A DNA stretch of 64,000 nt from Paenibacillus hemerocallicola (lineage in GTDB: Bacteria > Bacillota > Bacilli > Paenibacillales > NBRC-103111), in assembly GCF_006265175.1 (NCBI RefSeq), contig NZ_VDCQ01000004.1, forward strand, positions 175,407-239,406, given 5' to 3'. A program made the translations under genes and the position numbers. Each line of letters begins with the position of its first letter. The first letter of the stretch is position 1. Shown here in pieces: positions 1 to 64,000 of the stretch. The notes under the pieces were generated by a model. The model did no database searches and was not told the DNA's origin. It saw nothing but the letters and a program-made list of their open reading frames with translations.

Positions 1-137
1 CCCGTCGTCTGCTTCCCTTTGCGGTCCCATAACAGCCCCACGGCGGTTACGGCGCCGATGGCGACGGCGCAGCCGATCAAGAGCAGCATGACGATAACAT
101 TTTTGCGTGCAGTTCTGCGATCTACATGTCGAGCCAT
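1..137 (-). CDS. Partial N-terminus of a small membrane-anchored protein
   Basis: The reverse strand opens at an ATG ending at 137, preceded by an AGGATGG-like ribosome binding site. The reading frame stays open to the window edge, giving about 45 residues. The N-terminus is basic (MARHVDRRTARKN) and is followed by one hydrophobic stretch of about 24 residues, then a charged segment (WDRKGKQ). This fits a single-pass membrane anchor or an uncleaved signal sequence with the functional domain outside the window. I do not recognise the family, and no function can be inferred from this part. Confidence 0.5.
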   Translation of the reverse strand, partial: MARHVDRRTARKNVIVMLLLIGCAVAIGAVTAVGLLWDRKGKQTT

Positions 138-353
138 TGATCCCATCCTATTCTATATAAGTAAAATGACATCCAAAGTGTATCATAATCGGGGCATTCG
201 GGCAAAACGCGGTAACGTTTTCGTTAAACATCGCGCCTACTTCCCGATTGCCCGGCTATCGCCGACTCCGCAGTCTCCCGTGAAGTTCGCCAATAAACCG
301 ATACATTCGATCATCTCATGCATCAAATTAGAACGATATAATACCAACAACGT

Positions 354-389
354 AAAAACGGCATTCTCCCGAAAAGGAAAATGCCGTTT
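354..389 (-). terminator. Rho-independent terminator of the PhyH-HEAT gene
   Basis: An inverted repeat with arms AAACGGCATT and AATGCCGTTT closes a GC-poor loop. Read on the minus strand it ends in a run of T residues. It lies 16 bases after the stop codon of the gene ending at 405. Confidence 0.85.
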
Positions 390-404
390 GCTGTCGTGCC
401 TTTA

Positions 405-1949
405 TTACGGATAAAACGTGCTGGCCGAAGTTGTCGTCGGACACCATCTGGAGGGGCGCAAGAAATCGAGAAGCGCATCCTTCGCCTTGGTCGTGCCGAT
501 ATAGTACAGCGCTTCGGCCGCATGGGCGCGAACGTAACGATTCTCGTCCTCCAAAGCTTCAACCAGCCGGGGAACGGCGCCCTCCGCCCGAGCTCCCCAC
601 TTGGCCAGAGACAGTCCGGCCGTGAACCGGACTTGCGCATCCGAATCCTGCAAAGCTTTCGTCAAAGCCTCGACGCCTTCGGCCGACGCTCCGGCGCCTC
701 GGTACGCGCCAAGCGATCCCAATGCATCGGCAGCTGCGCAGCGCAGACGCTCGGACGGATGGTTTAGCAATCCCGCCAGCTCCCGCACGGCTTCCGCCGA
801 CGCAGCCGCGTCTTTCTGTTCGCCCAGTGCAAATGCCGCATGAAATACCGTATCCTCCCGTTCGCTGCCCAGCGCCGCGATCAACCCTCCAATCGGAGCC
901 GCACCGGCAACCGACAAGCCGTACGCGGCTAGACGCGACACCTTCGGTTCGCCGTGCTGCAGAGCCCGCAGCAGCGTTTCGCTCCCTTCCTCTCCCATAC
1001 GCGCCAGCCCGTATGCCGCGTTGATCGCAACAGGCTCGAATGTATCCTCCAACGCATGTCCGAGTGCGGCTGCCGCACCGAAAGGCGCTGCGGAAGAGCC
1101 GATTACGGCCAGCCGGTCGGATGCGGCCGCTCTATGCTCCGGCTCATCGGAGCGGAGCTGCTCCAGCATGCTTGCGATCCCCGCCGGTTGAGCGCTGTCG
1201 GCCTCTTTGCCGATCCGGCATCCCGCTTCCTTTCCGCTCATCCAGTACCAGGCATCCTCCCACATCGCTTCGTGCGGGTATACCGAAGCGCCAAGCGAGG
1301 CAGGGGTTGCCCAATCCGGCTCGCGATTGTCCCAGCTCGGCTCGGTCGGCGCCTGCGTGCGCATGAACTCGAATTTGAGCATGAACCTTTCCCGTCCCGC
1401 CAAATTGGCGGTCGAGCGGTGCCAGATGTCGTAATGAATGAGCACGAACGTACCGGCTTCCCCCGCCGCCGTCACTTCTCCGGCACTTTCGTCCGAAGCG
1501 AACGTGCGCGTTTCGTAATTTTGCGTGCCGGGCATTACGCCCGTCGGTCCGAGCTCGATCGGGGTATCCTGCGGAAAATACATGATCATGGCCCACCATG
1601 GCCGATGGTTGCGCATCCGCTTATAGCCCCAGTAGCTGTCCTTGTGCCAGCCGCCCGGCTTCGGGGAATTGTTGAAATGCCCGTGCCGGTGTGAGTGCAT
1701 CATATATCCTTCGCCCAGTACGCTCGTCAACGCGCCCTTCACGACCGGGTGGTCGAACACTTTCTGCAGCTGCGGGATACGCGGGAGCAGGTTGTTTCCC
1801 GGATTGCCCTCGCTCCGGTACACTTCGCTAAGCTGTCCTATCAGCGCCTCGTGAAACGGCTGAGGGAAATCGGTCTTTAACAGCAAATACCCATCCGTAA
1901 TAAACTGCCTCATTTGATCGTCCGTCAACAAACGGATCTCGTTTCCCAT
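405..1949 (-). CDS. PhyH-family Fe(II)/2-oxoglutarate dioxygenase fused to HEAT repeats
   Basis: The 514-residue protein has two parts. Residues 1-200 match the phytanoyl-CoA dioxygenase family: an HxD iron motif in GGWHKDSYWG (H102, D104), a distal histidine in YDIWHRST (H177), and a following arginine region AGRERF suited to 2-oxoglutarate binding. From about residue 255 to 505 there are repeated Ala/Leu-rich helical pairs (LGSLGAYRGA, RLVEALEDENRYVRAHAAEA) typical of PBS-lyase-type HEAT repeats. I chose the ATG at 1949 because GGAGGA sits 8 bases upstream; an in-frame TTG at 1964 overlaps that site. The AraC regulator just upstream probably controls it. The substrate is unknown; the HEAT part may bind a protein partner. 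Confidence 0.85.
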   Translation of the reverse strand: MGNEIRLLTDDQMRQFITDGYLLLKTDFPQPFHEALIGQLSEVYRSEGNPGNNLLPRIPQLQKVFDHPVVKGALTSVLGEGYMMHSHRHGHFNNSPKPGGWHKDSYWGYKRMRNHRPWWAMIMYFPQDTPIELGPTGVMPGTQNYETRTFASDESAGEVTAAGEAGTFVLIHYDIWHRSTANLAGRERFMLKFEFMRTQAPTEPSWDNREPDWATPASLGASVYPHEAMWEDAWYWMSGKEAGCRIGKEADSAQPAGIASMLEQLRSDEPEHRAAASDRLAVIGSSAAPFGAAAALGHALEDTFEPVAINAAYGLARMGEEGSETLLRALQHGEPKVSRLAAYGLSVAGAAPIGGLIAALGSEREDTVFHAAFALGEQKDAAASAEAVRELAGLLNHPSERLRCAAADALGSLGAYRGAGASAEGVEALTKALQDSDAQVRFTAGLSLAKWGARAEGAVPRLVEALEDENRYVRAHAAEALYYIGTTKAKDALLDFLRPSRWCPTTTSASTFYP

Positions 1950-2071
1950 ATGAGCTTCCTCCAAACCGTCGAATAAGTTTTACAACTCTACTATGCCTCA
2001 TGACGAGCGGTATGGAAATGGAGGAAGTTCACTTGCATTTGCACAAAACGAACCTGTTTTCGGCCAAAAGC

Positions 2072-2908
2072 TCAGCTCATCAGCTGGCGGTATTCCGAAG
2101 GGGACAAACCGGCATGCTTCTTGAACGTGCGAGAGAAATAGTAAAGCTCCATGCCGACTCTGCGGGCGATATCGGAGATCGACTCGTCCGTCGCGGTCAG
2201 CAGCGTTTTCGCCGTATCCATTTTGAGCCGCTGCACGTATTGGATCGGGGAAATGCCTACAAGCTCCCGGAATTGGCGGATCAAATAGTTCGGATGAAAA
2301 TGGACGAGATCGGCCAGCTGCTGAACGGTCACATTTTCGTGCTGATGCAGTTCGATATATTTCAGTACCTTGTTCAAGTTTTGGATGCCGCTGTCTTCCT
2401 CGGCCGGACGAAACGATTCGCGGTTCAGGACGGCGGTCTCCAGAAACAAACTGACGATTTCGAGCAGCGTCGCTTTTTGCAGCAGCACGGCCGAGAACGA
2501 TTCGCTCTCGTAATGTCCGATCAGCTTCTCGAACAGGCCGGAGAGCCGTTCTTCGTCCTCCACGTCGATGCTGTAAGGAACGCCCGTCAGCCGAAACAGA
2601 TCGGTATCTCCGATTTTGGCCGTAAAGTGGCACCAATACTTTCCGAAAGCGTTCTCATTTGTAGCGTAGTACGATTGCTTCACGCCCGCAGGCATGACGA
2701 ACAGCTGTCCGGGCTTGGGGTAGTACGTCACGCCGTCGATAACGAGACAGCCTTCCCCCTCCCGGATATAATAAAACCGATTGAAATCCGGAACGAAATT
2801 CATCTGCCGCCATCGCATGTTGACCTTCGTATAATTGGCGAACGACAGGTGGACCTGCACGTTCGCCAGCAAATTCCGCAGCCGCGAGAGCGATTTGCTC
2901 GTCTTCAT
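2072..2908 (-). CDS. AraC-family transcriptional regulator
   Basis: This 278-residue protein has an N-terminal cupin-like sensing half (YYIREGEGCLVIDG, PKPGQLFVMPAG) and a C-terminal AraC/XylS double helix-turn-helix from about residue 175 on (VQQLADLVHFHPNYLIRQF, then ISDIARRVGMELYYFSRTF and a SPSEYR end). Such proteins usually sense a small carbohydrate-like ligand and activate neighbouring genes. It lies 17 bases after hemZ on the same strand and 122 bases before the PhyH-HEAT gene, the most likely target. The ligand is unknown. The ribosome binding site is weak (GGCGGG). Confidence 0.9.
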   Translation of the reverse strand: MKTSKSLSRLRNLLANVQVHLSFANYTKVNMRWRQMNFVPDFNRFYYIREGEGCLVIDGVTYYPKPGQLFVMPAGVKQSYYATNENAFGKYWCHFTAKIGDTDLFRLTGVPYSIDVEDEERLSGLFEKLIGHYESESFSAVLLQKATLLEIVSLFLETAVLNRESFRPAEEDSGIQNLNKVLKYIELHQHENVTVQQLADLVHFHPNYLIRQFRELVGISPIQYVQRLKMDTAKTLLTATDESISDIARRVGMELYYFSRTFKKHAGLSPSEYRQLMS

Positions 2909-2925
2909 CGTTTTTCCCGCCTATG

Positions 2926-4458
2926 TCAATGGCTCAGCGTATGTCCGTACGCTTCGTCCAAGAGCCGAACTTTTTTGTCGTAATATTGCTTGTAAGCCTG
3001 ATTGTAGACGGACGGCTCCTTCGGATTCGGAAACCGCTCGATCTTCTGATGCTCGTTTCCTTCTTCGTCCACGGTTGAAGGATACAACACTTTGCTGACA
3101 GCTCCGCATCCGAGTCCGATAATCGTCTGCCGCTCCTCCATCATGAGAATGTTGTACAGGCTGTCGTGGTCGGCGAGCGCATAACCGACGTTCTCGAGAT
3201 TGCCGAGCATGTTCTTTTGGCGATACATGTAATAAGGATGATAGCCGTTCGCTTCCATAAAATCGTTGGCCATCTTCATCATATCGGCGATTTCGTCCCG
3301 TTCCGCCACCTCGTATTGGTCGCGGTTTTTAGTCATTTTCGAGGCCCTCTTGAACGATAGCGTATGGACCGTCAACGACTCCGGCAGCAGCTTCGCCGTT
3401 TCGTCGAGCGTATGCTGAAATTCGGCCGTGCTTTCGTTCGGGAGACCGATAATGAGATCCATATTGATGTTATCCATTCCCATTTCGCGCGACAGCAAAA
3501 ATTTCTCGACCGTTTCCTCGACCGTATGATGCCGGCCGATTTTATCCAATGTCAGCTGGGTGAAGCTTTGCGGATTGATGCTGATCCGGTCGACGTTCCA
3601 TTTCTTCATGACGGCCAGCTTCTCCGGCGTTATCGTATCCGGTCGGCCCGCCTCTACCGTCAGCTCTCGCACTTTGTCCATATCCGGCAGCGAATCGCGC
3701 ATCGTCACGAACAGGGAGTCGATTTGATCCGCCGTGATGCTGGTCGGCGTACCGCCGCCCCAATAAATCGTCGTAATGGAAAGTCCGGCCTGCTTCAGCC
3801 ATTTGCCCGTCTCGCGGATTTCATAGTGGAGCCCGTCCAGAAACGAATCGACCGATCCGTTGTTGCCCCGGATGTCGTAAGCCGGGAACGTGCAATAGGC
3901 GCACTTGGTCGGGCAGAACGGAATGCCGATATACAAGCTGACCTCGCGGTCCAGCTCGAACAAATCGGGAATAACCTTAAGCTGACGCTCGGCGATATCC
4001 GCCAGCAGCTTTGCTTTCCCGTCGGTCAGCAAATACTCCTCCTGCAGCTGGCGTACGCTTTGCTCGCGGCCTTGCCTGCGCAGCATATTGTGCATCAGCT
4101 TCGTCGGACGAACGCCGGTGAGCACGCCCCATGGCTGCTCCAATCCGGTCGCTTCCTCCAGCACGCGCAGCATCGCCGAGCCTACTACGCGCTTCAGCTC
4201 CCTGCGCCGCTGCTCCTCCGAATCCCGCTTAAGCTGGCGCCGCTCCGTGTGCGACCAAGAGCGCTCCGACTGCGGGTGCGTCAATTCGGCCTTGACTTCA
4301 GCCGTTCCGTCCTCCGCATACATGTCCAGCCTCATTCGCATATCCGCATCGGTGCAAGCCTCGTACACGATCTCCACTTCTTCATAGAACAGCTTCCATA
4401 TATGAAAAATTTCCATTTGATAGTCAACAAATCCGATTTGCTTTACTTCCACCTTCAT
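2926..4458 (-). CDS. hemZ: Oxygen-independent coproporphyrinogen III oxidase-like radical SAM enzyme HemZ
   Basis: The 510-residue protein carries the radical SAM cluster motif CxxxCxxC (C182, C186, C189 in PFCPTKCAYCTF) and the IYWGGGTPTS segment characteristic of the HemN/HemZ group. Family members oxidatively decarboxylate coproporphyrinogen III in haem synthesis or act in related haem handling. Length and the roughly 170-residue N-terminal extension before the cluster fit Bacillus HemZ rather than the shorter HemW. I set the start at the ATG at 4458 because GGAAAGGGG precedes it; the frame extends upstream to 4521 without a supporting site. Exact activity versus haem chaperone is not decided by sequence. 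Confidence 0.88.
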   Translation of the reverse strand: MKVEVKQIGFVDYQMEIFHIWKLFYEEVEIVYEACTDADMRMRLDMYAEDGTAEVKAELTHPQSERSWSHTERRQLKRDSEEQRRRELKRVVGSAMLRVLEEATGLEQPWGVLTGVRPTKLMHNMLRRQGREQSVRQLQEEYLLTDGKAKLLADIAERQLKVIPDLFELDREVSLYIGIPFCPTKCAYCTFPAYDIRGNNGSVDSFLDGLHYEIRETGKWLKQAGLSITTIYWGGGTPTSITADQIDSLFVTMRDSLPDMDKVRELTVEAGRPDTITPEKLAVMKKWNVDRISINPQSFTQLTLDKIGRHHTVEETVEKFLLSREMGMDNINMDLIIGLPNESTAEFQHTLDETAKLLPESLTVHTLSFKRASKMTKNRDQYEVAERDEIADMMKMANDFMEANGYHPYYMYRQKNMLGNLENVGYALADHDSLYNILMMEERQTIIGLGCGAVSKVLYPSTVDEEGNEHQKIERFPNPKEPSVYNQAYKQYYDKKVRLLDEAYGHTLSH

Positions 4459-4590
4459 GAAGCGTACGCCCCTTTCCCGATCCCAAATCAAGTCGTATCC
4501 CCGTCTGTAGGCAAGATCCAATAGGGAATCGCCCTAGTATCGCAATTAGTTTACCACATTCGGGCGTATCGAGCATCTCATTCGGATATA

Positions 4591-4620
4591 GAAGCGGAGA
4601 GGGGCGCTTCGTTTTATTTT
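4591..4620 (+). terminator. Terminator-like hairpin on the plus strand upstream of hemZ
   Basis: Arms GAAGCG and CGCTTC enclose an 8-base purine-rich loop and are followed on the plus strand by GTTTTATTTTG. No plus-strand gene precedes it, so it may end an antisense transcript. On the minus strand it lacks a T run and would only be a leader hairpin for hemZ. Confidence 0.35.
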
Positions 4621-4662
4621 GCCTCTGTGATCATGAACGGATCTTATACGAGTTCGACAGGC

Positions 4663-4839
4663 TTATGGTCTTAACGGCTTGCGCGGCGAATGTTTGACAT
4701 GAACATGGCCGGAGGCCCATTCTTGGGCGGCTTCGGCAGCAAACGACGCATTTTGCATCCCGGCGCTCTCATGGACGTCGTTGTGCATGAACCTGTTGTT
4801 CGGTTCGAGCAGTATCGTTTCTTTTTTGGATCGGCGCAT
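4663..4839 (-). CDS. Small hypothetical protein, 58 residues
   Basis: The ORF starts at an ATG at 4839 with a strong GAAGGAG ribosome binding site 8 bases upstream, which is the main argument that it is real. The product is basic at both ends (MRRSKKET, KHSPRKPLRP) with a polar, histidine- and alanine-rich middle (HNDVHESAG, AAEAAQEWA). It has no signal peptide or membrane segment. I do not recognise a family. It precedes hemZ on the same strand with a 204-base gap. A spore-associated or regulatory small protein is possible but unsupported. Confidence 0.45.
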   Translation of the reverse strand: MRRSKKETILLEPNNRFMHNDVHESAGMQNASFAAEAAQEWASGHVHVKHSPRKPLRP

Positions 4840-5012
4840 TCGGCAGTCTCCTTCGTTGTGGCCTGTACTACCAGTTTCCCCAGGAGAGCGGGAAAACATA
4901 ATCGATCGCGCCGAAACAGGGCCGCATGGCAAAAAAAGCCTTGCCCTCGCATCGTGCCGATGCCGGTCAAGACCTCTTCATTTGATATGCGCTTGATGAT
5001 AAAGCTACGCAC

Positions 5013-5819
5013 TTAAGTCGAAACCGGCTCCGGCTCCCGCGCTTTGATCCGGCGCTCCTCGCGCTCCGATTCCTTGATTCGGGGGCATGTGTAGCAGTAA
5101 TAGCCGCCCTCGGTACGATAATATTGACAGCATACGTTTTTCATCCGGATTTGCTTGCACGGGTCTTTCAAGTCTTCAACCCAGCGGATTTTTACGTCGA
5201 ACGGATTTTTGCTCCGGCCGAATACGGCAACCGGGATTTCCCGCGTCAGGAAAGCATAGTCTGCGGATACCCTGTTTCGTTGTTCCTCGCTGGCCGCGGC
5301 CAGCATCCATTGCTCGGTCATATAATTGAAGCGTGTCGGCAGCAGCCCCCACAGTTGCCCCGCATCGACCCCGCCGACGATCGCCGCCGATTCATATATG
5401 CGTCTGACCGTATTCTCGTAAAAGATAGCATATACCCGTTCCAGCCATGCTTGCCGCTCCGCTTCGTTCTTCGGCGCCTGCTCCTCTGCCCAACGGTCGA
5501 GCTTGTAGGCGACTCCGTATTTGCCATCGCCAACGGCAAATAATTGGACGGTAATACGATCAAGCGACAAGTCGACCGATTTCCCCAATAAGGATACGGC
5601 ATATTGCAGAGAGAGGCACGTATTGGCGAATTGGTTGCAGAAATAAGAGACGGCCGCCACCCGGTCAAGCGCCTTCACCAGCGGAGCGTAAGCGTCGATA
5701 AGCTTCTCCATGGCATCCCGCTCCACGAGCCGCGACGCCGCTACGGAGTATACGATATGCTCCTTATCGTCCAAGCTGACGTTGAATTTGTGCAAAGCCT
5801 CGAATTCCACGCTACCCAC
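5013..5819 (-). CDS. FhuF-like ferric-siderophore reductase / IucA-IucC C-terminal-like protein
   Basis: The 268-residue protein ends in a CC-x10-C-x2-C cluster (C230, C231, C242, C245 in NVCCQYYRTEGGYYCYTCP), the FhuF-type 2Fe-2S signature that releases iron from ferric siderophores in the cytoplasm. The rest is a soluble helical domain resembling the C-terminal fold of siderophore synthetases. A near-perfect Fur box lies 81 bases upstream, supporting iron-starvation control. The first start is a GTG at 5819; a second GTG at 5810 has a better-spaced GAGG and is an alternative. No siderophore transport genes are adjacent, so it may serve an uptake system elsewhere. Confidence 0.75.
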   Translation of the reverse strand: MGSVEFEALHKFNVSLDDKEHIVYSVAASRLVERDAMEKLIDAYAPLVKALDRVAAVSYFCNQFANTCLSLQYAVSLLGKSVDLSLDRITVQLFAVGDGKYGVAYKLDRWAEEQAPKNEAERQAWLERVYAIFYENTVRRIYESAAIVGGVDAGQLWGLLPTRFNYMTEQWMLAAASEEQRNRVSADYAFLTREIPVAVFGRSKNPFDVKIRWVEDLKDPCKQIRMKNVCCQYYRTEGGYYCYTCPRIKESEREERRIKAREPEPVST

Positions 5820-5899
5820 TTCCTCGCCTTATGTATACGGAACGGCCGTTTGCGCATTCGGAACAAACTGCAGCACCCGGCGGCAACCGCACGAATTAG

Positions 5900-5919
5900 T
5901 GATAATGATAATCATTATA
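5900..5919. promoter_or_regulatory. Fur box (iron-dependent repressor operator)
   Basis: The sequence GATAATGATAATCATTATA (5901-5919) matches the classical 19-base Fur consensus with at most one mismatch. It sits in the 242-base gap upstream of the FhuF-like gene, so that gene is predicted to be repressed when iron is abundant. Confidence 0.9.
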
Positions 5920-6046
5920 TCAATATAATCCGACAAATGCCATACACGATTTTGGCAAAAAGCGGATTTGCAGGTCTGAGATCAAATCCGAGAATATTCC
6001 CCGGTTCACTATCAATGAACCAAATTTCGCTATTCTCGCCCCAAAC

Positions 6047-6073
6047 AAAAAAAAGAGAGCCTCAACGACTCTC
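6047..6073 (-). terminator. Terminator at the 3' end of dtd
   Basis: A short stem (GAGAG / CTCTC) overlaps the last codons of dtd and is followed on the minus strand by eight T residues. The stem is only 5 bp, so confidence is moderate. Confidence 0.55.
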
Positions 6074-6502
6074 GATCACGAGCGTCACGGGCCCCCAATT
6101 CGTCAATTGCACATCCATCATTGCACCGAACACGCCGGTCTCCACATGGACGCCTTGCGCCAGCAGCAGCTCGTTGAACCGCTCGTACAGCGGCTCCGCC
6201 TGCTCCGGCCGGGCGGCCGCCATGAAGTTGGGCCGCTTTCCTTTGCGCACGTCGCCATACAGCGTAAACTGCGATACCGACAGCACCTCGCCGCCCGTAT
6301 CCAGCACCGACAAGTTCATCTTGCCTTCCCCGTCCTCGAAAATGCGCAGCCCGGCCAGCTTTTCCGCCAAGTAACGGGCATCCTGCTCCGTATCCTCATG
6401 CGTGACGCCGACCAAAACGACAAGCCCGCGTTCGATCTTGCCGACCGTCTCGCCGTCGACCGACACACGCGCTTCCTTGCTTCTCTGTACGACTATTCTC
6501 AA
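6062..6502 (-). CDS. dtd: D-aminoacyl-tRNA deacylase
   Basis: The 146-residue product has the full length and both active-site motifs of [11 protein letters not shown] near residue 80 and a Gly-cisPro motif near the C-terminus ([12 protein letters not shown]). It removes D-amino acids, classically D-tyrosine, and glycine mischarged on tRNA. It follows relA by 26 bases, the same order as in B. subtilis, and is probably co-transcribed with it. The residue after the motif asparagine is tryptophan where aspartate is usual (NDGPVT). Confidence 0.97.
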
Positions 6503-6528
6503 TCCCGCTCTCGCTCCCTTGCCGAAAC

Positions 6529-8715
6529 TTACGATTGCATAATCCGCTGAACGGAATAAATGTCTCTTACACGCTTGATCTTCTCCACGACCGACTGCAA
6601 ATGATCGATATTTTTGATCAAAATGGTCATATGGATAATCGCCATCTTGTTCTTATCCGAACGGCCGGATACGGCGGATATGACCGTCTTGCTCTCGGAC
6701 ACCGCCTGCAGCACCTCGTTCAGGAAAGCGCGCCGGTCATGGCCCGTAATCTCGATCTCCACGTGATAGTTCGCTTCGACCGCGGTCTCCCATTCCACGT
6801 CGATCATCCGGTTGTGATCGTCCTCGTCCCCGGTCGGAATGTTCGTACAGTCTTCGCGGTGAATGGAGACACCGCGTCCGCGAGTAATATAGCCGATAAT
6901 CGGATCGCCCGGCACCGGGTTGCAGCAGCGCGCGAACCGGACGAGCATATTGTCCACGCCTTTGACGCGGACGCCATGCGTCGGCCTGCTCTTCTTCTCG
7001 AGCGGCGCCTTCACTTCCTTGACTTCGCTCGTCAGCTCGAGCGCTTTCGACTGCGCTTCCTCGTTCTCCTTGCGCAGCTTGTCTGTCAGCCTCGTGCATA
7101 TTTGTGCCGCCGTAATGCCGCCGAAGCCGACCGCGGACATCATATCCTCGATATCGTTGAAATTGAACTTCTTGGCAACCTCTTGCAGGTTGTCGTCGGT
7201 CGTCAAGGTTGACGGCTCCAAGCCGAGCCGCTTCAGTTCGCGGTCGATCGCGTCCGTGCCCTTCTGAACGTTCTCCTCGCGTTTTTCCTTCTTGAACCAC
7301 TGCTTGATCTTGCTGCGCGCATGCGAGGACTGGGCAATTTTCACCCAATCCTGGCTAGGGCCGTATGAATGCTTGGACGTCAAAATTTCCACGATGTCGC
7401 CCGTACCGAGCTTGTAATCGAGCGGCACGATCCGCCCGTTTACTTTCGCGCCCACCGTCCGGTTGCCGATTTCCGTATGAATCCGGTAGGCGAAATCGAG
7501 CGGAACCGAGCCGGCCGGCAGCTCGATGACTTCCCCTTTCGGGGTAAAGACGAAAACGAGATCGGAGAAAAAGTCCATTTTGAGCGATTCCATAAACTCC
7601 GCGGCGTCATGGGTTTCCTGCTGGAGCTCCAATATTTCGCGAAAAAAATTCATCCGGTCTCCGAAGCCGCCAGAAGGGACCATGGAGCCTTCCTTGTACG
7701 CCCAGTGGGCGGCGATCCCGAACTCCGACGTCTTATGCATGTCCCACGTGCGGATCTGCACCTCCAGCGGCTCCCCGCTGGGGCCTACTACCGTCGTATG
7801 AAGCGACTGGTACATGTTCGGCTTCGGCATGGCGATATAGTCTTTGAACCGTCCCGGCATAGGTTTCCATAACGTGTGGATAATGCCGAGCGTGGCATAG
7901 CAGTCTTTAATATTGTCGACGATGACGCGGATGGCGAGCAGATCGTATATTTCGTTGAACTGCTTGTTTTTGGTCGTCATCTTTTTGAAAATACTGTAAA
8001 TATGTTTCGGGCGTCCGGAGATGTCTCCATCGATTCCCATTTCGCCGAGCTTGTTGCGAATGCTGTCGATAATTTCTTCGATATATTTCTCGCGCTCGAC
8101 CCGTTTCTTCTGCATCAGATTGACGATCCGGTAATATTGCTGCGGATTCAAGTAACGGAGGGCGATGTCCTCCATTTCCCACTTGATCGCGGATATCCCG
8201 AGCCGATGGGCGATGGGGCAAAATATTTCCAGCGTTTCGTCGGCGATACGACGCTGCGCTTCCTCGGACTGAAACTTCAGCGTACGCATATTATGCAGCC
8301 GGTCGGCCAGCTTGATCAAGATGACGCGGATGTCCTGGGCCATCGCCACGAACATTTTGCGGTAATTTTCGTTTTGCTGCTCTTCCTTCGATTTGAACTT
8401 GATTTTCTCAAGCTTGGTGAGGCCGTCGACGAGCATCGCGCACGTTTTGCCGAACTGTTTCTCCACCGCTTCGAGCGAGACGGTCGTATCTTCCACGACG
8501 TCGTGCAGCAGGGCAGCGATGACCGAAGTGACATCCATCTGCATATTCACCAAAATTTCGGCAACGGCAAGCGGATGCAAAATATACGGCTCCCCCGATT
8601 TGCGCACTTGCCCGAAATGGGCTTGATCGGCGAAGTCGTACGCTTCGCGGATTCGAACGAGGTCGTTAGGTTTCAAGTATGCCGCCGCGCGTTCCAGTAA
8701 CTGCTCAATGCCCAT
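6529..8715 (-). CDS. relA: Bifunctional (p)ppGpp synthetase/hydrolase RelA/SpoT
   Basis: The 728-residue enzyme contains, in order, an HD hydrolase domain ([10 protein letters not shown]), the synthetase domain ([28 protein letters not shown]), a TGS domain ([20 protein letters not shown]) and a C-terminal ACT domain. It makes and degrades the alarmone that drives the stringent response. I chose the ATG at 8715 because [14 protein letters not shown] aligns with Bacillus Rel N-termini. Upstream in-frame ATGs exist, up to 8784, and one near 8757 has an AAGGG site. It is followed closely by dtd. The divergent uracil permease separates it from apt-recJ. Confidence 0.97.
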
Positions 8716-8936
8716 CGTACTATACCTACTCCTGCCATACATTCGTTTTCTCTTCATTATGCCCTTGAAAGCTTCTTGCGTCAACTGAAACGGGACAATT
8801 TCCGGCCAACGGCCTCGCGTGTTTCATCCGCATCTTTTGCGCGAAAAATGCAAGTGCTTTTTCGACACAATTCTGTTATCCTATTTCTTGGCAAACTGCA
8901 TCTTCTCGAAATTATGTGCCAAAAAGGAGAACCTCC

Positions 8937-10217
8937 ATGCAGCAACGCGTCATCCGGGTGGACGAACGTCCTCCTCTTCACAAAAGCATTCCGCTCGGCA
9001 TTCAGCATCTGTTCGCGATGTTCGGTTCCACCGTTCTCGTACCGTTCCTGTTCAAGGTCGATCCGGCCACCATTCTGCTTATGAACGGAATCGGGACGCT
9101 GCTGTACTTGCTGCTCACCAAAGGAAAAATTCCCGCCTATCTCGGCTCCAGCTTCGCGTTCATCTCACCGGTGTTCGTCGTTCTCGGGACGCAAGGCTAC
9201 AGTGCGGCGCTGGGCGGATTTATCGTAGTAGGCGTCGTGTTCTGTCTGGTCGCGCTGTTGATCAAGTCCGTCGGAACGCGCTGGATCGACGTCGTTTTCC
9301 CGCCTGCCGCCATGGGGGCCATCGTAGCCGTCATCGGCCTGGAGCTCGTTCCGGTAGCCGCCGGCATGGCCGGCTTGATCCCGGGCTCCGACGCTTCGCC
9401 GGATTGGACGCTCGATACGAAGACCGTGACGGTATCCATCGTTACGCTGCTTGTTACGATTGTCGGACAAGCGATGTTCCGCGGATTTCTGAAAATTATA
9501 CCGATCTTGATCGGCATCATCGTCGGCTATGTCCTCGCCGCGGCAAACGGGCTCGTCAGCCTGGATAAAGTAAGGGAAGCGGACTGGTTCGCCGTACCGA
9601 CGTTCTACAGCCCTTCCTGGGACTGGGCCAGCATCGCGGTCATCCTTCCGGCCGCGCTCGTCGTCATCGTCGAGCATATCGGCCATTTGATCGTGACCGG
9701 CAATATCGTCGGCAAAGATTTGACGAAGGATCCGGGACTCGACCGCTCGCTCCTCGGCAACGGCGTGTCCACGATCTTGTCCGGCTTCGTAGGCTCCACC
9801 CCGAATACGACATACGGGGAAAATATCGGCGTTCTCGCGATTACGAAAGTATATTCCACCTGGGTGCTCGGACTCGCCGCCCTCTTCGCCATCGTGTTGT
9901 CTTTCGTCGGCAAGCTGGCCGCGCTGATCAATACGATACCTTTGGCCGTCATGGGCGGCATCTCGCTGCTGCTGTTCGGGGTTATCGCCGCTTCCGGTAT
10001 CCGGATGCTCGTAGAGAGCAAGGTCGATTACGCTAAAGCGTCCAATCTGATGCTGACCACGATCGTGCTCGTCATCGGCATCAGCGGTGCGAAAATCGCC
10101 TGGGGCAACTTCGAATTGAAAGGAATGGCGCTCGCCACCGTAGTCGCCATCGTACTCAGTCTGTTTTTCAAGCTTAGCGAGGTGCTCGGACTTTCCAACG
10201 AGAAGGATTCGGGTTAA
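8937..10217 (+). CDS. uraA: Uracil permease (NCS2 / UraA-PyrP family)
   Basis: The 426-residue membrane protein has about 14 hydrophobic segments and NCS2 landmarks: GIQHLFAMFGSTVLVP in the first segment, AYLGSSFAFI, VVIVEHIGHL and GFVGSTPNTTYGENIGV. The transporter imports uracil with protons. The ATG at 8937 has AAAGGAG 8 bases upstream; a GTG at 8916 is further out and unsupported. It is the only plus-strand gene between relA and recJ and ends at a strong terminator, so it is monocistronic. I saw no clear PyrR attenuator in the 220 bases upstream, unlike pyr-operon permeases in Bacillus. Confidence 0.95.
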   Translation: MQQRVIRVDERPPLHKSIPLGIQHLFAMFGSTVLVPFLFKVDPATILLMNGIGTLLYLLLTKGKIPAYLGSSFAFISPVFVVLGTQGYSAALGGFIVVGVVFCLVALLIKSVGTRWIDVVFPPAAMGAIVAVIGLELVPVAAGMAGLIPGSDASPDWTLDTKTVTVSIVTLLVTIVGQAMFRGFLKIIPILIGIIVGYVLAAANGLVSLDKVREADWFAVPTFYSPSWDWASIAVILPAALVVIVEHIGHLIVTGNIVGKDLTKDPGLDRSLLGNGVSTILSGFVGSTPNTTYGENIGVLAITKVYSTWVLGLAALFAIVLSFVGKLAALINTIPLAVMGGISLLLFGVIAASGIRMLVESKVDYAKASNLMLTTIVLVIGISGAKIAWGNFELKGMALATVVAIVLSLFFKLSEVLGLSNEKDSG

Positions 10218-10294
10218 GTTGAGTAGCACGCCTTCCTTTGGAAGCATTTCTTCGGTCAAACCTGCTTCGGCAAACTTAAACTTTCAAAATCGAG

Positions 10295-10333
10295 AAAAAG
10301 GATCTTCGGCCGCTCACGCCGATGATCCTTTTT
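10295..10333 (+). terminator. Terminator after the uracil permease
   Basis: Arms AAAAAGGATC and GATCCTTTTT with an inner CGGC/GCCG pairing form a strong hairpin ending in T residues. It could work in both directions. Confidence 0.85.
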
Positions 10334-10561
10334 CCATCTCGCTCGCTTATGTTCCGGATGAAGCTCGATCCTTCTCCCCGCATAGCGCAGCCGATAATAA
10401 ACCAAAGCGTTACTAGTAGGCTAACATGCTTTTATCCGAGCATGATCCGCCACAAGTCCACCCGATCGTCTTGCACAAACCGCGCCGTTTCGACAATTAT
10501 CGTTGGAGTAGACCGTTTTATTGCGACTTATTTCCCGGAAAATAATACTCGCTGCACGGAC
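10334..10561. other. Intergenic region between two convergent terminators
   Basis: No ribosome binding site with a credible ORF is visible. The stretch holds a few weak palindromes (for example TTATTTCCCGGAAAATAA near 10528) and nothing I can assign. Confidence 0.5.
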
Positions 10562-10596
10562 AAAAAAAGGAGCCGGCTCATCCAGCCGCACTCCTT
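10562..10596 (-). terminator. Terminator of the recJ-apt operon
   Basis: The stem AGGAG.GCGGCT / AGCCG.CTCCT is followed on the minus strand by seven T residues, 11 bases after the apt stop codon. Confidence 0.85.
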
Positions 10597-10606
10597 GTCG
10601 TGACCA

Positions 10607-11119
10607 TTAGTATTGGACGAGCGAGACGACATCGATGCCATCCAGCTTTTCCCGTCCGTTCAAATAAGACAGCTCGATCAAAAACGCCGCCCCGGCAATT
10701 TCTCCGCCAAGCTGCCGGATAAGGTTCAGCGTAGTCGAAATCGTACCGCCCGTTGCGAGCAAATCGTCGGCGATCAGCACGCGTTGGCCGGGGCGGATCG
10801 AGTCTTTGTGAACGGCCAGCTTGTCTTTGCCGTATTCGAGATCGTAGCCGGCCTCGATCGTTTCGCCCGGCAGCTTGCCGCTCTTGCGGATCGGTACGAA
10901 GCCTATGCCGAGCGCATAAGCAAGCGGCGCTCCGATGACGAAGCCGCGCGCCTCCGGACCCGCCACCAGCTCGATCCCTTTGTCCCGATAATGATCCGCC
11001 AGCGTATCGATAACTTCCTTATACACCGGACCGTTGTTCAGCAAAGTCGTAATATCCTTGAAGCGAATGCCAAGCTGCGGAAAATCGGGTATGACCCGGA
11101 TATGCTCTTTCAAATTCAT
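10607..11119 (-). CDS. apt: Adenine phosphoribosyltransferase
   Basis: The 170-residue enzyme shows the PRPP-binding loop VLIADDLLATGGT, the PEARGFVIGAPLAYALG segment and the N-terminal FPQLGIRFKDIT region of the Apt family. It salvages adenine to AMP in the cytoplasm. The start ATG at 11119 overlaps the recJ stop (ATGA) and has GGAGGGA upstream, indicating translational coupling to recJ. The order recJ-apt-relA-dtd is that of B. subtilis, except that a uracil permease now intervenes between apt and relA. Confidence 0.97.
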   Translation of the reverse strand: MNLKEHIRVIPDFPQLGIRFKDITTLLNNGPVYKEVIDTLADHYRDKGIELVAGPEARGFVIGAPLAYALGIGFVPIRKSGKLPGETIEAGYDLEYGKDKLAVHKDSIRPGQRVLIADDLLATGGTISTTLNLIRQLGGEIAGAAFLIELSYLNGREKLDGIDVVSLVQY

Positions 11120-13560
11120 CCTATTCCCTCCATCAAACGTTTCGGTTCCGCCGACAGCCGGCCCAACATCCATTCCGCCAACTGCTGCGCATTCGTATAA
11201 ACGAGCGTTTGCTCAATCTCGCTTCGGGCGATTCTGCTTTGATAAGTGCTTGATTCGTTCATATCCCGTTTACGCGGGGAAGCGACCGTCTGCATCGTTC
11301 CGTTCTGCTGCATGATAAAGTCCAATTCCTCGAATACATTCAGCATAAAACGGATCATCGCGTCGGATAAGCCCGTCTTCCGCCGCATCGGTTCGAGAAA
11401 AGAAACGTTATCCGCCGCCCAGGAGCTTTTCTGCATGACGACTTGGTACAACAGCTTAAACGTTTCTCGGGAGGGCACTTTTGCGTAGTCGCGGTCCCAA
11501 TCCGCAAACACGGCGTATATCCGCTTTGCTTGGCATTGTCCCAGCATCGCTTCGAACGATTCCATACGTTCGGGCAAGGAAATGAGGAGCACATCCTCCG
11601 CCTCGGAAAAGCTGCCGCTTTTCGCCATAGCGTTCAATGGAATTATGCCGTTTCGCGAATCCATCGCCCATAGTCCGCACGATAGCCGGTCCGGATCGAT
11701 AAACCGGGAGGGCGCGTTCGCCTCGACGACCACGGCTCCGCAGCCGTTCGCATGACGCTCTCCGCCTCCGGCTGCCGTCAGCTCGGCAAACTTCTCGGCG
11801 GCCTGCTTGACTCCGCGCCAATCGAAAACTTGCACGTGAGGGATGCGCATATCGTGAATGACAATTTGCGGCTTGCGCACGCCGTTCCACTCGTTGATCC
11901 CCAATTCTCCGAGTATGTCGACTTTCGCCGTACCCGCGATGAGCTCGAGCGTGCTTCCCCGTCCGAACCCCAGCGCTTCCACAACACCCGCGGCACTATC
12001 CTCCGGCTGAGACAGCATCAGCTTCATATGCTGCTTGTCTTTGCCAAGAGCGCGCTTCTCCTGCACAGTCAGGTCGGACAAGACGAAACGGGGAGCCGGA
12101 TTGCCCATCCCGAATGGCGCCAATGCCTCGAGCTGCCGAATAAAGTCCACCGATATATCGCAAAGCTTGAACTCGGCATCCGCGTTATAAACCGGCCTGT
12201 AATGCTCTTCCTCCAGCCAATCCTCGGCCAGCATATTCAAACGATCGCGGAAATCGTCCAACCGATTCCGGGATAGCGACATTCCGGCCGCCGCCTGATG
12301 GCCTCCGTAATGGTCGAGAAGCTCCGCGCAATGCGTCAACGCGCGGTACATGTCATACCCGGGGATCGAACGTGCCGATCCTTTGGCCATACCGGTCTCC
12401 GGGTCGATCCCCAGAACGATGACCGGACGATAGAAGCGCTCCAGAATTTTCGCCGCCACGATTCCGATGACCCCAACGTTCCAGCCTTCCCGGGCGACCA
12501 CGATAACATTGCGCTTCGAATCGGGATCGTCGGCCGAAATAAGCTGCAGCGCCTCGTTCGTCATTTCTTCCACGATACGCTGGCGCTCCTTGTTCAGTTC
12601 ATCCAAAGTTTCGGCGATGCGCTCCGCTTCGATCCGGTCGTCCGTCGTTAGCAAAGTTACCGCATCCCCGGCATGATCGAGCCGGCCGCTTGCATTGATT
12701 CGCGGAGCCAAAGAAAAACCGAGATGCGTTGCGGTAATTTCTTTGTCCGCTACGCCCGATACTTCCAGCAGCGCTTGAATTCCCGTGTAGCTGCTATTCT
12801 GCATTCGCTCGAGCCCGAGCTTCACGATCGAGCGGTTCTCTCCGGAGAGCGGCATCAAATCCGCAACCGTTCCGATAGCGGCAATCTCCAGCAGTTCCAT
12901 GGGCAGTTCCCCCAGAAGCGCATGCGCCAGCTTGAACGCGACACCGACACCAGCCAATTGCTTGAACGGATAAGGACATCCGGGCTTTTTCGGATTGAGG
13001 ACCGCTATCGCGTCGGGCAGCAGCTCGGGAGGCTCGTGGTGATCCGTTACGACCGTATCGATGCCGATGCTTGCCGCATAGGCGACCTGTTCCCTGGCAC
13101 TGATTCCCGTATCCACCGTTATGATCAGGGATACGCCGCATTCCTTGGCCAGGCCGATCGCTTTCTCGTTCAAGCCGTATCCTTCGATTGCCCGATGCGG
13201 GATGTATGTATCGAACTGCGCACCCAGCCGTCGAAGCAAATGGGTCATGAGCGAAGTGCTGCTCACCCCGTCCGCATCATAATCGCCGTAAACGCGTATT
13301 TTTTCATTGGACTGAAGCGCCTGCCTGATGCGGGCGACCGCCAAATCCATCCCATCCAGCAGAAAAGGATCATGAAAATGATCCTTTCCGGCTTTGAGGA
13401 ACCGCCCCGCTTCCCCGGGTTCGGTAATGCCCCTTGCTGCGAGCATATTGGCAATGACGGGATGTAGCTTCAATTCGGCGCATAACCGTTCCGCAGCCGC
13501 TTGGTCGACATCGCTAACTTTCCATTTGGCTTTCGATTGAAGCAACGTTACACCCCCCAT
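11116..13560 (-). CDS. recJ: Single-stranded-DNA-specific 5'-3' exonuclease RecJ
   Basis: The 814-residue protein has the DHH-family core: DYDADGVSSTSLM (metal-binding DxDxDG), VTVDTGISA, VTDHHEPPELL (DHH) and the GGHQAAAGMSL motif of the DHHA1 part, followed by the OB-fold and the long C-terminal extension seen in Firmicutes. RecJ resects 5' ends in recombination and mismatch repair. The start was set at the ATG at 13560 behind GGGGGA. The frame extends to 13632, but that extra part is made of an imperfect duplication of the region around the start. It is coupled to apt by a 4-base overlap. Confidence 0.96.
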   Translation of the reverse strand: MGGVTLLQSKAKWKVSDVDQAAAERLCAELKLHPVIANMLAARGITEPGEAGRFLKAGKDHFHDPFLLDGMDLAVARIRQALQSNEKIRVYGDYDADGVSSTSLMTHLLRRLGAQFDTYIPHRAIEGYGLNEKAIGLAKECGVSLIITVDTGISAREQVAYAASIGIDTVVTDHHEPPELLPDAIAVLNPKKPGCPYPFKQLAGVGVAFKLAHALLGELPMELLEIAAIGTVADLMPLSGENRSIVKLGLERMQNSSYTGIQALLEVSGVADKEITATHLGFSLAPRINASGRLDHAGDAVTLLTTDDRIEAERIAETLDELNKERQRIVEEMTNEALQLISADDPDSKRNVIVVAREGWNVGVIGIVAAKILERFYRPVIVLGIDPETGMAKGSARSIPGYDMYRALTHCAELLDHYGGHQAAAGMSLSRNRLDDFRDRLNMLAEDWLEEEHYRPVYNADAEFKLCDISVDFIRQLEALAPFGMGNPAPRFVLSDLTVQEKRALGKDKQHMKLMLSQPEDSAAGVVEALGFGRGSTLELIAGTAKVDILGELGINEWNGVRKPQIVIHDMRIPHVQVFDWRGVKQAAEKFAELTAAGGGERHANGCGAVVVEANAPSRFIDPDRLSCGLWAMDSRNGIIPLNAMAKSGSFSEAEDVLLISLPERMESFEAMLGQCQAKRIYAVFADWDRDYAKVPSRETFKLLYQVVMQKSSWAADNVSFLEPMRRKTGLSDAMIRFMLNVFEELDFIMQQNGTMQTVASPRKRDMNESSTYQSRIARSEIEQTLVYTNAQQLAEWMLGRLSAEPKRLMEGIG

Positions 13561-13567
13561 TTCATCC

Positions 13568-13654
13568 CCCAAAAGTGAAGAAAGCATTCGAAGCATAGTT
13601 CGATTACTTTCGTGGGAGCCCTCAAGGCCCATAAAAGTGAAGAAGGCCCTCGAA
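13568..13654. repeat. Imperfect direct repeat at the recJ 5' end
   Basis: Two copies of a roughly 25-base sequence containing AAAAGTGAAGAA and CTCGAA/TTCGAA lie about 60 bases apart (around 13568-13592 and 13628-13654). Together they duplicate the recJ translation-start region. Confidence 0.6.
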
Positions 13655-13682
13655 TCGAACTCCCGACCCTTCGGAGGACCCT
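13645..13682 (-). other. tRNA T-arm-like relic between the CDF gene and recJ
   Basis: On the minus strand CTCCGAAGGGTCGGGAGT runs into GTTCGATTC, a typical anticodon-loop/variable-loop/T-loop string. The 3' side of the T stem and the acceptor stem do not pair, so this is not a working tRNA. Confidence 0.35.
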
Positions 13683-13695
13683 CATGTATGTGTAA

Positions 13696-14646
13696 TCAAT
13701 GAAGCAAAGTCGGGAAATCGGGATGCTCCGAGTCTACATCCTTGTATGGATACCCCGGGTCGTAAGGATTGACATGAACGAACACGTCGGAAACGTGGCT
13801 GAACTTGGTGAGCAGCTGATGCTTGACCGACTTGCCGATATCATGGCCTTCGATGACCGTAATCTTCGGATTTACGCTAATTTTAATATCTACGATTACA
13901 TAATGGCCGTGCTCGCGGGCGCGCAAATCGTTTACGGCGATAACGCCTTTGACTCGCAGCGCGGTTTCGAGCAGCTCTTCGGTTTCTTCCTGATGAAGCA
14001 CATGGTCGATTGTCGTATGGATCGACCCTTTGACCAGCTTATAGCCCATGCGCAGTACAAGAAAAGCGACGAACAGTCCCGCTACCGGGTCCAAGTAAAA
14101 CAGCATCGGCTGGTTCGTATAGCCGCCGAGCACGGCTCCGCCGACGCCGATCAGAACCGCCACGGACGACATGACGTCGGTCCTGTGGTCCCAGGCGCTC
14201 GCTATGAGCGCATGGCTGGACAGCTTTTTGCCCAAGCGGAAATTGTATTGGAACAAAAACTCTTTGACTACGATCGAAATGCCGATTGCTACCAAAGCGA
14301 ACTCCTTGGGAGCTTCCCCCACTCCGCCGAATATCGATTTGACGGAATTGTAGCCGATTTCCAAACCGACGAGAAGCAGCAGCACCGACACGATGACGGC
14401 GGAGACCGACTCCGCCTTGCCGTGTCCGTACGGATGATCTTCGTCGGGAGGACGTTTGGCCGCCTTCAGCCCGATCAGCACCGCCGCCGATCCGGCGACG
14501 TCCGAAGCCGAATTCGCCGCGTCCGCCAGCAACGCCTTACTGCCCGACAGCCAACCGACGATACCCTTCATGACCGCGAGCGCAATATTTCCGATAATTC
14601 CTACCCAAGCCGCAAATTGCGCTTTTTCGAAACGCTGATCCGACAT
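13696..14646 (-). CDS. Cation diffusion facilitator, probable Mn(II) exporter (MneP/MntE-like)
   Basis: The 316-residue protein has six predicted membrane segments, the HPYGHGKAES loop and a C-terminal cytoplasmic domain (GVIAVNDLRAREHGHYVIVDIKI) of CDF transporters, which export divalent metals in exchange for protons. The transport-site residues read N45, D49 (ADAANSASD) and D153, D157 (WDHRTDV). Zinc members such as FieF have D45, D49, H153 and D157, and an NDDD quartet is associated with manganese exporters. The ATG at 14646 follows a G-rich site. It lies between secF and recJ on the same strand. Substrate is inferred, not shown. Confidence 0.9.
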   Translation of the reverse strand: MSDQRFEKAQFAAWVGIIGNIALAVMKGIVGWLSGSKALLADAANSASDVAGSAAVLIGLKAAKRPPDEDHPYGHGKAESVSAVIVSVLLLLVGLEIGYNSVKSIFGGVGEAPKEFALVAIGISIVVKEFLFQYNFRLGKKLSSHALIASAWDHRTDVMSSVAVLIGVGGAVLGGYTNQPMLFYLDPVAGLFVAFLVLRMGYKLVKGSIHTTIDHVLHQEETEELLETALRVKGVIAVNDLRAREHGHYVIVDIKISVNPKITVIEGHDIGKSVKHQLLTKFSHVSDVFVHVNPYDPGYPYKDVDSEHPDFPTLLH

Positions 14647-14697
14647 GTGGGCCCCCCCTACGTGTTTGAAAACATCGTTCGTCCGTCCGCTCGCCGA

Positions 14698-15615
14698 TTA
14701 CGGATTTGCTTTGGCCGGCGCTGCCTTGACCGATTTGAGCGACGTTCTCTTCAGCAAATACCACATCGGAGTGGCGAGACAAATCGAGGAATATACCCCG
14801 CTTACCAACCCGATCATTTTGGCCAAGGCGAACAGCTTGATCGATTCGCTTCCGAACAAGTATAGACACAAAGCTGCGATCAGTACGGTGATGACCGTGT
14901 TGATCGAACGTCCCATCGTCTGCCAGATGCTCGTATTGACAAGCTCGGCCAAATCGGCGTCCGTCTTTAGCTTGGCAAACCGGAGATTTTCGCGTATCCG
15001 GTCCAAAATAACGATTTTGTCGTTGATCGAATATCCGATTGTCGTCAGTACGGCCGCTACAAACGGCAAGTCGACCTCCAGACGGAATATCGAGAAAATC
15101 GCGATAACGAAAAACGCGTCATATAAAATCGTCACGATAGCCGACAGCGCGAACCGCCATTCGAAGCGGATCGTTACATACAAGGCGACTGCCAGACTCG
15201 CTACGCCTACGGCAATCATCGCTTTATTTTTCATTTCGTTGGCCATATCCGGCGATACCGTATTGACTTCACTGCTGACCTGTTCGCCGAATACGCCCGC
15301 GAAAGTGGTCGTCAGCACCTTCACCTGCTCTTCGGTCAAAACCTCGTCGTACCGGGCGGATACGCGGTCGCTATTCGCTCCCCCGATCGTCAGGATGACC
15401 GGCGATAGCTTGGCGTCCGCGAATATTTGCTCCACTTGGGCTTTATCCGTCGTCTTGCCGAGCGCCAAGTCCAGCGAAGTGCCCGATTTGAAATCGACCC
15501 CATAGTGCATGTTGAACAGGAGCACCATAATGATCCCGATAACCGTGACGGCAGCGGAGGCGATGAAAAAGATGTTCCGGTTTTTGATAAAATCGTAGCG
15601 ATTCTTATAGCTCAC
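14698..15615 (-). CDS. secF: Protein translocase subunit SecF
   Basis: The 305-residue membrane protein has an N-terminal transmembrane segment, a short periplasm-equivalent domain beginning GVDFKSGTSLDL, and five C-terminal segments with the SecF signature TIGYSINDKIVILDRIREN. With SecD it uses the proton-motive force to help release translocated proteins. It overlaps secD by 11 bases, so the two are translationally coupled. B. subtilis has one fused SecDF; a split pair is seen in this lineage. Confidence 0.97.
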   Translation of the reverse strand: MSYKNRYDFIKNRNIFFIASAAVTVIGIIMVLLFNMHYGVDFKSGTSLDLALGKTTDKAQVEQIFADAKLSPVILTIGGANSDRVSARYDEVLTEEQVKVLTTTFAGVFGEQVSSEVNTVSPDMANEMKNKAMIAVGVASLAVALYVTIRFEWRFALSAIVTILYDAFFVIAIFSIFRLEVDLPFVAAVLTTIGYSINDKIVILDRIRENLRFAKLKTDADLAELVNTSIWQTMGRSINTVITVLIAALCLYLFGSESIKLFALAKMIGLVSGVYSSICLATPMWYLLKRTSLKSVKAAPAKANP

Positions 15616-16837
15616 GGATATCCGCCTCCTTTACGCCGTAATACGTAGGTCTCTTGAATAGATTGCTGCGGATGAGCAGGTCGATCAAAAATTTCGAGAA
15701 CAGGATGTTCGTCAACATGCTGATCAGGATGCTCACGATCATCGTCAGGGCGAAGCCGCGGATAGCCCCGTTACCGATCGCGTACAGCACGCCGCAAGAA
15801 ATGATGTTCGTTATGTTGGCGTCCATGATCGTGCGGATCGAATGCTTGGAGCCGGATCTCAAGGACGACAGCAAGCTTTTGCCGCTGCGGATTTCTTCCT
15901 TAATGCGCTCGAACTTGATAATATTGGCATCCACCGCCATCCCGATCCCGAGAATAAGCGCCGCGATGCCCGGCAAGGTCAAGGTCGCGTTCATCAAGTA
16001 GAAGACGACCAGCACGAGCCAGGTGTAAGCGATCAGCGTAATGGCCGCCACGATGCCGGGTATCCGGTAAAATGCGATCATGAACAGCAGAATAAGCACG
16101 GAGCCGATAATGCCGGCTTTGACCGTTTGCTCGAGCGACTGCTGCCCGAGGGTCGCCCCGATCGATTGCGTGTACTTTTCCGTCAGCTTTAACGGAAGGG
16201 CGCCAAGGTTGATGATATCCTTCAGTTCGGTTGCTTCCTCATACGTGTAGTTGCCCGTAATCGTAGCTTTTCCGTCCGTTAATACCGATTGCACGATCGG
16301 AGCGGACAACTGCTCTTCATCCAAATAAATGGCAAGCGGCTGTTGGAGCAGCCTGCGCGTAACGTCGGCGAATTTGTCCTTATCCTTGACCTCGATTTGG
16401 ATAAGCGGGCGGTTCGCCTGATCGAATCCGACCTTAGCCGCGCCTTCCACGAAATCGCTTCCGACCATTTCCTTCTTGCCGTCCGGTCCGCGGAAAGACA
16501 GCTCGGCCGGTTTGCGCAAAAGCTCGCGTACTTGCTCCTGGTTCTCGACACCGGCCAGCTTGACGCGAATCCGGTTCGTTCCTTCCGTCGTAACGTCGGG
16601 TTCCGCCACGCCGCTGGAATTCGCCCGTTTCTCCAAACTTTGCGCGGTCTGGATGAGCGAATCGCGGGTTACCTCTTTGCCTGCCTCAATCGGCTCGGCC
16701 ACATACAAAATCTCGAAGCCGCCCTTCAAATCCAACCCAAGCCTGACCTTTGGCAGCAATCCCGGGCTTGTCCATGCCACGACTCCCAGCAGAACGACCA
16801 CGATAAGCAGAAATGCCGCCAATCGTTTGATATTCAT
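15605..16837 (-). CDS. secD: Protein translocase subunit SecD
   Basis: The 410-residue protein begins with a transmembrane helix followed by the SecD signature LGLDLKGGFEILY, then the P1-type extracytoplasmic domain and five membrane segments containing GIGMAVDANIIKFERIKEE. It works with SecF and SecYEG in export. The ATG at 16837 has GAAGGGAG 9 bases upstream, and a strong sigma-A promoter lies 33 bases further. It is the first gene of the secD-secF unit. Confidence 0.97.
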   Translation of the reverse strand: MNIKRLAAFLLIVVVLLGVVAWTSPGLLPKVRLGLDLKGGFEILYVAEPIEAGKEVTRDSLIQTAQSLEKRANSSGVAEPDVTTEGTNRIRVKLAGVENQEQVRELLRKPAELSFRGPDGKKEMVGSDFVEGAAKVGFDQANRPLIQIEVKDKDKFADVTRRLLQQPLAIYLDEEQLSAPIVQSVLTDGKATITGNYTYEEATELKDIINLGALPLKLTEKYTQSIGATLGQQSLEQTVKAGIIGSVLILLFMIAFYRIPGIVAAITLIAYTWLVLVVFYLMNATLTLPGIAALILGIGMAVDANIIKFERIKEEIRSGKSLLSSLRSGSKHSIRTIMDANITNIISCGVLYAIGNGAIRGFALTMIVSILISMLTNILFSKFLIDLLIRSNLFKRPTYYGVKEADIREL

Positions 16838-16869
16838 GTAAGCGACTCCCTTCCATACTCAATATTCCT

Positions 16870-16898
16870 ATTATACCTACCGCCTAAAATCGAGTCAA
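16870..16898 (-). promoter_or_regulatory. Sigma-A promoter of secD-secF
   Basis: On the minus strand TTGACT and TATAAT are separated by exactly 17 bases, 33 bases before the secD start. This is the best -35/-10 pair seen in the window. Confidence 0.85.
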
Positions 16899-16935
16899 TT
16901 TGACAGGCTCGACCGACAACGCCGGCGCAAAATAA

Positions 16936-16950
16936 CCCCACGAAGTGGGG
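16936..16950 (-). terminator. Small perfect hairpin between comN and secD
   Basis: CCCCAC-GAA-GTGGGG forms a compact stem followed by TTATTTTG on the minus strand. It may be a second, weak terminator behind the comN terminator. Confidence 0.4.
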
Positions 16951-17010
16951 CCTTTGCTCCGAAGCTTATCCAGGTACATTGCTGGGACCCCGAACCATAA
17001 ATTTCCCGTC

Positions 17011-17043
17011 AAAAAAAAGCCGCGTTTCCTCTCAGAAACGGGC
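17011..17043 (-). terminator. Terminator of comN
   Basis: The stem GCC.CGTTTC / GAAACG.C.GGC has one bulge and is followed on the minus strand by eight T residues. It overlaps the last codons of comN. Confidence 0.85.
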
Positions 17044-17313
17044 GCCTTTGCGGTATATGCTCATCGTCATCCAATTCATGAGCGTCGTCACCTTGAGCGA
17101 TAATATGTCGTTTACGATTTGATGCAGCTGGGGGTAGCCGGTCTTGGCATATTTGTCGCTTACGCAGCTCCATATGTCCGCTCTGTCTACGTGATCGTAG
17201 CCCAGCATCCGGAACTCCTCCGCCTTGCTCGCGCAAAGCTGCTCGAACGACTCGTTCAATTGTTCCTCCGATAACTCGATCGCCTCCGCCGTATCGTAAG
17301 CGTCGTCCTCCAT
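17032..17313 (-). CDS. comN: ComN-family post-transcriptional regulator
   Basis: The 93-residue soluble protein matches the small ComN (YrzD) family in length and in its core LNESFEQLCASKAEEFRML and WSCVSDKYAKTGYPQLHQIVN. In B. subtilis ComN acts post-transcriptionally on comE mRNA and interacts with DivIVA. Position between secD and spoVB is the same as in B. subtilis, which supports the call. It has its own terminator and diverges from spoVB. Confidence 0.88.
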   Translation of the reverse strand: MEDDAYDTAEAIELSEEQLNESFEQLCASKAEEFRMLGYDHVDRADIWSCVSDKYAKTGYPQLHQIVNDILSLKVTTLMNWMTMSIYRKGARF

Positions 17314-17499
17314 CGCGTATCCTCCTCGGGCTGCGAACCGCTTCTTCCGCGATCCTCACGGTTGATGTATTCGCCGTCGAACCTCCGAATCCTCCCTCCC
17401 GCTTGCCCGTCCCCCAAAAATGTTGCATGAGCGGACTCCTTGTCCGCATATGGTTAACAATAAGCCAGTCCATCCTATTATGGAAGGAAGTAATCCGCA

Positions 17500-19050
17500 T
17501 TGGGGAAGCAATCGTTCATTAAAGGAACTATGATTTTGCTCGCAGCCGGCATCGTAAACCGGATACTCGGCTTCGTTCCCCGCATTGCGCTTCCGCGCAT
17601 CATCGGACCCGAAGGGGTGGGGCTGTATCAATTGGGCTACCCGTTCATGATCGTGATCATCACGATTATTTCGAGCGGTATTCCTCTCGCCGTAGCCAAG
17701 CTCGTCGCGGAAGCCGATTCGAACAAGGACGAGAGAAAAATCCGTTCCATTTTAAGGATATCGCTTGCGGTAACGGGCGTTTTAGCCGTTTTCTTTACGC
17801 TCTTCTGCCTGTGGGCCGCGCCTTGGATAACGTCCCGCCTGCTGACGGACGAGCGGGTGTACTATACCTTCGTGAGCATGTGTCCAATCCTGCCGATCGT
17901 CGCCGTATCCGCCGTTTACCGCGGTTACTTTCAGGGTCGGCAAAACATGATTCCAACGGCGGTATCCCAAGTCGTAGAGACGCTGGTTCGGATTGTCGCC
18001 ATGCTGACCTTTGCTTCCATCCTCCTGCCTCAAGGCATACAATGGGCGGCGGCAGGCGCAATGATCGGAGTGGTGGTCGGCGAATTATTCGGCATGCTCG
18101 TGCTGTTGTATAGCTTTTGGCGCAGCAAGGCGCGGCAAAACCGCTCGAAACCTATGGAAGAGTCGAAAGGCCGGTCCGATCGTCCTCTTCCCAAGCAGTT
18201 GTTTTCGATCGCCGTACCGGTCACGGCCAGCAAGCTGGTCGGCTCCGCTTCGTATTTGCTGGAATCGATTCTCATCGCCCAAAGCCTCGCCGTCGCCGGA
18301 GTCGCCACCGCCCTTGCCACGGCGCAGTACGGTGTGCTGCAAGGGATGATCATCCCGATTTTGCTTTTGCCCGGTGCTCTTACTTACTCCCTGTCGATTT
18401 CCCTCATTCCGACGCTGTCCGAGGCGGCCGCCCGCAAAGATATGAAAACGATACATAAAAGACTCCATCAATCACTTCGTCTGGCGCTGGTGACGGGTGC
18501 GCCGTTTGTCGTCATCATGTTCGTTCTCGCAGAACCGCTCTGCTATTTTTTGTACAAAAACGCCGAAGTGGGCAAAATGCTTAAAATGATGGCGCCCGTC
18601 GCCTTGTTTCTATATTTCCAGGGACCGCTCCAAGCGGCTCTGCAGGCGCTGGACCGCCCGGGCAGCGCTTTGACGAATACGCTTATCGGAGCGGTCGTCA
18701 AGCTCGCGCTGATCGGTTACTTGGCTTCCCGTCCGCAATGGGGAATCCTGGGCGCTGTAGTCGCGATCAATGTCAACATCGTCCTGGTCACGCTCCTCCA
18801 CTGGCGAAGCGTGTCCAGATTGCTCAATTTCCGCATGCATGGCACGGATTACTTGAAAACGGCAATTGCAGCGGCGGTTATGGGGATATGCTGCTATGCG
18901 GTTATGAACCAGACGTTGTACGGCGGGCCTCTGCTCCGCTTTTTGGCCGCCTCCGCCATTAGCGCGATCGTTTATTTGATCGGCATCTTCGCGCTCAAGC
19001 TCGTGGACCGCAGCGATATGACCCGTATTCCTTGGATCGGCAAAAAGTAG
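17500..19050 (+). CDS. spoVB: Stage V sporulation protein B, MOP-family flippase
   Basis: The 516-residue protein has about 14 membrane segments and the MATE/MOP start GIVNRILGFVPRIALPRIIGPEGVGLYQLGYP, conserved in SpoVB and related lipid flippases. SpoVB is needed for spore cortex peptidoglycan synthesis and is a candidate lipid II-type flippase. The start is a TTG at 17500 with GGAAGGAAG 9 bases upstream. A CATATGGT sequence and a small inverted repeat (GCGGAC / GTCCGC, 17431-17447) lie upstream, but I cannot assign a sporulation sigma factor. Confidence 0.92.
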   Translation: MGKQSFIKGTMILLAAGIVNRILGFVPRIALPRIIGPEGVGLYQLGYPFMIVIITIISSGIPLAVAKLVAEADSNKDERKIRSILRISLAVTGVLAVFFTLFCLWAAPWITSRLLTDERVYYTFVSMCPILPIVAVSAVYRGYFQGRQNMIPTAVSQVVETLVRIVAMLTFASILLPQGIQWAAAGAMIGVVVGELFGMLVLLYSFWRSKARQNRSKPMEESKGRSDRPLPKQLFSIAVPVTASKLVGSASYLLESILIAQSLAVAGVATALATAQYGVLQGMIIPILLLPGALTYSLSISLIPTLSEAAARKDMKTIHKRLHQSLRLALVTGAPFVVIMFVLAEPLCYFLYKNAEVGKMLKMMAPVALFLYFQGPLQAALQALDRPGSALTNTLIGAVVKLALIGYLASRPQWGILGAVVAINVNIVLVTLLHWRSVSRLLNFRMHGTDYLKTAIAAAVMGICCYAVMNQTLYGGPLLRFLAASAISAIVYLIGIFALKLVDRSDMTRIPWIGKK

Positions 19051-19078
19051 TGGCGACGGCACGGGTTTCGGAGTCCGG

Positions 19079-19774
19079 TCAATCCCTTTTCTTATCCAAA
19101 AACAACCGGCCGCGGTAATCGATCGTGCAAAAAAACACCTGCTTGAAATCGTTCACTCCTTTGGCTTGCAGCTGATTTTTCAGCCAAAAACGGGTTTTCC
19201 CCAGCTTCTCCAAATTATCGTCCTGCACTTTCCCGTCCATGATGAGCGGAAGCGGCAGCCCTTCATAGCGGATTCGGGGAATATCCGACACCACGTCAGG
19301 CGAAGGCTTCGTCTGACTGCTTTGCTTTTCTTTCTCAATGACCGACAGCTTGCCCGACGTTTCCAGCACCGCGAATTCGACGTCGGCCACATTCTTGACG
19401 GATCTCTCGCGCAGCTGCATCATCAGATCGTCCAGCGTATACCGCTGCTTGCGCATTTCCGCCTGATTCAGCTTGCCGTTCTCGATCAAATAACTCGGCT
19501 TGCCGTCGAACCATTCCCGCATCTTGCGGTTCTTTAGTGTCAGGAATGCGATCATGATCTGAATAGCCACAAGCGTGAGCATAGGCAGTATGCCTTCCAT
19601 GATCGGCATATGCGGATCGTCGATAATGAACGCGGCGATTTCGGCAATCATGATGGAAATGACAAGATCGAAAATGGACAGCTTCCCGATTTCCCGTTTC
19701 CCCATCAAACGCATGACGATGAAAACGACGAAGTATATGAGCACGGTGCGCAAAAAAATGGTCCAAAGCTCCAT
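19079..19774 (-). CDS. DUF421 membrane protein (YetF/YrbG family)
   Basis: The 231-residue protein has three N-terminal hydrophobic segments, with the family motif MRLMGKREIGKLSIFDLVI between the first two, followed by a soluble domain (GKPSYLIENGKLN, RYTLDDLMMQLRE). The function of DUF421 is not settled; B. subtilis YrbG occupies the same place next to spoVB. It converges on spoVB with 28 bases between stops. CGAGGAG lies upstream of the ATG at 19774. Confidence 0.88.
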   Translation of the reverse strand: MELWTIFLRTVLIYFVVFIVMRLMGKREIGKLSIFDLVISIMIAEIAAFIIDDPHMPIMEGILPMLTLVAIQIMIAFLTLKNRKMREWFDGKPSYLIENGKLNQAEMRKQRYTLDDLMMQLRERSVKNVADVEFAVLETSGKLSVIEKEKQSSQTKPSPDVVSDIPRIRYEGLPLPLIMDGKVQDDNLEKLGKTRFWLKNQLQAKGVNDFKQVFFCTIDYRGRLFLDKKRD

Positions 19775-19938
19775 CTTCTTCGACTCCTCGCATGTTTCGG
19801 ATTTTCATTGGTATTCTGACCGGTAACCAACCTCGTCATGCAAAAACCGGGTATTCAATAATTGCCAGAGTCTTGTACTAATCCGGCCAAGTCCCCCATA
19901 CAATGGGTACTAAAAAGAATTGCGAGGTGTTTGACCGC

Positions 19939-20328
19939 ATGAATTCCATTCCCAAAATGCCGCGGATCCGGATCACGTCACCGATTTTGTCCGGCATAGT
20001 TAGCGCGTTTCTATGGCTTTGCGTCGGTGCCGTGCTCGCTTCCTTGATCGTAGCGATGACGGATGTGTCGGAAGAGCTGATCACGACGGCCACCTTTTTT
20101 ATCCATGGCATCGCTTCCCTGTTCGGCGGTTTTTCCAGCGGCAAACGATCGGTCAGCAAAGGCTGGTATCACGGTGCGCTTCTCGGCATCCTGTATACCG
20201 CCCTCGTCGTACTGATCGGCTTCTTGAGCTTCGACGCCGGAATCGGCAAAGACACCGCCGTCATGCTGGCGGTTTCCATACCCGCGGGTGCGCTCGGCGG
20301 CATGTTCGGCGTAAACGCCAAAAACTGA
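19939..20328 (+). CDS. TIGR04086-family membrane protein (YrzE-like)
   Basis: The 129-residue protein has four hydrophobic segments with small-residue patterns (SPILSGIVSAFLWLCVGAVL, GIASLFGGFSSGKRS, GWYHGALLGILY, PAGALGGMFGVN). These match the TIGR04086 family of about 125 residues, found near yajC in Bacilli as YrzE. The start ATG at 19939 has GCGAGGTG upstream; the frame also opens at 19903 without such a site. Function unknown. It is probably a single-gene unit. Confidence 0.82.
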   Translation: MNSIPKMPRIRITSPILSGIVSAFLWLCVGAVLASLIVAMTDVSEELITTATFFIHGIASLFGGFSSGKRSVSKGWYHGALLGILYTALVVLIGFLSFDAGIGKDTAVMLAVSIPAGALGGMFGVNAKN

Positions 20329-20351
20329 AAATTTGAAAATTTTGGCATTCT

Positions 20352-20380
20352 TTCACCTTTCCCTCTGAGTATGATATAAT
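20352..20380 (+). promoter_or_regulatory. Probable sigma-A promoter of the PAP2 gene
   Basis: TTCACC and a perfect TATAAT are separated by 17 bases, 47 bases before the PAP2-family start codon. Confidence 0.55.
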
Positions 20381-20427
20381 GTCTTAGTTCTAGACGCGCC
20401 ACCCACCATATTTTAGGGGGAAACACC

Positions 20428-21279
20428 ATGTTTATTATACAATCCATGACCCACGCCACCGTACTCATCGTGATTACCGTCTATGTACTGCTGTTTCTCT
20501 CCCTAAAAAGAAACCCGTTGTATCCTTTTCATGCGGCTGGCGTCTTCGTGCAAGAGCTGTTCACGAACCGGAAATTTATGCTGCACCTACTAGGAATCGT
20601 CGTTATCCTTTTCTTTAATAAAATCGAAATCACATTGGAAAACAGCATGAAGCAGCACAGCGACTTTACCCCTTCCGTGTTCGGACTCGAGGGAGATTTC
20701 GTCGCCGTGTTCCAAAGACTGTTCGAAAACGACTTGCTGACGTCCTTTCTTACTTTTTTTTATGTCGTCGTTTTTCCCGCGGTCATGATCGCATCGATCG
20801 GCATTTACGCGTACCAGCGCAATTTCAAGCTGTTCTATGCGGTTTGCTATGCGCTCATGATCAACTATATGATCGCCATTCCGTTTTACTTGTTTTTCCC
20901 GGTTACGGAAGTGCACGCATTCAACCCGAACGTGAAATTTTTGATGCTGGACGCCTTCCCTACCTTCGAGAATGAGTACAGGCCGCTGTCCGATTTGGAC
21001 AACTGCTTTCCGAGCCTGCATACTTCGATTTCGGTAACGATGGCCATGATCGCGCTCAAGTCCAAAAACGGATTTTGGAAAGTGTTCGCCCCGGCCTGCG
21101 CCGCGATCATCATTTTCTCCATTTTTTATTTGGGCGTCCATTGGCTGACCGATATGGCGGCCGGCACGGTGCTCGGACTGCTTGCGGCGCGCATAGCGCT
21201 CCGGCTGAGCGAAGGCAAGACGCTGTTCGTCGGCTCCAGAGTCGGCGTGAAGAAAAGAAATATGGACAGCAAGTGGTAA
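20428..21279 (+). CDS. PAP2-superfamily membrane phosphatase/transferase
   Basis: The 283-residue protein has about six membrane segments and two of the PAP2 active-site motifs: NCFPSLHTS (C2, catalytic histidine) and LGVHWLTDMAAG (C3, HxxxD). The wide layout with the motifs in the C-terminal half resembles the inositol-phosphotransferase-like (Aur1-type) branch. Likely roles are dephosphorylation of undecaprenyl pyrophosphate or phospholipid headgroup chemistry; sequence alone does not decide. AGGGGGA precedes the ATG, a promoter lies upstream and a strong terminator follows. Confidence 0.85.
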   Translation: MFIIQSMTHATVLIVITVYVLLFLSLKRNPLYPFHAAGVFVQELFTNRKFMLHLLGIVVILFFNKIEITLENSMKQHSDFTPSVFGLEGDFVAVFQRLFENDLLTSFLTFFYVVVFPAVMIASIGIYAYQRNFKLFYAVCYALMINYMIAIPFYLFFPVTEVHAFNPNVKFLMLDAFPTFENEYRPLSDLDNCFPSLHTSISVTMAMIALKSKNGFWKVFAPACAAIIIFSIFYLGVHWLTDMAAGTVLGLLAARIALRLSEGKTLFVGSRVGVKKRNMDSKW

Positions 21280-21288
21280 AAAAAAGGG

Positions 21289-21315
21289 AAGCAGTCCTCC
21301 GGGACTGCTTTTTTT
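21289..21315 (+). terminator. Terminator of the PAP2 gene
   Basis: The perfect stem AAGCAGTCC / GGACTGCTT with a 4-base loop is followed by T residues, 10 bases after the stop codon. Confidence 0.92.
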
Positions 21316-21325
21316 GCGTAGAAAC

Positions 21326-21351
21326 AAAAAAAGAGACCGTGAGCCGGTCCC
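21326..21351 (-). terminator. Terminator downstream of yajC
   Basis: GGGACCG pairs with CGGTCTC (one G-T pair) and is followed on the minus strand by seven T residues, 13 bases past the yajC stop. Confidence 0.85.
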
Positions 21352-21364
21352 TTCCGCATGCGGA

Positions 21365-21709
21365 TCAATCTTTTTTCTCGACTGCAGCTTTCTCCAATGC
21401 GGCGGCTGCCGCGGCGGATACGGCGTTCACGGCCGAACGGTCGAACGTCAGCTTGGTTGCGTCATTCACGCGAAGAACGACGATATCGTCGGTAATCTCC
21501 ATGATCGTTCCGTGCAAGCCGCCGATCGTCGTAACCTTGTCCCCTTTTTTAAGCTGATTGAGCATGGCGTTTCTCGTTTTTTGCCTTTTTTGCTGCGGGC
21601 GGATCAATAAGAAATACAGCACCGCGAACATGAGCACGAACGGAATGATGGTCGTCAAGTAATTGCCCGCCGCCGGCGCTGCCGCAGCGTCTCCAGCCAA
21701 GTTCCACAT
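21365..21709 (-). CDS. yajC: Preprotein translocase subunit YajC
   Basis: The 114-residue protein has one N-terminal transmembrane helix (IIPFVLMFAVLYFLLIRPQ), the RPQQKRQK stretch and the soluble GDKVTTIGGLHGTI motif of YajC. YajC associates with SecDF. It ends in an alanine-rich tail. AGGGAGGT precedes the ATG at 21709. It lies 16 bases after tgt, so tgt and yajC are likely one transcript, as in many Bacilli. Confidence 0.97.
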   Translation of the reverse strand: MWNLAGDAAAAPAAGNYLTTIIPFVLMFAVLYFLLIRPQQKRQKTRNAMLNQLKKGDKVTTIGGLHGTIMEITDDIVVLRVNDATKLTFDRSAVNAVSAAAAAALEKAAVEKKD

Positions 21710-21725
21710 AAAACGTTACCTCCCT

Positions 21726-22877
<1,152 letters not shown>

Positions 22878-22881
22878 TTAT

Positions 22882-23940
22882 TCAATAAATAAACATCGCG
22901 TCGCCGAAGCTGAAAAACCGGTATTCCCGTTCGATCGCTTCCTGGTAGGCGCGCCTGATGCGATCCGTTCCGGCCAAAGCGCTCACGAGCATGACGAGCG
23001 TCGATTTCGGCAAATGGAAGTTTGTCAGCATCGCATCCACGATTTTAAACCGATATCCCGGATACATAAAAATAGCGGACCATCCGTCGCACGCCTCGAT
23101 CGGCTTGTCGCCGAACCTGCCGGCTACCGTCTCCAGCGTTCGCGCCGATGTTGTGCCTACCGCAACGACACGTCTGCCTTCCGCCTTCGCGGCATTCAGG
23201 GCGGCGGCCGTTTCTGCCGGTACCGAGTAAAACTCCTCGTGCATTTTATGCTCCTCGATCCGGTCGACCGACACCGGCCGAAACGTCCCCAAGCCGACAT
23301 GCAGCGTTACCGTGACGATATTCACCCCGATGCGTGCGATCGTCTCCAAATATTCCGGCGTAAAATGAAGCCCCGCCGTCGGAGCCGCGGCAGAGCCGGG
23401 ATGACGAGCGTATACCGTCTGATATCGTTCCCGGTCTTCCAGCCTTTCCTTAATATAGGGGGGTAGCGGCATCGAACCGAGCCGGTCCAATATTTCCCGG
23501 AATATGCCGGAATAGCGGAAGCGCACGATTCGCGCTCCCATCTCTCCCTCTTCTTCTACGACGGCTTCCAGGAGCGTATCCGAAGCGGAGTCCTGCGGTC
23601 CGCTCCCGCCGAACCGGATTACCGTTCCCTTCTTCAGCCGTTTCGCCGGACGGGCAAGCGTCTCCCATCGGTCGTCTCCGAGCTCTTTCAGCAGAAGCAG
23701 CTCCGCCTGGGCACCGGTGTCGGCCTTCACGCCAAAAAGCCGGGCTGGAATGACCCGTGTATCGTTCAACACGAGCGTGTCCCCGGCTTGCAGGTAATCG
23801 ATCAGCTGTCCGAACGTATGGTGCCCGATCGCTCCGCTCGACTTGTCGAGCGTGAGCAACCGGGAAGAAGTCCGATCCGTTAAAGGCGTTTGGGCGATTA
23901 ACGATTCGGGCAATTCAAAATCGAATGCATTGACATCCAT
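22882..23940 (-). CDS. queA: S-adenosylmethionine:tRNA ribosyltransferase-isomerase
   Basis: The 352-residue protein shows QueA hallmarks from its N-terminus ([14 protein letters not shown]) through [37 protein letters not shown] and [10 protein letters not shown]. It turns preQ1-modified tRNA into epoxyqueuosine tRNA. It starts 5 bases after the stop of the upstream SpoIID-like gene with AAGGACTGA as binding site, so it is tightly linked to it and to tgt. Confidence 0.98.
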
Positions 23941-23945
23941 TTCAG

Positions 23946-26078
23946 TCAGTCCTTAGCGATAGTAATTCCAATATAATAGTATTGCAGAATTCGTTTATAG
24001 TCATACCCTTGCTCCGCCAGCCCGCGGGCTCCCCACTGGGACATGCCCAGGCCGTGTCCCGATCCGTTACCGGTCAACCGGAACTGCGGATCTTTCGTTG
24101 CGACGCGGATCGCGCCCGCCTCGCCCATGACGATCATGTTCGGACCGGCTACCGGTACGGCTGCAGCCGAAGCGGCCGATGAAGCGTAAAGCGTTCCTTT
24201 CGTTTCCGGCAAGCTGCGGGTTTGTCCGTTGGCCCCCAATACAGTATACCTTCCCGTTTCCTCGATTTCAAACCGGGTGCTCGGCGCATCGAACAGGGCG
24301 TTCCGGAATGTGTCGGGCTTCTGAACCGTAATCGGCTGACCGTTCGCCTTCAGCTCGACTGCCCGGCCGGAAGGGCCCCGTTTGCTTACTTCCAGCCTCT
24401 CCAGCACGCCCGCCACCGGCTTCGCAATGGTGAGATTCAAATCTTTCAATAGCTCTCCCGCCGAATATGGCCCGCGAACCCAAGCATAATCGTTGGACTC
24501 GACCGTTTTGCCCAGCGAGACGAGCTTGTCTCCCTGATTGACGGTGGCGATAGACCCGTTCTTGACATCGTCCACGTAAGGAGCCGAACGGATGTTGATG
24601 CCGGCTCCCTTAACGGTCACGACGGGTAAGCCTGCGTTATTTCGCGCCGTACTCTCGGTCACGAAGTCTTCGCGGATATAGCCTATGCTTCCACTCGACA
24701 ACGCTACGCGATGCCACTGCTGCTTGTTCGTTTGAGCGCCTTCGTCCGGGCTTGCCGTCGATTGGACGTACGGAATCGGCTGCCCCCATACTTCCACCGG
24801 GTCGCCTGTCTTGCCTCCTCCATTGGAGAAAAAATACGGTTCGATCGGCGATCCGCCTACGGTCAACACTTCGCCTGCCGTAGCCGCAACGGCTGCCGCA
24901 ACCCGCTCGTCCTCCCTCTGGATGCCGTAATACACTTGATCGGACGAGGAGTCGGAGACGTTGGCGATCTGATATTTCGTCCCCCGGCTGAGCGCGAACG
25001 AACGAGCTGCGACGGCCTGCGCTTTTAATGCTTCGGCCGGCCAAGACGGACTCATTTCCGCTCCCACGACCGATACGAGATACTGCTCGAAGGGCAGCTC
25101 GTTGACGACGGCCAGCTTGCCGTTGTGTTGACTGACTTCGATGCTTCCCCGATACTGCCTGTTGCTTTTCTCCGCAACCGCTATGCCGCTTTCCTTCGGC
25201 GTTACCCATACTTGCTGCGAAGCCGGATTGAAAGCATAGTGGGTCGCGGCCGCTGTCCCGCCCGTGGCGATGGATGCGGTAACATCGTCCCGCTTCAATA
25301 AATAGGGAGCCGCGGGGGCGACCGGTTGAAGCGCCATCCCCGGTGCCAGCTTCACGGCTTGCAGCTGGACGGCGTTCAACTGCTCCATGTCCGCCGCTTC
25401 CCCGATCCACACTTGATAGGAAGGGGTGCCTCCCGCTTCCAGCAGCGCAACCCACGCGTCCAAGCCAAGCTGACGAAAAGCGTCGGCTTGCTGACCGGCA
25501 GCGGCTTCCGTCGGGAAAGCGCCGGCGTTCCAATGAAGCGGACCGGCGATAGTCGCCGGAGCCCCCTTCAGCAAGGCCGCCGCCGCCGCATTCGCGGCAA
25601 TGCGCTGTTGGGCGGCGCCCGCTTCATCCCTCGAGACATACATGCCCGCATATACTTGATAGACGATTTTGCCCAGCTTGGCCGTCTGGAACACGTATGC
25701 CTTGTCCTGCGTAGCGTTCAACGTTTGCAGCAACTGCTTGGCCGCGGCGGCCTCGGACGTTTCCAGCAGCAACACCTTGTAGCCGTCGAAGCTGAATCGC
25801 ACCTGAGCACCGGCGGGAGCAGCCGCCCAATTACGAACCGCGGAAAAATCGCGGATGCCGATATCCAACCCTTTCGGCGAGGACAAGGTTACCGTAGGGA
25901 CGGTCACGTTATAGTTTTTGCCGTCCGATACAAATAGCGCGACGCGAATCTGATCCAATTTCGGCACGGCGGCGTAACTCTTCGTATACATGGCGGGCAC
26001 GCAGAGCGCAATCGCCAGCATCGCCGCAACCCAAGCGGCGAACCGCCGGGGCCGTTCTCGTCTCGTCATCGATTTCAT
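23946..26078 (-). CDS. Secreted SpoIID/LytB-domain protein with SPOR-like and SH3-like parts
   Basis: The 710-residue protein begins with a signal peptide (basic start, then [21 protein letters not shown]). Two SPOR-like stretches follow ([40 protein letters not shown]). The SpoIID/LytB domain starts near residue 300 ([32 protein letters not shown]). Its final motif [15 protein letters not shown] comes only near the end, after an inserted SH3b-like segment ([12 protein letters not shown]). SpoIID-type enzymes cut denuded glycan strands. AAGGAG is very close to the first ATG, so the second ATG at 26069 may be the true start. It is not the classical spoIID, since no spoIIQ-related context is seen. 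Confidence 0.85.
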
Positions 26079-26100
26079 CTCTCCTTATGAACAGACCGTT

Positions 26101-27111
26101 TTATTTGCCGTCGGCGGAAGGCACCGCCAAACCAAGATGACGATAAGCCGACGCCGTCGCCGTTCTTCCGCGGGGGGTCCGCTGCAAAAAACCGATTTGC
26201 AGCAAATAAGGCTCGTATACGTCCTCGATCGTCTGGCTCTCCTCGCCGATCGTCGCGGCAATCGTATCGAGCCCGACCGGACCTCCGCGAAAATGCGTAA
26301 TAATCGCCCGCAGCATTTTATGGTCGATCTCGTCCAGCCCCAGATCGTCTACCTGTATCATCTTCAGAGCCAGACGTGCCATTTCCGACGTTATGATGCC
26401 GTCTCCTTTGACTTGGGCATAATCTCGCACCCGCTTCAACAGCCGGTTGGCGATTCTCGGCGTCCCGCGCGACCGTTTGCCGATCTCGTCGGCCGCTTCC
26501 CCGACAATGCCGACCTGCAAAATGTCGGCCGCGCGGCTGACGATGAAGCTCAATTCGTCTACCGTATAATATTCCAGCCTGCTGACGACGCCGAATCGGT
26601 CCCGCAGCGGGGCAGAGAGCAGACCCGCTCGCGTGGTGGCGCCGATAAGCGTGAACGCGGGCAAATCGAGCCTCACGGAGCGGGCGCTCGGCCCTTTGCC
26701 GATAATGATATCGAGCGCGAAATCTTCCATCGCCGGGTACAGCACCTCCTCGACGGTACGGTGCAGCCGATGGATTTCATCGATGAACAGCACGTCGCCT
26801 TCCTGAAGGTTCGTCAGTATGGCAGCCAAATCGCCGGGACGTTCGATCGCCGGTCCGGAGGTCGTGCGGATATTGACGCCGAGTTCGTTGGCTATAATGT
26901 TGGACAACGTCGTCTTGCCCAAGCCCGGCGGTCCGTACAACAGCACATGATCCAGCGCTTCCTTGCGCATTTTGGCCGCTTCTATGTAAATTTTCAAGTT
27001 TTCCTTCGCCTGGGATTGACCAATATATTCCGCTAAATAGCGGGGACGCAGGCTAAGCTCCACAGCCTCGTCTTCCATCATCAAATTGGCCGAAATGATC
27101 CTCTCTTCCAT
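26101..27111 (-). CDS. ruvB: Holliday junction branch-migration ATPase RuvB
   Basis: The 336-residue AAA+ ATPase has Walker [12 protein letters not shown], Walker [10 protein letters not shown], sensor I region [12 protein letters not shown] and the arginine-finger and winged-helix part ([15 protein letters not shown]). It drives branch migration with RuvA. AAGGAGG lies 11 bases before the ATG at 27111. It lies 28 bases after ruvA, in the order ruvC-ruvA-ruvB. Confidence 0.98.
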
Positions 27112-27139
27112 CCGCCAGCCGTCCTCCTTCTCCAGTCCG

Positions 27140-27760
27140 TTATCCGGCGTACAACGTTTGCAGCGCCAACTTGATCAGCGCGTCCGAAGAATCGCCTTCC
27201 TTCGCCTTCGCCTTGACGCTTGGCCACGCGCGGTCCGCTTCCGCCTCTGTGTAGCCCAAGGCGAGCAGCGCCTCCTTCGCTTCGGCCCATGCGCCGGTTC
27301 CCGCCGCCGCGGGCATCCCCGTATCCTGCATGGACAACGCCCGGTCGTCGAAGCCGGCCGATACGGCCGCGAGCTTATCTTTCAAATCCAAAATGATGCG
27401 CTGCGCCGTCTTCTTGCCGATACCTGGAAGCTTCATCAGAAACGCAACGTTCTCCTGCTGTATGGCGGCAACGACCGCCTCCGGACGCGCCCCCGACAAA
27501 ATCCCGATCGCTACCTTGGGACCGATGCCAGTCACGTCGATCAGCTTGCGAAACATCGACTGCTCCTCGCGTGAGCCGAAGCCGAACAGCAGGATCGCAT
27601 CCTCGCGGACGTGATGATGGATATACACCGTAGTCTCGTCCGGTTTGTCCGGCAGCGCGTACGGATTCGGGCAGAACACCCGGTAGCCGACGCCATGCAC
27701 GTCGATGACGGCAAAATCGTGCTCGCGGTGAGCCACTTTTCCGCGCAAAAAATCGATCAT
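27140..27760 (-). CDS. ruvA: Holliday junction DNA helicase subunit RuvA
   Basis: The 206-residue protein starts [20 protein letters not shown] and contains the two HhH motifs ([16 protein letters not shown] and [19 protein letters not shown]), then a flexible linker and the C-terminal RuvB-binding domain. It binds Holliday junctions and loads RuvB. Its start overlaps the ruvC stop (ATGA), so the pair is translationally coupled. The frame stays open far upstream to 28315, but that part is the ruvC region in another frame. Confidence 0.98.
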
Positions 27761-28260
27761 TGCTTCCCAACTCCGTTCAATTTTTGCTGCAATCCGGCAG
27801 AATGCGCATGACAGATGGCGATGGCCAGCGCATCCGCGACATCGTCGGGCTTCGGAACGGCACTCAGCTTCAGGAACATCCGGACCATCTCCTGCACCTG
27901 CTTCTTCTCCGCCTTGCCGTAGCCGACGATCGCCTGCTTCACCTGAAGCGGCGTATATTCCGCAATCGGAATCCCTTTCTGCACCGCGGCCAGCATCAGC
28001 ACGCCTCTGGCTTGACCGACGGTGAGTGCGGTCGTGACGTTTTTGTTGAAGAACAGCTTCTCGATCGCCATCGAATCCGGCTTGTATTTGTCGATCAGAT
28101 GCACGGTCGCCTCGTATATTTCCTGAAGACGTACGGCGGAATCGGTAGTCGACTCCGTCTGAATGCTCCCGTACTGGACGGGAACGAGCTTGTGTCCTTG
28201 CTTGTCGATAAAGCCGAACCCGACGATCGCGATTCCCGGGTCGATACCCAATACGCGCAC
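27757..28260 (-). CDS. ruvC: Crossover junction endodeoxyribonuclease RuvC
   Basis: The 167-residue nuclease has the four acidic catalytic positions: D7 in LGIDPG, E67 in AIEKLFF, and the pair in KPDDVADALAIAICH. It cuts Holliday junctions made mobile by RuvAB. The start is a GTG at 28260 with GTGAGGGAA upstream. Many Bacillus species lack RuvC and use RecU; its presence here is usual for Paenibacillaceae. Confidence 0.97.
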   Translation of the reverse strand: MRVLGIDPGIAIVGFGFIDKQGHKLVPVQYGSIQTESTTDSAVRLQEIYEATVHLIDKYKPDSMAIEKLFFNKNVTTALTVGQARGVLMLAAVQKGIPIAEYTPLQVKQAIVGYGKAEKKQVQEMVRMFLKLSAVPKPDDVADALAIAICHAHSAGLQQKLNGVGKQ

Positions 28261-28374
28261 TGGAAAATTCCCTCACTCTCGGTCCATAAGCGAACATATG
28301 TATTCTATTTGCCATTATAGCAAACTGAACGGGGGTTGGACAGCATCGGCGGAAGCATCCGCGCCCGATTGCAT

Positions 28375-28450
28375 GAACAAAGACCGCTGCAACGCCAGCG
28401 GCAGCCTCATTTTAGAAGCTTGCCCGCATTGCGTGCAGCGGTCTTTGTTC
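28375..28450. repeat. Perfect 17-bp inverted repeat between bofC and ruvC
   Basis: GAACAAAGACCGCTGCA (28375-28391) is exactly complementary to 28434-28450, with a further 3-bp pairing (CGC/GCG) after a bulge. The loop is about 42 bases. Neither side has a T run, so it is not a standard terminator. Confidence 0.9.
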
Positions 28451-28483
28451 GAATCGAAACGATCGATTTCGTCGCAGCCCCGC

Positions 28484-29158
28484 TCATTTCGCGGGTGTCA
28501 TCACTTTTTCCGTTTCTTCGACGGCAAATTCGCTGAACGTCGACAGGACGCTGTTGTACTCCTCCATGTCCAGGACGCGGATGCCTTCCTTCAATTGATC
28601 GATCGTCTCGGGCTGCAGACTGCTTTCCAAGTACCCCATGTTCAATTGAAAGAAGGTGCGGATCACCTTCTCGCCATCCGGCGGACCTTCGAACAACGAC
28701 AAGTTGCCGGTTTTGTCCAAACCGAAGTATGCGTTGTTTTTGCAAGCCGCGGACAGGTCATCAATCTTTTCCGTAAAGGTGACGGCTCCGTCTTGGCCGA
28801 GCTCGACGCTCCATTGCGGATGCTCGCCATGCAGGCTGACGACTTCATCCGAAGCCATCTGTCCGATTAGCAGGTTTTCCTCGCCGCAAACGTATACTTT
28901 GTGCATGAAGACGTCGCGTTTGCCGCCCGTTTCCCGAATTTGATTCAGCACTTCCCGCGCTTCCGCCGACGGTCCGGTATCCGAAACTGCCAATGTTTGC
29001 GCCGATTCGACTTCATCCCTCGGCACATCCGGCGATCGGGTCGCATATACCGTAAATAAGCCTGCGGCTGCCGCCACGATGAAAAAGCCAAGCGACAACC
29101 ATCGTCTCTTTTGCCGAAGACGTTTTTTCAGTTGCTTGTACAAGCTTGACAAGTTCAT
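28484..29158 (-). CDS. bofC: BofC, forespore checkpoint regulator of SpoIVB signalling
   Basis: The 224-residue protein has a basic N-terminus and one transmembrane/signal segment (LGFFIVAAAAGLFTVYATR), then an extracytoplasmic part with the BofC C-terminal motif KVYVCGEENLLIG and NNAYFGLDKTGNLSLFEGPP. BofC restrains SpoIVB and so times pro-sigma-K processing. Its targets spoIVFA and spoIVFB are also in this window (51970-53803). Position next to ruvCAB and safA matches B. subtilis. Confidence 0.9.
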   Translation of the reverse strand: MNLSSLYKQLKKRLRQKRRWLSLGFFIVAAAAGLFTVYATRSPDVPRDEVESAQTLAVSDTGPSAEAREVLNQIRETGGKRDVFMHKVYVCGEENLLIGQMASDEVVSLHGEHPQWSVELGQDGAVTFTEKIDDLSAACKNNAYFGLDKTGNLSLFEGPPDGEKVIRTFFQLNMGYLESSLQPETIDQLKEGIRVLDMEEYNSVLSTFSEFAVEETEKVMTPAK

Positions 29159-29243
29159 GGAATCCCCTTCTGGTACTAGATTTTTTTTCTAGTTTTCCCA
29201 GTTGGGGATCCAGATATACACATACTTGACTTTGAACGCAAAC

Positions 29244-30662
29244 TTATCCGCGAATCCATGGGCTATTTTGTTTTTTGTCGCGCTTCGCGGCGGGCTGCTT
29301 CCGTTTCGGCGGCTTCGTCTTCGTGCTTATGGACACTTTGGCTTCGCCGGATTTCTCCTGCTTGACAGGCTCGCTCCCTCTCACGGATGCCAATCCGATA
29401 TCCCCCGTACGCTCATCGCAGCCGCAGTCCTCCTTATTCGACCAGGACGAGTGAGGCGAGTGAGACGCAGGGTATGCGGATGCAGGAAGCGCATAAGGTA
29501 CCCCGTACATGCCTGACGGATACGACCCATAGCCGTAATCCTGCCCTTTTCCTTGACATGGCAAGCACGGACCGCCGGACATTTGCGGGTAAGGGTACGC
29601 TTGCTGAGGGTATGTCGGCATATGCTGCGCGGGCGAGTGCAGCGTTGGCTGGCCTGCGGACCAATCCGATATGTCGCCCGATGACTTCATATGGCCCGAG
29701 CTTTTTTGCTCCGAGGCGGGCAATTGCATGACGGGCGCCGCCGGCATTGCATTCATGAAAGGGAACGCATTGTTGGACATCGAAGTCGGCATTTGCTGGA
29801 CGGGCATCGCATTGTCGTAGCTCCACGGAAATTGGGCCGGATACGGTTGCGGTTGTCCCATGCCCTGCGCGAATGGGAACGGATTCGGTTGGGGCTGAGC
29901 CGCCCCTTGGGCGAACGGGAACGGCTGCGGCTGGGACTGCGCCATTCCTTGGGCATACGGGAACGGCTGCGGCTGGGACATCGCCATTCCTTGGGCATAC
30001 GGGAACGGCTGCGGCTCGGGCTGCGCCGATCCTTTATCATAAGAGAATGGTGCGGCATGCGCGCTCTGGAGGCCGAATGGATTCATCGCTTCCATCGCGG
30101 GCAATTGGTATTGGGCGAACGGAAATTCGGCTTCCTCATGCTCGGTAACGATCGGTTGCGACATTTCCTCCGCCTCCGACTTCTCCGCGGCTTCGGAGAT
30201 GCCCGGCCATTGGGGCGCTTCCTCGTTTACCGGCTGCCCCTCCGTTGCTTCCGCCATTTCGATGACTTGGGGCTGCTCCGCCGATTGTGCCGATTCGACG
30301 TTGCCTGCCTCGTGCGGAGTGTCCGTTCCCAGCTTCGGAATGTACACGATATCGCCGGTCATCAGCACATTCGGGTTTTTCAGATGCGGATTCGCATCGA
30401 TAACCGCCTTGAGCGGGATATCCCACGCTTTGGCCAATTTCCACAGCGAATCGCCCTGTACGACGACGTGCTTGTGCGTAATGTCGCCTACCGGCGGCGG
30501 AACCGCCACGCCGGATGATGGAATCTTAATTTTCATGCCTACGTCGATATTGTCGGGATCGGCAAGCTGATTGTTGAATGAAATTAGTTTTTGCAGCTCG
30601 ATTCCGTACTTTTTGGCGATGTTAAAGAGCGTTTCTCCCTTTTTCACCAGATGGATTTTCAC
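29244..30662 (-). CDS. safA: LysM spore coat morphogenetic protein SafA
   Basis: The 472-residue protein has two LysM domains (residues 1-47, HLVKKGETLFNIAKKYGI; and about 64-108, HVVVQGDSLWKLAKAWDI). An acidic linker, a Pro/Gln/Phe-rich repeat region, a Cys-containing stretch (GGPCLPCQGKGQ) and a basic C-terminus (KTKPPKRKQPAAKRDKKQ) follow. SafA binds cortex peptidoglycan through LysM and recruits inner-coat proteins. The start is a GTG at 30662 behind GGGAGG, with a sigma-E-like -10 upstream. Position beside bofC and pheA agrees with B. subtilis gene order. Confidence 0.88.
   Translation of the reverse strand: MKIHLVKKGETLFNIAKKYGIELQKLISFNNQLADPDNIDVGMKIKIPSSGVAVPPPVGDITHKHVVVQGDSLWKLAKAWDIPLKAVIDANPHLKNPNVLMTGDIVYIPKLGTDTPHEAGNVESAQSAEQPQVIEMAEATEGQPVNEEAPQWPGISEAAEKSEAEEMSQPIVTEHEEAEFPFAQYQLPAMEAMNPFGLQSAHAAPFSYDKGSAQPEPQPFPYAQGMAMSQPQPFPYAQGMAQSQPQPFPFAQGAAQPQPNPFPFAQGMGQPQPYPAQFPWSYDNAMPVQQMPTSMSNNAFPFMNAMPAAPVMQLPASEQKSSGHMKSSGDISDWSAGQPTLHSPAQHMPTYPQQAYPYPQMSGGPCLPCQGKGQDYGYGSYPSGMYGVPYALPASAYPASHSPHSSWSNKEDCGCDERTGDIGLASVRGSEPVKQEKSGEAKVSISTKTKPPKRKQPAAKRDKKQNSPWIRG
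29875..30042 (-). repeat. 42-bp tandem repeats inside safA
   Basis: GGGAAC recurs exactly every 42 bases at 29875, 29917, 29959 and 30001, giving four units. Each encodes a 14-residue unit of the type QPQPFPYAQGMAQS. Copy-number variation between strains is likely. Confidence 0.9.
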
Positions 30663-30697
30663 CGGACTGAACCTCCCGTTGTCTTGAATAACAATAC

Positions 30698-30705
30698 AGT
30701 GTATG
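30698..30705 (-). promoter_or_regulatory. Sigma-E-like -10 element upstream of safA
   Basis: CATACACT on the minus strand fits the sigma-E -10 consensus CATACANT, 36 bases before the safA start. A matching -35 is not clear. Confidence 0.4.
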
Positions 30706-30735
30706 CACGAGTTGGGCGTTTGACATCATTTGCGC

Positions 30736-30769
30736 AAAAAAAAGCCCGCCGGATTCAAATCCGGCAGGC
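30736..30769 (-). terminator. Terminator of pheA
   Basis: GCCTGCCGGAT pairs with ATCCGGCGGGC and is followed on the minus strand by eight T residues, 43 bases past the pheA stop. Confidence 0.92.
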
Positions 30770-30811
30770 CATAGCCGCGACAAGCCCCGCATCGCTGTGC
30801 GGAATCGCGAT

Positions 30812-31684
30812 TCAATTATTCGGTCGATTCGAATAAGAAAAATACGGGTACGATCCGAGTGTCCGTACTTGGCATCCGATCGCCTCGATCTCCTGCAGGG
30901 CGGAGGGCAGCAGCACCGAGTCCAGCGACATTTCGATATCGATATAGAAGTAATAATTCCCGAGCTTCTTCTTCGTAGGTCTCGATTCGATTTTGGACAA
31001 ATTGATGCGCCGCCATGCGAAGGCGGACAGCACCTGATGCAGAGCGCCCGGATAGTCCTCGGGCAGCGTGACGAGTATTGTCGTCTTATGCTGCTCGGGC
31101 GGCCTCATCGATAGCCTCTCTCTGCCGATCACGATAAAGCGGGTGTAGTTGTTGTCATGGTCGGTAATATTCTCGGCCAGCAGGTCGAGACCGTACAGCT
31201 CGGCAGACATCCGTGTTCCGATCGCGGCAATCGAAGCGTCGCCCGCTTCCTTGACGATCCTTACGCCTTCGGCCGTGCTGCTCACGTAATCGAATTCGGC
31301 TTGCGGCAGCCGGCTGCGCAAAAAATCGTGGCATTGGGCGATCGCGACGTCTTTGGAGACTACCTTTCGCAATCCGGCGATGCGCTCCGCGACGGACGCG
31401 TCGGACTTGACGCCGATCAAGTTCTGGATCGACGGGTATACCCATTCGCCCTGAATGGGCAGCGACTCCGAATCGACCAGCAAATCGATATGATGCTTGA
31501 CCGAGCCTTCGATCGTATTCTCGATCGGGACGACGCCGTAATCGGCCGTTCCGTCCGCCGTAGCCGCGAACACGTCGGACATAAGCGCGTAGGGAACGAA
31601 TTCGTACGTCCCTTCAGCGAAAAAATAGCGGGCCGATTCTTGGGACACGGTCCCTTCGGGCCCGAGGAATGCGATCCTCTTCAC
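30812..31684 (-). CDS. pheA: Prephenate dehydratase
   Basis: The 290-residue enzyme has the periplasmic-binding-like catalytic half (AFLGPEGTVSQESA, VPIENTIEGSVKHHIDLL, and the TRF-type motif NNYTRFIVIG) and a C-terminal ACT domain with the phenylalanine-binding ESRPTKKKLGNYYFYIDIE motif. It makes phenylpyruvate for phenylalanine synthesis and is feedback-inhibited. The start is a GTG at 31684 with AAGGAG upstream. An accessory four-gene module separates it from pheB, its neighbour in Bacillus. Confidence 0.97.
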   Translation of the reverse strand: MKRIAFLGPEGTVSQESARYFFAEGTYEFVPYALMSDVFAATADGTADYGVVPIENTIEGSVKHHIDLLVDSESLPIQGEWVYPSIQNLIGVKSDASVAERIAGLRKVVSKDVAIAQCHDFLRSRLPQAEFDYVSSTAEGVRIVKEAGDASIAAIGTRMSAELYGLDLLAENITDHDNNYTRFIVIGRERLSMRPPEQHKTTILVTLPEDYPGALHQVLSAFAWRRINLSKIESRPTKKKLGNYYFYIDIEMSLDSVLLPSALQEIEAIGCQVRTLGSYPYFSYSNRPNN

Positions 31685-31755
31685 AGTGCGGCAAACTCCT
31701 TCTCGACGACAGCTCTCTTATGCTGCCGGTATATGCAGATTCGGGTGGTCAAACA

Positions 31756-31785
31756 GTACCACTACCTTGGAATCGTACCACTACC
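31756..31785. repeat. 11-bp direct repeat upstream of pheA
   Basis: GTACCACTACC occurs at 31756-31766 and again at 31775-31785, 19 bases apart, about 70-100 bases upstream of the pheA start. It may be a regulator-binding pair. Confidence 0.6.
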
Positions 31786-31865
31786 GGGAAGGAAATTGCA
31801 ATACTTGTCCGTCCCATGGATTGGATGACCTTACATCAAGCAGCCGATCGGCGGAACGTCGAAGC

Positions 31866-32831
31866 TTACCCGATTTTGATTTTCCAATACGCGATTGTCT
31901 CCCGCTTCCACGTATAGCTCAAATACAGACAAGACCCCTCGGACACAATGGCTGGATATGAATATTCCCCGGCGTCCTTCTCCAGAACGAACGGACTTCC
32001 CCATGTTTTCCCGTTATCCCCGGACATGCGGAGTATTAACGGCGAACGCGGCCCCCAGTTCAGACCGACCGGATTGAAGATCATAACGAGGCGCGCGTCC
32101 TCCAGCGCGACGACATCGATGCCGCTGTTGTTGTTGGGCAATCCGACCGAATAGGCTGGCGACCACGTCCGGCCCCCGTCGACGGAGTCGCTGCGGTAAA
32201 TATCGGAGGCCGAGCTGCGTACCATCATATGGACGCCCTCGCGCGATTCCCATAATGTCGGCTGAATGATCCCCTTCGGAGGAAACGCATGATGATCGAC
32301 AGGAACCCGTTCGCTGCACGTCCACGTTTGACCGTGATCGTAAGAGATGTCTACAAAAGCGTCCCATTGCGAATCCGTCTCGATCGAAGCGGGGGCAAGA
32401 AGCGTGCCGTCGCGCAAATAGATCGGCTTGCAGCGCACAGGTCCTCTCCCGCCAACATCGCCCGGCACCAAATCCTTCTGCTCGGACCAAGTCAGACCTT
32501 CGTCCTTCGAGGTCATTATCCGGGTATGCCAATTCTCCACACGGTCCCCTACTTTGTAATAGAGCTGAATCGTCCCGAGTCCGGTACGGAACAATACGGG
32601 ATTCCAGTGCGGCACATTGTCCTCGTTGGCCGTTTCCCTCGGTTCGCTCCACTTTCCCCCGCTGCGTCTGGCGGTCCAAATCGCGACATCGGCAGCGCCC
32701 TCCCTCGTGCCGCCAAACCAGGCCGCCATAACATCGCCATCCGGCAAAACGACCAAGGTCGAAGCGTGACAGCTCGGAACAGGCTTTCCTTTCTCGAAAA
32801 TAAACTCCTTTTCGGCCGATACAATCTCCAT
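31866..32831 (-). CDS. Sialidase-like BNR-repeat glycoside-active protein
   Basis: The 321-residue protein has four clear Asp-boxes of the type SxDxGxTW (SKDEGLTWS, SYDHGQTWT, SVDGGRTWS, SGDNGKTWG) spaced around a six-bladed propeller. It belongs to the exo-sialidase/BNR superfamily. No signal peptide is visible, so it is probably cytoplasmic. The start ATG at 32831 has AAGGAGAG upstream; the frame extends to 32879 without support. It is 44 bases after the sugar-binding lipoprotein gene, in the same transcript. The substrate is unknown and need not be sialic acid. Confidence 0.82.
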   Translation of the reverse strand: MEIVSAEKEFIFEKGKPVPSCHASTLVVLPDGDVMAAWFGGTREGAADVAIWTARRSGGKWSEPRETANEDNVPHWNPVLFRTGLGTIQLYYKVGDRVENWHTRIMTSKDEGLTWSEQKDLVPGDVGGRGPVRCKPIYLRDGTLLAPASIETDSQWDAFVDISYDHGQTWTCSERVPVDHHAFPPKGIIQPTLWESREGVHMMVRSSASDIYRSDSVDGGRTWSPAYSVGLPNNNSGIDVVALEDARLVMIFNPVGLNWGPRSPLILRMSGDNGKTWGSPFVLEKDAGEYSYPAIVSEGSCLYLSYTWKRETIAYWKIKIG

Positions 32832-32875
32832 TGCGCAGCTCTCCTTCCATAATCCATAATTAAACGTTATGCCGC

Positions 32876-34117
32876 TCACTTCGGACCCGCGCTGATCACT
32901 TGATTCGCCTGATCCTCCGCTTCCCTCAATGCCGTGTTGACGTCCTTGATTCCATTAAAGTAATCGCTGAAAGCTTTATCCATAATAGTCGGCACTTCCT
33001 TGTAAACGACCGCGCCATGAGGTTTTCCGGGTTGATTTTTGCTTATCGCCTGCACGTTTTTCGATTCGATGCCCGGTACGTTTTTGCCGAATAAGCGGTC
33101 AAATCCTTTAATCGCAGTGGCTTTGCCGTCCATCGCCAATTTCTCTTGAATTTCATCGGAGAAAGCGACCATAACGGCCTGAAAAGCTTCTTGTTTATGT
33201 TCGCTGACGGAAGTAACGGCAAGCAGCGTTCCGTTTAAGGAAGGACCGTATCCGCGTCTGCTTTCGAATACCGGGTAGGACACCATATCCCAGTTCAAAT
33301 CCGAAACCGCGGACCACGCCGCGATGCGGTCGCCGTCCGGAATCATCGCCAACGTATTTTGGGTAAACATTGTCGCCGGATTGCTGCTTTTTGTATTGCC
33401 CGGTATGGCGTAGATTCTGGCAAGCGTCTCGAACACCGTCTTCCAGCCGGCCGTATTCAAGGCTGCCCTGCCCGATGCCGGGTCTATATAGTTCTGGTCC
33501 AGTTGACTTTTCGCATCCCACAAATTAGGAACTTGCAGACCGCTGTATAGAACGCCCCGATCGGTCGCGGTCAACCGTTTACCCAAATCGATAACTTCAT
33601 TCCAAGTCAGTCCGTCCTTCGGGTACGTCACGCCGTAACGGTCAAAAATATCTTTATTGTAGTACAGCGCGAAATAGCCGGGGAGGATAAACATCGCCAC
33701 TAATTTGTTGCGATCCTGCGAGAAGTTCACCGGATAATCCAAAATCCCGTCCTTAAACCGGCTAAAATCGAAATTGCTTCCTTTCATCAACAGCCTGTGA
33801 TCATAGTCCAGTCCCGCCGTCTGCATCGCACTCAATCCGCCTTGTCCTACTTCGATAAGATCCGGCTTGTCGCCGCGAGTCAGCATCGCGCCAAAATCAT
33901 TGTTCTGGTAGCGGATCAGCTCCATAGTAATGTGCGGATACTTCTTCGTTACCGCCTCGGCAATTAACTTGTAAGCGGTTTCAGTGGAGCTCGCAAGCTT
34001 GATCGTTACCGGCTTCGGCGGGGATACCGCTTTCTCGACGGTCGATTGTTTGCCGCCGCATCCCGTTAGCCCCCATGCGATCAGGGAAACCAATGACAGC
34101 TTTGCAGCCTTGTTCAT
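32876..34117 (-). CDS. Extracellular solute-binding lipoprotein (family 1, sugar ABC type)
   Basis: The 413-residue protein begins with a lipoprotein signal peptide whose lipobox LTGC places the lipidated cysteine at residue 20. A typical binding-protein fold follows (ITMELIRYQNNDFGAMLTRGDKPDLIE, FALYYNKDIFDRYGV, GLTWNEVIDLGKRL). Such proteins deliver sugars or oligosaccharides to MalFG-type permeases, but no permease genes are nearby. I chose the ATG at 34117 behind AGAGGGG over a TTG two codons upstream. It precedes the sialidase-like gene and has its own promoter with an AraC-type upstream element. Confidence 0.9.
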   Translation of the reverse strand: MNKAAKLSLVSLIAWGLTGCGGKQSTVEKAVSPPKPVTIKLASSTETAYKLIAEAVTKKYPHITMELIRYQNNDFGAMLTRGDKPDLIEVGQGGLSAMQTAGLDYDHRLLMKGSNFDFSRFKDGILDYPVNFSQDRNKLVAMFILPGYFALYYNKDIFDRYGVTYPKDGLTWNEVIDLGKRLTATDRGVLYSGLQVPNLWDAKSQLDQNYIDPASGRAALNTAGWKTVFETLARIYAIPGNTKSSNPATMFTQNTLAMIPDGDRIAAWSAVSDLNWDMVSYPVFESRRGYGPSLNGTLLAVTSVSEHKQEAFQAVMVAFSDEIQEKLAMDGKATAIKGFDRLFGKNVPGIESKNVQAISKNQPGKPHGAVVYKEVPTIMDKAFSDYFNGIKDVNTALREAEDQANQVISAGPK

Positions 34118-34200
34118 GTCCAACCCCTCTTTTCTATACGATATCCGACTATAGCGACGTTTGCTCCGTAGCCTCTAATCGAACGACTCTTACAACAATA

Positions 34201-34229
34201 AGTATACGCTGCAGCCAGAGCGTACCGAA
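34201..34229 (-). promoter_or_regulatory. Promoter of the solute-binding-protein operon
   Basis: On the minus strand TTCGGT and TATACT are separated by 17 bases. The layout is identical to that of the FAD oxidoreductase promoter at 36676-36704. Confidence 0.6.
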
Positions 34230-34249
34230 TGGAGTATATTATTCATTCC
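34226..34249 (-). promoter_or_regulatory. Putative AraC operator, copy 1
   Basis: This 24-base element matches the one at 36701-36724 at 19 of 24 positions, including the shared block CTCCATTCG. It overlaps the -35 box, as expected for an activator site. Confidence 0.6.
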
Positions 34250-34265
34250 ATAGAGGATATGATGG

Positions 34266-35087
34266 TTATTGATGATTCCCGTTATATCGGTACTTCGATG
34301 GAGATTGGCCCATAATCTTCGAGAACATCCGCGAGAAATAGTATGGGTCGGTAAACCCGAGTTTAAAGCATACCTCTTTCACGGTTAAATCCGTCGAATC
34401 GAAATATTCGCAGGCGCGGCGGATTTTCAATCTGAGGAAATAATCTATGGGCGAGTATCCCGTATTTTTATTGAACAGCTTGACCAAATACGGTTTGGAT
34501 AAGTTGGTCATTTTGCACAGCTGTTGCAGGGTAAGCCGTCCTTCGATATGACGGAGCATGAATTGTATAGCTTCGTTGACCGGTTTGTCCTTCGGCAAAC
34601 GGTTGGGGAGCACGCCTTGAAACATGGACAGCAATGTCAACAGCTGCCCGATCAGATGCGAGCTGTATATCCTATTATGGATTGACGTTTTATCGCTCCA
34701 GATCTCGTAGCACTCCGCGAACAGCTGCTTGCATTTGATGTGGGATTCCTCCAGACCGATCATATGGATGGCCGGGTTGCCTTGAAAGTACAGCGCGCTG
34801 TTCTCTCCCCGGATATGCGCAAAATAAAAGCTCCATGGTTCGCTTTCATACGAACCATAGGAATAGGGGTTGCCGGGCTGAATGAGAATGGCCGTATTTT
34901 TCCCGATCGTCGTTTTTTCCCGACTCGCGGCTTGGAACCAGCCTTTCCCCTCGTAGCTGTATATGAGAATATAGTTATCGGAGCCTCTCGCACGATTGAT
35001 GCTAAGAGACTGCATTTGATTCGTGCATCCGATCGTTTCGATATATAGCGCTTTAACCAATGGGTGCTCGTTCGTCTGCATATTCAT
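34266..35087 (-). CDS. AraC-family regulator of the glycan-related module
   Basis: The 273-residue protein has an N-terminal ligand-sensing half (YILIYSYEGKGWFQAA, AILIQPGNPYSYG) and a C-terminal AraC DNA-binding domain (LQQLCKMTNLSKPYLVKLF, then VKEVCFKLGFTDPYYFSRMF). It sits between the solute-binding-protein operon and the FAD oxidoreductase gene. Both targets carry the same 24-base element overlapping -35, making this the likely activator of both. The ligand is unknown, probably a sugar. AAGGG lies before the ATG. Confidence 0.9.
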   Translation of the reverse strand: MNMQTNEHPLVKALYIETIGCTNQMQSLSINRARGSDNYILIYSYEGKGWFQAASREKTTIGKNTAILIQPGNPYSYGSYESEPWSFYFAHIRGENSALYFQGNPAIHMIGLEESHIKCKQLFAECYEIWSDKTSIHNRIYSSHLIGQLLTLLSMFQGVLPNRLPKDKPVNEAIQFMLRHIEGRLTLQQLCKMTNLSKPYLVKLFNKNTGYSPIDYFLRLKIRRACEYFDSTDLTVKEVCFKLGFTDPYYFSRMFSKIMGQSPSKYRYNGNHQ

Positions 35088-35247
35088 TCATCGCCCTTCG
35101 CACATCTGCCATTTTGATCGATATGAGGCCGTCACTGTAGTATAGTAGTATACGATTGCGCCAGGCAATCTCTTTCCCGCAATCGTACCACAATCCGTGC
35201 TATCAATCCCGCTTCATTCGCAACCGTATCGCTTTCCCTTGGAAAAG

Positions 35248-35286
35248 GCAAAAAGCCGATGCAATCTTTCAATCGGCATCCGGCTT
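35248..35286 (-). terminator. Terminator of the FAD oxidoreductase gene
   Basis: AAGCCG.GATGC pairs with GCATCGGCTT with one bulge, followed by T residues on the minus strand. Confidence 0.75.
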
Positions 35287-35317
35287 AAATATCGGTATTC
35301 CAAATCGCAGCATATCC

Positions 35318-36607
35318 TCACACTTCCAAGTTCGCACCATTTCGCTCGACCGTTCGCCGCACCAGCAGGGGGTCGACATCGCGCGGGCTGCATCCCATCC
35401 CGATGCTCAATCCTGCGGCAATACCGGCCGCTTGCCCCATCATGGAGCAGGTGGTCATCACTCGCGCGGACGATAGCGCCAATTGATCGGCGGACATGCA
35501 TCTGCCTGCAATCATCATATTGCGGGCATCCTTGGCGATCAAGCTGCGTAACGGAACTTGGTAAGGCGGGACTTTCAGTTCGCGGTGTCCGAGCACATAA
35601 GTTCTCTTATCGTCGTCTGGTTTGTGAGCATCCAAATAATAAACGCCTCTTGCGATCGCATCGTCGAATTTACGTCCCGCTCTCAAATCTTCAAGCGCCA
35701 ATACGTAATCGCCAACAACCCTTCTGCCTTCACGGATGCCGATTTGGGGCGAGCAATAATCCAACAGCCATTTTCTTTTCTCGACCTTCTGGTAGTAATC
35801 GAGCACCTCCATCATTCTGCGCCGGGCTCGAATTTCGGCCGCCGTCATGCTTTCCGTATCGGTCGCGTCGAACATCGGTATTTTCACTTTGATCGCATTG
35901 CCTTTCGGTCCGTTAGGCCATATGCTCGTCATCGGCAAATCCGTTTTCTCCCGAATGGCCTCGAACCACCCTTCGGGTACTTCTTCGCGGATGTCCTCCC
36001 CCTCGGCATGACGTATAAAAAACATCATCGACATCGGCAGCTGGACCTGATCCTCCTCCCGGCCTTTCAATGTGGAGAAGCCCGCCATATGGGCCACCTG
36101 CGCCTCGCCCGTGCAATCGATAAATTGCTTCGCTCTAAGCGCCTCCGGCCCGGATTTGCCGCATATAATGCATTCCTTGATGACCCCGCCGTCGCTGACC
36201 GATACATCGACAAACTGCGTATGCAGCAGCAGCTTTACGTTGTGGCGAAGGAGCATTTCCTGAAGAACGACAGCCAGAATCGAATGATTGAACAGCCGAT
36301 GGTCCGACTTCGGGTACGGAACATAAGGCGCTACCGCATGGAAATTTTCCAAATCCGCGATTATCGAATCGAAAACTTGACCTTGCCCGGCGGTTTCACC
36401 GCAAAATGCCCCGACTCCTCCCGTCGTCGCATTGCCGCCCACTACGGCAAAGCGCTCGATCAGAATGACTTTCGCTCCGGTTCGCGCTGCCGCTACAGCC
36501 GCAGACACGCCCGCCATTCCGCCGCCAATGACGGCGATATCGGCTTCATATCTCAATGGTATCGTCCTATTCCAATACACCTGTTCAGGCACAGCCGGTG
36601 CTGTCAT
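35318..36607 (-). CDS. FAD-dependent oxidoreductase (PF12831-type)
   Basis: The 429-residue protein has an N-terminal Rossmann dinucleotide motif (ADIAVIGGGMAGVSAAVAAAR, then an acidic end VILIER), the GGNATTGGVGAFCGE segment, QFIDCTGEAQVAHMAG, and a C-terminal second FAD contact (MMIAGRCMSADQLALSSARVM). This family often accompanies carbohydrate-use genes, but the reactions are mostly uncharacterised. AGAGGTG precedes the ATG at 36607. It has its own promoter and terminator, so it forms a single-gene unit within the AraC module. Confidence 0.88.
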   Translation of the reverse strand: MTAPAVPEQVYWNRTIPLRYEADIAVIGGGMAGVSAAVAAARTGAKVILIERFAVVGGNATTGGVGAFCGETAGQGQVFDSIIADLENFHAVAPYVPYPKSDHRLFNHSILAVVLQEMLLRHNVKLLLHTQFVDVSVSDGGVIKECIICGKSGPEALRAKQFIDCTGEAQVAHMAGFSTLKGREEDQVQLPMSMMFFIRHAEGEDIREEVPEGWFEAIREKTDLPMTSIWPNGPKGNAIKVKIPMFDATDTESMTAAEIRARRRMMEVLDYYQKVEKRKWLLDYCSPQIGIREGRRVVGDYVLALEDLRAGRKFDDAIARGVYYLDAHKPDDDKRTYVLGHRELKVPPYQVPLRSLIAKDARNMMIAGRCMSADQLALSSARVMTTCSMMGQAAGIAAGLSIGMGCSPRDVDPLLVRRTVERNGANLEV

Positions 36608-36675
36608 TCGTTGTCACCTCTTTCCCGGATCCATCGCAATCCGTATGCTTTTGCCCTCGCGGACCCCGCAAACCA

Positions 36676-36704
36676 AGTATAACCCGCCGCTCCGGTTCGT
36701 CGAA
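36676..36704 (-). promoter_or_regulatory. Promoter of the FAD oxidoreductase gene
   Basis: On the minus strand TTCGAC and TATACT are separated by 17 bases. The -35 overlaps the putative AraC operator by 4 bases. Confidence 0.6.
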
Positions 36705-36724
36705 TGGAGCATATGATCCATTGG
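36701..36724 (-). promoter_or_regulatory. Putative AraC operator, copy 2
   Basis: It holds a near-perfect 18-base palindrome (ATGGAGCATATGATCCAT, 36704-36721) and matches copy 1 at 34226-34249 at 19 of 24 positions. Confidence 0.6.
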
Positions 36725-36753
36725 ATGGACGAAATGATGGCGAAATGAACGAC

Positions 36754-36787
36754 AAAAAACGCCGCACCTCATCGTGTACGGCGTTTT
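36754..36787 (-). terminator. Terminator of the threonine operon
   Basis: AAAACGCCG pairs with CGGCGTTTT and is followed on the minus strand by T residues, 44 bases past the thrB stop. Confidence 0.88.
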
Positions 36788-36830
36788 CATCAAAACGGAA
36801 CTTGTCAGCGTCACAGCAATCTTGTGCAGC

Positions 36831-37838
36831 TTACGTCCGCACATTGCCCTTCACATTATCGATCAGCGGGACGTTCGGATCAAAATGAGACAATACCGCC
36901 GCGCCTTCCGCGCAAGGCTTGAGCCACATCGTATCCGCCTCGATGCCCCGATCGCGCAGCGTATCGAGCAGGAAGCGCTCCAGCTCCGCTCCGCGGCCTT
37001 CCTTCCCGTCCACCAGCGCAAGCAGCGTCGGACCGGCTCCGCTCAAGGCGACTCCCAACGCTCCATGCTCCTCGGCACGCTCCAAAATGTCGCTCATGCC
37101 GGGAATAAGCGGAGCGCGGTACGGCTGATGAAGCGCATCCTTCATCGCATGACGGATCATATCGTAGCGCCCGGAGCAAAAAGCCGCGACCAATAGCGAG
37201 GCGTGGCCGATGTTGAATACCGCGTCCTTCATCGGCACTTGCTCCGGGAGCACATGGCGCGCTTTCTCGGTGGACAGCTGGAAGCGCGGGATCGCCACGA
37301 GCACGTCAAGCCGGTCTTCCGGAACGATACGGAGATACTCCGCCCGCTCCCCGTCCCAGAAAGCGATGGTAAGGCCGCCGAACAAGGAAGCGCCGACGTT
37401 GTCGGGATGCTTCTCCAGCGCCGACGCCATCTGGAACAGCTCGTGAGGCGAAAGCTTGTTGCCGATCAGCGCATTGGCCGCCACCAACGCACCGACGATA
37501 GCCGAGGCGCTGCTGCCGAGCCCGCGCGTGAGAGGAATATCGCTGTACATGGCGATATCGAGCTCGGGATGCGCGATCCCCGCCTTGTCGAAAACTTGCT
37601 GCGCCACTTTGTATACGAGATTCGACTTGTCGGTCGGCACTCCGTTCATTTGATCGCCGTACAGCCGGATTTCGGTAGTCGAGGCAATCCCCATCTCGAT
37701 CCACGCGTACAAATCGAGCGCCATGCCGAGCGCATCGAAGCCGGGGCCCAAGTTGGCGGTGCTGGCCGGCACCTTCACGTACACCTTCGGACTGCCCGGA
37801 CCGCCGGCAAGTCCGCTTCCGCTACCCGGCAAACTCAT
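36831..37838 (-). CDS. thrB: Homoserine kinase
   Basis: The 335-residue GHMP kinase shows [20 protein letters not shown] at the N-terminus, the glycine-rich ATP loop [16 protein letters not shown] and the C-terminal [14 protein letters not shown] motif. It phosphorylates homoserine for threonine synthesis. Its ATG at 37838 overlaps the thrC stop (ATGA) with GGAGGGC upstream, so translation is coupled. It is the last gene before the operon terminator. Confidence 0.97.
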
Positions 37839-38905
37839 GCGCCTGCGCCCTCCAGCTTGCGGATCGCGTCCATAACCGCCTCTTCCGAGTCCTGGACGAC
37901 GAGCGGATCGCCGCCCACGCTTTTGATCGCGATGTTCGGGTCCTTCAAGCCGTGGCCGGTCAAGACGCATACGACCTTCTCGCCGCCTTTGAAATAGCCT
38001 TCCTTGTTCAGCTTCATGACGCCCGCGATCGATGCGGCCGAGGCCGGTTCGGCGAAAATGCCTTCCTTGGCGGCGATCGTCCGGTATGCGTAGAGAATTT
38101 CGTCGTCCGTCACATAGTTGATCTGTCCGCCGGATTCCTTGGCCGCATTTACCGCCAAATCCCAGCTTGCCGGATTGCCGATACGGATCGCCGTGGCGAC
38201 CGTTTCCGGATTCGGAATCGGCTCGCCTTTGACGATCGCCATGGCGCCTTCCGCTTCGAAGCCGATCATTTTCGGCAGCGACGACAGCTTGCCAAGCGCC
38301 TTATATTCTTTAAATCCTTTCCAATAAGCGGAAATATTGCCGGCATTGCCGACCGGAATCGCCAAGTAGTCCGGAGCTTGGCCGAGCTGGTCCGCGACTT
38401 CGAAGGCGGCCGTCTTCTGCCCTTCCAACCGGTACGGATTGACCGAGTTGACGAGCGTGATCGGGTGCTTGGCCGTAATTTCGCGGACGATTTCGAGCGC
38501 GCGGTCGAAATTTCCTTCGATCGCGATCACCTTCGCCCCGTATATGATCGCCTGCGCCAGCTTGCCGAGCGCGATATTGTTGTTCGGAATGAGCACGATG
38601 CAATTCAGGTTTCCCCGGGCGGCGTAGGCTGCGGCTGCGGCGGACGTATTGCCGGTAGAAGCGCACATGATCGTGCGGCTGCCTTCCTCCATCGCCTTGG
38701 CGACAGCCATGACCATGCCCCGGTCTTTGAACGAGCCCGTCGGGTTCAAGCCTTCGTATTTGAAATAAACGTCCAGATTCAGCTCTTCGGACAGCTTCTC
38801 TGCGTGCACGAGCGGGGTGTTTCCTTCCTGCAGCGTGAGCATCGGCGTTTTGTCGGTTACGGGCAAATATTGTTTGTACGTGTGCAGCAATCCCATATAT
38901 CTCAT
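37835..38905 (-). CDS. thrC: Threonine synthase
   Basis: The 356-residue PLP enzyme contains the lysine motif [11 protein letters not shown], the phosphate loop [17 protein letters not shown] and [13 protein letters not shown], of the short threonine synthase type found in Bacillus. It converts O-phosphohomoserine to threonine. The ATG at 38905 ([10 protein letters not shown]) follows AAAGGAG. The reading frame is open up to 39031, but that part has no site and overlaps hom. It lies between hom and thrB. Confidence 0.97.
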
Positions 38906-38966
38906 GTCGCTTAGCGGCTCCTTTATAGTTCGTTTTACCGATATACACGATGGGGTGTATATCTCA

Positions 38967-40253
38967 TTATCCTTCGACGCGATATACACTCTTGATCGTT
39001 TGAATGACTTCCAGCGCTTCGAATTCCGCAAGAACCCGGTTCATGCTGGCAAGGCTGGCATCATGCGTCACGATGACGATTTCCGCCTCGGCGATCGATT
39101 TGTTCGGCTGCTGGACGACCGATTCGAGGCTGACGTCGCATTCGGCGAATACTTGCGTAATTTTCGCGAGCACGCCGGCCTTGTCCTGAACGTGCAGCCG
39201 CACGAAATATTTGGAGGCGATCTGCTCCGCCGTCTTCAGCTTCTTCTCTTTGTACGGCACGAACATTTTGCGTCCGTTGACGCCGAGCTTCAAATTTTTG
39301 ACGACGGCCACGAGGTCCGCGACGACCGAAGTCGCCGTAGGCATTTCGCCCGCGCCCGGTCCGTAAAACATCGTCTCGCCTACCGCTTCGCCGTATACGT
39401 ATACCGCATTGAATACGCCGCCCACCGCCGCTAGCGGATGGGTCGTCTTCACCATCGTCGGCTGGACGCCCACGCTGATCATGTCGTCCTGACGCTCGGC
39501 GATGCCGAGCAACTTCACCTCGTAGCCGAGCCGTTTGCCGTACAAAATATCTTCCTTCGACACTTGGGAAATGCCCTTTACCTGAACGTCGCCGAGCCCG
39601 AGGCTCGTATGGAAGCCGAGCGTGCCGAGTATCGCCATTTTGCGGGCGGCGTCAAGCCCTTCCACATCGGAGGTCGGATCGGATTCGGCGTAGCCGAGAT
39701 CCTGCGCTTCCTTCAGCACATCTGCATAGGAAGCCCCTTCCTGGCTCATTTTCGTTAAAATGTAGTTCGTCGTGCCATTGACGATCCCCATAATTTTCGT
39801 AATCCGATCGGACGAAAACCCTTCGATCAGCGTGCGGATGATCGGAATGCCGCCGGCCACGCTCGCCTCGTAGAACACGTCGCAGTTTTTCTCCGCGGCT
39901 TTGGCCAATATTTCCGCGCCGTGCAGCGCCATCAAGTCTTTGTTCGCCGTGACGATATGCTTGCCGTTCTCCAAAGCGGCCAACATGTACGTTTTGGCCG
40001 GCTCGATGCCGCCCATAACCTCGACTACGATGTTTATCGCCGGATCGTTGACGATATCCCAGGCGTTCTCGGTGAGACGGTCCGCCTCCACCGCGTAACG
40101 GCGCGATTTATCTTTATTTTGCACGAGCACCTTCTCGATGCGGATCGGGGATCCCACCTGCTTCTGCAAATCGTCCTGATGCCCTTCCACGATGCGCAGC
40201 ACGCCGGTTCCGACCGTGCCCATCCCGAGCAGCCCCACTTTGATTGGTTCCAT
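38967..40253 (-). CDS. hom: Homoserine dehydrogenase
   Basis: The 428-residue enzyme has an NAD(P)-binding start ([14 protein letters not shown]), the catalytic region [12 protein letters not shown] and [14 protein letters not shown], and a C-terminal ACT domain ([17 protein letters not shown]) for threonine feedback. It reduces aspartate semialdehyde to homoserine. The ATG at 40253 has AGGAGGAG upstream. It is the first pathway-specific gene of hom-thrC-thrB, 55 bases after pheB. Confidence 0.98.
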
Positions 40254-40308
40254 CGTTTCTCTCCTCCTGATCTGTATCTGTATGTGCATTGCCCGTTGCC
40301 GTACGAAC

Positions 40309-40791
40309 CTAAGCCCCTTGTCCTATCACGGACGCTTTACGGACGCCATCCTGATGACGGATCACATCCATAAGGCGGGCGGCATTGCTCGTTCCCATAT
40401 GAGTCGTGTCGACCGAAAGCACGACATTGGCCATCCCTTGCAAAGGAATCGTCTGATGGATCGTCAGCACGTTGCCTTCCAGACCCGCAATAACCGCGAG
40501 AACTCTCGACAAGATGCCCGAGCGATGCTCCAGATCCATGGAAAGCGTGACGAGCCTCTCCCTCTCCAGCTTGTTCAACGGATGAATGCCGTCCTTATAT
40601 TTATAGAAAGCGCTCCGGCTGATGCCGACCGCCTCGACCGCCTCGTGAACCGTCTTCGCACCGCCTCTGGCGAGAAGCTCCTTTGCCTGCATCGTCTTGA
40701 CGACCGCCTCCGGCAAAATGTCTTCCCGGACCAAATAATAACGTTCGGTGCCGTCTTCCTTGGAATCGTTCACGCTCGTGTCGTGTTCCAC
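40309..40791 (-). CDS. pheB: ACT-domain protein PheB
   Basis: The 160-residue protein has an N-terminal winged-helix-like part (YYLVREDILPEAVVKTMQAKELL, VGISRSAFYKYKDG) and a C-terminal ACT domain (VTLSMDLEHRSGILSRVL, NVVLSVDT). PheB binds amino acids and is thought to regulate; in Bacillus it is paired with pheA, here with hom-thrCB. The start is a GTG at 40791 with GGAGAGG upstream. A strong promoter lies 48-76 bases upstream and drives the whole operon. Confidence 0.93.
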   Translation of the reverse strand: MEHDTSVNDSKEDGTERYYLVREDILPEAVVKTMQAKELLARGGAKTVHEAVEAVGISRSAFYKYKDGIHPLNKLERERLVTLSMDLEHRSGILSRVLAVIAGLEGNVLTIHQTIPLQGMANVVLSVDTTHMGTSNAARLMDVIRHQDGVRKASVIGQGA

Positions 40792-40838
40792 TGGCGAATC
40801 GTCCTCTCCGTAAAGACTGTTGTTTCTACATAGTGGAC

Positions 40839-40867
40839 ATTATACCGAAAACGCGTCGATGCGGCAA
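40839..40867 (-). promoter_or_regulatory. Sigma-A promoter of pheB-hom-thrC-thrB
   Basis: On the minus strand TTGCCG and a perfect TATAAT are separated by 17 bases, giving a leader of only about 40 bases before pheB. Confidence 0.8.
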
Positions 40868-40902
40868 TAGGCAAGCCGAAAAACTTTAACGGAATCGGGC
40901 GG

Positions 40903-40931
40903 TTGCGGCCGAAGCCCGGTCATGCTAAGAT
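40903..40931 (+). promoter_or_regulatory. Probable promoter of the NUDIX gene
   Basis: TTGCGG and TAAGAT are separated by 17 bases, 56 bases before the NUDIX start. It is divergent from the pheB promoter. Confidence 0.5.
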
Positions 40932-40986
40932 GTTGAGCCATATCCGGGAGGTCTGTCAACGCCCCCGCACCTGGAGGACAACGACC

Positions 40987-41487
40987 ATGAAATGTCGCAT
41001 GATGGCCGCCGCCATGCTGTTTCACGGCGACGAGCTGCTGATGATGGAACGATCGATGGAGCGCACCTTGAACCCCGGCATGTGGGCCGCCGTAGGCGGA
41101 CATTTGGAGCCGGACGAGCTGAGCCGTCCTCGAGATGCTTGCCTTCGCGAAATTTTCGAGGAGACCGGGTTTTCTCCGGACGATATCGCGGAGCTGACGC
41201 TGCGCTATATTTTACTGCGCAACAAGGATGGCGAACTGCGGCAGCAGTTCATCTATAGCGGCCATGCCAATCGTAAAGACTTCGTAGACACCGACGAAGG
41301 GAAGCTTCATTGGATCCCTCTCGCCCAAGTGCTCGACCGCGACATTCCTTACATATTCCGGATGGCGCTTGAGCATTATTTCCGCATAGGACCGGGCGAG
41401 CACGCCTGGGTCGGTATCGCGGGTCTCGATCCGTCTACGGGGCAGCCCCGCGTCGATTGGGTGCCTCTTACGGATCCCCGATATTAA
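40987..41487 (+). CDS. NUDIX hydrolase
   Basis: The 166-residue protein has a NUDIX box GGHLEPDE...REIFEETGF in which the stretch between the first glutamate and REIFEE is 9 residues instead of the canonical 7. It hydrolyses some nucleoside diphosphate derivative; the substrate cannot be told. ATG at 40987 has TGGAGGA upstream; an earlier in-frame GTG/ATG at 40903 lacks a site and overlaps the promoter. It runs tail-to-tail into the M20 peptidase gene with a 4-base overlap and no terminator. Confidence 0.87.
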   Translation: MKCRMMAAAMLFHGDELLMMERSMERTLNPGMWAAVGGHLEPDELSRPRDACLREIFEETGFSPDDIAELTLRYILLRNKDGELRQQFIYSGHANRKDFVDTDEGKLHWIPLAQVLDRDIPYIFRMALEHYFRIGPGEHAWVGIAGLDPSTGQPRVDWVPLTDPRY

Positions 41488-42677
41488 GAAACGTTGAGCG
41501 GGCCGGGCGTTTTTTTGAACGTCATAATCGTTTGCAAAAGGATGTCGGATGCCGTAGCGACTTCGTCCAGATCGACCCATTCGTCTTTCGTATGGGCCTG
41601 CTCCAAATTGCCCGGGCCGAACACGACTGCCGGAACTCCGACGCGAACGAGCTTGCTGGCATCGCTGCCGTACGTCGCTCCGATCGTCCTTCTCCCGGGA
41701 GCGCGCGCATCCCTCGAATGCCGCAAGCAATCGACAATCGGCTCATCTAAGGCGACCTCCATCGCATAGTCGATCAGGAAAGGCTCCCTGACGACGTACC
41801 GGACGCCGGAAACGGATGGCTCTAGCGACTCCACCCGCTCCTTGAGCTGCCCCCAAACTTCCATGGGCTCCTCGCCTGGGACCGTTCTCCGGTCGATCGT
41901 AATCCGGCATGAGCCCGGTACCGTGTTGGGAGCGACGCCGCCTTGGATCATACTGACGCAATGGGTCGGCGGTCCGACGAGCGGGTGCGCCGCCGGCGCA
42001 TAATGAAGCTCCGCTTCCCGTTGCAGATAAGCTATCGCCCCCATCATCCCCTCGATCGCATTGGCGCCAAGGTGCGGGGTGGAGCTGTGGCACGCTTCGC
42101 CCTCCGCATCGATGTGGAAGCGGACGCACCCTTTGTGGGCGACTATAAGATCGAGCTGCGTCGGCTCGCCTACGATGGCGGCATCGTACCGCAGCCGCCC
42201 GCCCTTTATTTCATCCGCGATTGCGGAAACTCCCTTGTACCGGATCTCTTCGTCGACGACCGCTGCCAGATGAACGGCAACGGGAGGCACGATACCCCGG
42301 AGAACCAACGTTTCGACGGCTGCAAGCATGGCCGCAAGCGACGCTTTCGTGTCGCACGCCCCTCTACCGTACAGACGTCCGTTCCGGATAGCGGCGCCGA
42401 ACGGGTCGATCGTCATCCCTTCCGTCTGAACCGTATCCATATGAGCTTCCAGAAGCAGCGTTCCCGAACCGGCCGGGCCGGGCAATATGCCGATCACATT
42501 CCTCCGTCCGCGCTCTAGCTCCTGCTCGATTCGTTCCAGTCCCAGCCGCATGAAGAAGCGGGATACGTAATCGGCGACCGCCTCTTCGCCCGTGCCGCCG
42601 GGAAAGCCCGGGTTCACGCTGGGGATGGATACCAGCTGCCCGAGCACCTCGACGACGCGATCTTTGTTAACGTGCAT
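41484..42677 (-). CDS. M20-family metallopeptidase/deacylase (ArgE/DapE/ACY1-like)
   Basis: The 397-residue enzyme has M20 metal ligands in order: H in LLEAHMDTV, bridging D in YGRGACDTKASLAAM, E-E in VVDEEIRYKG, E in VGEPTQLDL and C-terminal H in QAHTKDEWVDL, plus a dimerisation domain between. Substrates in the family include N-acyl amino acids and dipeptides. The ATG at 42677 has GGAGGTTG upstream. It is 28 bases after the PLP enzyme gene, forming a two-gene operon, possibly acting on D-amino-acid derivatives. Confidence 0.88.
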   Translation of the reverse strand: MHVNKDRVVEVLGQLVSIPSVNPGFPGGTGEEAVADYVSRFFMRLGLERIEQELERGRRNVIGILPGPAGSGTLLLEAHMDTVQTEGMTIDPFGAAIRNGRLYGRGACDTKASLAAMLAAVETLVLRGIVPPVAVHLAAVVDEEIRYKGVSAIADEIKGGRLRYDAAIVGEPTQLDLIVAHKGCVRFHIDAEGEACHSSTPHLGANAIEGMMGAIAYLQREAELHYAPAAHPLVGPPTHCVSMIQGGVAPNTVPGSCRITIDRRTVPGEEPMEVWGQLKERVESLEPSVSGVRYVVREPFLIDYAMEVALDEPIVDCLRHSRDARAPGRRTIGATYGSDASKLVRVGVPAVVFGPGNLEQAHTKDEWVDLDEVATASDILLQTIMTFKKTPGPLNVS

Positions 42678-42705
42678 GCCTCTCAACCTCCTGCGTAAAA
42701 CCGGT

Positions 42706-43797
42706 CTAGTAATTGCACCCTCGCGCATCGATCGGAATCGCTTCGACGACTTGTCCGTTCCGGACGCCGGTTACGACCGGGACCAAATTCGGCACGACGC
42801 ACGAATGGTTCGGAATAATTTCGATCCGGTCTCCGACGCGCAGCTGCTCCATTTCCGGATCGTACTGCAGCATTCCGTGCTCTTCGTTCAAGCCGACGAT
42901 GCGGATATCCGGCCGGCCGACGACACAGCCGAATCCTTCGCGATGATGCGCCTTGTCGCTCGTCAGCGTCTTGGTCCCCGCGTCGATCGTCGCTTTTCCC
43001 GGGAGCGGAACGCTTACTACGGTAGCGATCACCCGCAAGGCGCAGTCCCGCTCCTCGGCGAGCCCGAGTCCTATCCCGGATGCGTCGAAGAAAATGTAGT
43101 TGCCTGCGCGAACTTCCGTAATTCCTTCGAGATGCTCCGCCATCAGGGCGGCCGGCGAGGTGCCCGAACTGACGATTTCGATGTCGAACCGATCGCGCCG
43201 CAGCAGCTCGACCGTATCCCGGATCGTTGACGCTTCGTGCTTGACCGCTTCTATCAACTCCGGTCCGTCGGCATGACGGTAGATCGTTCCGAAATACCCC
43301 ATGATCCCGCGAATGCGCAGTCCCGGCAGATCGCGGATGGAGCGCGCGAAATCGAGAGCGTCTTGTCCGGGCTGTCTGCCTCCGCGATGCAGCCCTCCAT
43401 CGATCTCGATGAGCACGTCGACGGGCTTCCCGGACGTGGCGCCCACCCCGGATAATCCTGCGGCTACGGTTACGCTATCGACCGTCGCGGACATTCGCGC
43501 TTGCCCGTGCAAACGCGCAAAACGGCTGAGCTTCTCGCGACCCACGATAGGGTAAGCAACCAGTATATCGTCCAGACCGGCTCGGACGAATGCTTCGGCT
43601 TCGGACAGCTTGGCTACCGTGATGCCGACGGCGCCGGCTTCCAGCTGCTTGCGGGCCAAATAGGCCGATTTGTGCGACTTGATGTGCGGACGGTGATGAA
43701 TGCCGCGGGTCTGCAGGGCGGCGGCCATTCGTCCGATATTCGCCTCGGCGATATTCAAGTCCACGATCACGGCGGGCGTTTCAAGTTGTTCGTACAT
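42706..43797 (-). CDS. D-threonine aldolase / D-serine dehydratase-like PLP enzyme (fold type III)
   Basis: The 363-residue protein starts ETPAVIVDLNIAEANI and has the PLP lysine in RPHIKSHKS, the GGLHRGGR segment, SSGTSPAAL and the C-terminal metal-binding NHSCVVPN motif of the D-TA/DSD family. These enzymes cleave D-threonine-type 3-hydroxy amino acids or dehydrate D-serine using PLP and a divalent metal. AAAGGTG precedes the ATG, and a TTGACA promoter lies upstream. It is co-transcribed with the M20 peptidase. Confidence 0.9.
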   Translation of the reverse strand: MYEQLETPAVIVDLNIAEANIGRMAAALQTRGIHHRPHIKSHKSAYLARKQLEAGAVGITVAKLSEAEAFVRAGLDDILVAYPIVGREKLSRFARLHGQARMSATVDSVTVAAGLSGVGATSGKPVDVLIEIDGGLHRGGRQPGQDALDFARSIRDLPGLRIRGIMGYFGTIYRHADGPELIEAVKHEASTIRDTVELLRRDRFDIEIVSSGTSPAALMAEHLEGITEVRAGNYIFFDASGIGLGLAEERDCALRVIATVVSVPLPGKATIDAGTKTLTSDKAHHREGFGCVVGRPDIRIVGLNEEHGMLQYDPEMEQLRVGDRIEIIPNHSCVVPNLVPVVTGVRNGQVVEAIPIDARGCNY

Positions 43798-43817
43798 AAT
43801 CTCACCTTTTTGCTTTC

Positions 43818-43846
43818 AGCTTAGGGGTTGGTCAGTCCGATGTCAA
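43818..43846 (-). promoter_or_regulatory. Promoter of the D-amino-acid enzyme operon
   Basis: On the minus strand a perfect TTGACA and TAAGCT are separated by 17 bases, 21 bases before the start codon. Confidence 0.65.
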
Positions 43847-43857
43847 TCCGCCATAAT

Positions 43858-43893
43858 AAAAAGTCCCGCCCGCTGAAGGAAAGCGGCGCGGGA
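43858..43893 (-). terminator. Terminator of the CE7 esterase gene
   Basis: GTCCCGC.CCGCT pairs with AGCGG.CGGGAC and is followed on the minus strand by T residues. It separates the esterase from the operon below. Confidence 0.9.
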
Positions 43894-43901
43894 CTGCAGC
43901 A

Positions 43902-44861
43902 TTACAAATCCGCAAAAAACTGAAATATTTTGTCGTGGAGTCCGGGAAGGCCTTCATGTCCGAAGTCCGGGTAAATTTCCAGCCTTTTCGGAGAGGCAAC
44001 TTTATTGATTGCGGCGAACTGGGTCGAAGGCGGACATACGGAATCCATCAATCCGACTCCGAACAGCATCTCCGCCCGGATACGGGGCGCCAAGTTCTGG
44101 ATGTCGATATAGCCGAGACGGGTAAACACTTCATCCTCCCGTTTATGCTGGGGATCGAACAACCGGAAATAAATGCGCAGCTCCTCGTAAGCGTCTTTGG
44201 CCAAGTCCATTTCCCAGACGCGACGGTAATCGCTCAGAAACGGATAAACCGAGGCCGCTTTCTTGATCCGCGGCGTAAGCGCCGCGCAAGCTACGGTCAG
44301 CGCCCCTCCCTGCGACCAGCCGGTAGCGCCTACGCGATCGGGATCGACGTCGGGGAAATCCATCACGATGGAGGCAAGCTGTGCCGTGTCCAGGAAAATG
44401 TGACGGAACAGCAGCTGCTCTGGCGCATCGTCCAGCCCCCGGATAATGTGTCCGCGCAGCGTATTTCCGATCGCGCCCCCGACATCCTCCGACTTCCCCC
44501 CTTGTCCGCGGCAATCCATCGAGACGACCGTATAGCCTAGCGCCGCGTACGGAAGCTTGTCGTACCAGTCCCCGGAGCTGCCCGAATAGCCGTGAAAATG
44601 GAGCAGCGCGGGACCCGGCTGCTGCAAGCCTTTCGGCTTCAAATATTTCGCATGCACCCGCGCGCCTTTTACGCCGGTAAAATACAAATCGTAACATTCG
44701 GCATAAGGAACCGAGATCGGAGCCGGCACCAGTTCAACGGCCGGGTCGGTGGCCCGCATCTCCTCCAATGCCTTCTCCCAATACTCGTCGAAATCGTGCG
44801 GTCGCGGAGTTCGTCCCTCGTATTGCTGAAGCTGCTTCAGCGGCATATCCAATTGCGGCAT
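43902..44861 (-). CDS. Acetyl xylan esterase / cephalosporin-C deacetylase (CE7)
   Basis: The 319-residue alpha/beta hydrolase matches CE7 length and motifs: MDCRGQGGKSED, nucleophile GATGWSQGGAL, acid GVGLMDSVCPP and the terminal FGHEG histidine. CE7 enzymes are usually cytoplasmic hexamers that deacetylate short acetylated sugars, and no signal peptide is seen. I chose the third ATG (44861; MPQLDMPLKQLQQYEG), which aligns with CE7 N-termini and is best spaced from AAAGG. It has its own terminator and may deacetylate imported oligosaccharides. Confidence 0.92.
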   Translation of the reverse strand: MPQLDMPLKQLQQYEGRTPRPHDFDEYWEKALEEMRATDPAVELVPAPISVPYAECYDLYFTGVKGARVHAKYLKPKGLQQPGPALLHFHGYSGSSGDWYDKLPYAALGYTVVSMDCRGQGGKSEDVGGAIGNTLRGHIIRGLDDAPEQLLFRHIFLDTAQLASIVMDFPDVDPDRVGATGWSQGGALTVACAALTPRIKKAASVYPFLSDYRRVWEMDLAKDAYEELRIYFRLFDPQHKREDEVFTRLGYIDIQNLAPRIRAEMLFGVGLMDSVCPPSTQFAAINKVASPKRLEIYPDFGHEGLPGLHDKIFQFFADL

Positions 44862-45000
44862 GTTCATCATCCTTTGCTTTTCCGTATAGGGTCGGTTCGA
44901 TAGAAGGCAGCATCAAAGTTTCTGCACTCAGTGTATCACGGTCGACGACGGCCGAACATATCGAATTTTTACGAATTGCCGCTTTCACGCTTTCATGCTT

Positions 45001-46506
45001 TCACGCTTTGCCGCCCTTGTGGCGAATGGCCTGCCGCGCTTCCTCGCGATCGTCGAAGTGAACGGTTCCGTCCTTTAGAATTTGGTATGTCTCGTGTCCT
45101 TTGCCGGCGATCAGGATAATATCCCCGGGGGCAGCACGTTCCACGGCGCGCGAGATAGCTTTTCTGCGGTCGGCTGCAAGCTCATAGCGGTTCTCGTCTG
45201 TACCCGCTTCCTCCAGCCCCCGTCCGATGTCCTCGAGAATGCGCTCCGGTTCCTCCGAGCGGGGATTGTCCGAGGTGACTACGACATAATCGCTATACTT
45301 GGCGGCCAGCTTGCCCATGACGGATCGCTTCGAACGGTCTCTATTCCCTCCGCAGCCGAATACGGTAATGATGCTTCCTTCCGCGAACTGCTTCACTGCG
45401 GCAAGCGCGTTATCCAGCCCGTCCGGCGTATGCGCGTAATCGACCAGCACGAGGAAATCTTGTCCTTCGTCAACGATTTCCATCCTGCCGGGTACGCCCT
45501 GCAGCTGCTCGAGTCCGGCGCGAATGACCTCCAGCGGAACACCCTCGGCGAGAGCGCACGCAACGGCGGCAAGCGCGTTGTACACGTTAAAAGCCCCGAC
45601 CATTCGCAGCTTCATCGGAGTCGTCCCGGCAAAAGTAACAAGCTCGAATCCGGTGCCTTGAGCCGTTAATCGGATGTTTTTCGCCATGACGTCCGCCTCG
45701 CGGGTCACTCCGTATGTTAGGACCTGAGCCGGCGTCACTTTCCGGAAATAGTCGGAAGCCGGATCGTCCCGATTCAGCACGGCGAATTTTCGCTTGGCCG
45801 GATCGGAAGAGAAGCCGTTTCCCATTCTGGAGAAAAAAAGCCCTTTGGCTTCCCGATACCGGTCCATCGTCCCGTGATAGTCCAAATGATCCTGCGTCAT
45901 ATTCGTAAAAACGGCCGTCCGGAATTCGCAGCCGAGCACCCGTCCCATATCCAGCCCTTGCGAGGTCACTTCCATAATGCCGTATTCGGTCCGATGGTCC
46001 CGCATGATGCTCAGGCTCGCCTGCAGCTTATGGGGCTCCTTCGTATTGATCATGTCGGTTTCCACCATAACGGAGCCGATTTTCGTCCCGATGTTGCCCA
46101 TCAGCCCGGTGCGATAACCCGCATGCGCGAATACCGCTTCGATCATATGCGCGGTCGTCGTTTTCCCATTCGTGCCCGTCAACCCGATCAGCTTCATATT
46201 CGAGCTCGGATACCCGTAGAAGTGACACGCCATAACCGCCATCGCGTACCGGGCGTCCGGCACGATCACCGTCGGCACATCGAGATTGACGTCGCGCTCC
46301 GCCACAAGCGCGGCCGCTCCGGCACGCACCGCTTCCCCGGCGAAAGGATGCCGGTCCTCTTGAAAGCCGGCAATGCCCGGCACGCATACAAAAAGCTCCC
46401 CGGCCCGCAAGGTGCGGGTGTGCATCGAGAAGCCTGTTATTTCGACATCCATATCGCCTTCCGTCCTGACGATCGCAAGCAGTTCGGCCAGTTCCCGCAG
46501 TTTCAT
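45001..46506 (-). CDS. murE: MurE-type Mur ligase (UDP-MurNAc-tripeptide synthetase, meso-DAP type)
   Basis: The 501-residue ligase has the three Mur domains: N-terminal UDP-binding part (ITGFSMHTRTLRAGELFVCV), ATP domain with GLTGTNGKTTTAHMIEAVF and NMTQDHLDYHGTM, and the C-terminal domain with SDNPRSEEP, the DNPR motif that selects meso-diaminopimelate. The gene stands alone between a CE7 esterase and obg, not in a dcw cluster, so it may be a second copy. GAAGGGGTGG precedes the ATG. A 7-bp inverted repeat (TATTATC / GATAATA, 46549-46568) and a weak promoter lie upstream. Confidence 0.9.
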   Translation of the reverse strand: MKLRELAELLAIVRTEGDMDVEITGFSMHTRTLRAGELFVCVPGIAGFQEDRHPFAGEAVRAGAAALVAERDVNLDVPTVIVPDARYAMAVMACHFYGYPSSNMKLIGLTGTNGKTTTAHMIEAVFAHAGYRTGLMGNIGTKIGSVMVETDMINTKEPHKLQASLSIMRDHRTEYGIMEVTSQGLDMGRVLGCEFRTAVFTNMTQDHLDYHGTMDRYREAKGLFFSRMGNGFSSDPAKRKFAVLNRDDPASDYFRKVTPAQVLTYGVTREADVMAKNIRLTAQGTGFELVTFAGTTPMKLRMVGAFNVYNALAAVACALAEGVPLEVIRAGLEQLQGVPGRMEIVDEGQDFLVLVDYAHTPDGLDNALAAVKQFAEGSIITVFGCGGNRDRSKRSVMGKLAAKYSDYVVVTSDNPRSEEPERILEDIGRGLEEAGTDENRYELAADRRKAISRAVERAAPGDIILIAGKGHETYQILKDGTVHFDDREEARQAIRHKGGKA

Positions 46507-46760
46507 GGTCCACCCCTTCGTACCTATTAACGTAATGTGGCTTGCTGTTATTATCTTATTCGATAATAGCCGGGCAAACTACCGTCTATACGGGAATATC
46601 AGGGAAATATCAGTCGACGGGAAAACATCAAGCTTCCGCAACCGCAAGTAGGCACGTTTTTGTCCGACGTCCCTCGGTTGAAAGACTGCTGCCGATCCGG
46701 AACGATAGGTTCCGTTGTTTGCTGACGAGAAGGTTGGCGATTCCTTGCTCTTCGTCCAAA
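46507..46760. other. Gene-free region upstream of murE
   Basis: It contains the murE leader, an inverted repeat at 46549-46568 that may overlap the murE promoter (TTGCCC, 16 bases, GATAAT), a diverged copy of the 17-bp tandem unit near 46529 and a possible partial copy of the dispersed repeat near 46620. Short ORFs here have no ribosome binding site. Confidence 0.5.
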
Positions 46761-46939
46761 TAGATGGAAAACCTGCAGGTAACAGCAGCCTCAATGGCCG
46801 TCGAAACCCATTTAACTGGAAAACATGCATGTATTTCTTCAACATATCGCCAAAAGAAGCCCATGCGCAAGAAATAACTGTATGTTCTCCATCTATCGGA
46901 CGAGTATCGGGTAGTCCTTCGGAAATAACTGTATGTTTT
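46761..46939. repeat. Dispersed short repeat family, four copies
   Basis: Related elements of about 25 bases lie at 46761-46785 and 46815-46840 (minus orientation) and at 46869-46894 and 46920-46939 (plus). All carry variants of GAAATAACTGTATGTTTTCC. GAAATAACTGTATGTT is identical in the last two copies. Spacing is 51-54 bases. Confidence 0.75.
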
Positions 46940-47142
46940 GAGGCTGTTGCAAAAGTCTGCAAAGAGAGGAAGCGCCGGAGACAAGAGGTGGGGGAATGTG
47001 CTCCACATCCGTTAACATCGTGTTGGTTTTAAGATTTTAGCGGTTACAACACGATTGTAAAGTCAACCGCTTCGCTTTCCGCACATTTCCCCCACCTCTT
47101 TTTGTATGACAATTCTCTTTTTTTGACTTTTTCAACAACCAG
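46940..47142. mobile_element. MITE-like element inserted in a repeat copy
   Basis: About 200 bp are bounded by imperfect terminal inverted repeats (GGCTGTTGCAAAAGTC at the left; the right end reads GGTTGTTGAAAAAGTC in reverse) and flanked by a 7-bp direct repeat ATGTTTT (46933-46939 and 47143-47149). Inner inverted repeats include AAGAGGTGGGGGAA and AGCGGTT. It has no coding capacity. Removing it and one ATGTTTT restores an intact copy of the dispersed repeat, which supports a true insertion. Confidence 0.75.
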
Positions 47143-47273
47143 ATGTTTTCCATTTCGACCTTCCCGGATTAGTTGAACTGCTGGGTATTAAACCTCAAGA
47201 GTCGAAGCTCGCTTACAAGGTAAATTCCTTGCTCCATTTGCATATTGCTTGTTAACTCCGTTTAGGTCCCGTT

Positions 47274-47399
47274 AACGCAATGTGCCGTATTACGCAACAT
47301 GCCGTTCAACGCAATATGCCGGGTAACGCAACATGCCCTACAACGCAATATGCCGTGTAACGCAACATGCCGTTCAATGCAATGTGCCGTATAACGCAA
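47274..47399. repeat. 17-bp tandem repeat array, seven copies plus a partial
   Basis: The unit AACGCAAYATGCCGTNT repeats seven times without gaps from 47274 to 47392 and ends in a partial AACGCAA. Position 8 alternates T and C between successive copies, suggesting a 34-bp higher-order unit. Confidence 0.9.
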
Positions 47400-47434
47400 A
47401 AAAAGCCCACAGGCTCACTGCAGCCTCTAGGCTT
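47397..47434 (-). terminator. Terminator of obg
   Basis: Nested stems AAGCC/GGGCTT and AGGCT/AGCCT are followed on the minus strand by seven T residues, about 30 bases past the obg stop. Confidence 0.8.
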
Positions 47435-47462
47435 CCGCAATAATCGTTTCCGGCTTCGCCGA

Positions 47463-48770
47463 TCATTCCTGCTCGACGAATTCGAACTCGAAATCGCCGA
47501 TTTGCACCATATGTCCGTCCTTCGCCCCTCGCCCGCGCAGAGCGGATTCGATCCCCGATTTGCGTATCGCTTGACCGAAGCGCAGCAGTCCGTCGTAGGA
47601 GTTCATATTCATCCGCTTGAGCATTCTCTCGATGCCGATGCATTCCACGATGAATGTGTCGTTTTCGCGGCGGATCGTAAACTCGTTGTCGTCTTCCTCT
47701 TTCTCGAACTTGTATATTTTCCGCTCCGACAAGTCCACGACTTCCTCGATAAGCGGAGTCTCGGGAATTTGCTCGAGCAGGTCCGCAGCCCGATACAAAA
47801 GCTCCTGAACTCCGTTTCGCGCCATAGCCGAAATCGGAAAAATCTCGATATCGTCGCGTCCGTCAAGCTTCAGCTTCTCTCGGAACTGCTGAAGGTGTTC
47901 CTCGGCACCCGGCATGTCCATCTTGTTGGCAGCCACGATTTGCGGACGGTCGGCCAGCTTGGCGTTATAGAGCCGCAATTCTTCGTTGATCTTCACGAAG
48001 TCTTCGTACGGATCGCGTTCTTCCGTAGCCGCCATATCGATGACGTGAACGATTAGCCGGGTCCGTTCCACATGCCGCAAAAATTCGTGGCCGAGCCCTA
48101 CGCCTTCGTGTGCGCCTTCGATCAATCCCGGCAAATCGGCCATAACGAAGCTGCGGCCCTCTCCTACATCGACCATGCCCAAATTGGGGGTAATCGTCGT
48201 AAAATGGTAAGCGCCGATTTTCGGTTGGGCTGCAGATACGACCGACAAAAGCGTCGACTTGCCCACGCTCGGAAAACCTACCAGCCCGACGTCCGCCATC
48301 ACCTTCAGCTCGAGTATGATCCAGCGCTCTTGGCCTTCCTCGCCGTTCTCCGACAAATGGGGCGCCGGATTACGCGACGTCGCGAAGCGCATATTGCCCC
48401 GTCCGCCCCGTCCGCCGCGCGCTACTACGACCTCCTGGCCTTGCCGGGTAAGATCCGCGACGATTTCCTGCGTATCGTCGTCGATTACGACCGTGCCGGG
48501 GGGAACCCGAACGATCATATCCTCCGCCTTGGCCCCGTGCATCCCCTTCGTCTTGCCTCTCTCGCCGCGTGGGGCCTTGAAATGCTTCTGATACCGGAAA
48601 TCGATCAGCGTACGAAGCCCTTCGTCCACACGAAAGATGAGGTCGCCGCCTTTGCCGCCGTCGCCGCCGGCCGGTCCGCCTTCCGGCACGTACAGCTCGC
48701 GCTTGAACGAGACGATCCCGTCGCCGCCGTCGCCGCCTTTTACGTAAATTTTCGCTTTATCCAAAAACAT
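47463..48770 (-). CDS. obg: GTPase Obg
   Basis: The 435-residue protein has the glycine-rich Obg fold ([31 protein letters not shown]), the G domain ([32 protein letters not shown]) and the C-terminal OCT domain ([15 protein letters not shown]). Obg acts in ribosome assembly, stress response and sporulation initiation. AGAGGTG lies before the ATG. It follows spo0B by 10 bases, so the two are co-transcribed as in B. subtilis. Confidence 0.98.
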
Positions 48771-48780
48771 CGGTGCACCT

Positions 48781-49398
48781 CTATCCGCCGAGCGGCATGT
48801 AAATGTCGATAACCGCTCCGTCCTCGTCGTATGTAGCTTCGCCTTCGAACCGCTGCCCTTCTCGCGACGGGCTTAACAAGCCGCCCAGCTCCCGTTCGAG
48901 ACCGGAGCCGTCATAGCTGCCGTTATATTCGAAACCGATTGCTAGAACTTGTTCACGGACGCACAATCTTAGCAGCAGCTTGCCCGGTTCCCCGTCCGCC
49001 GGCATGTCCGCATGGGAGACAATCGCCTCGATAACCGCCGTTATCGTGTCCGTCACCGTCTGGGCATCGACCGGTAACGCGGCCAGATGAAGCTCGGGGT
49101 CGAGCTCGACGTCGAGCCGGATCGAACGGCAACGAACCCGGAACGATTGCAAATAGACGATCAGGGAAGGAATTCCCAGCTTGGAAATGCCGCTTTCCCG
49201 GAACATCTTATCTTTTAATATTTCCATATAGTCGTGCATTTTATCATATTTTTTCAACTTCAAGTAGCCGTACAGCACTTGAATGTCATTCATCCAGTCG
49301 TGCCGGAGATGATTGATCGTCTGCATGAACAGCTCTTCCTGTTCGCCGTGTAGCCCGTCCACTTGATCCGATTCGTATCGTCTGGCATTTGGTTTCAT
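48781..49398 (-). CDS. spo0B: Spo0B-like sporulation phosphotransferase
   Basis: The 205-residue protein begins with a helical hairpin carrying the Spo0B/histidine-kinase-like motif [20 protein letters not shown] (phospho-acceptor H33), followed by a degenerate ATPase-like domain ([20 protein letters not shown]) that lacks clear nucleotide-binding N and G boxes. Spo0B relays phosphate from Spo0F to Spo0A. Location between rpmA and obg matches B. subtilis and supports the call, although the family diverges quickly and a kinase-like role cannot be excluded. Confidence 0.85.
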
Positions 49399-49449
49399 TC
49401 CATTTCCCCGTTCACGTCAACATACCCACAGTATAGCATGGCGGTTCAA

Positions 49450-49482
49450 AAATAAAAACCCCCGGTCCCGTTCGACCGGAGG
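49450..49482 (-). terminator. Terminator of the rplU-prp-rpmA operon
   Basis: CC.CCGGTC pairs with GACCGG.GG and is followed on the minus strand by TTTTTATTTTT, separating rpmA from spo0B-obg. Confidence 0.88.
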
Positions 49483-49489
49483 CTTGCGA

Positions 49490-49804
49490 TCATACGATTT
49501 CCGATGCTGCTGCAACCGGAGCGCTCTCTACAGGGTAGACGCTCACTTTCTTGCGGTCGCGTCCCCAGCGCTCGAACTTCACGACGCCTTCGATTTTCGC
49601 GAAGAGCGTGTCGTCCGTTCCGCGGCCTACGTTCTCGCCCGGATGGATTTTCGTTCCGCGTTGGCGAACAAGAATGCTGCCGGCCGTTACTGTCTGGCCA
49701 TCTGCGCGTTTCGCGCCAAGACGCTTCGCCATACTGTCGCGTCCGTTTTTCGTGGAGCCTACGCCTTTTTTCGATGCGAACAACTGAAGATTCAGTTTTA
49801 ACAT
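49490..49804 (-). CDS. rpmA: 50S ribosomal protein L27 with cleavable N-terminus
   Basis: The 104-residue protein is L27 ([49 protein letters not shown]). It carries the Firmicute N-terminal extension [10 protein letters not shown] before SKKG, which Prp removes before incorporation. The ATG at 49804 follows GGAGGTTG; the frame also opens at 49813. L27 sits at the peptidyl-transferase centre. It is co-transcribed with prp, the gene for its protease. Confidence 0.98.
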
Positions 49805-49825
49805 GGGAGTCAACCTCCTTCTTCG

Positions 49826-50155
49826 TCAAGTTTGTCGTAATGCGATATATTTGCCGTACGCGTCCTCGATCGTCTCGATCATGACGATCATCGATTCGAG
49901 GAGCAGCTGAATTTGAACGGATTTGCTTTCGTCCTTCTCCTCGGGGATCCGGACCTTCAACAACCCTTCGCGCATTTCGTTCGGAAGCGGTACGCCCGTC
50001 AATTTCTCGACGGCATTTACCGTGCCGACCGTTACGGCGGATACCCCGGCACATACGATATCGTGCCCCGGCTTGCCGTAAAAAGCGTGACCGGTTACCG
50101 TAAAAGCTTCAATCGTCCCTCGTTCGCGGTTGCGTTCGATGTTCACCCGGATCAT
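49826..50155 (-). CDS. prp: Ribosomal-processing cysteine protease Prp
   Basis: The 109-residue enzyme has the catalytic pair of the Prp (YsxB) family: histidine in VTGHAFYG (H23) and cysteine in DIVCAGVSA (C35). It removes the N-terminal extension of L27, whose target sequence LQLFA-S is present in the next gene. It lies between rplU and rpmA, the conserved Firmicute order. Confidence 0.96.
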   Translation of the reverse strand: MIRVNIERNRERGTIEAFTVTGHAFYGKPGHDIVCAGVSAVTVGTVNAVEKLTGVPLPNEMREGLLKVRIPEEKDESKSVQIQLLLESMIVMIETIEDAYGKYIALRQT

Positions 50156-50168
50156 GCTCGGACACCCT

Positions 50169-50480
50169 TTACGCTTGGATGCTGTCGATGACCACTTTGG
50201 TGTACGGTTGACGATGGCCTTGCTTGCGGCGATAGTTTTTCTTCGCTTTATACTTGAACACGATGATCTTCTCGCCTTTGCCGTGCTTCTCCACTTTACC
50301 GGAAACGGATGCTCCGGATACGAGCGGCGTACCGGCTACCAAGCCGTCTTCCTTCGATACGACCAATACTTTGTCGAACGTTACGACTTCGCCTTCGCTT
50401 GCTTCCAGCTTCTCGACGAAGATGGAGTCTCCGGCTTTCACTTTGTATTGCTTGCCGCCTGTTTCAATAATTGCGTACAT
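50169..50480 (-). CDS. rplU: 50S ribosomal protein L21
   Basis: The 103-residue protein matches L21 from [18 protein letters not shown] to [21 protein letters not shown]. It binds 23S rRNA early in assembly. GAGGAGGTG precedes the ATG. A roughly 130-base leader and a sigma-A promoter lie upstream, just beyond the end of rng. It begins the rplU-prp-rpmA operon. Confidence 0.98.
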
Positions 50481-50612
50481 AGTTTGCGCACCTCCTCATG
50501 TCTTAAGACTCGCCTTGTCCAGGTGGCGCGGCCGTCCGATGCATCGGCGACCGAATCGCGCTTGGGAACATACCCGACTCGTGCGGTTACAGCATGTGCA
50601 CATGCGCACATA
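50481..50612 (-). ncRNA. Putative ribosomal protein L21 leader
   Basis: The 5' untranslated region of rplU is about 130 bases. It starts near TACTATGGTATGTGCGCATG and contains nested palindromes (GCGCATGTGCACATGC; CGATGCATCGG). Size and place fit the Firmicute L21 leader that autoregulates this operon. No covariance model was run. Confidence 0.6.
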
Positions 50613-50619
50613 CCATAGT

Positions 50620-50649
50620 ATTCTACCACAGCCCATAAGGCTAAATCAA
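50620..50649 (-). promoter_or_regulatory. Promoter of rplU-prp-rpmA
   Basis: On the minus strand TTGATT and TAGAAT are separated by 18 bases, directly after the rng stop codon. Confidence 0.65.
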
Positions 50650-50678
50650 CAAAAGAATGCATGAATTTCATCAGAACT

Positions 50679-51938
50679 TCATCTCCGCCGGTTAGGGAAC
50701 GAACGCTCGACCGGAACTTTGCCTGTGCCGCCGCATACGTTGCATACCGCGAACATCGAGTCGTCCAAGCTTTCCCGGGCTTTTTTGCGGGTAATCTCCA
50801 TTAGCCCGAGCTTCGTCCATCCCACGGCGAACGTCTTGGTCCGGTCTTTGCGGAACGCCTCCTCGAGTCTGGCGGCCACCTCGGCGCGGTGCTTGTCCGA
50901 CGTCATGTCGATGAAATCGACCAATACGATTCCCCCGATGTCGCGGAGCCGGAGCAAACGAGCGATTTCGTCCGCAGCCTCGGCATTTGTCGTGAAGACG
51001 GTCGCTTCCGGGTCGTCCGTGCCGGTAAATTTGCCGGTGTTCACGTCGATGACCGTCAACGCTTCCGTCCGATCGAGCACCAGATATCCGCCGCTCTTCA
51101 GCCATACTTTCCGCTTCATCGCCTTATCGAGCTGCTCGCGTACCCGGTAAGCGACCTGCACATGCTCGCGTCCCCGGTAGATGTGAATGCGTCCGGCAAG
51201 CTCCTCGGACATTTCCCGCACTCGGTTCACCAGCACCTCTCCGCGTACCGGATCGTCGATAATAAGCTCGTCCACACGATCGGTAAAGGCGTCGCGGACG
51301 ACCCGATCCAGCACTCCCGGCTCGCGGTACAGCAGAACGGGAGCTCCGGACTTCTCTGCCCTCCGCAAAACATTGTTCCAATCGCTGCGCATGACGTTGA
51401 AATCGCGCTCCAACGCTTCCAGCGTCTCGTTTTCCGCCACCGTTCGTATAATGAGTCCTTCGCCGGGCTTCCGTATTTTCTCGGCAATGTCCTTCAGCCT
51501 CGACCGCTCCTGCTCCGAGCCGATTTTACGCGATACTCCCACATAATCGGCGTTCGGCATGAACACGATCCAACGGCCGGGAAGCGAGAAATGGGTCGTA
51601 ATTCTCGCACCTTTCGAGCCGAACGGCTCTTTGGTCACTTGCACCAGAAGCTCCTGCCCCGGACGCACGAGATCGGAAATGGAAGGCTTGACGGACGGTA
51701 TTTTTTCCAAATGAGCCGGTAGCAAATCATCGACGTACAGAAAAGCGTTTTTTTCCAGCCCGATATCGACAAAAGCGGCCTGCATGCCCGGCAGCACATT
51801 GACCACCTTACCGTTGTATACGCTGCCGACCAGCTGCTTCTCCGCCGGCCGCTCCGCATAAAACTCGGTCAGTACCCGGTCCTCCAAAAGCGCCACCTGA
51901 GTAAGCGAGTCCCGGCAATGAACGATAATCTGTTTCAA
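50679..51938 (-). CDS. rng: Ribonuclease E/G family protein
   Basis: The 419-residue enzyme has the S1-like N-terminal part (GSVYNGKVVNVLPGMQAAFVDIG), the RNase H-like and DNase-I-like core with catalytic aspartates in LTVIDVNTGKF and VLVDFIDM, and the zinc-link motif CNVCGGTGKV at the C-terminus. It cleaves AU-rich single-stranded RNA and matures rRNA. The length matches RNase G rather than RNase E, as it lacks the degradosome tail. The start is a TTG at 51938 behind GTGAGG. Confidence 0.95.
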   Translation of the reverse strand: MKQIIVHCRDSLTQVALLEDRVLTEFYAERPAEKQLVGSVYNGKVVNVLPGMQAAFVDIGLEKNAFLYVDDLLPAHLEKIPSVKPSISDLVRPGQELLVQVTKEPFGSKGARITTHFSLPGRWIVFMPNADYVGVSRKIGSEQERSRLKDIAEKIRKPGEGLIIRTVAENETLEALERDFNVMRSDWNNVLRRAEKSGAPVLLYREPGVLDRVVRDAFTDRVDELIIDDPVRGEVLVNRVREMSEELAGRIHIYRGREHVQVAYRVREQLDKAMKRKVWLKSGGYLVLDRTEALTVIDVNTGKFTGTDDPEATVFTTNAEAADEIARLLRLRDIGGIVLVDFIDMTSDKHRAEVAARLEEAFRKDRTKTFAVGWTKLGLMEITRKKARESLDDSMFAVCNVCGGTGKVPVERSFPNRRR

Positions 51939-51969
51939 ATAAACCTCACCACCTCACCATGTAACCCTT

Positions 51970-52851
51970 CTATTCTAACACGAAAACGTCGGAAACGGCA
52001 CTTCCCGGCCGGTTTAACTGAAAATATGCGTATAAAAGCTTTTGTTCCGGCAAAACAGCTTGAATCCGTCCCCCATCGTTCAAAATGTAGACGAGATGGT
52101 ATTTGTCCCTCATGAACAGACGGACGACCTCGGCGATTTTACGGTGGCGGTATATGACAATCGGTTGGGCCAGAGTGCCCCTATCGATTAGACGCTCCAT
52201 GACAGGCTCCCGGTTCATTAAAAATCGCATGAATTGGAAGCCGACGTTCCGGTAAGAGTACCAATTCGAGTAGACGAGGAACAACGCGATGACGAGCAGG
52301 TTCAGATGGATGCCGCTGGAACGGATCCCGAGCAGAGCGGCTGCGGCCAGCACGGCGGCCAGCAGCAGACTGACCAGACTGCACAAGAGAAGCGTCCGAT
52401 AATAAGGAAGCCACCGGCTCATAAGCGCTTGCATGACCTTGCCGCCATCCAGCGGAAGTACCGGCAGCAAATTGAACAGCCCGATCATCATATTGGCGGT
52501 CATAAAATAGTCGCACCAGCCCGAATCCCATATGCCCAATCGGCTCATGACGACCGCGAACAACGCCATCCAGGCGTTCTGCAGCGGCCCGGCAAGCGCC
52601 ACGGCAGCTTCCTGAAACGCGCTGGAGCGCCCCCTGTCTTCCGTCTCGGCCACTCCGCCGAACGGTAGCAGTTCCACGCGGATGACGTTCCAGCCGAAGC
52701 TTTTGGCCGCGGCGACATGTCCGAGCTCATGGATCAGTACGATTACGAACAAAGTCAGCAGCTCGACGAAAAAGCCGGTCGCGACCGAGACAAGCATCAT
52801 GAGCGAGAACAAAGGATGCAGACGGAATACGATACCTCGCAGTTTAATCAA
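51970..52851 (-). CDS. spoIVFB: Intramembrane site-2 metalloprotease SpoIVFB
   Basis: The 293-residue membrane protein has the zinc motif HELGH (H41, E42, H45), the third ligand region LLPVLPLDGGKVMQ and a C-terminal CBS-like domain (REPVMERLIDRGTLAQPIVIYR). SpoIVFB releases sigma-K from its pro-form in the mother cell. The start is a TTG at 52851 inside the end of spoIVFA, an 8-base overlap that implies translational coupling. Regulators bofC and spoIVFA are also in this window. Confidence 0.93.
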   Translation of the reverse strand: MIKLRGIVFRLHPLFSLMMLVSVATGFFVELLTLFVIVLIHELGHVAAAKSFGWNVIRVELLPFGGVAETEDRGRSSAFQEAAVALAGPLQNAWMALFAVVMSRLGIWDSGWCDYFMTANMMIGLFNLLPVLPLDGGKVMQALMSRWLPYYRTLLLCSLVSLLLAAVLAAAALLGIRSSGIHLNLLVIALFLVYSNWYSYRNVGFQFMRFLMNREPVMERLIDRGTLAQPIVIYRHRKIAEVVRLFMRDKYHLVYILNDGGRIQAVLPEQKLLYAYFQLNRPGSAVSDVFVLE

Positions 52852-53803
52852 AGGAGACCACTTCTGCAGGATTGACGTATTGATTTTCCTTTTTGACCGC
52901 TACATACAGCTTGCCCGCTCCGCCTGCGGCGTCCGTCGTCACGCTTCCGATCGTCTCCCCTCCTTTGACCCAATCGTGGGTTTTCAAGGTCGTTCCTTGC
53001 AGCCAGCCGTAGGTGGACTGCAGACCGCCCGCGTGCTGGATGACGACGACCGTAGCCTTATCCGTGCCCGTGCTTACCGAAACGACTCTGCCCGTATCGA
53101 GAGCGGCAACCGAAGCTTCGGGTTCCGTCCGAAGCGTAACGCCAAGCTCGCCGTCGGCAGCCGTGCCGACGATTTTGCCATGGACGGGAGTATACAGCCG
53201 CTGTACGGAAGGCGAGCTTGCCTTCTGCGCTTCCGGGTCCGACTTGGCCCGGAGCGCCGGAAGAAAAGCGGGCAAGCCGCCGAACTCGCGCTCGTACCAG
53301 GCTGCAGCCGCCGAGAAATCGTAATCTTCCGTCAGTGCGGAGCTCACCCATTGCCGTCCCCGGTCGGCGAGCGGATGATCGATGCGGAACATGCCCCATA
53401 TTCCGCCGAACAGCACGGCGCTTATTCCGAGCTTGATCCAAATTTGGCGTACCGTCGGCGGCTTCAGCCCGCCTCTATTTGTCCAATCGTCGGGAGACGG
53501 TCCGACTGCCCGTTCCATTGACGTCCAACGATCCCTTTCTTGGCGCTTCCATACATATTCGGGATCCTCGCGGCCATAGTCCGTGCGCATCGGCTCCTCT
53601 TCGCGGATGCCGCGCTCCGCATATCCGGATCCGGCATCCGGCGAGCCGGGCGGCCTTCCATAGCTTGTCTGCGCTTGTCCATGGAGACGGCCCGATACGC
53701 TGTCGGCCCGTCCGGACTCGTTCCGGTACTCTATTTGCTCCGATGCGATTATTTGTTTCATGCGATCCATGCGTCGCTGACGGACGTTCGATTTCACTTC
53801 CAT
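52844..53803 (-). CDS. spoIVFA: SpoIVFA, membrane regulator of SpoIVFB with degenerate M23 domain
   Basis: The 319-residue protein has a long charged N-terminus (to about residue 120), one transmembrane helix (IWIKLGISAVLFGGIWGMF), a linker, and a C-terminal LytM/M23-like domain (PVHGKIVG, AALDTGRVVSVSTG, VIQHAGGLQSTYGWL). The usual HxH metal motif is replaced by GKLYVAV, so it is catalytically dead, as in SpoIVFA. It anchors SpoIVFB and is the target of SpoIVB. GAGGGGGA precedes the ATG. Confidence 0.92.
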   Translation of the reverse strand: MEVKSNVRQRRMDRMKQIIASEQIEYRNESGRADSVSGRLHGQAQTSYGRPPGSPDAGSGYAERGIREEEPMRTDYGREDPEYVWKRQERDRWTSMERAVGPSPDDWTNRGGLKPPTVRQIWIKLGISAVLFGGIWGMFRIDHPLADRGRQWVSSALTEDYDFSAAAAWYEREFGGLPAFLPALRAKSDPEAQKASSPSVQRLYTPVHGKIVGTAADGELGVTLRTEPEASVAALDTGRVVSVSTGTDKATVVVIQHAGGLQSTYGWLQGTTLKTHDWVKGGETIGSVTTDAAGGAGKLYVAVKKENQYVNPAEVVSFD

Positions 53804-53937
53804 ATGCGGTTCCCCCTCATTCGCCTCGCCCCGCTCGGAGGATGCAGACAGGCTTCTCCCTACATCCTATGAGCCCCCGGCGGGAGGTAGAACACAGCCG
53901 CAGACTCATCCTCGTTGGCAGCGCGCGGTCCATGACG

Positions 53938-53966
53938 ACAAAAAAACGTTCCTGCCAAGGAACGTT
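53938..53966 (-). terminator. Terminator of rodA
   Basis: AACGTTCCT pairs perfectly with AGGAACGTT over a 4-base loop and is followed on the minus strand by T residues. It ends the minC-minD-rodA transcript before spoIVFA. Confidence 0.92.
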
Positions 53967-54023
53967 CCGCGTGCTCATCTGACTATTTGATTCTCATGCC
54001 GGACGGGACTGCTCGCAAGGCCG

Positions 54024-55178
54024 TCAATACAACGATTTCTGCTCCTGGTGCACGTGAATGCTCAAGACGATCCCGATGGCCATCATGTTGATCAGAACGG
54101 AAGACCCGCCGTAGCTGACGAACGGCAGCGTAATGCCCGTCAGCGGCATAATACCGATCATCATCCCGATATTTTCGAACACCTGGAATACGTACATCGA
54201 GACGATCCCGATAATGATAAAAGCGCCCGTTCGGTTCTGGCTCTGTATGGAAATGTAAATCATCCGGTAAATGAGCAGAAAATATAAAAGCAGCAGCACC
54301 GATGCCCCGACGAAGCCGAACTCCTCGCCGATCACGACGAAGATCGAGTCCGAATACGGCAGCGGAATAAAGCCCTTTTGAATCGAATCCCCGCTCAAGA
54401 AGCCTTCCCCGGTCAATCCGCCTGAGCCGATCGCCCTCATGGAATTATGAACCTGGTATTTGGCGTCCGCCGAGGCGGCGTCCGGATCCACGAACGTATG
54501 GATGCGGTTGATCCGGTGCACCCATTCCCCTTTGTCGTTCTCCTTCAAATATTGCACGACCGGGTCATAGTAGATCTGGAACAAATAAAAGAACAAAGCG
54601 ATAAAGCCGGCAATGAGCGCACTGCCGATCAGCACATGCGTATACTTGATATTGCCGATCCAATACAGAACGATAAGAATAACCAGAAAAATGATCGCAT
54701 TGCCCAAGTCCGGCTGAATCACGATAAGACCGACCGGCAGCGCAACCATCAGTCCGATCGGGACGACTTCCTGCCAAAACCGGAGCGGCTCTCCTCCCCG
54801 GCGGTTCATAAAAGCGGCAATCGCGATAATCGTCAGCAGCTTTACCAATTCCGCAGGCTGAAAATTGAAGCCGAACGGCAGGATAAACCAGCTCTTGGCG
54901 GAGTTTTTTTCCACGCCGAACAAATAAACCGCCACGAGCATCAATATTCCGATGGCATATAAATACCAGGAGCCTTTGACGAGCAGCCGGTAATCGAACA
55001 GCATCGCGCCGAACAAGACGACAAAGCCTATCCCGTAATTGATGACGTTTCTTACATCCGTCCCTTGAAAAAACGGGTCGTTTGCCGTGGCGCTATGTAC
55101 GACAATCGTGCTGATCCCCATGAACAGCACCATCAAGATGACGATCGACCAATCCGTTTTCTTCAGTTTGTCCAGCAA
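54024..55178 (-). CDS. rodA: SEDS peptidoglycan glycosyltransferase RodA/FtsW
   Basis: The 384-residue protein has about ten membrane segments and SEDS motifs FNFQPAELVKLLTI, VIQPDLGNAIIFL and the C-terminal MPLTGITLPFVSYGGSS. It polymerises lipid II in cell elongation. It lies between minD and spoIVFA, which differs from B. subtilis but suits the adjoining mre genes. The start is a TTG at 55178; its binding site overlaps the minD stop. Confidence 0.93.
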   Translation of the reverse strand: MLDKLKKTDWSIVILMVLFMGISTIVVHSATANDPFFQGTDVRNVINYGIGFVVLFGAMLFDYRLLVKGSWYLYAIGILMLVAVYLFGVEKNSAKSWFILPFGFNFQPAELVKLLTIIAIAAFMNRRGGEPLRFWQEVVPIGLMVALPVGLIVIQPDLGNAIIFLVILIVLYWIGNIKYTHVLIGSALIAGFIALFFYLFQIYYDPVVQYLKENDKGEWVHRINRIHTFVDPDAASADAKYQVHNSMRAIGSGGLTGEGFLSGDSIQKGFIPLPYSDSIFVVIGEEFGFVGASVLLLLYFLLIYRMIYISIQSQNRTGAFIIIGIVSMYVFQVFENIGMMIGIMPLTGITLPFVSYGGSSVLINMMAIGIVLSIHVHQEQKSLY

Positions 55179-55185
55179 CTTCGTA

Positions 55186-55980
55186 TCATCCTATCCCGAA
55201 TAGCTTCTTCACTTTGCCCATTACCCCGACCTTCTCCTCGAGCGGCATAAGCGGAACCATATCGCCCAAAATGCGTCTGGCGATATTGCGGTAAGCGATG
55301 GCCGCGCGCGATTTCGGATTCATGACGGTAGGCTCGCCGCTGTTCGCCGACTTGATGACCGCCTCGTCGTCCGGAACGATGCCGAGCAGATCGATCGCAA
55401 GAACCGAGCATATTTCGTCGATGTCGAGCATCTCGCCCTTCTTCATCATCGTAGCCTTCGCTCGGTTGATGATCAGCTTCGGACCGTGGACGCGCTCCTG
55501 CTCGAGCAGCCCGATGATGCGGTCCGCATCGCGGACGGCCGCCAGCTCCGGCGTCGTCACCACGATCGCTTTGTCGGCGCCGGCCACCGCGTTTTTGAAC
55601 CCTTGCTCGATGCCTGCGGGGCAGTCGATAATGACAAACTCGTAATCCTTCTTCAGCTCCAGCACCATATCGCGAACCGCTTCGGGGGAAACGGAATGCT
55701 TGTCTTTCGTCTGCGCGGCCGGAAGCATGTACAGCTCGTCGAACCGCTTGTCCTTAATAAGCGCCTGTTGAAGCCGGCAACGACCTTCCGCGACGTCGAC
55801 CAAGTCGTAAATGATTCTGTTCTCGAGCCCCATCACGACGTCCAGATTACGCAAGCCGATGTCGGTATCAACCATGCATACTTTTTTGCCGAGCAGCGCA
55901 AGGGCGGTGCCCAGGTTGGCGGAAGTCGTCGTTTTACCGACGCCTCCTTTGCCGGATGTTATGACGATTGCCTCTCCCAT
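55186..55980 (-). CDS. minD: Septum site-determining ATPase MinD
   Basis: The 264-residue ParA-type ATPase has the deviant Walker A GKGGVGKTTTS, the MVDTDIGLRNLDVVMG switch, FVIIDCPAGIEQG and a C-terminal amphipathic membrane-targeting helix (KVGVMGKVKKLFG). With MinC it blocks polar division. The ATG at 55980 has AAAGGAG 10 bases upstream; the ATG at 55989 is too close to that site. It lies 14 bases after minC. Confidence 0.98.
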   Translation of the reverse strand: MGEAIVITSGKGGVGKTTTSANLGTALALLGKKVCMVDTDIGLRNLDVVMGLENRIIYDLVDVAEGRCRLQQALIKDKRFDELYMLPAAQTKDKHSVSPEAVRDMVLELKKDYEFVIIDCPAGIEQGFKNAVAGADKAIVVTTPELAAVRDADRIIGLLEQERVHGPKLIINRAKATMMKKGEMLDIDEICSVLAIDLLGIVPDDEAVIKSANSGEPTVMNPKSRAAIAYRNIARRILGDMVPLMPLEEKVGVMGKVKKLFGIG

Positions 55981-55994
55981 GCGAATCATCTCCT

Positions 55995-56669
55995 TTATAT
56001 GCCGCCGAACGGATGGTCCGGTCGCAACCGGTGAAGCTGGTTGATTTTATCGATTTCCATGCTTCCTTCGCGGATATAGGCAAACTCCATCGAAGCGTCC
56101 TCGATACCCCATTCGTCGGGTGGACGGCTGATGACATCGGCAATGCGCAGCTGCGTCGGACGCATGTACGATGCGGCGATCAGAGCGCGCTCATTCCCTT
56201 CGAGTCCGGCGTGAGCCATTCCCCGAAGCGCACCGAGCACGAAAATGTCCCCGGTGCACAGCAGCGTGCCGCCCGGGTTCACATCGCCGAGGAACAGCAG
56301 ATGTCCTTCATGCCTTACCGTTTGTCCCGAGCGGATAATGCCTTTATATACCGTGACGTGTTCCGGCGCCTGCTTGCGCGCTTCCTCGGCTGAAGAACCG
56401 TCCGAATCGATGCTTTGCACTAGCAAATTGCCGTTCCGGCCTATCATTTCTTTAAGCGCTTCTTTTTCCTCTTCGCTCGACGTTCGTTTCCCCAGCTTGA
56501 TCTGCACATGAACGACCGGTCCCGCCAATATGTTCCGGTGCGTATTGTCGAGCTTGTGTTCCAGCTCCTGCAACGCTTCGGCAAACGGACACGAATCGTC
56601 GATCACGAATACGAGCCCATCCTTGACTCCTTTTATCGTAACGAGGTGCTTCGTTTCCGCCATTGACAC
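55995..56669 (-). CDS. minC: Septum site-determining protein MinC
   Basis: The 224-residue protein has the N-terminal FtsZ-inhibiting domain (TKHLVTIKGVKDGLVFVID) and the C-terminal beta-helix that binds MinD (GQTVRHEGHLLFLGDVNPGG, GDIFVLGALRGMAHAG). It is translated from a GTG at 56669, 5 bases after AGGAGG; the ATG at 56663 is an alternative. It forms minC-minD-rodA together with the mre genes upstream. Confidence 0.97.
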   Translation of the reverse strand: MSMAETKHLVTIKGVKDGLVFVIDDSCPFAEALQELEHKLDNTHRNILAGPVVHVQIKLGKRTSSEEEKEALKEMIGRNGNLLVQSIDSDGSSAEEARKQAPEHVTVYKGIIRSGQTVRHEGHLLFLGDVNPGGTLLCTGDIFVLGALRGMAHAGLEGNERALIAASYMRPTQLRIADVISRPPDEWGIEDASMEFAYIREGSMEIDKINQLHRLRPDHPFGGI

Positions 56670-56731
56670 AAAATCCTCCTACCCAACAATTCTCCGGAGC
56701 CGGCCTATCTCCTGCCGCTTTGGTCCAAACG

Positions 56732-57262
56732 TCATGTATCCTCCGGCTCCCGGTCCGCATCGGCATCCTCGAGCCATTTGCGTGCGGGCATGTACAACAG
56801 GAGCGCAATCAACGCGTTGAACAGCATGCTGGGCAATATTTGGTGCAGAAACATCCATTGGTAATCGGTATGGACTACGCCCAGAAAAAAACGATAAATG
56901 CCGAACACGAGCGAATCGTAGGCGAACGATCCGAGAATGGCCGCCAGCAGACTGATGAAAATACCGCGGCTCGAAAAACGGAACGCAAGGCCGAACAAAT
57001 AACCGACAAGCCCCATGCTGAACGAATATACGCCGAGCGCATGTCCGTAGTAAATAAAATCTTGCAATAACCCGAAACCGATACCGTAGGCAAGCCCGTG
57101 GTACCGGTTTTTGTACAAGGTCGCGAACACTACCCCCACCAGCACCAAATGTGGGGCGACCAGTACGGACGATTGCCAGACGGGCGGTATAATCCAGCTC
57201 ATGACCGTGCCTTCGAGCAGGAACAGAACGAACAATCCAAAAAAGATCCGATAACGTCTCAT
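56732..57262 (-). CDS. mreD: Rod shape-determining protein MreD
   Basis: The 176-residue integral membrane protein has five to six hydrophobic segments and MreD features: LLEGTVMSWIIPP, APHLVLVGVVFATL and GIGFGLLQDFIYYGHALG. It couples MreB/MreC to the elongation machinery. It starts 8 bases after the mreC stop with GTGAGGTG as site. Confidence 0.93.
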   Translation of the reverse strand: MRRYRIFFGLFVLFLLEGTVMSWIIPPVWQSSVLVAPHLVLVGVVFATLYKNRYHGLAYGIGFGLLQDFIYYGHALGVYSFSMGLVGYLFGLAFRFSSRGIFISLLAAILGSFAYDSLVFGIYRFFLGVVHTDYQWMFLHQILPSMLFNALIALLLYMPARKWLEDADADREPEDT

Positions 57263-57270
57263 GCTTCACC

Positions 57271-58134
57271 TCACAGCTCCGGCACTTCGATGACGAACAC
57301 TTCGCGCAAATGATTGAACGAAGCGAACGGCTTGATCAGTGCCGTATGGGTGATGCCGAATTCGCCCTCGTCGCGCGAGACGACTTCGCCAATCTCGATC
57401 CCTCGCGGGAACAGCTGACCGACACCGGACGTGATAATGACATCGCCCGCCGTCAGGTTATCCGTTTTCGGAATTTTATTCATGACGAGCAATCCCTTAT
57501 CCCGGTCATAGCCTTCCAAAATGCCGAACGATGCGTTGTCTTTGCCTTTCACCGTCACCGCCAGCGCCTTCGTGCTGCTGGAATCCAGATCGGTAATAAG
57601 CTGCACGTTCGAGTAGAAGGGGGAGACGTCCACAATTCGTCCGATCAACCCCTCCACGGACATAACGGCCATATTCGCCTTGATTCCGTCCTTTTCCCCG
57701 AGGTTGATCACGATCGTGCTGTTCAACGGATCGGGGCTCGAAGCGTACACCTCGGCAATGCGATACCTGTACTTGTTCGACTGCTGCTGGCGTTCGGTAA
57801 AGCCTAACGCATCCTTCAATCGATTGTTTTGCGCCTCCAGATCGTTCAGCCTGGCCGTATCTTTCGCATATTGCGTCAAAGTAAGCTTCATCTGCCGATT
57901 CTCCTCGTACAGTACGGAGATCCGGCGCACATCTTCAAAGAAGCCCGCTACGGCTCGAGCGGGCTTGTTCAACCATCCTTGAACGAAAGTGACGGTATCC
58001 TTCAGCAACCCTTCCGGCCAGGACATTGCGCCCCGTCCGCCAAACGTAAAGCCCATCAGGGCGACAAAGAAAATGACGCCCGCCATCAGGATGATGAGCC
58101 TTTTATTCCCCAACCATTTGAACAAATCGAACAC
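57271..58134 (-). CDS. mreC: Rod shape-determining protein MreC
   Basis: The 287-residue protein has one N-terminal transmembrane segment (RLIILMAGVIFFVALMGF), a coiled-coil (YEENRQMKLTLTQYAKDTAR) and the C-terminal beta-sandwich domains (VINLGEKDGIKANMAVMS, GDVIITSGVGQLFPRG). It scaffolds the elongasome outside the membrane. The start given is a GTG at 58134 with poor site spacing; a TTG at 58125 is better placed and nearer to the known family N-terminus. Confidence 0.96.
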   Translation of the reverse strand: MFDLFKWLGNKRLIILMAGVIFFVALMGFTFGGRGAMSWPEGLLKDTVTFVQGWLNKPARAVAGFFEDVRRISVLYEENRQMKLTLTQYAKDTARLNDLEAQNNRLKDALGFTERQQQSNKYRYRIAEVYASSPDPLNSTIVINLGEKDGIKANMAVMSVEGLIGRIVDVSPFYSNVQLITDLDSSSTKALAVTVKGKDNASFGILEGYDRDKGLLVMNKIPKTDNLTAGDVIITSGVGQLFPRGIEIGEVVSRDEGEFGITHTALIKPFASFNHLREVFVIEVPEL

Positions 58135-58211
58135 CTTCCAACGTTCTGTCCGAATCGTCGCCGCGAGCCCTCTCCGCGCTTCGCGGCACTATCGGCGCTG
58201 TCGTAGCGAGT

Positions 58212-59249
58212 CTATCGTCTGGATCTGGAAGCAGGGCCGGATCTCGTCGATTTAAACAAATGAATGTTGTCGAGAGCTCGGCCGGTTCCGATCGCCACGC
58301 AATCGAGCGGATGCTCGGCCACCAGGACCGGCATCCCGGTTTCGCGGGCCAGCAGCTTGTCCAGGTTGCGCAGCAGGGCGCCTCCGCCCGTCAGCACGAT
58401 GCCGCGGTCCATAATGTCCGCAGCCAGCTCCGGCGGACACTTCTCGAGCGTCGCCTTGACGGCGTCGACGATATTGTTGACCGTGTCCGCCAGCGCTTCC
58501 GTTATTTCGTCGGACGTGACGGACATCGTCTTCGGCAGACCGGACACGAGGTCGCGGCCGCGGATTTCGATCGTTTGCGGCACCTCCATCGGCTGCGCCG
58601 AGCCGATTTCCAGCTTCAGCTGCTCGGAGGTACGTTCGCCGATCATCAGGTTGTACGTTTTTTTGATATATTGCATAATCGCTTCGTCCATTTCGTCGCC
58701 CGCGACCCGGATCGATTTAAACGTTACGATGCCGCCCAGAGAAATGACCGCGATCTCCGTCGTGCCTCCGCCGATATCGACAACCATGCTGCCCGTCGGC
58801 TCCCACACCGGCAAGTCCGCGCCGATCGCCGCCGCGAACGGCTCCTCGATCGTGTACGCTTCGCGCGCGCCGGCTTGTTTGGTCGCGTCCTCCACCGCAC
58901 GCTTCTCGACGGCGGTTATGCCGGATGGCACGCACACCATCACGTTAGGCCGACGCGGGAACAGCACCCGCTGTTTTTGCGCCTGCCGCAAAAAGTAATT
59001 GATCATCGTGGCCGTCGTCTCGAAATCCGCGATGACCCCGTCCTTCATCGGACGAACCGCCCGGATATTGCCCGGCGTGCGGCCGATCATTTTTTTGGCG
59101 GCGTCTCCGACTGCCTCAATCGTTTTTGTATCGGTACGCAGAGCAACCACGGACGGCTCTCTGACCACTATTCCTTTTCCTTTGACGTACACGAGCGTAT
59201 TGGCCGTTCCAAGGTCAATACCCAAATCTTTCGAGAAACTTCCGAACAT
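58212..59249 (-). CDS. mreB: Rod shape-determining actin homologue MreB
   Basis: The 345-residue actin-like ATPase has the phosphate-1 motif [36 protein letters not shown] and the adenosine motif [17 protein letters not shown]. It forms membrane-bound filaments guiding wall synthesis. AAAGGAG lies 12 bases before the ATG at 59249; the open frame up to 59336 has no site. A promoter within the radC end and a roughly 270-base untranslated leader precede it. Confidence 0.98.
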
Positions 59250-59528
59250 AAGATGCTTTATCTCCTTTCGTAAGAAAAACCACAATTGTCGTATTTCTGG
59301 ATGAGAGTCCGCTGGCATCCCCGCATGCGAAAACAAGAGCGAAAGACGGTTGCGCCGGAGCGGCTCCGCTGCTCCCGCACCTGTAACGGGGTCCGCATCC
59401 AGCGGCAGTTTTTCTTGGTAAAGAAGGTTATTTCGCGGGTAAAGTCGTACTGCTCTGCAGCCCTGCCAACTTAGCGAACTTCGACTTCTTTAACGGTCAA
59501 AACGGTACGGTCGGATGTCCGTCATTTC
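59250..59528 (-). other. Long 5' untranslated region of mreB
   Basis: No credible gene lies here. On the minus strand it holds GC-rich hairpins (for example CGGAGCGGCTCCG near 59357-59369) and a short AAGTCG/CGACTT pair. I could not match it to a known riboswitch class. Confidence 0.5.
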
Positions 59529-59558
59529 ATTATATTACATCAACCCTAGTTCCTTCAA
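59529..59558 (-). promoter_or_regulatory. Probable promoter of mreB, inside radC
   Basis: On the minus strand TTGAAG and a perfect TATAAT are separated by 18 bases, at the very end of radC. Confidence 0.55.
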
Positions 59559-60236
59559 ACTAACGCTTTCCAAGTCTCCGATAATAACGTGATCGAGCAC
59601 CTCGATGCCGATGACGGAACCGGCCTCGACCAGTCTGCGCGTGATTTCGATATCCTCCGGGCTTGGCGTCGGATCGCCGCTCGGATGATTATGCACGCAA
59701 ATAATGGAGGCGCTGCTCCTCTTGATAGCCGCGAGAAATACTTCGCGCGGATGCACGATCGACGCGTTCAAGCTGCCGATCGACAGCGTCTCCTGCCCGA
59801 TGACGTGATTTTTCGTGTTCAGAAACAAGCAGACGAAGTGCTCTTTTTGCAAATAGCGGAGCTCCTCCATCATGAGAAGGGAAACGTCGTGAGGGGAACG
59901 TATCGTTACGGTTTCCGGCTGGGCGGTACGGACAAGTCTTCTCCCCAGCTCGATGCTCGCCTGTACCTGAAGCGCCTTGGCATGCCCGATTCCCTTCAGG
60001 GCGGTCAATTGCCCGGTGTCCATCTCGACAAGCCGCCGGAGACCTCCCGCTTCTATGAGCAGCCGTTGGGCCAGCGCGACCGCGGACTCATTGATCGTAC
60101 CGGTCCGTAAAAGTATGGCGAGCAGCTCCGCATTGCTGAGCGCGTTCGCCCCGGAGCGAAGCATTCGTTCGCGCGGCCGTTCCTCCATCGGGATATCGCG
60201 CATCGTGTAAGCGGAAGTTGCGGAGCATTCCATCAT
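59535..60236 (-). CDS. radC: RadC family JAB/MPN-domain protein
   Basis: The 233-residue protein has an N-terminal HhH part (GANALSNAELLAILLRTGT, LTALKGIGHAKALQVQAS) and the C-terminal JAMM metalloprotease-like motif CVHNHPSGDPTPSPED. Its cellular role is not settled despite the historic DNA-repair name. It sits just upstream of mreB as in B. subtilis. The second ATG at 60233 is 7 bases from AGAGGG and may be the true start. Confidence 0.95.
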   Translation of the reverse strand: MMECSATSAYTMRDIPMEERPRERMLRSGANALSNAELLAILLRTGTINESAVALAQRLLIEAGGLRRLVEMDTGQLTALKGIGHAKALQVQASIELGRRLVRTAQPETVTIRSPHDVSLLMMEELRYLQKEHFVCLFLNTKNHVIGQETLSIGSLNASIVHPREVFLAAIKRSSASIICVHNHPSGDPTPSPEDIEITRRLVEAGSVIGIEVLDHVIIGDLESVSLKELGLM

Positions 60237-60346
60237 TTTCCCTCTTTCGACAAAAATGGGATCGGTTCTTGTCCATTCATTATACCATTTACTTCTATTG
60301 TATACGAAATGGTTCGAAAAAAAATCATCGATAAGGTCCGCCGGGC

Positions 60347-60379
60347 AAAAAAAACAGCCCCGGCTCTTCGCTCGGGGCG
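60347..60379 (-). terminator. Terminator of the MgtC-like gene
   Basis: GCCCCG pairs with CGGGGC around an AGC-GAAG-AGC loop and is followed on the minus strand by eight T residues. Confidence 0.88.
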
Positions 60380-60399
60380 TTCCGGCACAGACATGGCAG

Positions 60400-61173
60400 T
60401 CAGCCCTGGCCGGAAATCGATCTTCCGCCGGACAAGGCGGTCAGCTTGGCGGACGGCATCGAACCCGATTCCAGCCCGATAACGTCGGGAATTGTCAAAA
60501 TTTCCTCGATCGCCTTCAGCAGCTTATCCGTGCTCGTCGTTCTCAGCGTGAAACGGAGCTCCATCGTGCCGGTTCCATCCGGTTCCGTCAAGGCTCCGCT
60601 AGCGGACTCCATCACTAAATTTTTGATCTGGATGCCTTGCTCGCCGAACTTCGTAGCGATGCGTCCCAGCATGCCGGGCCGATCGTGTATCTTAATGATC
60701 ACGTCCTGGTTCCGGCGATTGCGCAGCAGATGCTTCTCCCACTTGTTCAGCAGAAACAGGCTGACCAGCACGAGAAAAGTCGCAAGCACCGCGGGATAGT
60801 AGAAGCCCGCGCCGACGGAAAGCCCGATCGCGGCCACGACCCATACCGAAGCGGCAGTAGTCAATCCCGAAATATTCGCTCCATTGCGAATGATCGCCCC
60901 TGCGCCTAGAAAACCGATGCCGCTAATTACCTGTGCGGCCAAACGGGCCGGATCCGTTCTGACGTTTGGTTCGGCCACGAACTGGGAAAAACCGTAGATG
61001 GACAGCAGCATAATGGAGGCGGAACCGATGCAAACCAGAATATGCGTCCGGAACCCGGCGGCGTGATTGCTCCATTCCCGCTCCAAGCCGATCAGTCCCC
61101 CGAGCACGACGGCCAATACCATGCGCAGCGTCAAATCGAGATGGGAAATATGCCATACGCTTTCATCAACCAT
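60400..61173 (-). CDS. MgtC/SapB-family membrane protein
   Basis: The 257-residue protein has four to five N-terminal membrane segments with the MgtC signature GGLIGLEREWSNHAAGFRTHILVCIGSA and SGIGFLGAGAIIRNG, then a C-terminal ACT-like cytoplasmic domain (VIIKIHDRPGMLGRIATKFG). MgtC proteins are linked to magnesium limitation and ATP synthase control, not proven transporters. The ATG at 61173 follows TAAGGAAG; the frame opens at 61218 without a site. It is monocistronic. Confidence 0.9.
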   Translation of the reverse strand: MVDESVWHISHLDLTLRMVLAVVLGGLIGLEREWSNHAAGFRTHILVCIGSASIMLLSIYGFSQFVAEPNVRTDPARLAAQVISGIGFLGAGAIIRNGANISGLTTAASVWVVAAIGLSVGAGFYYPAVLATFLVLVSLFLLNKWEKHLLRNRRNQDVIIKIHDRPGMLGRIATKFGEQGIQIKNLVMESASGALTEPDGTGTMELRFTLRTTSTDKLLKAIEEILTIPDVIGLESGSMPSAKLTALSGGRSISGQG

Positions 61174-61569
61174 GATCAGCACTTCCTTAGTCCAGTAATT
61201 CATACGCGTATGCGGCACGTTCCGGTGGCGGATTGATTTTACTTAATGAATAAGAAAATAAATTCCTACAAAAAAAGTTGAATCATCCGAACGGCCTAGC
61301 TTGCTGCGCATGCCAAATAAGCAAGTTATAGGCTATCGGGATATCTCAACGTCTCCACCCTTTATCCTATTCAATTGTAAGCGGGGTGAACCGCTTTCAA
61401 TAACATTAATAATTATTTAACATTATGGTCCCTTGCGCATGTAATGTCAATAGGCTTCCGTCCATCATGTAAACAAAGTTATCATGGTTGTCATTTCGAG
61501 CTCCGACGAAGCTTTTCGACAGAATCCATGAATGCGATTTGCCCTTCAACTATAGGGCGGAATCCCGTA
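61174..61569. other. Intergenic region, AT-rich, no gene seen
   Basis: This stretch has lower GC than its neighbours and no ORF with a ribosome binding site. The left part would hold the MgtC gene promoter. I see no known riboswitch. Confidence 0.5.
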
Positions 61570-61611
61570 ATAATGAAAGAGGACGCACGGGTTCTCTTGC
61601 CCCGTACGCCC
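61570..61611 (-). terminator. Probable terminator of the RCC1-collagen gene pair
   Basis: An 11-bp stem (GGGCGTACGGG / CCCGTGCGTCC, two G-U pairs) is followed on the minus strand by TCTTTCATTATT, which is only moderately T-rich. Confidence 0.5.
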
Positions 61612-61669
61612 TTTCTTATGAGCCTGAATCTTCACTGTTTCCGGCTTGCTTCTTACGTTACTTAGATAT

Positions 61670-63229
61670 TCACTCCGTCGCGATGAATGGCGCCGGTTGG
61701 ATCGGCTTCGCAGAGTCAACTTCGCCGTTGCCCAGCTGCCAGTATGAATTACTTCCCCAAACGAAATAAGGGACCTGTGCGCCGAAGGCACTGCTTGCCA
61801 TGTATCCGGCGGCCGCCGTCGCCAATTGGCCGTCAGTCAGAACCCGAACGGGAACAAGCTGCGTCTGCTTCGTACCGTCTCCAAGCTGACCGTAATCGTT
61901 GAAGCCCCAAGACCATGCCGTTCCGTCGCTCTTAACTGCCACGTTATGCAGACCGCCTGCGGAAATATTGACCGCACCGTTCAAACCCGCGACTTGAACA
62001 GGACTCAGCCGGCTTTCCTTCGTGCCATCGCCAAGTTCCCCTTCTCCGTTATGGCCCCAAGACCATACGGTTCCGTCGTGCTTCATCGCCAGGCTGTGAA
62101 ACATGCCTCCCGATACGGAGGCGACTCCGGTCAAACCTTCGATTTTAACAGGGGTGGCACGATTTGTGTTCGTACCGTCCCCCAATTGACCTAAGGCGTT
62201 AAAGCCCCATGTGTACACGCTGCCGTCCTCTTTCACGGCCAAACTATGCTGACTGCCGGCCGCGATCGAGGTTGCGGAGGTTATTCCTGCGACTTGGACG
62301 GGGCTAAACTGATCCGTTGTTGTCCCGTCGCCAAGTTGTCCATACCCGTTAAACCCCCATGCCCACACGGTTCCGTCGTTCTTCAGCGCAATGGAATGAA
62401 GCTCGCCGGCTTCGATCGCTACAATTTGGCTCAGCCCTGGCACTTGAGCCGGATTGCGTCTCGATTCGACGCTTCCGTCTCCCAACTGTCCGTTCGAATT
62501 GTTCCCCCACGCCCATACGGTCCCGTCGCTCCTAAGAGCAAGCATATGATCGCGACCTGCTGAAACGGAAGCGATGTCGGACAATCCTTCCACTACGACA
62601 GGCTTCTTCGTTACCGGAGCAGCTGTCTCGCCGGAAGTGATCCAGTTATTGCCCCACGCCCATACGGTCCCGTTGTCGCCGATGGCGAGCGTTCGGAACG
62701 AATTGAATTTGCCCATGGCGATTCTGGACGATACGGGAGCCCTCTTCGCCGGAGTATTGACTACAACCTCGTTGCTAGCCGGCGACATATTGTTCGCCGC
62801 ATCGAGCGCTTTGACCGTAAATCGGTAAGTTCCGCCGGCTTGCAAGCCGTCAAAAGTGGCGGATAACGTATGATACGTATAATAGGTGACGCTCGTAACG
62901 CTCGCGGATTCTTTTAATACCACATACTGGGTTACCCCCACATTGTCCGACGCCGGCGTCCATTGCAAGCTAGTGCTGACCGGTGTACTGTCTGTCAGCT
63001 TCAGGACGGGTGCGGTCGGAGCAATAAGATCAGCCGCCGGCGGCTTGGGAGCAACGATAATCGGAACGATAGGAACCGTACCGCCGTATGTCGTCTGATA
63101 CACGCTCTGGGTTACCTGGACCACCGAAGCGGAGTCGGAATCTCCGGCTCCGTCCTCCGCCGTTGCCATCACCGGAGCCAGCAGTTGAACAGCGAGGACG
63201 AACGATATTGCTTGTGCCGCTTTTTTCAT
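61670..63229 (-). CDS. Secreted RCC1-repeat propeller protein with fibronectin type III domain
   Basis: The 519-residue protein has a signal peptide (MKKAAQAISFVLAVQLLAPVM), a proline-rich spacer, one FN3 domain (APVLKLTDSTPVSTSLQWTP to NNMSPASNEVVV) and seven RCC1 repeats (TVWAWGNNSNGQLGDG and variants), enough for a complete seven-bladed propeller. Extracytoplasmic RCC1 proteins in Bacilli are poorly characterised; carbohydrate or surface binding is plausible. The ATG at 63229 has AAAGGAGG 11 bases upstream; a GTG at 63265 is less likely. It is 39 bases after the collagen-like gene, likely in the same transcript. Confidence 0.88.
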   Translation of the reverse strand: MKKAAQAISFVLAVQLLAPVMATAEDGAGDSDSASVVQVTQSVYQTTYGGTVPIVPIIVAPKPPAADLIAPTAPVLKLTDSTPVSTSLQWTPASDNVGVTQYVVLKESASVTSVTYYTYHTLSATFDGLQAGGTYRFTVKALDAANNMSPASNEVVVNTPAKRAPVSSRIAMGKFNSFRTLAIGDNGTVWAWGNNWITSGETAAPVTKKPVVVEGLSDIASVSAGRDHMLALRSDGTVWAWGNNSNGQLGDGSVESRRNPAQVPGLSQIVAIEAGELHSIALKNDGTVWAWGFNGYGQLGDGTTTDQFSPVQVAGITSATSIAAGSQHSLAVKEDGSVYTWGFNALGQLGDGTNTNRATPVKIEGLTGVASVSGGMFHSLAMKHDGTVWSWGHNGEGELGDGTKESRLSPVQVAGLNGAVNISAGGLHNVAVKSDGTAWSWGFNDYGQLGDGTKQTQLVPVRVLTDGQLATAAAGYMASSAFGAQVPYFVWGSNSYWQLGNGEVDSAKPIQPAPFIATE

Positions 63230-63268
63230 GTCGGGAACACCCTCCTTTCCTGATGATCGGTTCACGAT

Positions 63269-64000
63269 TTATTTGATTGAAACGCCCGCGCTGGCGTAAC
63301 CTGCAATTGTGTTAACGAGAGACAGTCCCGTCGCCGTTGCAGAGTATACCAGCATCAAACGCGTTCCCGCCGTTACCGGTATGTTTAGCTCTGTTGCTGG
63401 AGTAATGCCAGTGGATCCGCTGGATATAGTTCCAATTGCAAGAACACCAGTCATCGGCGGCGTCAATGTCACGATTGCATTTGGGATTGCTGTAAAAATA
63501 TTGTCGGGCGTCGTAGAAGCATAGAGCTGAGCCTTAATTGTAACCGTCGTACCTACTAGACTTAATGCGGCAGTTGTGCTGAAAAAGGCGCTCATGGAAG
63601 TAATTGTGCCGTCTCTTGGGACAGAGAATCCAAAGTTCAATAAAGTCCCAGCCGCACCTGTCAAATCAATAGTGCTTCCGACCAAGGACAGTGTTGGAGC
63701 AGAGTTTCCAAATCCAACCAAACCACCGATTCCATTTAATCCACCAATTATAGTTGTAATCGAGATAGGGATTCCAGACGCGAATGGGATGATAGCCCCA
63801 GCGCCTGCTGCTCCTGTTGGGCCTGCTGCTCCTGTTGGGCCTGCTGCTCCTGTTGGGCCTACTGCTCCTGTTGGGCCTACTGCTCCTGTTGGGCCTGCTG
63901 GGCCTGTTGCTCCTGCCGGGCCGGTCGCTCCTATAGCTCCATCGGCTCCCGTCAGGCCGGTCGGACCCGTTACGCCTGCTGTCCCTGCGGCTCCCGTCGG
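63269..64000 (-). CDS. Collagen-like (BclA-type) surface protein, C-terminal part
   Basis: The frame is open to the right edge (243 residues seen). From the edge to about 63785 it encodes Gly-X-Y collagen repeats rich in [10 protein letters not shown], as in exosporium and spore-surface glycoproteins. A roughly 160-residue C-terminal domain follows ([24 protein letters not shown] ends with a TNF-like beta-rich fold: [35 protein letters not shown]), typical of trimeric BclA-like tips. The N-terminus lies outside the window. Confidence 0.88.
63803..63892 (-). repeat. 18-bp collagen-coding tandem repeats
   Basis: Five consecutive copies of an 18-base unit (GCCTGCTGCTCCTGTTGG on the plus strand, with one G/A change in the last two) encode two Gly-X-Y triplets each. 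Strain-to-strain length variation is expected. Confidence 0.9.

What the first reader, a model, noticed from the sequence alone, without database searches (positions are those of the whole stretch)
34201..36724. Two promoters share a 24-base element with identical geometry: a predicted two-target AraC regulon
Seen directly: upstream of the solute-binding-protein gene (34226-34249) and the FAD oxidoreductase gene (36701-36724) a 24-base element matches at 19 of 24 positions. In both, the element begins exactly 25 bases from the first base of the -10 complement (AGTATA), both -10 boxes are TATACT, both spacers are 17, and both -35 boxes overlap the element. The AraC gene lies between the two targets. 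AraC-type activators commonly bind over -35. Inference: this regulator switches on binding protein, sialidase-like enzyme and oxidoreductase together.
Basis: partly seen in the sequence, partly recalled or inferred. Interest (0 to 1): 0.7.

Follow-up and report, generated by a model that had tools for sequence, protein, structure and literature searches.

The report
AraC regulator's matched pair of switches
In a relative of Paenibacillus mesophilus, two neighbouring genes carry nearly the same double site just in front of them, and an AraC-type regulator encoded between them likely binds both sites and would switch the genes on together, a new example of a well-known kind of bacterial switch.

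Summary
The 24-mers match at 19 of 24, inside a 40-bp block matching at 32 of 40; nothing else in the window comes near. It is best read as two 17-bp direct half-sites 21 bp apart, the proximal one over the -35 region: the araBAD I1-I2 layout within 1 bp. Both sites lie at the same places in P. mesophilus, 37 of 40 conserved each. A model of the four sites scores 63-67 bits on them and at most 17.8 elsewhere in six genomes. A half-site matrix trained only on those four found paired sites beside 26 of 28 AraC homologues (32-42% identical), pointing away from the regulator, with a -10-like TA...T at the same distance in 24 of 26. The best of 30 other AraC-type loci scored 15.4 bits; 23 of the 28 scored higher. 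So the local AraC protein very likely binds both promoters, probably as an activator. Binding, activation and ligand are untested. The sialidase-like gene is a species-specific passenger, absent from the P. mesophilus locus. New member of a known kind.

The parts
36702..36739 (-). Operator A: tandem half-sites 36723-36739 (distal) and 36702-36718 (proximal), 21 bp apart
   Evidence: Self-match at offset 21 is 12 of 17; 37 of 40 conserved in P. mesophilus
34227..34264 (-). Operator B: tandem half-sites 34248-34264 (distal) and 34227-34243 (proximal), 21 bp apart
   Evidence: Self-match at offset 21 is 11 of 17; 37 of 40 conserved in P. mesophilus
36676..36681 (-). Predicted -10 box TATACT of the FAD-oxidoreductase promoter
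   Evidence: Sequence; kept in P. mesophilus
34201..34206 (-). Predicted -10 box TATACT of the binding-protein promoter
   Evidence: Sequence; kept in P. mesophilus
36699..36704 (-). Weak -35 region TTCGAC, overlapping operator A
   Evidence: Sequence; 2 of 6 to TTGACA
34224..34229 (-). Weak -35 region TTCGGT, overlapping operator B
   Evidence: Sequence; 2 of 6 to TTGACA
34266..35087 (-). AraC-family regulator gene, 273 aa, proposed binder of both operators
   Evidence: PF02311 and PF12833 over cut-off; 78% identical orthologue in P. mesophilus
35318..36607 (-). FAD-dependent oxidoreductase gene behind operator A
   Evidence: PF12831, 315 bits
35250..35286 (-). Likely intrinsic terminator after the FAD gene
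   Evidence: Hairpin with T-run, similar hairpin at the same place in P. mesophilus
32876..34123 (-). Solute-binding protein gene behind operator B
   Evidence: PF01547; 79% identical orthologue in P. mesophilus
31866..32879 (-). Sialidase-like (BNR_2) gene, overlapping the end of the binding-protein gene; likely co-transcribed
   Evidence: PF13088; absent at this place in P. mesophilus

Best explanation
The FAD-oxidoreductase gene and the binding-protein gene are each preceded by a tandem pair of 17-bp half-sites spaced 21 bp, which the AraC-family protein encoded between them likely binds as a dimer and would thereby activate both predicted promoters. Shown by sequence: the repeats, their fixed distance to a TATACT hexamer, their conservation in P. 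mesophilus, and the same paired element beside homologous AraC genes. Inferred: the proximal half-site overlaps a poor -35 region, so the promoters would be weak alone; a bound AraC dimer, centred near -51.5 if transcription starts 7 bases after the -10, would contact RNA polymerase as AraC does at araBAD, once a sugar-like ligand fills its N-terminal domain. The FAD gene would be made as a single-gene message ending at the terminator; the binding-protein gene, here with the sialidase-like gene, as a second message. The regulator gene has no such site of its own.
For: Offset 21 gives the best self-match among offsets 8-32 in all four sites: 12, 11, 11, 13 of 17. Both sites 37 of 40 conserved in P. 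mesophilus, with flanks less so, clearest at site B. Exactly two zero-mismatch places in each of G000 and G010 and none in the other 115 of 117 genomes searched; model gap 63.1 against 17.8 bits (the model was trained on those four sites). Independent test: matrix from the four sites finds paired sites next to 26 of 28 AraC homologues, 24 of 26 with TA...T at the same distance and 2 of 26 one base further; 23 of 28 loci score above the best of 30 other HTH_18 loci, and the mean score peaks at spacing 21 (18.7; 5-9 at the 14 other spacings tested). Protein has AraC ligand-binding and HTH domains. PMC7408454 (passages) gives araBAD half-sites as direct repeats centred at -52.5, partly over -35; PMC8579813 (passages) takes upstream tandem sites as the mark of AraC activators.
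Against: No binding or expression data. Only one species with an orthologous regulator was available, and its site-A downstream flank is also conserved (29 of 34). Single-site significance of the repeat is modest if any offset is allowed: shuffle p 0.017, 0.076, 0.14, 0.005. Site A is equally strong as a palindrome (9 of 10 pairs, p 0.0003). Two homologue loci (L028, L057) have no site, and three of the 26 (L029, L030, L042) score only 11 bits, within the control range. Many homologue loci are close relatives. The araBAD control did not stand out in the repeat test (8 of 17, tied with other offsets).
Confidence: 0.77

Rival explanations
1. The element is the palindromic operator of a different, unlinked regulator (for example a LacI- or GntR-type repressor) that blocks the -35 region of both promoters.
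For: Site A contains AATGGA-N8-TCCATT, 9 of 10 pairs, shuffle p 0.0003; the genome's only zero-mismatch copy of that pattern. G112 has a perfect 24-bp palindrome of the same type before a binding-protein gene.
Against: Site B and its orthologue reach only 7 of 10 pairs, p 0.13 and 0.08. The same matrix finds sites beside 26 of 28 AraC homologue genes. In 18 aligned sites the nine invariant bases fall 5 in the distal and 4 in the proximal half-site, the 4 at the same half-site positions as four of the 5, which fits a direct repeat (partly by construction, since the matrix chose the sites).
Confidence: 0.1
2. The AraC protein binds both sites but acts mainly as a repressor, or switches between repression and activation as E. 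coli AraC does by looping.
For: The proximal half-site covers the -35 region; the two operators are about 2.5 kb apart.
Against: PMC8579813 passages and the araBAD geometry favour activation when the pair ends at -35; the -35 hexamers are too poor to need repression.
Confidence: 0.1
3. The two blocks are similar by chance or are the remains of a recent duplication without regulatory function.
For: Two copies lie 2.5 kb apart in one gene group.
Against: Similarity stops at the 40-bp block and the -10 (3 of 22 and 15 of 34 outside), and each block stayed 37 of 40 between species. The chance of 32 of 40 is 5e-13 per comparison.
Confidence: 0.03

Closest known systems
E. coli AraC at araBAD (I1-I2 half-sites)
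   Same: Direct half-sites 21 bp apart, the proximal one overlapping -35. In the araBAD fragment (typed from recall, matched in 5345 of 5426 E. coli genomes) the distal TCCAT lies 47 bases before the -10 TACTGT; here TCCAT or TCTAT lies 48 bases before TATACT (counted by hand; I1, I2 and -10 labels recalled). Pair centre -52.5 (PMC7408454, passages) against about -51.5 here (inferred start).
   Different: The protein is only distantly related: 84.6 bits to the AraC equivalog model against a cut-off of 208. Half-site box 1 differs (recalled TAGC in E. coli). No O2-type looping site or CAP site was looked for.
AraC-type regulators of carbohydrate genes in Caldicellulosiruptor
   Same: Tandem repeats with large spacers upstream of promoters, predicted activators of sugar transporter and enzyme genes (PMC8579813, passages).
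   Different: Different genes and organisms; motifs were not compared letter by letter.
AraC regulators divergent to DUF5107 genes in Paenibacillus relatives (found here)
   Same: 32-42% identical regulator, same paired half-sites, same distance to the -10 in 24 of 26.
   Different: There one site drives one divergent gene; here two sites drive two genes on the regulator's own strand. The proximal half-site usually ends TCAAT there, TCCAT here.

Membership tests
AraC/XylS family regulator | AraC-type double helix-turn-helix domain | tested here: met
   PF12833 71.4 bits (cut-off 33.6), PF00165 62.6 bits (cut-off 26.6)
AraC/XylS family regulator | N-terminal sugar-type ligand-binding domain (AraC subgroup) | tested here: met
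   PF02311 35.7 bits (cut-off 21.1)
E. coli-type arabinose regulator AraC (equivalog) | Score above the NCBIfam cut-off | tested here: not met
   NF007860 84.6 bits against 208
araBAD-type tandem operator | Two direct half-sites 21 bp apart | tested here: met
   Best offset 21 in all four sites; spacing 21 peaks over 28 homologue loci
araBAD-type tandem operator | Proximal half-site overlaps the -35 region | tested here: met
   34224-34229 and 36699-36704 overlap the elements, given the predicted -10
araBAD-type tandem operator | Bound and activated by the AraC protein with a ligand | not testable with these tools
   Needs footprinting and reporter assays
Palindromic repressor operator (LacI/GntR type) | Inverted repeat kept in all copies | tested here: not met
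   9 of 10 pairs in winA and mesA; best 7 of 10 in winB and mesB, shuffle p 0.13 and 0.08

The most novel reading that the evidence does not exclude
A whole subfamily of AraC regulators keeps one rigid promoter grammar (T..TC.AT-type half-sites, 21 bp apart, 27 bp from the proximal half-site core to the -10) across 32-42% protein identity and two bacterial families, while its targets are exchanged: mostly a divergent DUF5107 gene, in one case a dehydrogenase-led sugar gene set, and here two promoters on the regulator's own strand for a flavin oxidoreductase and a lone binding protein. The regulator's DNA code outlives its regulon.
Probability: 0.6. Interest if true: 0.5.

Novelty: new member of a known kind. 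Interest (0 to 1): 0.4.

Why it matters
It gives a concrete, testable operator for an uncharacterised AraC subfamily, ties an unstudied FAD oxidoreductase, a lone binding protein and perhaps a sialidase-like enzyme to one signal, and offers a handle on DUF5107 genes, since the same matrix finds their likely control sites. The ligand of one member would suggest what others sense.

Tried and rejected
Palindrome reading (AATGGA-N8-TCCATT): attractive at site A, fails at site B. As a pattern it is no guide: in the window 35 matches at up to 3 mismatches against 25 expected; in the genome 37 places at up to one mismatch, 5 for the reversed control, about 21 by a rough equal-base estimate of mine.

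Search for a wider regulon or the missing permeases: the 20-base pattern with up to 3 mismatches and the sequence model gave nothing near the two sites' strength. Of the matches I looked at the context of 8 loci: several lie inside genes. One, identical in both genomes, lies in the gap before another AraC gene next to a BNR-like gene (L066, L073), but it lacks the 21-bp repeat, sits next to the start of that gene, and that AraC protein aligns only over 146 residues at 24%, so I did not count it.

FAD-gene relatives in distant phyla (L012-L023, L025) show no relative of this regulator by tblastn at 1e-5 and were not pursued. P. thalictri (L024) has the FAD gene with a BNR gene, permeases and a histidine-kinase/AraC-type response-regulator pair, and no element before the FAD gene; its best matrix hit, 16.1 bits, lies far away at 13166 of the 13-kb locus.

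araBAD as positive control for the repeat test was uninformative: 8 of 17 at offset 21, equalled or exceeded at other offsets. Of 23 matches in the order search, 10 came with loci (3 already held); the other 13 were not scanned. Control loci were the 30 best-scoring HTH_18 loci of the own genome, slightly shorter than the homologue loci, not a random draw. The AraC tree puts the window's protein in a fully supported clade of 10 rows, but rows P0002-P0012 were read with alignment gaps, one of six intended controls was not extracted and long branches meet, so it carries no weight here. P0002-P0009 (45-77% identical) could not be checked for sites, as no contigs were available for them. Loci L049 and L050 were fetched and not analysed. 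No structure was predicted.

Papers: five searches answered. DUF5107 occurs in one held paper, seen only in the listing. None of the listings showed a paper on this operator; the library lacks most subscription journals. PMC8579813 and PMC7408454: passages read.

Full report
What was claimed and what is there. The two 24-base elements match at 19 of 24 positions and stand at the same distance from TATACT hexamers. On the coding strand the match is a 40-bp block, 36701-36740 before the FAD oxidoreductase gene and 34226-34265 before the binding-protein gene, with 32 of 40 identical; upstream 3 of 22 and downstream 15 of 34 match. In the 64-kb window nothing else approaches this, and of 171 pairs among 19 TATACT hexamers this pair stands out, 19 of 24 against 15 for the next.

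Genes. On the minus strand, in order of transcription: FAD oxidoreductase (PF12831), AraC-type regulator (PF02311 and PF12833), solute-binding protein (PF01547), sialidase-like BNR_2 protein (PF13088). A hairpin with a T-run follows the FAD gene in both species, so the FAD message likely ends there. No permease-like gene was evident by eye in the ORF list around the group (26-44 kb).

Anatomy of the element. Each block is best read as two 17-bp half-sites in direct repeat, 21 bp apart. Offset 21 gives the highest self-match among offsets 8-32 in all four sites (window A, B and P. mesophilus A, B): 12, 11, 11, 13 of 17 in the order winA, mesA, winB, mesB. The shuffle p at offset 21 is 0.0003, 0.003, 0.005 and 0 of 3000; allowing any offset it is 0.017, 0.076, 0.14 and 0.005, so single sites are only moderately significant. 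Site A is also a near palindrome (p 0.0003), site B is not (p 0.13). The proximal half-site overlaps the -35 region, which is poor in both promoters.

Conservation. P. mesophilus (L011; genome G010 has a contig of the same length and matching coordinates) has the orthologous group. Both sites are at the same places, 37 of 40 conserved each, with TATACT kept. The flanks of site B are less conserved (13 of 22, 19 of 34); at site A the upstream flank is not (7 of 22) but the downstream one is (29 of 34). The sialidase-like gene is missing between the binding-protein gene and the pheA-like gene there; its nearest relatives in G010 are 58-60% identical and on other contigs. P. thalictri has the FAD gene (77%) without this regulator nearby and without the element before it.

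How many targets. The 28-base core with no mismatch occurs at two places in G000 and two in G010 among 117 genomes; with up to 3 mismatches 14 of 117 genomes have a match. Three other genomes of the genus (G008, G009, G011) have none, and they also lack the regulator (no match at E 1e-40) and the FAD gene (no match at E 1e-170), so that absence is no separate proof. A sequence model of the four sites gives 63-67 bits there and at most 17.8 elsewhere in six genomes. The model was trained on these sites, so the information lies in the gap, not in the hits. Weaker sites, or sites in missing parts of the draft assembly, cannot be excluded.

Who binds. The main test was independent of the training. 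A half-site matrix from the four sites, paired at 21 bp, was run over 28 loci of AraC homologues 32-42% identical: the 21 non-orthologous matches of the family search and the 7 new loci given by the order search. In 26 of 28 a site lies 93-164 bases upstream of the AraC match and points away from the gene. In 24 of these 26 a TA...T hexamer stands at exactly the distance seen in the window, in the other two one base further; at the 12 other offsets tried the counts are 0 except 1 at one offset. In 25 of the 26 the divergent gene has the same conserved start by eye, identified as DUF5107 (PF17128) by Pfam for the one scanned (L031); in L044 it is a dehydrogenase-like gene followed by what look like an enolase-type enzyme and a galactosidase (by eye). 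Thirty other HTH_18 loci of the same genome gave at most 15.4 bits, and 23 of 28 homologue loci gave more. The mean paired score peaks at spacing 21 (18.7; 5-9 at the 14 other spacings tested; controls 6.9 at spacing 21). L028 and L057 have no site; L029, L030 and L042 score 11 and count by position. The hits come from 9 genera in two families, but many are close relatives. Over 18 sites (4 plus 14 of 16 distinct homologue sites) the nine invariant bases are 5 in the distal and 4 in the proximal half-site, the 4 at matching positions, as a direct repeat read by two identical domains would give; part of this is built in by the matrix.

How it would work. PMC7408454 (passages) describes araBAD: direct half-sites I1 and I2 centred at -52.5, partly over -35. 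With a start 7 bases after the -10, the pair here is centred near -51.5 (inference). PMC8579813 (passages) reports that AraC-type tandem sites upstream of promoters in Caldicellulosiruptor suggest activators. I therefore infer activation of both promoters by the ligand-bound AraC protein. No such site stands before araC itself, so the regulator is likely not under its own control through this element. Ligand, binding and activation are untested.

Verdict. Mechanistically it is a familiar AraC activator, so novelty is modest; the persistence of the grammar while targets change is the more interesting part.

Noticed in passing
L098:6610-6633 (G112); also L093: A perfect 24-bp palindrome (GGAATGGATAATATTATCCATTCC) one mismatch from the 28-base core lies between a binding-protein gene and a divergent histidine kinase/response-regulator pair in another Paenibacillus family; the response regulator's AraC-type domain is 33% identical to the window's over 101 residues.
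   Followed up: partly
L066:1501-1520 and L073 (C78 of G000, C25 of G010): A 20-base match (3 mismatches), identical in both genomes, lies between a different AraC gene and a BNR-like gene, without the 21-bp repeat.
   Followed up: partly
L031, L051-L056 and relatives: AraC regulators divergent to a large DUF5107 gene (1110-1113 aa in L138 and L139) share a conserved operator; DUF5107's only solved relative by sequence is a TPR-domain protein, 5cd6.
   Followed up: partly
L024:1010-10755: In P. thalictri the same FAD gene (77%) and a BNR gene (51%) sit with permeases and another binding protein next to a histidine-kinase/AraC-type response-regulator pair: likely the same function under a different regulator.
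   Followed up: no
32876-34123: The binding-protein gene has no permease-like neighbours in the ORF list; its transporter partners, if any, are unknown.
   Followed up: no
2087-2377: Another AraC-type domain in the window, 35% identical over 98 residues, not examined.
   Followed up: no
35139-35168: Promoter-like site before araC (TTGCCT, 18, TATACT) without the operator.
   Followed up: no
G000 (own genome): At least 150 HTH_18 matches over cut-off; 150 of 456 first-look candidates were scored: a very large AraC-type complement.
   Followed up: no
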